Shown here: positions 1 through 26,147 of the stretch, piece by piece
How positions within the stretch are numbered: position 1 is the first letter of the stretch
How the letters are laid out: each line of letters opens with the position of its first letter
From: a virus
Virus record (IMG/VR): IMGVR_UViG_3300005663_000183
Coordinates: 1 to 26,147 of that record
Reading direction: 5' to 3' (one strand)
DNA length: 26,147 nucleotides
Notes under the pieces: generated by a model
Told to the model about the DNA's origin: nothing
The model's input: only the letters and a program-made list of their open reading frames with translations
The model's database searches: none
Made by a program: the position numbers and the translations under genes

Positions 1-30
1 CCATCTATCCTGTCAAGTGGGCAAATGGAA

Positions 31-70
31 AGCCCCCCGAACCCGGAGGCGAATCAAGGCTCAGGGGGCT
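31..70 (-). terminator. terminator-like hairpin behind the leftward regulator
   Basis: The segments 31-40 and 61-70 pair over 10 bp with a 20-nt loop. Positions 38 and 63 are C and A on the plus strand, a mismatch, but read as G.U in minus-strand RNA, so the helix is better formed in leftward RNA. It lies 81 nt beyond the stop of the leftward HTH gene and is followed, reading leftward, by a T-rich stretch (TTCCATTT). The T-run is imperfect, so this is a probable rather than a clear intrinsic terminator. Confidence 0.5.
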
Positions 71-150
71 AACCAAGAAAGGAGAGAATTATGGCTCTCT
101 GGTTATTCAGTCTAATGTAGGTGTGGGACTTTCGGCATACGAGGCTCCTC

Positions 151-390
151 CTAGCTATACAATAGTCTGTACAGCTCATCCAAACTCACCCCCAAGTACC
201 GGGCCAGCCGGTAGAAGACGTGCAGGTGAGGGACCCGTCTCTGCTTCTTGTCGCTGGTCAGCATACGGGACACGTTGGACGCATCGATCCGCAGCGCCCG
301 GGCTGCTGCTGACCGATTGACTGTGGCCAGCGGATCCGGAGCAGAGAGGTCAATCTTGGGTTCGGTGTTCCTTTCTGTCGCTGTTACCAT
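151..390 (-). CDS. XRE/Cro-type helix-turn-helix regulator
   Basis: This small cytoplasmic DNA-binding protein of 79 aa is the only convincing minus-strand gene in the window. Residues about 26-75 have the helix-turn-helix layout of the XRE/Cro family: a recognition stretch (ASNVSRMLT) followed by a helical tail ending GVSLDELYRLL, which is typical of phage repressors. I placed the start at the internal ATG at 388-390 because a GGAAG ribosome binding site lies just upstream and a TTGACA promoter sits at 400-428. An open frame continues upstream to 504 but would place the promoter inside the gene. It is divergent from the rightward operon starting at 605, so it probably represses that operon and perhaps itself. 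The family call is from motif recognition; the regulatory role is inferred. Confidence 0.72.
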   Translation of the reverse strand: MVTATERNTEPKIDLSAPDPLATVNRSAAARALRIDASNVSRMLTSDKKQRRVPHLHVFYRLARYLGVSLDELYRLLYS

Positions 391-399
391 ATTACTTCC

Positions 400-428
400 A
401 GAGTAGCACGTCTGTTCAGTGTTGTCAA
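400..428 (-). promoter_or_regulatory. leftward promoter of the HTH regulator
   Basis: Reading leftward, a perfect TTGACA (-35, plus positions 423-428) is followed after 17 nt by TACTCT (-10, plus 400-405), a weak match. It lies 10 nt upstream of the chosen start of the regulator. The octamer GGGCATAG occurs next to it at 431-438 and again inside the opposite promoter at 552-559, so it is a candidate operator. Confidence 0.5.
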
Positions 429-542
429 TAGGGCATAGGGGGAAGAGTCGAGAACGGGCGAAAATGGCAGTCTGGGGGAGGATGCGGTGTTGCCTGCGTG
501 GCACAGTGGTGGCTCTAGGGTTGTGGTTATCTGTCTAATGGC

Positions 543-572
543 TTGACAGTTGGGCATAGTCAGGACGATAAT
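543..572 (+). promoter_or_regulatory. rightward sigma70-type promoter of the first operon
   Basis: TTGACA at 543-548 and GATAAT at 567-572 are separated by 18 nt. Downstream come a short leader and the first rightward gene at 605. The spacer contains GTTGGGCATAG, closely matched in the promoter at 17042, which suggests a shared regulator site. Confidence 0.6.
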
Positions 573-580
573 GGTGGTAC

Positions 581-599
581 ATTTCCACTTAGGAGGCGA
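581..599 (+). repeat. repeated leader/ribosome-binding module, copy 1
   Basis: A 19-nt block starting ATTTCCACT and ending AGGAGGCGA occurs here and at 1229-1247 with a single difference (T590 versus G1238). Both copies include the ribosome binding site and lie just before a start codon. A shorter form, GGAGGCGA, also precedes the starts at 828 and 17584. Confidence 0.7.
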
Positions 600-604
600 G
601 AGTG

Positions 605-841
605 ATGAAAAGCGGGTTTCAGAGGTTGATGGGATTGGTGGATGCTCCGTCTAGGGAGCGGTTGCGTGTTTATCTGACTGTAGGCGGAGTGGGACTTGCA
701 TCGTTCGGTTTCGTGATAGTGGTGGTCCTTGGTTCCGACTCATCTCAATGGCTCAACATTCTGGGTGCAATAGCGCTTGTTGCTGGTTCTCTAATGGCCA
801 TTATTGGTCTTAAAATGGAGGCGAGTGATGAAGCTGACTAG
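605..841 (+). CDS. small two-helix membrane protein, function unknown
   Basis: The protein has 78 aa and two hydrophobic stretches, about residues 22-43 and 50-70, joined by a short polar turn. Its N-terminus carries basic residues and its C-terminus is acidic. This layout fits an inner-membrane hairpin. Small phage proteins of this shape include holins, but nothing here specifically shows holin function and no endolysin gene is adjacent. An in-frame GTG at 602 is an alternative start. ATG 605 gives the better 8-nt spacing from the AGGAGG at 591-596. It is the first gene of the rightward operon and overlaps the next gene by 14 nt. Confidence 0.65.
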   Translation: MKSGFQRLMGLVDAPSRERLRVYLTVGGVGLASFGFVIVVVLGSDSSQWLNILGAIALVAGSLMAIIGLKMEASDEAD

Positions 842-1220
842 GACAGAGCGGGGCTGGGGCGCTCATCATATCTTGGGTAGTCGCTGCCGGTTCCGGCGTA
901 ACACTCTACTTGAGTTCGACGATATTAAGATAGTAGTGTCTACCGTTGGGTTGGCTGAGAATCTAGCGCGGAAGGATCAAGCAGTCACCCCTGAGGAGCT
1001 GTTCGACCCCGTAGCCGGGCTGGGGAGCTATTTTGAGACTATGGCTTTCCATGCTCTTTCTGAGGATAACCGCTACCATGATATTGATGTCTGTCGTTCG
1101 GTGTCTTTCGAGAGTCCGTGTCACATCGCAGAAATTGATGCGGATGACAAGGCCAACGATATGCACGAGCGGGTGGTTACGGAGCTAGGGACGAGACTTG
1201 TGCAAGGCATGAGGTTATAG
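828..1220 (+). CDS. hypothetical protein, 130 aa
   Basis: No family is recognised with confidence. The start at ATG 828 is chosen because GGAGG at 817-821 lies 6 nt upstream; an upstream in-frame ATG at 804 lies inside the preceding gene and lacks a site. The N-terminus is basic (about residues 1-25) and the rest is mixed and soluble, with no membrane segment or signal peptide. It overlaps the small membrane protein gene by 14 nt, implying co-translation. The product is probably cytoplasmic. Confidence 0.6.
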   Translation: MKLTRTERGWGAHHILGSRCRFRRNTLLEFDDIKIVVSTVGLAENLARKDQAVTPEELFDPVAGLGSYFETMAFHALSEDNRYHDIDVCRSVSFESPCHIAEIDADDKANDMHERVVTELGTRLVQGMRL

Positions 1221-1228
1221 CTAATAGT

Positions 1229-1247
1229 ATTTCCACTGAGGAGGCGA
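1229..1247 (+). repeat. repeated leader/ribosome-binding module, copy 2
   Basis: Second copy of the 19-nt block at 581-599, with 18 of 19 bases identical. It supplies the AGGAGG site for the gene starting at 1250. The identity extends beyond the ribosome binding site itself, so a shared regulatory or recombination origin is possible. Confidence 0.7.
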
Positions 1248-1249
1248 AT

Positions 1250-1528
1250 ATGGCGGTAGGCTACATAGCTCGAACCGACCTAGCAAATCAGTATTATCAA
1301 TATGAGCCGGTCGACAAATCAAAAGCGCCAGCTTGTCCTCGTTGTGGAGGCCGTCTGTTCCTGGAGTCAGAGTACCCGGGAGGGCAGCCTCCTTTTTATT
1401 GGCAGTGTATGGTGGGCTGTAGTCGGCAGTACTCCTTGGATGGGACGACGCCGATTGCCCACCATAACGGTAAGAAGCCGAGGAGGCACGTACCTCAGAG
1501 ACCACTTCCGTCCGGGGCTCTGGTCTAA
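1250..1528 (+). CDS. small zinc-ribbon-like protein
   Basis: This 92-aa protein has a CPRCGG knuckle at residues 29-34 and a second cysteine pair at 53 and 57 (CxxxC), separated by a segment rich in aromatic and polar residues. The layout resembles a zinc ribbon, although the second pair has one extra residue. The C-terminus is basic. It is preceded by an excellent AGGAGG site within the repeated leader at 1229. Function is unknown; nucleic-acid binding is the usual role of such ribbons but is only inferred. Confidence 0.65.
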   Translation: MAVGYIARTDLANQYYQYEPVDKSKAPACPRCGGRLFLESEYPGGQPPFYWQCMVGCSRQYSLDGTTPIAHHNGKKPRRHVPQRPLPSGALV

Positions 1529-1533
1529 CTCCG

Positions 1534-1971
1534 ATGCCATACAAGAATCGTGGCCGCCGGGTGTTGGTAACTCGCGGAGCAGTACGGACACTGCGCCATG
1601 GTAACTGGCGACAGACCTATGTTGACTGTTCGGGTATGTGTATCGTTCGAGTCAATGGGGACGAGGCTCCCTGTGCCAGTGTAGACGGTCTGGAGCTACA
1701 TGAGTTGTGGGGTGAGAATGGTGACCCGGATAAAGGGAAGTTCCAGCAGAGGATTCTTGCCTGCAATCTGCACCATGCTCTTATAGAGGATAGAGGACAT
1801 CAAGGGGAATTTATGTTGTGGCAGTACCACTCTAGCCTGTTGCAGGAGGATGCCAACTTGGAGATGATACTGTTGGGGGGTTATCAGAAATGGGTCGAGA
1901 AGTGGAAGCTGGACGATAGCCGTTCCGGTTGTCTGTTGTTCGAGGGACCTCGTGTGGAGGATTATGAGTGA
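1534..1971 (+). CDS. HNH-endonuclease-like protein
   Basis: In this 145-aa protein, residues 32-81 resemble a zinc-bound HNH (beta-beta-alpha metal) fold. Cysteines sit at 32, 36 and 47, followed by a LELHEL segment around His56 and a final ILACNLHHAL segment with Cys77, His80 and His81. The spacing fits an HNH motif, but the classic second CxxC is reduced to one cysteine, so activity is uncertain. The region after residue 90 is unassigned. There is no good ribosome binding site before ATG 1534, and the true start may be slightly downstream. The next gene begins at 1964, inside its last codons. Confidence 0.5.
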   Translation: MPYKNRGRRVLVTRGAVRTLRHGNWRQTYVDCSGMCIVRVNGDEAPCASVDGLELHELWGENGDPDKGKFQQRILACNLHHALIEDRGHQGEFMLWQYHSSLLQEDANLEMILLGGYQKWVEKWKLDDSRSGCLLFEGPRVEDYE

Positions 1972-2326
1972 ATCTAGAGTGGGGGTTTTCGAGAGGGTGT
2001 TAAAAGCAAAACAGAAGCGAGATATAGCCGACAAGATGCTGGTCTGGTTGAAAGACTCAGACTTCGCTAGCTGGCTGGACGCAACCAATATGATTCACCA
2101 AGTGGCCAAGGCCATAGATGAGGAGCCTTACGATGTCTGGAAAGCATACGATATATTGCGGAGTGTCAGGCGAATAGAGCTACGTAGCCCGAATGGTCGG
2201 AAGGGTGGGTACGTAGCTGACTTTACTCCGTTGGCCAAGACGGTGGAGGTTAGAGCGACACTCTGTAACGCCGCTTCTTGCCCGATACTGAAGTCTATCC
2301 GGGAGGTATTCCCTGATGCCAAGTAG
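1964..2326 (+). CDS. hypothetical protein, possible winged helix
   Basis: This 120-aa soluble protein has no recognised family. Residues about 30-85 alternate helices and end in an RSPNGRKGGY turn followed by a beta-like strand, which could be a winged-helix wing; this is a structural guess only. The start at 1964 is set by a GGAGG at 1956-1960 directly upstream, and it overlaps the end of the HNH-like gene by 8 nt. A longer frame from 1952 lacks a site. It likely belongs to the same transcript as its neighbours. Confidence 0.55.
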   Translation: MSESRVGVFERVLKAKQKRDIADKMLVWLKDSDFASWLDATNMIHQVAKAIDEEPYDVWKAYDILRSVRRIELRSPNGRKGGYVADFTPLAKTVEVRATLCNAASCPILKSIREVFPDAK

Positions 2327-2335
2327 GAGGATGCT

Positions 2336-2611
2336 ATGCTGACGGTGGACAAGGTACTCAACAAGCAAGATATTCTGGAGATGCTGGAGAAGACCAAGGA
2401 TGAAGTCGACGACATACGTGGAATGATACTGATCTGGACAGGCGATGGTACCGAGTACCATGCCAGGGTCAGGGGTATGGGTCTCCCGGAGGCTATCGGT
2501 TGGTTGACACTCGTCATCGATGGGGCGGTGCGCGACGTGAATGATGACAATGTGACGTGGACGAGCGATGATTCAGATGGTGGTGAAGAGGGAGAAGACG
2601 ACGGTGGATAA
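2336..2611 (+). CDS. small acidic protein, function unknown
   Basis: The protein has 91 aa, with a helical, charged N-terminal half (residues about 5-28) and a strongly acidic tail rich in Asp, Glu and Gly. It has an ideal AGGAGG at 2325-2330, 5 nt before the ATG. Acidic small phage proteins can act as DNA mimics, but there is no direct support for that here. It overlaps the TSCPD gene by 8 nt. Confidence 0.55.
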   Translation: MLTVDKVLNKQDILEMLEKTKDEVDDIRGMILIWTGDGTEYHARVRGMGLPEAIGWLTLVIDGAVRDVNDDNVTWTSDDSDGGEEGEDDGG

Positions 2612-3098
2612 ACCGTCGCGTCCTCCTGTTCTGGGAGGTCTCTCAGTCAAAGTAGTCACCGGCTGTGGTAACATGTACGTGCAGCTCAACTGGTATCAAG
2701 GCCGTCTCTTCGAGGTATTTGCGACACTAGGCAAAGGCGGTGGTTGCAACGTCTGCCAGTCCGAGGGACTCACTAGGGGTATCACTGTCGGCCTCAAGTT
2801 CGGTGTCCCTGTATCCGAGTACGTCAGACAGCTCCGGTGGATTCGATGCCCGTCTCCGATGCCTTTCCCAAAGGAAGCAGCTGTGGAGAGCTGTCCGGAT
2901 GCTATCGCCAGAACCTTGGAAGAGTACGGGAGTCTCAGTATGGATAGGGTGGTTGAGTTTTTGCTTGGTGCCAATGGCCATGAGGACAAGAGTGGGGCTT
3001 CTGTAGTGGACGAGAAGACACCTGTACCTGCGGAGGTGGCTGAAAGGTTGAAGCAGCTGGCTCAAGACCGCGAAGCATTGGAACTGTGTGAGGAGTAG
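2604..3098 (+). CDS. stand-alone TSCPD-domain protein (NrdJ C-terminal-like)
   Basis: Residues 15-109 match the TSCPD domain known from the C-terminus of B12-dependent class II ribonucleotide reductases. The landmarks are a CGN motif at 21-23, KGGGC at 44-48 with Cys51, IRCPSP at 80-85 and SCPDAIA at 96-102. Five conserved cysteines (21, 48, 51, 82, 97) suggest metal or redox chemistry. The remaining C-terminal part is helical and charged. The protein has 164 aa if the GTG at 2604 is used (GAGGGAG 9 nt upstream); the open frame reaches back to 2568 without a site. No reductase gene is in the window, so it may assist a host or distant phage reductase. The domain call is confident; the role is inferred. 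Confidence 0.82.
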   Translation: MDKPSRPPVLGGLSVKVVTGCGNMYVQLNWYQGRLFEVFATLGKGGGCNVCQSEGLTRGITVGLKFGVPVSEYVRQLRWIRCPSPMPFPKEAAVESCPDAIARTLEEYGSLSMDRVVEFLLGANGHEDKSGASVVDEKTPVPAEVAERLKQLAQDREALELCEE

Positions 3099-3103
3099 AT
3101 TCT

Positions 3104-3748
3104 ATGGGAGAGGCGAGTAAACGACCCGGGGTAAACTTAGCTCCAAGCGCAATGGTAGACAGCGTGGCCGACTGGCCGCTCCGTCAGGTCGTGGAACTCC
3201 TCAAGAGGAAAGAGAAGGAAGATACGGGCGATAGCCAGCCGAGCCGTCTCCACTGCCGGTCTACAGTCAAGTCGCTGGTGGACGTTATCGACTCTGTAGC
3301 GTCCGACTACGGTGAGTCCCGCAACCGGATGTGTCGATGGCTGTCCTATCATGCTATTGCTATCGCTCGTGAGGATCCTATTATCTCAAAGTTAGAGCGG
3401 GCTCAGTCTACTATACGAGAAGCCTGTCTGCCGGAAGACGACACAGATACCTTGGATGTAATGAACAGTTTAGTACCCTACGCCCCGCGGGTTATGGACG
3501 ACAACCCGGTGCATCTCCTGTTCTACGATGCTTGGGTGCTTTCCGACTTTGAGGAAATGGCGAGGGTCTGCGGGGTCTACAAGTACCGCATCGCACAAGT
3601 TTACCTTATCAAATCTATCGTTTCCGGGGACATCGAGAAGTTCGGGGAAACGGCATCCCGGCTGTTACAGGAGCTGACAAGATGGGATACTTGGATGAGT
3701 TTTCGGTTGGGCGCTTTGGAAATATTAGTGGAGAGAAAAAGTGGGTGA
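3104..3748 (+). CDS. hypothetical protein, 214 aa
   Basis: No family is recognised. The protein is soluble, mostly helical by composition and has no membrane segment. A GAGGAG lies 9 nt upstream of ATG 3104, only a few bases after the TSCPD stop. It is the last gene of the first rightward block, and its final codons run into the direct repeat that begins the noncoding stretch at 3746. A helical segment near residues 160-200 (YKYRIAQVYLIKSIV) could mediate protein contacts. Confidence 0.6.
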   Translation: MGEASKRPGVNLAPSAMVDSVADWPLRQVVELLKRKEKEDTGDSQPSRLHCRSTVKSLVDVIDSVASDYGESRNRMCRWLSYHAIAIAREDPIISKLERAQSTIREACLPEDDTDTLDVMNSLVPYAPRVMDDNPVHLLFYDAWVLSDFEEMARVCGVYKYRIAQVYLIKSIVSGDIEKFGETASRLLQELTRWDTWMSFRLGALEILVERKSG

Positions 3749-3799
3749 TATACAGATTACGGTGTGTATTGGTGGGATGATATACAGATTACGGTGTGT
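3746..3799 (+). repeat. 22-bp tandem direct repeat, 32-bp period
   Basis: The sequence TGATATACAGATTACGGTGTGT is present at 3746-3767 and exactly again at 3778-3799. The bases before each copy (GTGGG) also agree, giving a 32-bp unit close to three helical turns. The first copy overlaps the stop of the preceding gene. Tandem units of this size are typical of protein-binding sites such as iterons or operators; which applies here is not shown. Confidence 0.8.
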
Positions 3800-3850
3800 G
3801 TTGACACACTAACACACGCCCATAGTCCTGCGCACGCGCGCGCGCACGCG
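3796..3850. other. inverted repeat followed by alternating CG tract
   Basis: GTGTGT, TG, ACACAC at 3796-3809 is a perfect inverted repeat, and GTGTGTT (3796-3802) can also pair with AACACAC (3811-3817). From about 3830 the sequence alternates C/G and A/G for some 20 bases (CGCACGCGCGCGCGCACGCG), a composition prone to left-handed DNA. An A/G-rich strand follows to about 3920. No gene is seen between 3749 and 3985. The stretch could be a replication origin, a recombination site or a regulatory region for the collagen-like gene. Confidence 0.55.
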
Positions 3851-3985
3851 ATACATTATAGATGGGGAGGGGGGAGGTGGAGCTATGGGAGATCTGGGCG
3901 ATTTTTGAGGGAAAAGGAGGTGATGCCTATCTGAAATGCCTAGTCAATTAGAGTAGAGCCAAATAAAATAGTAGGAGGACAAAAT

Positions 3986-4783
3986 ATGAAAAGGAGAATA
4001 AGGTTAGGGCTACTTGCTCTGGTTCTTATAGTTGCCTTGGCTTTTGCAGCGGTTGGGTGTGCCAGTCCCCCACCGGGGCCTAAGGGAGCTACTGGTTCAG
4101 TTGGATCTCAAGGCGTCCAAGGAGTTCAGGGAGAACAAGGACTGGTAGGACCGGCGGGGCCGCAAGGTGAGTCTGGACAAGGGGGAGCTATCGGGGCTAC
4201 TGGCGCGACTGGAGCGACAGGCTCTGACGGTGCCGTTGGGGATGTAGGTCCCCGAGGACTGCAAGGAGCCAGCGGGATGGGGGCTGCTGGAGCGACAGGG
4301 GCTACTGGAGCAACTGGTGCGACTGGCGCAATGGGCTCTCAAGGCTCTGACGGCGTAAATGCTCCTGTGCTGGGACTTGTTACCAAAGACAGCAGTTGGG
4401 ATATAGTTGATGGACAAAGGGGCGGCTTTCTGTTCTACAATACCTCTGGGCCGGAGTTTTACTACTTGGTGTCTGTCTCCGGATTAGTCTCCACTACCAG
4501 CTATACCCTCATCTACTACTTTGACCCATGGCCAGGAGCCGGCGGGTTTGCTATTGCTACTGGTGTAACCGACGCATCCGGCAACTTGTTCCTGGTAGGC
4601 GAGGTTGATCTTAACAGTAGTATTCCAGTGGAAGACGACCCCAATATAGCCGATGGCGGAGGGAAGCTCTGGTTGGTGCTATCCTCTGATTACCGCGAGG
4701 GGCAAATGACTAGATGGACTCCTGAAGGTTACCTGTTTGAACACAACCTCATAAGCTATACCGATACGGATCTTATCCAGTGA
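3986..4783 (+). CDS. collagen-like repeat lipoprotein
   Basis: This 265-aa protein has a bacterial lipoprotein signal: a basic start, a hydrophobic core at residues 8-22 and an AAVGC lipobox with Cys25 as the predicted lipidated residue. Residues 31-125 are Gly-X-Y triplets rich in GAT and GPQ-type units, with one phase break near residues 97-99. This forms a collagen-like triple helix in homologous bacterial and phage proteins. Residues 126-265 form an unassigned globular domain rich in aromatic residues and Gly. AGGAGG lies 7 nt upstream of the ATG. In a phage the protein could be a lysogenic-conversion surface protein or a virion fibre part; the lipoprotein signal favours cell-surface display. 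It is flanked by noncoding DNA on both sides, as expected for an independently acquired unit. Confidence 0.85.
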   Translation: MKRRIRLGLLALVLIVALAFAAVGCASPPPGPKGATGSVGSQGVQGVQGEQGLVGPAGPQGESGQGGAIGATGATGATGSDGAVGDVGPRGLQGASGMGAAGATGATGATGATGAMGSQGSDGVNAPVLGLVTKDSSWDIVDGQRGGFLFYNTSGPEFYYLVSVSGLVSTTSYTLIYYFDPWPGAGGFAIATGVTDASGNLFLVGEVDLNSSIPVEDDPNIADGGGKLWLVLSSDYREGQMTRWTPEGYLFEHNLISYTDTDLIQ

Positions 4784-4795
4784 CCTAACTGGCTC

Positions 4796-4856
4796 GATTC
4801 GCTAATAATCGAATCTCCGAGGACGCTCGGGGATGTACGGAGGTAGTCTACCGTAC
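4796..4856 (+). other. three consecutive hairpins between genes
   Basis: GATTCG (4796-4801) pairs with CGAATC (4810-4815). ATCTCCGAG (4813-4821) pairs with CTCGGGGAT (4826-4834) around a GACG loop, with one U.G pair that favours plus-strand RNA. GTACGG (4835-4840) pairs with CCGTAC (4851-4856). The third has an alternative inner helix, GGTAG (4842-4846) with CTACC (4848-4852). No T-run follows, so this is not a simple terminator. It may stabilise the collagen gene transcript or regulate the next gene. Confidence 0.5.
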
Positions 4857-4902
4857 CTGATGATGATAGACTGTAGTGCTGGTAAGGAATGGAGGTGATG
4901 GA

Positions 4903-5145
4903 ATGACATCAGGTTATATGGAAACAATAACGAGGTGTCGTCGTTGCGACAAGCACTATTCCCGTAGAAGTCGGTCACCGCACTGCCCGCACAATTTCCT
5001 TGCTGCGTTTCGGCGGCGGTCGACGGGGCAGGTGGAGCGATGTGCTCGGTGCGACAGTATCCGAACCGACGATATAGTCAGTGACCTCTGTGGGAGTTGC
5101 GCCGACGATTTACGGGAAGATCTGAAGGCGGAGGAAATGGGATGA
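4903..5145 (+). CDS. small protein with two cysteine zinc-binding clusters
   Basis: The protein has 80 aa. Cysteines at 12 and 15 with Cys28 and His30 form a possible first zinc site, and CARC (47-50) with CGSC (63-66) forms a zinc ribbon. The middle is Arg-rich and could bind nucleic acid. GGAGG at 4891-4895 lies 7 nt before ATG 4903, which is why I reject the longer frame from 4876. It shares an ATGA overlap with the helicase gene, so the two are translationally coupled and may act together; that link is inferred. Confidence 0.65.
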   Translation: MTSGYMETITRCRRCDKHYSRRSRSPHCPHNFLAAFRRRSTGQVERCARCDSIRTDDIVSDLCGSCADDLREDLKAEEMG

Positions 5146-6716
5146 CACTACTACCACCACCATCAGTCCTACTCGGCATCGACCGTTTTGAAGCATGGTA
5201 TCCAGGGCAAGACGACCTGGTAAGCCAGTCCATGGACTGGTATCACTCGCCGTCCCGCTTCCTGGGTCTATCGGTGCCTACCGGCAGCGGTAAAACGCTG
5301 GTGGCATTGCTCCTGTCCCACTTATCTGGATCCAGAACCATTATCCTGACGGCAACGAAAGGGCTACAGGCGCAGTATAGCCGAGATATCAGCTCGCTTG
5401 GTGGAGTCTTGGTAATGGGTCAAAATAACTTCCCCTGTCCTCTCGTCTATGGACTACGGGCGGACGAGGGTCCCTGCCATGATGGGCTACCCTGCCCTAT
5501 CAAGGAGTCCTGTCCGTACCGCACCCAGCTCGCCGAGGCGACCCGTTCCCAGCTAGTCGTTACCAACTACGCCTACTGGTTGGCCCAGACCAATTTTGCT
5601 GTTGGCTTGGGGGAAATCGACCTGCTCGTCTGTGACGAGGGGCATATGGCCTTCGGGGCTATGGAAAATTACTTAACCATATTCCTCTCCAAGCTCGACA
5701 TCGAACCTGTAGGCATCCACTTCCCTGAACCTGCAGGTGAGTGGGGAGCTTGGCGTACTTGGGCGGGAGTAGCGCAACCCTTGGCACAGGAGAATGCTGT
5801 CCGCATCGAGTCAGAGATCAGGGAGTACCGATCCCAGAACCGGCAGGTACCCAACCATATCTCTCGTGCTTTCCGTAGTGCCAAGTCTGTTGCGGCTCGC
5901 TTGGAGCGATTAACCAGCGTCAGTGAAGACTGGGTTATCCAGAAGACCTACCATGGTTATCGGTTTGTTCCGAAGTGGGTAGACAACTATTCTGACCACC
6001 TTTTCCACGATGTCCCGAAGGTTGTCCTGATGTCGGCTATTCTTTCCCACCGGGCAATCGACTACTTGGGGGTGCCAAAGGGTGACGACCGAACTTGGAT
6101 AGAGGCTGATTCCTATTTCCCGCCTGAGAACACCCCGATATGGCATATCCCTACGGCACGTATCAACTATCGAACCGACGACTTCGGGGCGACTATTTGG
6201 GCATCCCGGGTCGACCAGATTATCCAGCGCCGCTTGGATCGTAAGGGGATAGTATTTACCGTAAGCTACGAGCGGGCGCGTCTCCTGCTGTCCCGTTCCC
6301 GGTTCAAGGATATCATGCTTACGCATTCAACTAGCGATGTGGTGCAGGTAGTAGATAAGTTCAAGACTATGGATCCTCCTGCAGTGTTAGTGAGTCCGTC
6401 AGTCACGACCGGGTGGGACTTTGCGGGAGAAACTTGCCGTTACATTGTCGTAGGAAAAATACCCTATCCCGACACTCAGGATCCTGTGACTAAGGCTCGT
6501 AGCGACGACGACAAGGAATGGACGAGTTATATGGCTATGGAGACACTGGTGCAGGAGTGTGGCCGAGCTACTAGGAGTTCCGAAGATCGGTGCGAAGTAT
6601 TCTTAATTGACGATACAGCCAAGTGGTTCCTATACAGGTACTCCCGATTTGCTCCGAAGTGGTTCATGCAGCGTTGGAGGGGGAGCTTGGAGACTGTGCC
6701 GGAACCACTGGTCTAA
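5142..6716 (+). CDS. DinG/XPD-type superfamily 2 DNA helicase with Fe-S cluster cysteines
   Basis: This 524-aa, ATP-driven enzyme is expected to unwind DNA in the 5'-3' direction, as DinG and XPD do. Walker A is PTGSGKT at residues 46-52. Four cysteines at 99, 112, 118 and 124 sit between Walker A and motif II, the position of the 4Fe-4S cluster in the XPD/DinG family. The Walker B box is DEGH at 165-168 instead of the usual DEAH. Motif VI is QECGRATR at 471-478. ATG 5142 overlaps the stop of the zinc protein (ATGA) and has GGAGG 7 nt upstream. It probably works in phage replication, recombination or repair. Confidence 0.88.
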   Translation: MTLLPPPSVLLGIDRFEAWYPGQDDLVSQSMDWYHSPSRFLGLSVPTGSGKTLVALLLSHLSGSRTIILTATKGLQAQYSRDISSLGGVLVMGQNNFPCPLVYGLRADEGPCHDGLPCPIKESCPYRTQLAEATRSQLVVTNYAYWLAQTNFAVGLGEIDLLVCDEGHMAFGAMENYLTIFLSKLDIEPVGIHFPEPAGEWGAWRTWAGVAQPLAQENAVRIESEIREYRSQNRQVPNHISRAFRSAKSVAARLERLTSVSEDWVIQKTYHGYRFVPKWVDNYSDHLFHDVPKVVLMSAILSHRAIDYLGVPKGDDRTWIEADSYFPPENTPIWHIPTARINYRTDDFGATIWASRVDQIIQRRLDRKGIVFTVSYERARLLLSRSRFKDIMLTHSTSDVVQVVDKFKTMDPPAVLVSPSVTTGWDFAGETCRYIVVGKIPYPDTQDPVTKARSDDDKEWTSYMAMETLVQECGRATRSSEDRCEVFLIDDTAKWFLYRYSRFAPKWFMQRWRGSLETVPEPLV

Positions 6717-6743
6717 ATTTCAAAGAAAAGAGAGGTACAGTAA

Positions 6744-7217
6744 ATGGACTGGAACGAGTATTTTTTCGGTATTGCCGAGGCAGTGTCTCAGAAGTCGCAC
6801 TGTCTTTCACACAAGTTTGGGGCAATAGCTGTCCGAGACGGTCGGTTCGTGGTAGCTACGGGCTATAACGGGCCACCTGCAGGTTACCCACACTGTCCAG
6901 GTAGTGTTTGCCCCCGGCGGGTGGCTGGCTATAAGAGTGGTGAGGGTTTAGACATCTGCCCAGCGTCGCACGCTGAGAGGAATGTGCTTATCGAGGCCGC
7001 TCGTCTGGGTATCTCACTCTTAGGATGTAGGCTCTATACCACATCCCCATATCCTTGCCGGGAGTGTGCTAAGGAGATAGTTAATGCTGGGATACGCGAG
7101 GTATTGGTGATGATTGGTTATGAGTACCCTGATATCGGTTTGACGGGAGCTCAAGTACTGAATCGGTGTGGTGTGTCCGTAGTTGTTGTCGAGGGTAGCG
7201 AGAGGGATTCATCGTGA
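6744..7217 (+). CDS. dCMP/cytidine deaminase-family protein (ComEB-like)
   Basis: The protein has 157 aa, the usual size for phage dCMP deaminases. The zinc site is complete: HAE at residues 76-78 supplies the zinc ligand and the catalytic glutamate, and PCREC at 104-108 supplies two cysteine ligands. Extra Cys/His residues at 50, 51 and 56 match the second zinc site seen in some family members. The expected reaction is dCMP to dUMP plus ammonia, feeding thymidylate synthesis; the thymidylate-synthase-family gene is at 11969. The ribosome binding site (AGAGG, about 8 nt upstream) is modest. The stop overlaps the GTG start of the methyltransferase gene (GTGA). Confidence 0.88.
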   Translation: MDWNEYFFGIAEAVSQKSHCLSHKFGAIAVRDGRFVVATGYNGPPAGYPHCPGSVCPRRVAGYKSGEGLDICPASHAERNVLIEAARLGISLLGCRLYTTSPYPCRECAKEIVNAGIREVLVMIGYEYPDIGLTGAQVLNRCGVSVVVVEGSERDSS

Positions 7218-9763
7218 CAGCGATATTTCTACAAGGTGATGCCAGAGTGGTGCTTCAGGGGCTTCCCGCTGATTTATTCCATTGTGTTGTGACTTCCCCA
7301 CCCTATTTCGGGCTTCGGAAGTACGAGGGTGGGGAGGAAGTCTGGGATGGTGCCGCGGAGTGCGGACATGAGTGGGGCGAGGAAATGATTCGGCGTGACC
7401 GTGGGAGTGCCAAAGGTGCATCAGCAGTAGTTGGCAACCAACTCCGAGAGGTTAGTGGTGTCGAAACTAGGCAGGGTAATTTTTGTATCAAGTGCGGATC
7501 TTGGAGGGGTCAGCTTGGTAGCGAATCTGATCCCGGCCTGTATATCCAGCACTTGGTAGAGATTTGCCAAGAGGTTAAGCGAGTATTGCGTCCTGACGGG
7601 GTATTCTGGCTGTCTATTGGCGATTCGTGGGCGGGTTACTGGGGAGATAAGTATGCTCACAGGCCGTTTGGGAAGGATCGTAGTCCGGGACCCGGCACTC
7701 CTCCCAATAAGCGGAGTCTTGATTTCAGGAACGGTGGCGTTAAGCCTCTCGATATGATTCTTATCCCCTCTATGCTCGCTTTGGCTGCTCGTGATGATGG
7801 CTGGTATGTCCGGTCAATGGTGGTGTGGTGTTTGTCTGGAGGGACATACCTCTACACGCGGGCGCAAAAGGGTGATATGCCTATGATGATTCAGGATATG
7901 GTACGGCTAGACCCGAAAACGGTAAAATTGTGGAATGGGGAGAAATGGACGCAAGTGCTGGGTTGGTCAAAAGCAAACAGGGTTAGTGATGAGCTAGAGC
8001 TGGTACTGCGTAGCGGTGAGCGAATCAGCTGTAGTCCTAACCATAGGTTTCCGACTGAGCACGGGTTGCTGTCCGCTTCCAATATTAGCGTTGGCGATTG
8101 TCTGCTGTCTACTACTATTCCCGAACCTGTGTCGGTCAAGGATAGTTCACATATCGGACTAGATGCTGCTTGGTTAGCTGGATTGTATCTCGCGGAGGGT
8201 TCTAAGGCCGATGATACTATCCAAATAGCGGGTAATGTGTCTGATGAGGGACGTTGGGAAAGGATACAGTGTATTGTGGCGAGTTATGGCGGGGTTGCTA
8301 CTAGAACTATCAAGGGCAATAAGATGGATATCCGCATCTACGGCAAAGTTCTAAATGCCATTATCGCTGAGCTTGTGTCTGGTCACAATGCTAAGACTAA
8401 ATGTTTGGCTACTGTGTGTTGGCGGTACAGTAATGTGTTCCTGCGAGAATTACTGGATGGATACCTAAGTGGGGATGGTGGATGGGACGAGAAGAACCAA
8501 AGATGGAGATTGGGATTTGCGCGTAATTACAACTTAGAGCGGGATTTAAGGGTACTAGCATCGAGGTTAAGTTTTCATTTGGTTCTGAATTTATCCTATT
8601 CTAAGTGCCAGACTGGTACTTTCCCTTCCCATAAGGGGGAGATAAGATTCAGCAGAAATGGTCATCCTAACGAGAAGAATCCTTGTGAGGTTGTTGCTAT
8701 CCAGAAGTCCAGATGCCGAGAGGTGTATGATATCGGGGTTGAAGATGAGCCACATATTTATGCTCTTGCGTCTGGCGTGCTTACTCACAACTCTAAGAGC
8801 AACCCGATGCCCGAATCGGTGAATGGCTGGAGGTGGGAACATCATAAGGTGAAAGTTGAGAGTGCCCGTTCTTCTACTCAGCCTTCTTCTACCGTGATCG
8901 GTGATGGTCGCAGAGATAACTTTGGTGGGTTATCCAATACACTGGCTACTGTCTGGCAAGACTGCCTAGGTTGCTCTAAGTGCCGGTCCAACGACGGCTA
9001 CGTCCTCCGCAAAGGCTCGTGGCGACCTACCGATGCCCACGAGTATATCCTGATGCTTACCAAGACGAATCATTATTTCTGTGACCGGGAGGCGGTCTTG
9101 GAGCAGGGAGTGTATCCAGCTGGTGAGGCCCGGCAGGGAGGTGACGGTCACAAATCTTTGGGCGCGGGGAGCCGGACCACCGAGGGGCTGCATAATAAGG
9201 ACTGGATTGGCAACGGTGGTCGCAATCTCCGTTCCGTTTGGTCATTCCCAACCAAGCCGGGGAAGTTCAACCACTATGCCGCTTATCCCCCTCGGCTTGC
9301 CGAAATCTGTATCAAGTCTTCCACGTCCGAGAAAGGGTGTTGTCCGAAGTGTGGTGCGCCTTGGGCTAGAGTTATCGAGAAGGGTCTGACGGCGCATGAC
9401 GGAGATACTGGTAGTGGCTACGTTGAAGGCAGTACAGCGAACCGTCTTGCGTTGTTACGTCAGGCGGCACGGGAGTGGGGTGCGGAGTATGTCAACTCTG
9501 CCCAGTCTGTTAGCTGGCGACCGACTTGCACTTGCTCTGCCGGTGATCCCGTTTCCTGCCGGGTTCTCGACCCTTTCTCTGGTGCCGGCACTACCGCTCT
9601 TGTCGCCGAGCAGCTTGGGCTGGACTCAGTGTCCGTCGACACTAGCGCAGAATACATCCAACTCTCCAAAGACCGCCTTGCCGCCGACGAGCAGAAGCGA
9701 ATAGACGAGTTTATCAAGACGGCCAAGAGAAGTGCCAGGAAAAGCAGCGCAAATAACGTCTAG
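7214..9763 (+). CDS. site-specific DNA methyltransferase (N4-cytosine/N6-adenine type) containing an intein
   Basis: The precursor has 849 aa; the spliced enzyme would have about 528. The N-terminal part carries the catalytic TSPPY motif (residues 27-31), and the C-terminal part carries the SAM-binding DPFSGAGTT motif (786-794). This order places it in the beta-type amino-methyltransferases. The N-terminal extein has Cys91/Cys94, and the C-terminal extein has CCPKCGAP and other Cys pairs, likely zinc sites. An intein occupies residues 206-526, between VVW and SKSNPMPESV, inside a conserved block of the family. The start is GTG 7214, overlapping the deaminase stop. The target sequence and whether C or A is methylated cannot be read from this. 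A likely role is protection from host restriction. Confidence 0.88.
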   Translation: MTAIFLQGDARVVLQGLPADLFHCVVTSPPYFGLRKYEGGEEVWDGAAECGHEWGEEMIRRDRGSAKGASAVVGNQLREVSGVETRQGNFCIKCGSWRGQLGSESDPGLYIQHLVEICQEVKRVLRPDGVFWLSIGDSWAGYWGDKYAHRPFGKDRSPGPGTPPNKRSLDFRNGGVKPLDMILIPSMLALAARDDGWYVRSMVVWCLSGGTYLYTRAQKGDMPMMIQDMVRLDPKTVKLWNGEKWTQVLGWSKANRVSDELELVLRSGERISCSPNHRFPTEHGLLSASNISVGDCLLSTTIPEPVSVKDSSHIGLDAAWLAGLYLAEGSKADDTIQIAGNVSDEGRWERIQCIVASYGGVATRTIKGNKMDIRIYGKVLNAIIAELVSGHNAKTKCLATVCWRYSNVFLRELLDGYLSGDGGWDEKNQRWRLGFARNYNLERDLRVLASRLSFHLVLNLSYSKCQTGTFPSHKGEIRFSRNGHPNEKNPCEVVAIQKSRCREVYDIGVEDEPHIYALASGVLTHNSKSNPMPESVNGWRWEHHKVKVESARSSTQPSSTVIGDGRRDNFGGLSNTLATVWQDCLGCSKCRSNDGYVLRKGSWRPTDAHEYILMLTKTNHYFCDREAVLEQGVYPAGEARQGGDGHKSLGAGSRTTEGLHNKDWIGNGGRNLRSVWSFPTKPGKFNHYAAYPPRLAEICIKSSTSEKGCCPKCGAPWARVIEKGLTAHDGDTGSGYVEGSTANRLALLRQAAREWGAEYVNSAQSVSWRPTCTCSAGDPVSCRVLDPFSGAGTTALVAEQLGLDSVSVDTSAEYIQLSKDRLAADEQKRIDEFIKTAKRSARKSSANNV
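7829..8791 (+). mobile_element. intein with LAGLIDADG homing endonuclease
   Basis: This 321-residue in-frame insertion starts at Cys206 of the precursor (CLSGGTY) and ends with VLTHN (522-526) before Ser527, the classic class of splice junctions Cys...His-Asn/Ser. Block B is SCSPNHRF (272-279). Two LAGLIDADG-like helices are visible: WLAGLYLAEG at 320-329 and LLDGYLSGDG at 413-422, each with an acidic residue near the end. Block F is VYDIGVEDEPHIYAL. All splicing residues are present, so self-splicing and homing both look intact. The segment appears richer in A/T than the flanking extein, which fits lateral acquisition. Confidence 0.9.
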
Positions 9764-9767
9764 GGGC

Positions 9768-9796
9768 TTGACAAGTTAGTGCCTGTATGTTATGCT
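9768..9796 (+). promoter_or_regulatory. promoter of the RHH and DNA-binding protein operon
   Basis: TTGACA at 9768-9773 and TATGCT at 9791-9796 are spaced by 17 nt. The same -35, -10 and spacing, with AGTTAGT in the spacer, recur at 22694-22722. It lies 4 nt after the methyltransferase stop. About 75 nt of untranslated leader follow before the small gene at 9870. Confidence 0.62.
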
Positions 9797-9869
9797 TAAT
9801 CTTGACTGTCAGGAGTACCAAAAGTAACAAGAGCAAGGAGACAGGACTAAAGAGAAAGGAGGTAGAGAT

Positions 9870-10010
9870 GTGTACCATGTAGCTCTTGACCTTAGTCAGG
9901 AGCAGGTCAAGGATCTGAAGGTGCTGGCAGCGGCCAGCGGCATCTCAGTCTACAAGCTGGTAACCAGTCTGGTCGTAAAAGAAATCAGTAAGGAGGTATC
10001 TACAAAATAA
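9870..10010 (+). CDS. small ribbon-helix-helix-like DNA-binding protein
   Basis: This 46-aa protein starts with GTG at 9870, 7 nt after AAAGGAGG. It has a short beta-like strand (YHVALDLS, residues 2-9), a first helix to about residue 23, a turn at SGIS and a second helix to residue 40. This is the layout of MetJ/Arc-type ribbon-helix-helix proteins, which bind operators as dimers. Its stop and the next start overlap (TAATG), so it is coupled to the gene at 10010. As the first gene after the promoter at 9768, it may autoregulate. The family call rests on pattern only. Confidence 0.6.
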   Translation: MYHVALDLSQEQVKDLKVLAAASGISVYKLVTSLVVKEISKEVSTK

Positions 10011-10789
10011 TGACACCAGGAATATCACTTAAACCTAGTAGCTTTGTGGAAGGGGGAATAGTCCCCGTCGATCGGAACGTAACCTGGAAAGAGGCCCGGT
10101 TCAACCTTTTCGACTACGTGAAAAAGAGTGGTGAGAAGGTGGCGTCGACTGTGGCTCTGCGCGTCACGTTCGTTGAGGATGACGGCACGGAGAGCGAGCA
10201 GCAGTACTCGGTCGGGGACCCGGAGCGCTTCCAGCCCAGTGAGGACGGTAAGGAACTCGTCGCTGTCGGCGATGCTGTGGCCTTGAGCAAATCATCCAAC
10301 TATTACCTGCTGATGAATGCTCTGGTCAATGCCGGTTTCCCTGAGAACCGTCTTGGCGAGGACACCTCGGTTCTCGACGGCCTCTACACCTACAACATCG
10401 GTCTCCCGGAACCCAAGAGGTCGGGTCTGGCTCGACCCGCCGTTGCCGATGGCGAAACAGTCAGAGAGCGTGTCCTGAGCGTCCCCTCCCAGATACTCAA
10501 ACTTCCGTGGGATAAGAAGGGCGGTGCCAAGACATCCGCTAAGGCGAAGGCTAGTGAGACCGAGGCCACCGATGACGAGGTGATCGCTCGGGCGCTGAAA
10601 TTCGTGGCTGACGCATTGGGCGAGGATGAATCGATTATCCGCAAGGATCTGGCGGTGAAGGTGTTCAAGGATCTGGCCAAGGATCCGATGAAGGATGCCG
10701 TTGCCGGCCTCATCTTCAAGGATGAGTTTCAGGTGCAGCTACTCGCCGCAGGTTATACCTTGGACGGCGAGACGATCAGCAAGAGCTAG
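10010..10789 (+). CDS. hypothetical protein, candidate phage single-stranded DNA-binding or recombination accessory protein
   Basis: This 259-aa soluble protein has no family I can name. Residues about 20-150 look beta-rich, with a mid-region of charged turns. A low-complexity Lys/Ala/Ser/Glu linker at about 170-190 follows, then a C-terminal helical domain (191-259) ending in a strand-turn segment. A beta domain followed by a flexible linker and a small C-terminal helical domain is common in phage DNA-binding accessory proteins. The operon also contains the RHH-like protein, and a Sak4-like ATPase lies at 13010. Codon choice is more C/G-ending than in nearby genes, suggesting good expression. 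The function is an inference. Confidence 0.5.
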   Translation: MTPGISLKPSSFVEGGIVPVDRNVTWKEARFNLFDYVKKSGEKVASTVALRVTFVEDDGTESEQQYSVGDPERFQPSEDGKELVAVGDAVALSKSSNYYLLMNALVNAGFPENRLGEDTSVLDGLYTYNIGLPEPKRSGLARPAVADGETVRERVLSVPSQILKLPWDKKGGAKTSAKAKASETEATDDEVIARALKFVADALGEDESIIRKDLAVKVFKDLAKDPMKDAVAGLIFKDEFQVQLLAAGYTLDGETISKS

Positions 10790-10794
10790 CATCC

Positions 10795-11468
10795 TGACCG
10801 GGAAGGTAATCACACAATAGAATAATTCTCTGGTAGGGGCTCATAGACTTCGAGAGCTATGGGTCCCAGCGAGAGAGTCATTTGGGGTAAGGAGACAACT
10901 GAATAGGGATAGCTTGCTAGTGTACATTGAAAGCTATCGGTAGTTGCCTAGGCAAGTGTGAAGTCTAACCGAGCTAGCAAGCACTCGCTGGATAGGTATT
11001 CGCCTTAGTGTCGACCCACTTTGCCGAAGCCATGGTATCCGGGAAGCGGACAGGAGTACCCATGGTGTCCAGCGAGAGGTCAGCCACCCATTCTCCGAGG
11101 GTGAGCCGAGCGATATCGGAGCGGTAGAGAGGCTCAACAGGCTGACCAATGGGGGAGTGCGTTCCGTGGCCAGGATACTGAACTCATGGCGTTCACCCCC
11201 GCCTCCGTGACGGAAGGTAGGAGGCATTAGATCTGGAGCCGGGCGGGATGATGGTAATCTGCAAGCCACAGGTTGCAGTCGTAAAGCCTGAGAACCCGAG
11301 AGACAGGACACCACACCTGCCTGGCTCCTTCAAACAGAATAGTGGAGGCTACGACTGGGGCGATACGGCGTGAGGGCGCGAAATTGGTAACTGAGCCGCC
11401 TGTTAAGCGAAGGAGGCAGATGCTTTTGATAGGGAAGCCCTCCGGGGTAGCGCTACCCCGCCCGGTCA
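10795..11468 (+). ncRNA. large structured noncoding RNA candidate, about 674 nt
   Basis: This gap in a packed genome holds no convincing gene; the minus-strand frames at 10934-11314 and 11227-11469 are low-complexity and lack ribosome binding sites. It is closed end to end by TGACCGGG (10795-10802) with CCCGGTCA (11461-11468). Internal helices include 10836-10846/10857-10867 (11 bp), 10912-10920/10974-10982 (9 bp) enclosing 10937-10943/10965-10972, 10984-10994/11066-11076 (11 bp), 11078-11085/11140-11147 (8 bp), 11201-11206/11220-11225, 11235-11247/11316-11328 (13 bp), 11259-11264/11273-11278 and an 18-nt palindrome at 11443-11460. Five G.U pairs in these helices would be mismatches on the other strand, so the RNA is read rightward. 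The size and phage setting recall GOLLD and ROOL RNAs, but I cannot assign a class. Confidence 0.72.
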
Positions 11469-11490
11469 TCCAAGTAAAGGAGGGACTGTT

Positions 11491-11682
11491 ATGTCGAATA
11501 TGCCGTGCGAGTGCATAAGGTTACTGGCTGCAAGTGGGTATGTTCAGCCCAATCTCTTAGTACCCGGCCAGTACTTCCTTTATCCAATAGTGCTGAATCC
11601 TCGAACGCAGAGGCAGACTGTGGGTAAGAAACCGGTTCGAGCTGAGTACTGCCCACAGTGCGGCGTGGTGTTAGGAGAGTAA
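11491..11682 (+). CDS. small cysteine-containing protein
   Basis: The protein has 63 aa. Cys6 and Cys8 (CEC) near the start and CPQCG at 54-58 near the end can form one zinc site, bringing the termini together. AAAGGAGGG lies upstream of ATG 11491, just after the closing helix of the structured RNA, so RNA folding could affect its translation. Function is unknown. Confidence 0.62.
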   Translation: MSNMPCECIRLLAASGYVQPNLLVPGQYFLYPIVLNPRTQRQTVGKKPVRAEYCPQCGVVLGE

Positions 11683-11685
11683 GAG

Positions 11686-11994
11686 GTGAGCGAGTCCTTT
11701 AGTTTTGCCGAGCATTCTGTTGGACACCAGTCTCCTGAGCAGACGCTCCTGATATTGACCTACGAGCTTGGCAAGCTCATCGAGTACAATCACAAAGCTC
11801 GTATTTACGGCGAGACAGCCTATTACTCAGACGCTAATCAGCAGAAGGAAATGTCTGACCTGATATCGATGGCTCGATATTATTGTGAGATGAAGGGTTG
11901 GGATTTCTCGGCCTTGACGCAGTATGGCGAAGAATGTTATTTAGAGCGAATGGAGGATATACGGAAACATGGACTTAGTTCAGGTAGAAGCTAG
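11686..11994 (+). CDS. MazG-like protein with degenerate metal site
   Basis: The protein has 102 aa. Its all-helical pattern resembles MazG-type nucleoside triphosphate pyrophosphohydrolases, which hydrolyse non-canonical or excess NTPs. The first signature, normally EExxE, is reduced to YELGKLIE around Glu27, while the second, EMSD at 55-58, keeps the ExxD spacing. The loss of acidic residues may mean low or altered activity. The start is GTG 11686, with GGAGA 7 nt upstream, directly after the preceding stop. It overlaps the thymidylate-synthase-family gene by 26 nt, a fitting neighbour in nucleotide metabolism. The fold call is moderate. Confidence 0.45.
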   Translation: MSESFSFAEHSVGHQSPEQTLLILTYELGKLIEYNHKARIYGETAYYSDANQQKEMSDLISMARYYCEMKGWDFSALTQYGEECYLERMEDIRKHGLSSGRS

Positions 11995-12631
11995 AGACTT
12001 GCCCGAGGCGTGGTATCTCTGTATCCGTGAGTGTATGGACAGAGGTCATATTTATACTATTGACAGAGGGAGTCACCAAGGGCGGCAGCGCAAGGAAATC
12101 GAGAGCATTACTCTCTTGGTGAAGTTCCCGGGATCCCGACCTATCGTGCCAGTCGTCGCACCGGGAGTACCACCGCCTTCTACTCAAGAATACGTTGAGC
12201 AGTACCTTCCCTACTTGCTGACTGGCCACAAGCAGGTTGGTGAGCAGTATACCTACGGTGAGGATATAGAGCACCAGCTCCCCGAGCTTATCCGGATGTA
12301 CCGTGAAGACGGCTTTGGCACGAACCAGGCATGCCTTGCTGTGGGCAACAAAGAGTCTATTTTCTTGCCGGATCCGCAGTGTCTTCGAGTGATAGATACA
12401 CGGGTTCGCAATAACAAGCTGGATTTCTACGTTTACTTCCGCTCTTGGGATTTATGGGCAGGACTTCCGTCGAACTTAGCGGCTATCCAGATTCTCAAGG
12501 AGTACATAGCCAGTGAAATTGGAGCAGAGGATGGTGAGCTGGTCGCCTACAGCAAAGGTCTCCACCTTTATGATCACCATTGGGATGTAGCAAATATAGC
12601 GTTGCATAGGAATACCTTGAGGGAGGGGTAG
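11969..12631 (+). CDS. thymidylate-synthase-family protein
   Basis: This 220-aa protein matches the ThyA/dCMP-hydroxymethylase family, closest in outline to the short archaeal forms. The catalytic cysteine is Cys138 in DPQCLR. The signature RSWD (158-161) and GLPSNLA (165-171) keep the arginine, aspartate and Asn169. That asparagine corresponds to the residue that selects dUMP rather than dCMP in ThyA. HLYDHHW (199-205) matches the nucleotide-binding HxY segment. Expected products are dTMP, or 5-hydroxymethyl-dUMP if it is the phage hydroxymethylase variant; I cannot decide. The ribosome binding site (GGAGG at 11952-11956) is distant (12 nt). It works after dCMP deaminase. Confidence 0.83.
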   Translation: MDLVQVEARDLPEAWYLCIRECMDRGHIYTIDRGSHQGRQRKEIESITLLVKFPGSRPIVPVVAPGVPPPSTQEYVEQYLPYLLTGHKQVGEQYTYGEDIEHQLPELIRMYREDGFGTNQACLAVGNKESIFLPDPQCLRVIDTRVRNNKLDFYVYFRSWDLWAGLPSNLAAIQILKEYIASEIGAEDGELVAYSKGLHLYDHHWDVANIALHRNTLREG

Positions 12632-12636
12632 CAAAG

Positions 12637-12786
12637 ATGGCTGAAGGTGACAAAGCTAAGGCGTATCAGGATGCGTGGAATAAGCTCAAGAGTGAAGTCC
12701 TGGATGAGAAGACCAGCTGGGGCAAGGAGGAACTCAAGAAGCGGATGGATGTGGTGCTAATCGAGTGTATGGGGGAATATCTATGA
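12637..12786 (+). CDS. small charged helical protein, function unknown
   Basis: This 49-aa protein is rich in Lys and Glu and probably mostly helical. GGGAGGGG lies about 9 nt upstream of ATG 12637. Its stop overlaps the next start (ATGA at 12783-12786), a strong sign that both are translated. No family is recognised. Confidence 0.55.
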   Translation: MAEGDKAKAYQDAWNKLKSEVLDEKTSWGKEELKKRMDVVLIECMGEYL

Positions 12787-13007
12787 GCAAGAAGCCCCGG
12801 ATGTTTCATCAGGGTGAGCAGTATGTGCTTATCGAGGAGCTTGTCAAAGACTATGTGAGCTTTAGTGGCTCTCACTATGTTTACTAGAATCACAAGGTAA
12901 TGCATATCAACTTCGTGGCGGCAATGCGGCTCAGCAATCTCGTCTGGGCAGTGAACCGCGGCGTACTGTGCAGAGCGATTAGAAATACTGAGGAGGTAAC
13001 CAAGTAG
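12783..13007 (+). pseudogene. small gene with an in-frame amber codon at 12885-12887
   Basis: From ATG 12783 a 34-aa frame ends at TAG 12885-12887, directly after SGSHYVY. The same frame then continues open for 39 codons (NHKVMHINF ... EEVTK) to TAG 13005-13007. The joined product of about 74 aa reads as one coherent protein, and a single base change (AAG to TAG) would explain the break. Alternatives are amber readthrough, a sequencing error, or re-initiation at ATG 12900 after AAGG. Other genes here use TAG as a normal stop, so general recoding is unlikely. Function is unknown. Confidence 0.5.
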
Positions 13008-13009
13008 AA

Positions 13010-13789
13010 ATGCCAGCAACAACAGCACCAACAGCAACGCTAGCCGAACTCAAGACGCTAGGATTCAGTAACGAGGTAGCGGAGCAACCGAGACGTCTCG
13101 TAGTTTCTGTGTCTGGCAGAGACGGGACGGGGAAATCCCATTTCCTGTTCACTGCTCCCGAGCCGGTATTCCTGTTCAATATCGATATCGGTACGGAGGG
13201 AGTGCTGGAGAAGTTCCAGGTATCGGGTAGAGATATCTATGTCTATGACGTCCGTGTGCCTAAAGGAGCGAGTCAAACGGTCTACCAGACGATGTGGGGT
13301 GAGGTCAAGGAGAGGGTAGCGAAAGTTTATCGGTACAATGAGGGGACACTTGGGATGGACACTGCCACCGAAGGGTACGAGTTGGCCCGTCTAGCCCACC
13401 TAGGTAAATTGACCCAGGTGTTGCCACACCACTATGTTGAGGTGAAATCGGAGTGGCGTGAGCTCATGCGATTGGCTTATGACTCTCGGATGTCCACAAT
13501 CCTGGTTCAAAAGGTCAAGCCCATATACATTAACAATAACCGTACCAAGGACTACGAGATTGCCGGATTCGACGAAACTCCGTATATGGTGCAGCTGGCT
13601 TTAACAACATTCCGCGGTCAGGACGCAGAGGGTAATGTCCAGTTCGGGTACACCGTAGACAAGTGTCGGCGCAGAGCATCGTTAATGGGTCAAGAGTTTC
13701 GCACTGTGCTTCCGATTACCGACGAAGCGGATCTAAGAGTAGATCCCGTGGTTAACTTCGACTTCTTGCTCGGGCTGGTACACGATTAG
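13010..13789 (+). CDS. phage RecA/AAA-fold ATPase, Sak4-like
   Basis: This 259-aa protein has Walker A GRDGTGKS at residues 36-43. A Walker-B-like TLGMDTATE segment carries Asp117, and a later strand (STILVQKVK, 162-170) resembles the sensor strand of the family. The arrangement fits the phage AAA_24 / Sak4 group, single-strand annealing or recombination ATPases related to RecA/RadA cores. The expected role is recombination and replication restart with a DNA-binding partner, possibly the protein at 10010. AGGAGG lies 13 nt before the ATG, unusually far, and no nearer start exists in frame. The ATPase call is confident; the Sak4 label is less so. Confidence 0.72.
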   Translation: MPATTAPTATLAELKTLGFSNEVAEQPRRLVVSVSGRDGTGKSHFLFTAPEPVFLFNIDIGTEGVLEKFQVSGRDIYVYDVRVPKGASQTVYQTMWGEVKERVAKVYRYNEGTLGMDTATEGYELARLAHLGKLTQVLPHHYVEVKSEWRELMRLAYDSRMSTILVQKVKPIYINNNRTKDYEIAGFDETPYMVQLALTTFRGQDAEGNVQFGYTVDKCRRRASLMGQEFRTVLPITDEADLRVDPVVNFDFLLGLVHD

Positions 13790-13821
13790 AGACACAGAGA
13801 AATAAAGGGAGGTTATCGGTA

Positions 13822-14355
13822 ATGAATCTTGACTCACTATTGGATTTCAATTCACCAGTTTTCTATGTCCTGCTAGGGCTAATCGCGGGTGTTCTGGTAT
13901 TGGCGCTGGCCATCTTTATTACAGGCTGGCTGTCTTGGCGGATGGTTCGCTTGAGAGCTGCTGAGAAGGAGTTGCGTTCGGCACACACCTTGAACTCGGA
14001 GCTAGACAAGGCGGAGGTAGCTATCACCGAGAAGGTAGCTGCGGCGCCTGAGCCAGCAGTAGCATCCGAGGTATCAACCAAGGAGGAAGCAGTGCCAGGC
14101 GCCGCAGATGTGACTGAACCCGCCGAGCCGGATATCGGGTCGTCTGCACCGGATGTCATTAAGTCGAAGCCGGCATTCCTGAATCGCTACACCTATCACG
14201 TAACGGGTAACAAAGAGCCGTTTACCAGTCTACGGGACGCCATGAGTATGTTCCCAGCCGAGTTGAAGAAGCGGCCCAAGGACTGGACTCCCGAGTGGGC
14301 GAGGTTGCCTGGGTACATCCAGGACAATATCCGTCGTGAGGAAGTCACGGAGTAG
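13822..14355 (+). CDS. single-pass membrane protein with disordered linker
   Basis: The protein has 177 aa. Residues 12-36 form one strong hydrophobic helix followed by a basic stretch (WRMVRLR), which predicts the C-terminus inside the cell. Residues 40-70 are charged and helical, possibly coiled coil. About 70-115 is a Pro/Ala/Glu/Val-rich disordered linker, and 118-177 is a small polar domain. GGGAGG lies 9 nt upstream. The function is unknown; tethering a cytoplasmic domain to the membrane is the simplest reading. Confidence 0.65.
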   Translation: MNLDSLLDFNSPVFYVLLGLIAGVLVLALAIFITGWLSWRMVRLRAAEKELRSAHTLNSELDKAEVAITEKVAAAPEPAVASEVSTKEEAVPGAADVTEPAEPDIGSSAPDVIKSKPAFLNRYTYHVTGNKEPFTSLRDAMSMFPAELKKRPKDWTPEWARLPGYIQDNIRREEVTE

Positions 14356-14367
14356 GAGGGCGGCATT

Positions 14368-14496
14368 ATGGCAGGTCGGTCCAGTTTTCGTTGGCGGTAT
14401 CACTACTACCGGGGACTTGGCGTACCCCGTCGTCGGTCGGTGAAGATGGCTTGGGGGTTTACGTTCGGGGGTCGGAGGAGAAGGACAGACATATGA
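14368..14496 (+). CDS. very small arginine-rich protein
   Basis: This 42-aa protein is rich in Arg, Tyr and Gly, with clusters such as RRRS and GGRRRR. AGGAGG lies 8 nt upstream of ATG 14368, and the stop overlaps the next start (ATGA at 14493-14496), which supports translation. Its charge suggests nucleic-acid contact; nothing further can be said. Confidence 0.5.
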   Translation: MAGRSSFRWRYHYYRGLGVPRRRSVKMAWGFTFGGRRRRTDI

Positions 14497-14915
14497 GTGA
14501 CATTATATTCGATTTCTGGGCGTGTCAACGCCCTCTTACTCGAAAATGGGGTTCTGGTCAAGTGTTCCTTCGTCTCTCTGAGCGGTTCGGTAGGCCGGAC
14601 TGTGCATTTGGTAAGACGGATAATATCCCAGATGGTGTCTTTTATGTCGACTACTCTAATGGTTTTGACTGGGCCTCCCTTCCCTTTGAGGACAACACGT
14701 TCCAGTTCGGCTATTGGGATCCTCTGTACGACCACCTGTACAAGAAGGAAGGGCAGGAGATATGGCGTGTGTGTCAGAGGATGGCTATCCTCCACACCCA
14801 TATTTGGCCGCGGGCGTGGTTGAAGGGTGCCATTAGAGAGGGGATGGTAGCTATCACTATGGGGCCGATGAAGCAGATACGTTGCCTTCAGGTGTTCCGA
14901 AAGGGTGCTGTCTGA
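14493..14915 (+). CDS. methylase-like protein lacking the SAM-binding motif
   Basis: In this 140-aa protein, residues about 60-120 resemble the second half of a class I methyltransferase. The pattern LPFEDNTFQFGYWDPLY has the position of the catalytic DPPY box, with Leu for the second Pro, and is followed by a helix and strand (EIWRVCQRM, then AILHTHIW). There is no FxGxG SAM-binding motif in the N-terminal part, so it is either a truncated, partner-dependent or repurposed relative. The start at 14493 is chosen over 14391 by the ATGA overlap with the upstream small gene and by GGAGGAG upstream. Family placement is tentative. Confidence 0.5.
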   Translation: MSDIIFDFWACQRPLTRKWGSGQVFLRLSERFGRPDCAFGKTDNIPDGVFYVDYSNGFDWASLPFEDNTFQFGYWDPLYDHLYKKEGQEIWRVCQRMAILHTHIWPRAWLKGAIREGMVAITMGPMKQIRCLQVFRKGAV

Positions 14916-14990
14916 GTGATTGTCTACTGCAGTGACCTTCCAAATGATCAAGATATGATCAAAGCTCTTGGCGAGGTGGCAAAGCTGTGA
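14916..14990 (+). pseudogene. fragment duplicating the start of the XPF-type nuclease gene
   Basis: This short GTG frame encodes IVYCSDLPNDQD and stops after 24 codons. Bases 14921-14972 match bases 16258-16309, the start of the nuclease gene at 16253, at 42 of 52 positions. The homology ends where the nuclease core would begin. It sits between a stop codon (14913-14915) and the NADAR start (14987), which overlaps it. It is probably a remnant of a former tandem copy, though a short translated leader remains possible. Confidence 0.6.
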
Positions 14991-15430
14991 CTGAAATGAT
15001 AGATCGATTTGTGGGGGAGTATCGATTCCTGTCTAACTTCTACCCTGCTTTGGTCGTACTGGATGGGGAGGAGTACCGAACCGTGGAGCACGCCTACCAA
15101 GCCGCCAAGTCCTCCGATCCTTTGACCCGTAAAGTGATACAGGTGCTAGAGACACCGGGGCTGGCGAGGTCGGCGGGTCGATCCAGAGTAGTTGTCAGGG
15201 ATCTGCGGCCTGATTGGGACGAGGCCAGAGTTCCTGTTATGCTGGATCTGGTTCGTCAGAAGTTCTCTGACCCGCTTTTGGGCGCTAGGTTACTGGCTAC
15301 GGACAACGCCCTGCTGGTCGAAGGCAATGCGCATGGGGATACATTCTGGGGGTCGGTGAATGGCAAAGGTAAGAACATGTTGGGAGTGGTCTTGCACATC
15401 GTTCGGGATGAGTTGCAAAGGAGGGTATAG
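14987..15430 (+). CDS. NADAR-family protein (YbiA-like)
   Basis: This 147-aa protein is full length for the family and matches it along its whole sequence: FLSNFYP near residue 14, TVEHAYQAAK at about 32-41, a GR-containing segment in the middle, and EGNAHGDTFWG and GKNMLG near the end. NADAR enzymes are N-glycosidases; some act on riboflavin-pathway intermediates and some have been reported to remove ADP-ribose from guanine. In a phage this could counter host ADP-ribosylating defences or alter NAD-linked metabolism; that is an inference. The start is GTG 14987, overlapping the upstream fragment's stop. The stop overlaps the next start by 1 nt. Confidence 0.88.
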   Translation: MTEMIDRFVGEYRFLSNFYPALVVLDGEEYRTVEHAYQAAKSSDPLTRKVIQVLETPGLARSAGRSRVVVRDLRPDWDEARVPVMLDLVRQKFSDPLLGARLLATDNALLVEGNAHGDTFWGSVNGKGKNMLGVVLHIVRDELQRRV

Positions 15431-16134
15431 TGGCCAAGATAAAACAGGTGAAGATGCGGCTCGGGTTAACCTTGGGGCGTCCGAACCAAGAGACGGTGAT
15501 AGCCATAAACTATAATAGTACAGATCAACATACAACGACGTACCGGAGACGGATTCCACCCGAGAACGAGAGGTTCTTTATCCGGCTTCCCAAAGTGGTA
15601 GCCGACGCCTTGGGGGTGGAACAAGCATTAGCTGGTGACCAAGATGAGGTTGTGGTCAAGTTCCGGGAGCTTATTGAGCAGTATAAGTGCTTGGCCACTG
15701 AAGTGAACCAAGTTATCCTTTACATAATCCAAGTAGCGCCCGATTCTGTCGATAAGAGATCTGCATTCTCGCATGGCCATCTCAGTGTGGATGTCTGGGC
15801 GGGAACGTACGAAGAGACAGTGGCTGTAGCTGGTGATGGAGGCAAGCGGTACTCATATACTAGAGTAGAGAGTCCAGTCAATTTTACGGAAGGAGATGGG
15901 GGGAAGGTGTTCTATGATCCGACGGACAGGCGCGGTGTTGCCCGTTTCGATTGCCAGGCACCGTGGAATGAGCGGAATGCGTCTTTTTTCCTTTGGATTA
16001 AAGAACATATGTTGGAGCTTGTTGCTCGGCTAGGGGAGCTGCGCGACGCGGATAAGATGATTGAGACCATTAACGCCGACAGATTGTTGCCTCTGTTGGC
16101 GAGTCCTGACACTGCAAAGGAGTCGGAGCAGTGA
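15430..16134 (+). CDS. hypothetical protein, 234 aa
   Basis: No family is recognised. The first 60 residues are basic and beta-like; a helical stretch at about 75-112 follows (VVVKFRELIEQY onwards), then a Gly/Asp-rich middle and a helical C-terminus. No membrane segment or catalytic motif is seen. The start is GTG 15430, sharing its G with the NADAR stop, with AAAGGAGGG just upstream. The stop overlaps the following small frame (GTGA). Confidence 0.55.
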   Translation: MAKIKQVKMRLGLTLGRPNQETVIAINYNSTDQHTTTYRRRIPPENERFFIRLPKVVADALGVEQALAGDQDEVVVKFRELIEQYKCLATEVNQVILYIIQVAPDSVDKRSAFSHGHLSVDVWAGTYEETVAVAGDGGKRYSYTRVESPVNFTEGDGGKVFYDPTDRRGVARFDCQAPWNERNASFFLWIKEHMLELVARLGELRDADKMIETINADRLLPLLASPDTAKESEQ

Positions 16135-16238
16135 ATAACCTACTTTCTGCAGGTAATGACAAGCTCGGCGGCATTCTAATCTGGACGAAGGCTCGTTGGC
16201 GACCTATATGGGATAATATGTCGCCCCGGTTACTATGA
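16131..16238 (+). pseudogene. short frame, probable remnant of a phage gene
   Basis: This 35-codon frame starts with GTG at 16131 (GGAG 8 nt upstream), overlapping the preceding stop. Its first 17 residues (LLSAGNDKLGGILIW) resemble the opening of a common phage protein family that begins with a GNxKLG motif and continues into a Cys-rich domain. Here the continuation is missing and the frame closes quickly. I read it as a truncated gene; a real micro-protein is possible. Confidence 0.35.
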
Positions 16239-16252
16239 GAGGACTCCGTTAG

Positions 16253-17005
16253 ATGAATGTCTACTGCAGCAACCTTCCAAACGATCAGGATCTGATAAGA
16301 ACCCTCGGCTCTATGGCAGTACCTATTCCAATCGCCTTCGGTGACTGCGTATTTTGGGGAGCAGGAGACGACGACGAGGTCATAAGAGTCTGTATCGAGC
16401 GCAAGAAGGCCGGGGAGTTTGCATCCTGTATCCGCACCGGGCGCTACCTCCACCAAGCACACCTAGCCAAACAAGCCGGAATGGACGTCTTGTGCTTGAT
16501 TGTAGAGGGTCAGACCAGAGCGAGCCCTGACGACGGTCTCCTGGAAGTCCCGGTCTGGCAACCATTCATAACAAGGAATGGCGAGCAAAGGCGCAAACAG
16601 ATCTGGGAGCCGGTCAAGCCGGCCACCGCCTACTCCCGCTTTGACCAGTATCTTACCGAGCTGGCCTACCTCGCCAACATCATCGTCAAGCGATCCTCTG
16701 ATGTCCGGGAAACGGCATCAATTATCAAGGCGCTCTGGGACAACTTTCAGACTCCTCCAGGCAAGCACGTTTCTCTCCGCTATATCTACTCTCAACCTCC
16801 CCCACGAGTCCAGCTGGTTCGCCCGAGCCTAGCTCGCAGGGTCGCTTCCGAACTCGACGGTATCGGCTGGGAGAAGTCTGGGGTCGTTGCTCGGCACTTC
16901 GGTTCGGTGAGAGCTATGGTTGAAGCGGACAGCAAGGAATGGGCATCACTGGATGGTATTGGGAAGAGGACTGCTGAGAGTATTGTTCGTGAACTAGGCC
17001 AGTAG
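16253..17005 (+). CDS. XPF/ERCC4-type structure-specific nuclease with C-terminal HhH domain
   Basis: This 250-aa protein has an ERCC4 nuclease core with GD at 30-31 and ERK at 49-51. The final acidic residue of the GDxnERKx3D motif is Glu55 rather than Asp. The substrate-grip segment SCIRTGRYLHQ follows. Residues about 192-250 form a tandem helix-hairpin-helix DNA-binding domain, including DGIGKRTAESIV. Related phage and archaeal enzymes cut branched DNA such as flaps and Holliday junctions. It probably resolves replication or recombination intermediates. GAGAGG lies 10 nt upstream. A broken copy of its beginning lies at 14916. Confidence 0.85.
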   Translation: MNVYCSNLPNDQDLIRTLGSMAVPIPIAFGDCVFWGAGDDDEVIRVCIERKKAGEFASCIRTGRYLHQAHLAKQAGMDVLCLIVEGQTRASPDDGLLEVPVWQPFITRNGEQRRKQIWEPVKPATAYSRFDQYLTELAYLANIIVKRSSDVRETASIIKALWDNFQTPPGKHVSLRYIYSQPPPRVQLVRPSLARRVASELDGIGWEKSGVVARHFGSVRAMVEADSKEWASLDGIGKRTAESIVRELGQ

Positions 17006-17041
17006 CTCTCATTTCCTCCCAAATACACCCCTGTATAACCC

Positions 17042-17070
17042 TTGACAGTCAGGCATAGGTGGGATAGAAT
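17042..17070 (+). promoter_or_regulatory. promoter of the polymerase operon
   Basis: TTGACA at 17042-17047 and TAGAAT at 17065-17070 are spaced by 17 nt. The spacer begins GTCAGGCATAG, almost the same as GTTGGGCATAG in the promoter at 543. It lies in the 100-nt gap after the nuclease gene and drives the run of genes that includes the DNA polymerase. Confidence 0.68.
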
Positions 17071-17105
17071 ACTGGTATCAAGTAAACAGATAGGGGGTGA
17101 AGGGA

Positions 17106-17363
17106 ATGGAAATCAAAGTAAAAGGCAAAGGGATCACACCGCTGGTAACTAGCTTGCGAGTCAGGGCAAGGGATGATGCTGGAGCACTTTCCGGACTGGA
17201 CATATTTGATATCGAAGATATTGCTGGTCAGGAGTTCGATGTCGTGGCAGTCGGCACTCACACGTATGAGGACAGAAGTACGACCTCGGTCGCATGGCTC
17301 GATACCCCCGCTGGAATCCGAGAGGTCGCCTTGGTGAAGCTAATCGTAGTTGAGAAAAGCTAA
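17106..17363 (+). CDS. small beta-rich protein, function unknown
   Basis: This 85-aa protein is largely alternating hydrophobic and polar, so probably beta-rich. A GGGGG run lies about 9 nt before ATG 17106; an in-frame GTG at 17097 is an alternative. It is the first gene after the promoter at 17042. No family is recognised. Confidence 0.55.
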   Translation: MEIKVKGKGITPLVTSLRVRARDDAGALSGLDIFDIEDIAGQEFDVVAVGTHTYEDRSTTSVAWLDTPAGIREVALVKLIVVEKS

Positions 17364-17387
17364 CTCCCCCCAAGGAGAGATGGAGAA

Positions 17388-17606
17388 ATGACAGATCTTG
17401 AATACGAGCTAAACGAGGCAGAGAAGAAGGCTTGGAAGAGCCTCGCCCGGTACAAGTTCCAGATGTTCGGTTACTGGGCGGCCATCTGGGTACATCTCAA
17501 CAGGATAGGTCACTTTAAGCGCCCCAATCCGTTCAGGAATCTTGTTATCTTGGCATCAGATCACCGGAAGTCAGGAGGCGATAATGTTCAAACGTCTATG
17601 GGCTAA
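17388..17606 (+). CDS. small hypothetical protein, 72 aa
   Basis: The N-terminal 30 residues are charged and helical (LNEAEKKAWKSLARYKF); an aromatic segment FGYWAAIWVHL at 27-37 could be a buried or peripheral-membrane helix, followed by a basic tail. AGGAGA lies upstream, with a second GGAG nearer. It overlaps the next gene by 23 nt. No function is apparent. Confidence 0.55.
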   Translation: MTDLEYELNEAEKKAWKSLARYKFQMFGYWAAIWVHLNRIGHFKRPNPFRNLVILASDHRKSGGDNVQTSMG

Positions 17607-17814
17607 ACTCCGGAATCTGCAAATCATCAGCAACCGGAAGTACCACTTCGTAATGCGGGAGGTCTACGTTGCGGGCATTACCGAGGGAGCCAGGCTGACC
17701 AAGATAATGATGGAGGCTGAAGCTCACGACAACAAAGGGTGTCTCCTAGGACCAAAGGACGCCGAGGCAGCAGTAGCTGAAGCCGAGCGTATCATAAGAG
17801 GGGGCAGGAGGTAG
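17584..17814 (+). CDS. small helical hypothetical protein, 76 aa
   Basis: The protein has a basic N-terminus and a long helical remainder, ending in an Ala/Glu-rich helix and a basic tip (RGGRR). The start at ATG 17584 is set by AGGAGG 5 nt upstream; the frame extends back to 17542 without a site. Function is unknown. Confidence 0.55.
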   Translation: MFKRLWAKLRNLQIISNRKYHFVMREVYVAGITEGARLTKIMMEAEAHDNKGCLLGPKDAEAAVAEAERIIRGGRR

Positions 17815-17821
17815 CGTAGAG

Positions 17822-17917
17822 ATGCTAGTTAAGCCAGAACCGTACGACTTTGAGAGGACACTAATAGCTATGCTGAAGGTACACGGATTTTTAGGAAGGA
17901 GGGGTGGCTCAAGGTGA
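17822..17917 (+). CDS. very small protein, 31 aa
   Basis: AGGAGG at 17806-17811 lies 10 nt before ATG 17822. The product ends in a basic Gly/Arg tail. It overlaps the next GTG start by 4 nt. Its position within a chain of coupled genes supports translation; its function is unknown. Confidence 0.42.
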   Translation: MLVKPEPYDFERTLIAMLKVHGFLGRRGGSR

Positions 17918-18039
17918 TAGTAGTAAATAAGCTGACTGCGCCGGGTGGTATCCGGCGAATAGATATCCACTGGGACACCGTCAAAGTGGTGACACAGGAC
18001 GGCAAGGACATCGTTTATAGGAAGGAGGCACTGAAGTAA
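17914..18039 (+). CDS. very small beta-strand-rich protein, 41 aa
   Basis: Starts with GTG at 17914, about 9 nt after GGAGGGG, and ends in a TAATG overlap with the next gene, so it is coupled on both sides. The sequence alternates Val/Ile with polar residues, suggesting two or three strands. No family is recognised. Confidence 0.5.
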   Translation: MIVVNKLTAPGGIRRIDIHWDTVKVVTQDGKDIVYRKEALK

Positions 18040-18341
18040 TGAGTTTTACTGATCAGAAGCCGAGAATTGCGACGGAAGAGGATGTAAAAGCTCCTTGGTC
18101 TGGGATTAAAGATGGCAAGCGATTCTACTGCCGTCTATGTGGACACCAATTTGAAGTAGGCGACGTTTGGCGTTGGGTGTATGCTGGCGCGATACACCAT
18201 GTTAATTTGATAGTCTGTGAACAATGCGATAGCGAGGATGCCCTAGTACATTGGGAGCAATGGTGGCAAGAGTGGGAAACACTTGCACAAGGTAAGTTCA
18301 GATATATAGCAGACTGCTTTGCTGACACGGAAAGGGAATGA
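18039..18341 (+). CDS. zinc-finger protein upstream of the polymerase
   Basis: The protein has 100 aa. Cys31/Cys34 (CRLCG) and Cys60/Cys63 (CEQC) form a four-cysteine zinc site with a Trp-rich segment between them; a HH pair at 53-54 lies near the second knuckle. The second half is Trp/Glu-rich and helical. GGAGG lies about 11 nt upstream. It overlaps the polymerase start by 4 nt. A DNA-related role beside the polymerase is plausible but unproven. Confidence 0.62.
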   Translation: MSFTDQKPRIATEEDVKAPWSGIKDGKRFYCRLCGHQFEVGDVWRWVYAGAIHHVNLIVCEQCDSEDALVHWEQWWQEWETLAQGKFRYIADCFADTERE

Positions 18342-21061
18342 GTTACCGCTATTCTCGTAGACAGGCACCTCCACTACCTCCAGCCGAGTCTTTACCTTTC
18401 CCGGGCAACCTTATCCGGCAATGCTCGGACTGTGATCTCCGAGGGGGTTGCATAGCCCCTGTTCCCGGTGACGGTCCGGTACCCGCTGAGGTAATGCTAG
18501 TCGGGGAGGCACCGGGGGGGAATGAGGATGAGTGGGGTCGACCTTTTATCGGGCAGGCAGGGCAGTATCTCGACTCTCTACTGTTCCAAGTAGGAATACC
18601 TCGTGACGCCGTCTATATTACCAACGTAATCAAATGCCGTCCTCCGAACAACCGTGACCCAAAGCCCGCAGAGATTAAAGCCTGTGCTAAGTGGCTGAAT
18701 ATCGAGCTAGGGATCGTCCAGCCCCGTATCATAGTCGCCATGGGTGCTCCGGCGATAGCTCGTTTCTTGGGGCAGGGTGCCGGGACAGTAGAGCATCTCC
18801 GAGGTAAGCCCATTGAACTGGACGGGCGTGTCATTCTCCCCTGCTACCACCCGGCGGCGGCTCTCCGTAACACCGCCCTGCTCCGTATGTGTTCCGACGA
18901 TTTCCAAGTACTGCGCGGGTTGGTCAAGGGGGTCAACCCTTCTGAATACTTGGTCAAGGACGAGTACCCTGATCCAGAATACAAGGTCGCCGATACTCCC
19001 CAGAAGCGGACACAGATGGTCAATGAACTACTGGACGTGGGAGAGTTCGCTATTGACGTCGAGACAATCAAGAAGAACACAGAACTCTGGAGTGCGCAAA
19101 TCAGTAGCTACCCCGGTACTGCTTGGTTCGTCCCAATGAAGCCCGGATACACAGGTCGAATGGATCTGACGCAATGGGACTCTCTGGCGATTGTCCACTT
19201 CTATCTGAACGATATCAACTGGCTCAACATCACTGATAACCGATTCCTTGACTCAATGTGTCAGGCCTACCTTCTCGGTCTTCCGCAAGGTCTGAAAGAG
19301 CTAGCATCCCGTCTATGCGGCATCGATATGGTCTCCTACTCGGAGATAGTGCGACCTGGGCAACGCAAACTGTCGCTTGAATACCTTACCGAGGCAAGCA
19401 AGCGGGAGTGGGCGGACCCACCGGAGATCGAGGTAACCAAGTGGGATAACAAGGCCGGCAGAATTGTCACCCGCAACAAGAATCCGTGGCATATCTCCCG
19501 CAAGGTAGCTCGTATTCTCGCCGATACTATGGACAGTATTGACGTGGATCCTTATCAGCGCTGGCGGAAAATCCCCGAACAGGAGCGGGCAGAGATAGAG
19601 AAGAGGCTAGGGGCTATGCCTGAGTCCTCTCTTGCGGATATCCAGTTCGAGGATGCTGTACAGTATGCTTGTTTGGACGCATCCGCCACCCTCCGGGTCA
19701 AGCGCAAAATGGATGTGCTAATTTCGCAGCTTGGCGTGGACTTCGCACTTTTTACTGACATCAGGATACTCCCGATGGTTCAGGAGATGATGCAGACCGG
19801 AATGGCGGTTGACCTCGACCACTTCCGTAACTTGTCGGCGGACTACGATGCCCGGATGAGAGCCAAGGCTACTGAGCTGGCGAGTGTGGTTGGTCACTCG
19901 TTCAATCCGAGCAGCTCCCAGCAGGTAGCTCAGGTTGTCTATGGTGAGCTAGGCTTCAAGCCGACTAAGTTTACACCAACCAAGGAAATCAGCACCGACG
20001 ACCAGGAACTGAAAAAGACGAAGCACCCGGTGGCGAAAGGCATCATCGAGTACCGGCGTCTGTCTAAGATGAAAGGGACGTATGCGGATAACTTGGTGCG
20101 GTCTAGTTACCCCGATGCAGATGGCACACCAAGAATACACACCGTGTTGACGACTACCCGTACGGAAACGGGGCGCTTGAGTTCCAAGAAGGACGATGAT
20201 GGTGGAGGGGCTGCTCTCCAGAATATTCCTGTCCGTAGTAAAGAGGGCAGAAGAATCAAGGAGGGTTTTGTTGCACCTTACGGGAAATCGTTACTAGAGG
20301 CAGACTATGGGCAAATAGAGCTGGTTGTTCAAGCCCATGTAGCCAGATGTAAAGAGCTTATAGCTTTGTTCCTTCGAGGGGATGACCCTCATACCACGAC
20401 CGCTTCTAGGATTTTTGGTGTTTCCTACGAGGATGCTAAACAGAGCAAGTATCGTTACCCTGGAAAAACCATGAACTTTGGGGTCATCTATCTCATTTCT
20501 GGCCAAGGGCTATCCAGCCAAATTGGAGAGTATATTTCGGACCTAGAGATGGAGGGTACCCAAGTAGACATCGAGCCTTGGGATGCTCTTACTTGTGATA
20601 AGTATATTGCCGAGTGGTATAAGCTGTACCCGGAGGTTAAGGACTATCAGATGGAGCAGGTGGCAATGGTAAGACGCCACGGATACGTGCAGGATATCTT
20701 CGGGAGAATCAGGTATATTCCTGAAGTGACCTGCCCAATTATGCGTATCCAGGAGTCGGGCAGAAGAATGGCTTGCAACATGCCGATCCAGGCCGGGGCT
20801 CAGGGCATCATAAAAATGGCTATGGGGGAGTTGTGGAGAGGGTTGCCGAAGACCGAGTGGAGAGACCTAGTTAGATGGCTTCTCCAGATACACGACAGCC
20901 TCTTAGTGGAAGTAGACGAGGATGAGGAGGTTTGGAAACCCTATCTGGCTTGGATGAGGAAGATTATGACGGGTGTTGTGAGTCTGGTAGTTCCGGTGAA
21001 GGTTGATTTTAAGGTGGGGAAGTCGTGGAGTACCTTAGAGAAAGTTAGTTTGGAGGTTTAG
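18338..21061 (+). CDS. fusion of family 4 uracil-DNA glycosylase and family A DNA polymerase
   Basis: The protein has 907 aa. Residues about 20-200 are a family 4 UDG: Cys29, Cys32, Cys100 and Cys116 are the expected Fe-S ligands, with GEAPG at 56-60 and HPAAAL at 171-176. Residues about 225-470 form a 3'-5' exonuclease with AIDVET (Asp240, Glu242) and YACLDA (Asp447). The polymerase part has TETGRLSS (609-616), motif A DYGQIE (656-661), motif B with Lys710 to Tyr718 and motif C IHDSL (His852, Asp853). All catalytic acids are present. Motif A lacks the arginine usual after IEL, and motif C has Ser instead of Glu. It is the likely replicative polymerase, able to excise uracil or a related base near synthesis. 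The start overlaps the zinc-finger gene. Confidence 0.93.
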   Translation: MSYRYSRRQAPPLPPAESLPFPGNLIRQCSDCDLRGGCIAPVPGDGPVPAEVMLVGEAPGGNEDEWGRPFIGQAGQYLDSLLFQVGIPRDAVYITNVIKCRPPNNRDPKPAEIKACAKWLNIELGIVQPRIIVAMGAPAIARFLGQGAGTVEHLRGKPIELDGRVILPCYHPAAALRNTALLRMCSDDFQVLRGLVKGVNPSEYLVKDEYPDPEYKVADTPQKRTQMVNELLDVGEFAIDVETIKKNTELWSAQISSYPGTAWFVPMKPGYTGRMDLTQWDSLAIVHFYLNDINWLNITDNRFLDSMCQAYLLGLPQGLKELASRLCGIDMVSYSEIVRPGQRKLSLEYLTEASKREWADPPEIEVTKWDNKAGRIVTRNKNPWHISRKVARILADTMDSIDVDPYQRWRKIPEQERAEIEKRLGAMPESSLADIQFEDAVQYACLDASATLRVKRKMDVLISQLGVDFALFTDIRILPMVQEMMQTGMAVDLDHFRNLSADYDARMRAKATELASVVGHSFNPSSSQQVAQVVYGELGFKPTKFTPTKEISTDDQELKKTKHPVAKGIIEYRRLSKMKGTYADNLVRSSYPDADGTPRIHTVLTTTRTETGRLSSKKDDDGGGAALQNIPVRSKEGRRIKEGFVAPYGKSLLEADYGQIELVVQAHVARCKELIALFLRGDDPHTTTASRIFGVSYEDAKQSKYRYPGKTMNFGVIYLISGQGLSSQIGEYISDLEMEGTQVDIEPWDALTCDKYIAEWYKLYPEVKDYQMEQVAMVRRHGYVQDIFGRIRYIPEVTCPIMRIQESGRRMACNMPIQAGAQGIIKMAMGELWRGLPKTEWRDLVRWLLQIHDSLLVEVDEDEEVWKPYLAWMRKIMTGVVSLVVPVKVDFKVGKSWSTLEKVSLEV

Positions 21062-21062
21062 A

Positions 21063-21533
21063 GTGAACGAATTAGAGATTAGACACTGGGTGGGAAGCAA
21101 TGCTTCAAGTTTGATGCCGGAGACGAACTTTACTCCCGAGGAGCTGGACCATATCGCAATGTGTATAGAGCATCTCTACAGATGGTATTCTGAGGGCTAC
21201 CCTATCGGGGACTTCTTGACAGCGGTGGCTCAGAACAACTTTAGTGAGGCTTGCTTTCGGGCTGATGACACGAACAGAAAGGCACTTTATCTGTATGCCC
21301 TATTTTTAGCTAACAAAGTTCCACTTTGGAACCGGAAGGCGAAGGAGAAGGAGATAGTTGGAGCGAAGGATGTGCAGCCAATTCTTGTTCTTTGCCGCAA
21401 CGTCTTCGACTTCGCCGAACATGGAGATTACTCCAATGGTGTGGAGGCATACGGTATGGACGAGGGTGTTGTCCGCTCTGGAGAAATACTGGATAAATAC
21501 CGGGAGGAGCTAGAGAAGTATGAGCGAGAGTAG
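21063..21533 (+). CDS. hypothetical protein downstream of the polymerase, 156 aa
   Basis: The protein is soluble and mainly helical. A conserved-looking block NNFSEACFRADDTNRKALYLYALFL lies around residues 58-82 (only described here by its start and end). The start is GTG 21063, 5 nt after GGAGG and 1 nt after the polymerase stop, so it is tightly coupled to the polymerase and may be a replication accessory. No family name is known to me. It overlaps the next small gene by 14 nt. Confidence 0.6.
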   Translation: MNELEIRHWVGSNASSLMPETNFTPEELDHIAMCIEHLYRWYSEGYPIGDFLTAVAQNNFSEACFRADDTNRKALYLYALFLANKVPLWNRKAKEKEIVGAKDVQPILVLCRNVFDFAEHGDYSNGVEAYGMDEGVVRSGEILDKYREELEKYERE

Positions 21534-21675
21534 GTCATTATGTAGTCGGTGTGGTGGGCATATGGAGGTCGACCCCGACTCCAAGTACGAAGATGGTTCG
21601 GAGGACGAGACGAGTGAACCGCTCTACGGATGGTACAAGTGTCTGGAATGCGGACATACGAAGGAGATCGACTGA
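21520..21675 (+). CDS. micro zinc-ribbon protein, 51 aa
   Basis: Two cysteine knuckles, CSRCGG (8-13) and CLECGH (41-46), flank a very acidic loop. This is a minimal zinc ribbon. ATG 21520 is inside the end of the preceding gene with GGGAGGAG upstream, and the last base of the stop is the first base of the next start. Such ribbons often contact nucleic acid or a partner protein; the target here is unknown. Confidence 0.62.
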   Translation: MSESRSLCSRCGGHMEVDPDSKYEDGSEDETSEPLYGWYKCLECGHTKEID

Positions 21676-22154
21676 TGGGTTTTCCAATCGAGGTCACGGG
21701 GCGACTCGTTATAGACTATCGTGCCCGGGAGTGGTGCAGGCTACCGTATCCTGACCATCCGAAGGGGTGTCCTAACTTTGACCACAAACTCATTTGTCCG
21801 CCGCAGGTTTGTCTGATTGAGGAGTTCGTTGACCTTGACCACAGTTTATGGCTAGTTGTGGAGTCATTTGATCTCCAAGAACATGTCGAGAGAATGAAGG
21901 CTCGGCATTCGGGGTGGTCTGATAGACAAGCCCGCAACGTCCTGTACTGGCAGGGGAGCGTGAATAAGAAGTTACGGTTGGCCTGTGAGTCGCATGTTAA
22001 GACCGTGGGTGGCGTATGGACGATTTGCCCCGAGGCAATGGGAGTTAATGTTATACAGACGGCCAAGCAGGTAGGGTTGCCGATCAAGGCCAGACCTACA
22101 TCGCTGGTCTTCAAGATTGGGTTGGTCGGTTTTCAACTAAGGAGCAAAGTATGA
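21675..22154 (+). CDS. cysteine-rich, possibly metal-binding protein
   Basis: The protein has 159 aa. Cysteines at 21, 32, 41 and 46 in the pattern GCPNFD ... ICPPQVC suggest a metal or Fe-S site, followed by a mixed alpha/beta remainder with further cysteines. The start is ATG 21675 (TGATG overlap with the previous stop) rather than the longer frame at 21630. The pattern recalls predicted metal-binding proteins with a GCPNxxxxxxCPP motif. Neither substrate nor reaction is known. Confidence 0.58.
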   Translation: MGFPIEVTGRLVIDYRAREWCRLPYPDHPKGCPNFDHKLICPPQVCLIEEFVDLDHSLWLVVESFDLQEHVERMKARHSGWSDRQARNVLYWQGSVNKKLRLACESHVKTVGGVWTICPEAMGVNVIQTAKQVGLPIKARPTSLVFKIGLVGFQLRSKV

Positions 22155-22705
22155 GACCTTTCCCTGACCCTTCCATACTCCTGCATCCCCAGATACCAAA
22201 GCCGTTGCACCTGCTCAACCCCAGAACCATCTTGGGGGACGTCTGGTGGAACAACGCCCGCCGGGAGGCCTACTGGCGTCACGGGTATTACTGTCACGCT
22301 TGCAGTGTCCACGGAACCGAGGCTGCTCACCAGAAGGGGCTTGAAGCCCACGAGATGTATGATATCGACTATATCACCGGGCGGGTTGAGTTCATTGAGG
22401 TGGTCGCTCTGTGTCACTTCTGCCACAACTATATCCATCAAGGTAGACTAGATATGATTCTCCGCAAGGGGGAAATCACGGCGGTGTTCTACCTCGCTGT
22501 CCTGCGACATGGTGAGCGTATCTTGGAAAAGGCTGGTCTTCCCCTCGACCTTGATGCACAGCTGATTGACCTGTTACGTGACGCAGGCAAGATGTGCGAC
22601 TGGGGGGATTATCACTTGGTGATAGACGGTAAGAGCTACGGTCGGCGGTTCGAGAGTATGGAGGAGTGGGAGAGGCATTGGGAACAGGGGGGCTTGACAA
22701 AGTAG
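22151..22705 (+). CDS. HNH-endonuclease-like protein, 184 aa
   Basis: Residues 46-96 form a zinc-stabilised HNH-like domain: CHAC at 48-51, AHEMYDID at about 66-73 with His67, and LCHFCHNYIH at 87-96. Helices follow, and the C-terminus is Trp/Glu-rich. AAGGAG lies 6 nt before ATG 22151, which overlaps the preceding stop (ATGA). Phage HNH proteins may be free-standing homing nucleases or take part in packaging or defence; no intron or terminase gene is adjacent to decide. The promoter for the next operon lies within its last codons. Confidence 0.7.
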   Translation: MRPFPDPSILLHPQIPKPLHLLNPRTILGDVWWNNARREAYWRHGYYCHACSVHGTEAAHQKGLEAHEMYDIDYITGRVEFIEVVALCHFCHNYIHQGRLDMILRKGEITAVFYLAVLRHGERILEKAGLPLDLDAQLIDLLRDAGKMCDWGDYHLVIDGKSYGRRFESMEEWERHWEQGGLTK

Positions 22706-22722
22706 TTAGTCGGGTGTATGCT
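22694..22722 (+). promoter_or_regulatory. promoter of the small-protein array
   Basis: TTGACA at 22694-22699 and TATGCT at 22717-22722 are spaced by 17 nt, with AGTTAGT in the spacer as in the promoter at 9768. It overlaps the end of the HNH gene and lies about 40 nt before the first gene of the array. Confidence 0.65.
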
Positions 22723-22761
22723 TAGTTGTGTGAATAGACTTGTGACAGGGAGGTTGGAAAG

Positions 22762-23025
22762 ATGACGGTAGACGAAGCTAAACGGCTAAGGTACAGGCAG
22801 ACTGTCTACGAGATTGGCGAGTACAATGCTGACGGCACTACTCGTCGCTGGCGAGTGTCGGGTGCTGTCAAGACTTGGAAGAGAGACCCAACCCGTGTCC
22901 GTGTTCCGATAAAGCACGGGCTGTATGCCAATGGAGCTATTGAGGAATGGAATGCTCGGTATTTTACTACGAAGGAGCCAGCTCCCCAGGAAAGAGAGAA
23001 GTCCAAGGCTCTGAAGCGAAAGTGA
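22762..23025 (+). CDS. small basic protein, 87 aa
   Basis: This is the first gene after the promoter at 22694, with GGGAGG 9 nt upstream. The middle alternates strands and turns (VYEIGEYNADGTTRRWRVS begins about residue 15) and suggests a small beta-barrel; the C-terminus is Lys/Glu-rich. Function is unknown. Confidence 0.6.
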   Translation: MTVDEAKRLRYRQTVYEIGEYNADGTTRRWRVSGAVKTWKRDPTRVRVPIKHGLYANGAIEEWNARYFTTKEPAPQEREKSKALKRK

Positions 23026-23031
23026 GCAACA

Positions 23032-23190
23032 ATGAAACACTGGCACTACAGTAGACGAACCGATCAGCCTGTTCAACACGCTCACGGCGGTGGACATAAG
23101 ACCCATATTCACGCTAGTTTAGGTTGGCACAGTTACGGCAGAACTAGAGCGTCTCTTACGAGAAATGCGCGCAGAACAGATCGGAGGTAA
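23032..23190 (+). CDS. histidine- and arginine-rich micro-protein, 52 aa
   Basis: The protein is rich in His in the first half (for example HAHGGGHKTHIHA) and in Arg in the second. The His cluster could bind metal. The ribosome binding site is weak, so translation may depend on coupling with the gene ending 7 nt upstream. Its last codons contain the GGAGG used by the next gene. Confidence 0.42.
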   Translation: MKHWHYSRRTDQPVQHAHGGGHKTHIHASLGWHSYGRTRASLTRNARRTDRR

Positions 23191-23196
23191 CAGGAT

Positions 23197-23379
23197 ATGG
23201 CTCAATCTTACTTTATGTTCGCTAATCACAGGTACGAGATAGTCCGTAGAGGCTTCACCACAGCAAAAGAGGCCGACGAGTACAGCCGCAAGCACTATGG
23301 GGGATTTGCCCAATATAAGAAGCTCACCGATGGAAAGTACGTCCTTGGGGTGAGACGGACCCCGATGCGGAGGAGGTAA
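23197..23379 (+). CDS. small basic protein, 60 aa
   Basis: GGAGG at 23183-23187 lies 9 nt before the ATG. The sequence suggests a strand, a helix (AKEADEYSRKHYG) and two strands, ending with RRTPMRRR. No function is known. It is one of a series of similar-sized basic proteins in this operon. Confidence 0.58.
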   Translation: MAQSYFMFANHRYEIVRRGFTTAKEADEYSRKHYGGFAQYKKLTDGKYVLGVRRTPMRRR

Positions 23380-23385
23380 GCAGAG

Positions 23386-23697
23386 ATGGCTAGAAAACCG
23401 ACCATATCGGAGATAAAACAAGCGACACGGGTGAAGTCCCCTCACTTCTTTGACCGGGACACGCTCCGATTCTTCGGGCAGACTATGAGCAGTTTCAAGG
23501 TTGCTGTATCGCCGTGGGGTAATATTTTCATTTATGCTAGAAGCTACGACCGGGATCGGAATATGATGCGTGACCGAGGCGTGAAGCAGTTTATGGGGTA
23601 CACTTTCCGGCAGTTCAAGGACGGGGATTTGAAGACCGTTCAAGGTGGTCGCTACACCACCCTACAGGAAGTCCAAAAGTATATCCGCTGGCACTAA
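23386..23697 (+). CDS. small basic protein, 103 aa
   Basis: Residues about 28-80 contain a pattern of short strands (SFKVAVSPWGNIFIYARSY, then MGYTFRQF) seen in uncharacterised phage and mobile-element proteins; I recognise the pattern but no function. The first 25 residues form a basic helical leader. It has its own site upstream (GGAGG at the end of the preceding gene). Confidence 0.58.
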   Translation: MARKPTISEIKQATRVKSPHFFDRDTLRFFGQTMSSFKVAVSPWGNIFIYARSYDRDRNMMRDRGVKQFMGYTFRQFKDGDLKTVQGGRYTTLQEVQKYIRWH

Positions 23698-23709
23698 GGG
23701 AGGACAGTA

Positions 23710-24081
23710 ATGGTAGACAAGATACTAGCGAAAGAGCTCGTAGATTACTCCAAGTCGGATAAACTTCTGGAGTGGCAACGACTCATCCCGTGGATTAACA
23801 ACTTCGCCCAGAAGAAGGCTAAAGGCATTTTCAAGCAGAACTTGGCGGTCAAGGCTCTCGCCGATTACTTGGCGAAGGACGTTCTTGAGCGCTATGCCGG
23901 GAGGAGAGGGGGTATCAGTATGGATGCTGCGACCAAGCTACTGTTTGGGACTCTGATGCTCCGGCACCTTATGCCGAGAATTAACAGAACTGCTGAGAAG
24001 ATGAAGAAGATGGGACTGAATAAGGGCAAGCTGGTTAAGGAGCACCCTGATAAGAATGTTTTCCGACATCTTATGAGATAG
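23710..24081 (+). CDS. helical basic protein, 123 aa
   Basis: GGGAGG lies close upstream of ATG 23710. The composition is mostly helical, with one moderately hydrophobic stretch near residues 75-90 (AATKLLFGTLMLRHLMP) that is probably an amphipathic or core helix rather than a membrane span. The C-terminus is Lys-rich. No family is recognised. Confidence 0.55.
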   Translation: MVDKILAKELVDYSKSDKLLEWQRLIPWINNFAQKKAKGIFKQNLAVKALADYLAKDVLERYAGRRGGISMDAATKLLFGTLMLRHLMPRINRTAEKMKKMGLNKGKLVKEHPDKNVFRHLMR

Positions 24082-24105
24082 GAAGTAACAGGGGGATGAA
24101 CAGAG

Positions 24106-24306
24106 ATGGCTAAAAGAAAAAGAGTTGTGCGGCATCGGTGGGCGCATATCGTCAAGAACCCCAAGGGGTACATCGACCCTTACAAGGTCGTTGTCGGGCC
24201 GTCTCGTACTTTTCACAGTTGGCACAAGTCTCGTGGATCGGCTGTAGCCGAAGCATCCCGGATAAACAAGTCTCACAGTGGCTATATTGCTAGTTATGGA
24301 GGGTAA
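24106..24306 (+). CDS. small basic protein, 66 aa
   Basis: The N-terminus is very basic (KRKRVVRHR) and is followed by a region with strands and a short helix (GSAVAEASRIN). A GGGGGA run lies about 9 nt upstream. The His and Lys/Arg content would suit nucleic-acid binding, which is only a guess. Confidence 0.52.
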   Translation: MAKRKRVVRHRWAHIVKNPKGYIDPYKVVVGPSRTFHSWHKSRGSAVAEASRINKSHSGYIASYGG

Positions 24307-24312
24307 ACGGAG

Positions 24313-24645
24313 ATGGTGATAAAGAGGCGGAAGGTTACTAAGACGCCAGTCCTGTTTCGTAAGTGGCCAAAGTCAGAGGGAGGCGGTGTTATCGCTATAT
24401 TCCCCACAGAGTTGGGGACTGATAGTCCTTATACCAGTATGATGTATGAACGCGTTGGTCAGCATGGGTCGGGAGACCCACAGGGGGTTGTCCAACAAAC
24501 CAAGCGAGCTACGCCGTCCGAGTACGCTGGTCTTCTCAAGGAGCTGCACAAGATCGGCTACCGCAACCTGGTAGTCGTCCAGAGGCTTCAACAGAGCTTT
24601 CTCGCCGAGAGGCGCAAGAAGCTAGCAAAGTATCGCGGTCGGTAG
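24313..24645 (+). CDS. conserved hypothetical protein, 110 aa
   Basis: Residues about 20-90 match, by pattern, a widespread uncharacterised family of phage and mobile-element proteins. Its hallmarks are GGGVIAIFPTELG, a SMMYERVGQHGS block and a final EYAGLLKELHKIGY helix. The function of that family is not known to me. The N- and C-termini are basic extensions. It is a good marker for comparing related phages. Confidence 0.65.
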   Translation: MVIKRRKVTKTPVLFRKWPKSEGGGVIAIFPTELGTDSPYTSMMYERVGQHGSGDPQGVVQQTKRATPSEYAGLLKELHKIGYRNLVVVQRLQQSFLAERRKKLAKYRGR

Positions 24646-24672
24646 GAACACAACATTAGGGGAGGAATAACG

Positions 24673-24840
24673 ATGGCTGTATCAAAATTAAGGTGTCCCG
24701 AGGGGCACATCACTATCCAGAAGAGAGGGATGACTCCCTCCAGGACAGGTCCCAAGCAGAGGTATCTATGCGTGACCTGTGGCCGGACTTTCTTTGACGT
24801 GAAGCCCAAGCGGAAGTCCCGGGCGAAGAAATCTGACTAG
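24673..24840 (+). CDS. small zinc-finger protein, 55 aa
   Basis: Cys8 and His12 (CPEGH) with Cys33 and Cys36 (CVTCGRTF) form a compact zinc site, resembling the DNA-binding zinc finger at the N-terminus of some transposases and phage regulators. The C-terminus is Lys/Arg-rich. GGGGAGG lies upstream of ATG 24673. Its last 26 bases are partly duplicated at 25165-25190. Confidence 0.62.
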   Translation: MAVSKLRCPEGHITIQKRGMTPSRTGPKQRYLCVTCGRTFFDVKPKRKSRAKKSD

Positions 24841-24854
24841 GGAGGTATCGGGAA

Positions 24855-25163
24855 ATGGCTAAAGGATTTAAGAAGGTAGCTTTTCGGAGAGCCGAGGGTG
24901 GTAGCTTGCAGGGCAGAATCAATACTACGTACGCACGGCTGGTAAAGGTCTTTGGTCAGCCGAACTCAAAGGGTGACGGCTATAAGGTGGACGTTCAATG
25001 GATTTTGCAAGCCGGTCCGGGTGTCATTGTTACTATCTACAACTGGAAAGATGGTAAGAATTATCTTGGCAAAGAGGGACTTGCCGTTAGCCGGATACGG
25101 GATTGGCATATCGGTGGCGAAACCAAGGGCGTGGTGAACCTGATTCGTGCTGCTCTGGGTTAG
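24855..25163 (+). CDS. conserved hypothetical protein, 102 aa
   Basis: The pattern GRINTTYARLVKVFGQPN (about residues 20-37), VTIYNWKDGKNYLG (about 59-72) and DWHIGG (about 83-88) is shared by a common uncharacterised family in phages and their hosts. It looks like a small alpha/beta domain. GGGAGG lies just upstream, overlapping the end of the zinc-finger gene. Function is unknown. Confidence 0.65.
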   Translation: MAKGFKKVAFRRAEGGSLQGRINTTYARLVKVFGQPNSKGDGYKVDVQWILQAGPGVIVTIYNWKDGKNYLGKEGLAVSRIRDWHIGGETKGVVNLIRAALG

Positions 25164-25164
25164 C

Positions 25165-25190
25165 AGTCCCTGACGAAGAAGTCTGACTAG
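25165..25190 (+). repeat. partial duplicate of the end of the zinc-finger gene
   Basis: Bases 25165-25190 match 24815-24840 (the last codons and stop of the zinc-finger gene) at 23 of 26 positions, and both are followed by GGAGGTA. Here no gene reads into the segment. It is probably a scar from gain or loss of a gene cassette. Confidence 0.65.
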
Positions 25191-25202
25191 ACGGAGGTAG
25201 TT

Positions 25203-25406
25203 ATGCCAGTAGACTCGAAGGACATTAAGGTCAGATGGCACCCTCAGTACGAGCCGTCGGCAAAGAAGGTTATCATTACAGGATACCGGGTCTATGCCTA
25301 CGTAGGGCATCCTTTGCTGGGTGTAGTACGAGGGAGCGAACATATCGTAAAAACCGAGCGAGAGGCCAAGAAGCTGGCTAGTGAAATGAGAAAGAGGTTC
25401 AAGTAG
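25203..25406 (+). CDS. small basic protein, 67 aa
   Basis: CGGAGG lies about 8 nt upstream of ATG 25203. Two or three strands (KVIITGYRVYAYVG) are followed by a C-terminal basic helix (EREAKKLASEMRKRF). It resembles its neighbours in layout, strand region then Lys/Arg-rich helix. Function is unknown. Confidence 0.57.
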   Translation: MPVDSKDIKVRWHPQYEPSAKKVIITGYRVYAYVGHPLLGVVRGSEHIVKTEREAKKLASEMRKRFK

Positions 25407-25419
25407 GAGGTAGTTCATT

Positions 25420-25701
25420 ATGGCAGGTGCATCACTATTAGCAACAACTCTTCCAACCGTGGTGTCGATGGGAGTCACCAGCCAGGCTATCACTCATCTG
25501 TTCCCAGGCGAGAAGAGGGGTAGGGCTACGGCCCGAACTGGCCGAATAGTCACCGTGGGAGTAGCCAAGACCAAGATCAACGCTGAGAAATTTGCTACCA
25601 AGTACCGCAAAGCCCTGAGAAAGAAGGATATGCCCTATATCGGTAGGGTCAAGGTTACGAGATTATCGGGTGGCTATACTATTACTTATCGGAGGGGGTA
25701 A
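25420..25701 (+). CDS. small protein with hydrophobic N-terminus, 93 aa
   Basis: AGGAGG is upstream of ATG 25420. Residues 2-26 are uncharged and mildly hydrophobic, too polar to call a signal peptide. The rest is basic, with a helix (KINAEKFATKYRKALRKK) and two strands at the end. Function is unknown. Confidence 0.55.
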   Translation: MAGASLLATTLPTVVSMGVTSQAITHLFPGEKRGRATARTGRIVTVGVAKTKINAEKFATKYRKALRKKDMPYIGRVKVTRLSGGYTITYRRG

Positions 25702-25707
25702 CTGGGT

Positions 25708-26031
25708 ATGAGAATAGCGGGAGTGAATCTAAAGTATGACAGGAAGTTCGGCTCTTACTTTGGGACGACAGCCCCAGAACCGTATAGCACAGGCAAAGAT
25801 GAATTCAAGCCGTCCTTCAGAACTATCTACGTTAGCTCTGAGGTGTATCCAGGTACTAGCAAGAGCTTTTTCTATATCACGTCTCATATTCACGGCAGAA
25901 TGAGACGGTACAGGACGAGAAGATGGTACGACACGAACGTCGCCAATATATTCGCCAGTGGTAAAACACTCAAGGAAGCAGTCAGGAAGTTTGAGCGCAA
26001 TTTCAAAAATAAGATATACAACAAGGGTTGA
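25708..26031 (+). CDS. small basic aromatic-rich protein, 107 aa
   Basis: The protein is rich in Tyr, Phe, Arg and Lys, with strands in the first two thirds and a C-terminal basic helix (TLKEAVRKFERNF). Start ATG 25708 follows a GGAGGGGG overlapping the previous stop. No family is recognised. Confidence 0.55.
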   Translation: MRIAGVNLKYDRKFGSYFGTTAPEPYSTGKDEFKPSFRTIYVSSEVYPGTSKSFFYITSHIHGRMRRYRTRRWYDTNVANIFASGKTLKEAVRKFERNFKNKIYNKG

Positions 26032-26049
26032 CGGAAGGGGTAAGCACCA

Positions 26050-26147
26050 ATGGCTCTGAATAAGCGACGTAAATTTAACGGTAAGTGGTACGACCTCGAC
26101 TTTACCGCTGAAAAGCAGTACTGGCGGAACTTCGATGAGCGGCTGGC
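26050..26147 (+). CDS. partial gene cut by the window end
   Basis: An open frame from ATG 26050, after AAGGGG, encodes at least 32 residues with a basic start (LNKRRKFNGKWYDL). It continues the array of small basic proteins. Its length and function cannot be judged. Confidence 0.45.
   Translation, partial: MALNKRRKFNGKWYDLDFTAEKQYWRNFDERL

Follow-up and report, generated by a model that had tools for sequence, protein, structure and literature searches.

A candidate family of large modular RNAs beside recombination genes of uncultivated tailed phages

Large ornate RNAs are rare; to our knowledge only a handful of classes have been described, and the function of the phage RNAs GOLLD and ROOL is open. 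Both occur in phages and prophages, GOLLD forming a 14-mer and ROOL an octameric nanocage, and adjoining or embedded tRNA genes are common, if not universal, in the two classes. Phage-encoded GOLLD RNAs reach up to 800 nt or more and consist of many hairpin domains with a variable 5′ part; the variable region may hold a tRNA, and for GOLLD as well as ROOL a scaffold or binding role has been considered (PMC12286853). Among smaller catalytic RNAs, type II hammerheads are known from bacteria, and the intergenic regions of phages are known to harbour hammerheads as well (PMC3088659). Here we describe the follow-up of a first-pass annotation that had proposed, from the letters alone, an undescribed large structured RNA in a phage-like viral sequence of 26,147 nt (the window).

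Fold signal and domain chain of the window RNA

The element as marked in the first-pass annotation spans positions 10795–11468 of the plus strand. This 674-nt gap follows directly on a plus-strand ORF for a 259 aa protein (10010–10789), which is conserved in close relatives, and is succeeded by an ORF of 63 aa (11491–11682, plus strand), which is preceded by AAAGGAGG and for which no homologue was found. The flanking genes are thus co-directional, and a ribosome-binding site lies directly behind the RNA. Neither a terminator nor a clear promoter was found around the RNA, and the 26-kb window contains no tRNA. The claim that the gap is free of credible genes held: there is no plus-strand gene, two antisense ORFs (10934–11314 and 11227–11469) have no homologue among the fetched relatives, and no conserved reading frame crosses the gap. 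All coordinates given earlier proved correct.

Folding of the plus strand yielded a minimum free energy of –270.8 compared with –241.3 ± 7.6 for 100 dinucleotide shuffles, none of which was as good (z = –3.9), while four coding controls of 674 nt each gave z values of 0.6, 0.1, 1.2 and –1.25. The gap also contains ten perfect Watson–Crick helices of 8 bp or longer, whereas 60 shuffles averaged 2.6 and none exceeded 9. The perfect helices are partly mutually exclusive, so that the earlier list may mix incompatible pairings. Together with the homologues in phage-like genomes described below, the fold signal supports the reading of the gap as a large folded RNA. The minus strand reached a z value of –2.5; the proposed preference for the plus strand is real but moderate. 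That the minus strand, too, beats its shuffles could point to an element acting as DNA, i.e., inverted repeats serving as a replication origin, recombination or packaging site, and the repeats do adjoin replication and recombination genes. We nevertheless regard such an element as very improbable: of the two strands it is the plus strand that has the better fold, the orientation of the element matches that of the neighbouring genes at the loci examined, and its G–U pairs, the hammerhead cores and the GNRA-type loop of relatives and a tRNA inside one domain make sense only as RNA.

The window RNA can be read as a chain of plus-strand hairpin domains. A 5′ hairpin domain, H0 (10820–10882; local fold –32.0 kcal/mol; z = –3.76 for the stretch 10795–10897), is followed by the conserved leader ACAACUGAAUA (10895–10905), an exact 11-mer shared with relatives that stands six bases ahead of domain H1 (10912–10982). 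H1 has the stem GCUUGCUAG/CUAGCAAGC and an internal loop of UGU opposite GAAGUCUAACCGA, and its UCGGU (10937–10941) is complementary to ACCGA (10968–10972). One spacer base separates H1 from H2 (10984–11076; CUCGCUGGA/UCCAGCGAG), a helix of 11 bp with p = 0.003 for finding one so good beside H1. Domain H3 (11078–11147; GGUCAGCC/GGCUGACC, 8 bp, p = 0.05) in turn abuts H2. Local folding alone predicts a further hairpin H4 (11151–11200; GGGGG..CCCCC) and a hairpin domain H5 (11237–11326; AGCCGGGCGG..CCUGCCUGGCU, –37.1 kcal/mol); all domains past 11147 are such folding predictions, except for the 3′ hairpin, which is common to relative L032. We also observed that CCAGCGAGAG or a near-copy occurs twice, at 10866–10875 and 11069–11078, once in the 3′ arm of H0 and once in that of H2. 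The 5′ arm of H2 could pair with either copy, which makes a switch or a duplicated module possible.

At the 3′ end, the annotated 18-nt palindrome is indeed present (CGGGGTAGCGCTACCCCG, 11443–11460, plus strand). Its hairpin has a 22-nt match (91%) to positions 3597–3618 of L032, where the counterpart carries a GCAA (GNRA) loop. The helix said to close the element end to end fared less well. Its plus-strand arms, TGACCGGG (10795–10802) and CCCGGTCA (11461–11468), do form a perfect 8 bp, but a rival 9-bp pairing (11239–11247 with 11457–11465) competes with both this helix and the palindrome, and the closure has no comparative support.

A leader and abutting hairpin domains in relatives

The leader followed by the abutting hairpin domains H1–H2–H3 recurs in about 20 uncultivated viral contigs. 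Each domain starts a few bases past the previous one, and some members are without some parts. The exact 11-mer ACAACTGAATA occurs seven times in 226 kb from 14 relatives, window included, where 0.09 occurrences are expected, and all seven copies lie in the gap after the upstream gene (window, L004, L031, L035, L036 and L007). In general terms the leader reads (A)CAACUGAAUA and stands shortly ahead of H1, as it does in the window at 10895–10905. The H1 stem is near-fixed across members, many of which share an internal loop of UGU versus GAAGUUAACCGA and a UCGGU able to pair with ACCGA. Since the relatives were mostly gathered by exact sequence patterns, this conservation of H1 is inflated. The patterns, applied to viral contigs, comprised the leader plus the GCUUGCUGG stem and, additionally, the 3′ side of that stem; they supplied the later members L066, L095, L106, L186, L188, L193–L200, L202–L204, L207 and L208.

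A covariance model of H1 (R1) was built from 15 members with the window left out. R1 matched the window at 10898–10989 with 30.5 bits (E = 1.6e-7) and, in the window's own record, gave this single match (E = 9.4e-9). It also picked a second element in L008 that had been chosen by no pattern. By its sequence, the window RNA is therefore a member of the family defined by the leader and H1–H2–H3, and this collection of homologues goes beyond the evidence of the first-pass annotation. Independent homologues also bear on the notion that the structure arose by chance or from composition in an untranslated gap. GC-rich sequence folds well, and parts of the gap lie only moderately below their shuffles (z = –1.9 for H1–H3 and –1.75 for the 3′ part). 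Composition cannot, however, yield independent homologues that share a leader and domains, which refutes a chance origin of leader and H1. For the element as a whole we consider the probability of this explanation negligible, while chance structure is possible for parts of 11148–11442.

The other domains were traced as well. H2 adjoins H1 in most relatives with low shuffle p values, and H3 was found in L188, L193, L195, L196, L197 and others; this abutment test ran to L199 and left out L200, L202–L204, L207 and L208. The arms of H2 differ in sequence in some relatives yet stay paired, in sequences that were chosen for pairing; as the arms of H2 and H3 were picked as the best helix, pairing counts are partly circular. 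H1 varies so little in sequence that its covariation is weak: a single pair, the window's own A–U, was changed on both sides, a result reached by 41 of 500 shuffles. Alignment of the full window RNA with that of L004 by MAFFT was not feasible, so that anchors were used; read by hand, the L004 chain comprises H1 (6858–7123), H2 (7128–7399) and a hammerhead (7401–7502). Across the relatives the element measures from about 100 to 800 nt. H1-like modules occur in tandem in L197 (three, 1780–2090) and L207 (two, 11800–12000 in reverse-complement coordinates). A hairpin GAUUGCUGGUGG..AGCCAGCAAUC on the minus strand of L004 (11812–11874), antisense inside an ORF, also matches the H1 model (E = 7.6e-5).

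Searches beyond these contigs were negative: blastn of the window RNA and the RNAs of four relatives against 50,697 phage records gave no match, a profile search of genome contigs with a three-sequence alignment of the upstream protein retrieved no relative, and the single match of the genome-contig pattern scan (L192) was unrelated. Among the matches listed in the first viral-contig pattern scan, most were chance and L066, L095 and L106 were real. The element is absent from the pattern matches among L052–L187 other than L066, L095, L106 and L186, and likewise from L201, L205 and L206, all of which look like chance matches.

Two other readings of the leader were considered. A role as a start-codon region was rejected, for no conserved frame follows. 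In L066, L195 and L207 the leader reads UUUAACAA / CUUUAACAACUGAAUA or nearly so (CUAAAUA in L195), resembling boxA, the antitermination signal of rRNA operons. A boxA-like antitermination signal is only an idea, and the leader of the window is without a boxA-like sequence.

Hammerhead cores, tRNAs and flanking genes

A perfect type II hammerhead core is present at the RNA locus of five independent relatives (L004, L008, L031, L036 and L095). All five contain GAAA, a U–H cleavage site, CUGAUGA and three stems; the descriptor used found nothing in 6 Mb of shuffled sequence and, across 2 Mb of fetched sequence, only these cores. All five adopt a three-way junction in minimum-energy folds, as does L007, where stem II is weakened. 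Stems I and III vary with compensation, which is supportive rather than independent evidence as the sequences were found by pairing. Against the Rfam model RF02276, the L008 hammerhead scored 14.1 bits (gathering score 37), and the other hammerhead relatives gave no match at gathering either. We take these hammerheads, on the strength of their cores, for candidate self-cutting ribozymes. In L004 and L031 the hammerhead closes the chain and immediately precedes the next gene; it stands between a leader and H1 in L036 and lies upstream of the leader in L095. Copies that appear decayed, as judged by eye, were seen in L035, L188, L195 and L203, and L035 and L007 retain little besides the leader and a degenerate or weakened hammerhead. 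The window itself showed no hammerhead in a descriptor scan of 10700–11560 on both strands with one core mismatch allowed.

Some relatives combine the element with tRNA sequences. L066 carries a tRNA inside H1 (36 bits, above threshold; not called by ARAGORN), and behind the H1 of L008 lies a tRNA-like fold (21.5 bits versus tRNA-Sec, below threshold). A tRNA within or next to the RNA, seen here in two relatives, has been described for GOLLD (PMC12286853); this arrangement, the same size range and the phage location would fit a highly diverged GOLLD or ROOL that the covariance models missed. Comparison with Rfam speaks against it. At gathering, the window matched none of 4227 families, and down to E ≤ 10 it matched only an unrelated miRNA model (E = 0.32); GOLLD, ROOL, HEARO, OLE, raiA and the group I and II introns, all named for checking by the first-pass annotation, were unmatched. 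Neither GOLLD nor ROOL was found at gathering in the 24 relatives, whose single Rfam match at this level was the embedded tRNA of L066. Moreover, the linked genes belong to recombination and not to tRNA islands. A diverged GOLLD or ROOL is thus, in our estimation, extremely doubtful.

Homologues of the gene upstream of the window RNA were identified in L004, L005, L007, L008, L031, L032, L035 and L036; a protein scan with this gene alone gave none, and a three-sequence alignment retrieved them. The protein model comprises an N-terminal β-barrel and a C-terminal winged helix (mean pLDDT 61.6). The latter, a common fold, resembles the winged helices of Rpa2, Stn1 and MCM (Z 6.6–7.8), and Foldseek and VIA-align searches returned no decisive relative. 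We regard the product as a putative ssDNA-binding protein. In other members the gene before the RNA encodes RecT (L207, weakly L106) or Erf (L202), or belongs to another family (L188, L193–L195, L203 and L208); a relation between the upstream families of the window group and of the L203/L195 type was not detectable. A gene for an exonuclease or a Sak4-like ATPase follows the RNA in L095, L195 and the window. The recombination neighbourhood is found with most copies of the RNA but is not clear in L066, L186, L198, L200 and L204. As unrelated annealing or recombination genes are found beside the RNA, the RNA has kept its neighbourhood while the flanking families differ.

Several further features of these loci were noted. 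A small conserved ORF (MDFKVTAKRYGDSVKF... or similar) lies between the upstream gene and the RNA in L031, L032, L035, L036 and L005 and is absent in the window. The window also encodes a DNA methylase (7214–9763) with an intein-like insertion between the methylase parts (Pfam Intein_splicing, E = 7e-5, below cut-off), a uracil-DNA glycosylase fused to a family A DNA polymerase (18338–21061) and a protein (11969–12631) whose C-terminal part matches only positions 145–226 of thymidylate synthase (PF00303). Other sequence of about 0.8–1 kb or more interrupts the polymerase genes of L030, L035 and L036, which suggests introns or inteins.

The arrangement of genes is the basis of the main rival to a free-standing RNA. 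The hairpins and hammerhead could act in cis as an intergenic element that keeps the mRNA of the upstream putative ssDNA-binding gene apart from that of the next gene, protects both and sets their relative expression. The co-directional genes, the ribosome-binding site right behind the RNA and the lack of a terminator or clear promoter around it would suit such a spacer, as would the highly variable size and domain number, including the much reduced L035 and L007. Indeed, a single functional RNA would not usually differ in length as much as these elements do (about 100 to 800 nt), which counts against a free-standing one. On the other hand, the 11-nt leader, the H1 stem with its internal loop and the chain of domains are conserved despite unrelated flanking genes, the multiplied modules of L197 and L207 exceed what mRNA spacing needs, and the L066 copy, which bears a tRNA and a terminator-like end, has other neighbouring genes. 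Overall, we judge a cis-acting spacer to be an unlikely explanation, though one with real weight.

Proposed working and comparison with known classes

We consider it reasonably probable that uncultivated tailed phages encode, in these elements, a new family of large modular RNAs, in which the transcript of a recombination operon is trimmed to a scaffold-like RNA. The fold signal, the family, the gene neighbourhood and the hammerhead cores of the relatives were obtained by computation; from them we infer how the RNA may be transcribed, processed and used. It would be made as an untranslated stretch of a replication or recombination operon, after a gene for ssDNA binding or annealing, and its hairpin domains would fold directly one after another (H0, leader, H1, H2, H3 and more). 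Cleavage would then free the RNA from the transcript, in several relatives probably by the type II hammerhead that opens or closes the series and in the window by some route other than a hammerhead. We envisage the freed RNA as a stable platform that may scaffold or bind partners, conceivably proteins encoded in the recombination module. A more specific proposal remains speculative and is rather unlikely to be right in full: a new ribozyme-processed class of phage RNAs that act as scaffold, regulator or decoy together with the ssDNA-annealing and recombination proteins of the phage, and that keep their place while the flanking recombination genes are swapped for unrelated ones.

As far as Rfam and the open-access literature show, the family was previously undescribed, and it adds a large ornate RNA family known so far from uncultivated phages only. 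Public RNA libraries miss such families, the only Rfam match of any member at gathering being one embedded tRNA. The function of the new family is made testable by the recurring neighbourhood, with its annealing and recombination genes of unrelated families, by a ribozyme of several members that would mark the RNA ends and by the GOLLD-like versions that carry a tRNA.

Compared with the type II hammerhead (RF02276), the five relatives share the complete core, but here it is joined to a chain of large domains, some copies have long stem III inserts and the window has none. With GOLLD the family has in common the phage location, the size range, the many hairpin domains and, in L066, a tRNA inside H1; it differs in lying beside ssDNA annealing genes instead of tRNA islands, in the hammerheads of the relatives and in the window's lack of a tRNA. 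The likeness to ROOL consists in a comparable length, the phage context and an ornate secondary structure (PMC12286853), whereas the new family has no Rfam match, no tRNA island and another gene neighbourhood. By the tests made, the family belongs to neither GOLLD nor ROOL; in its working, it would be most like these two if the scaffold reading is right.
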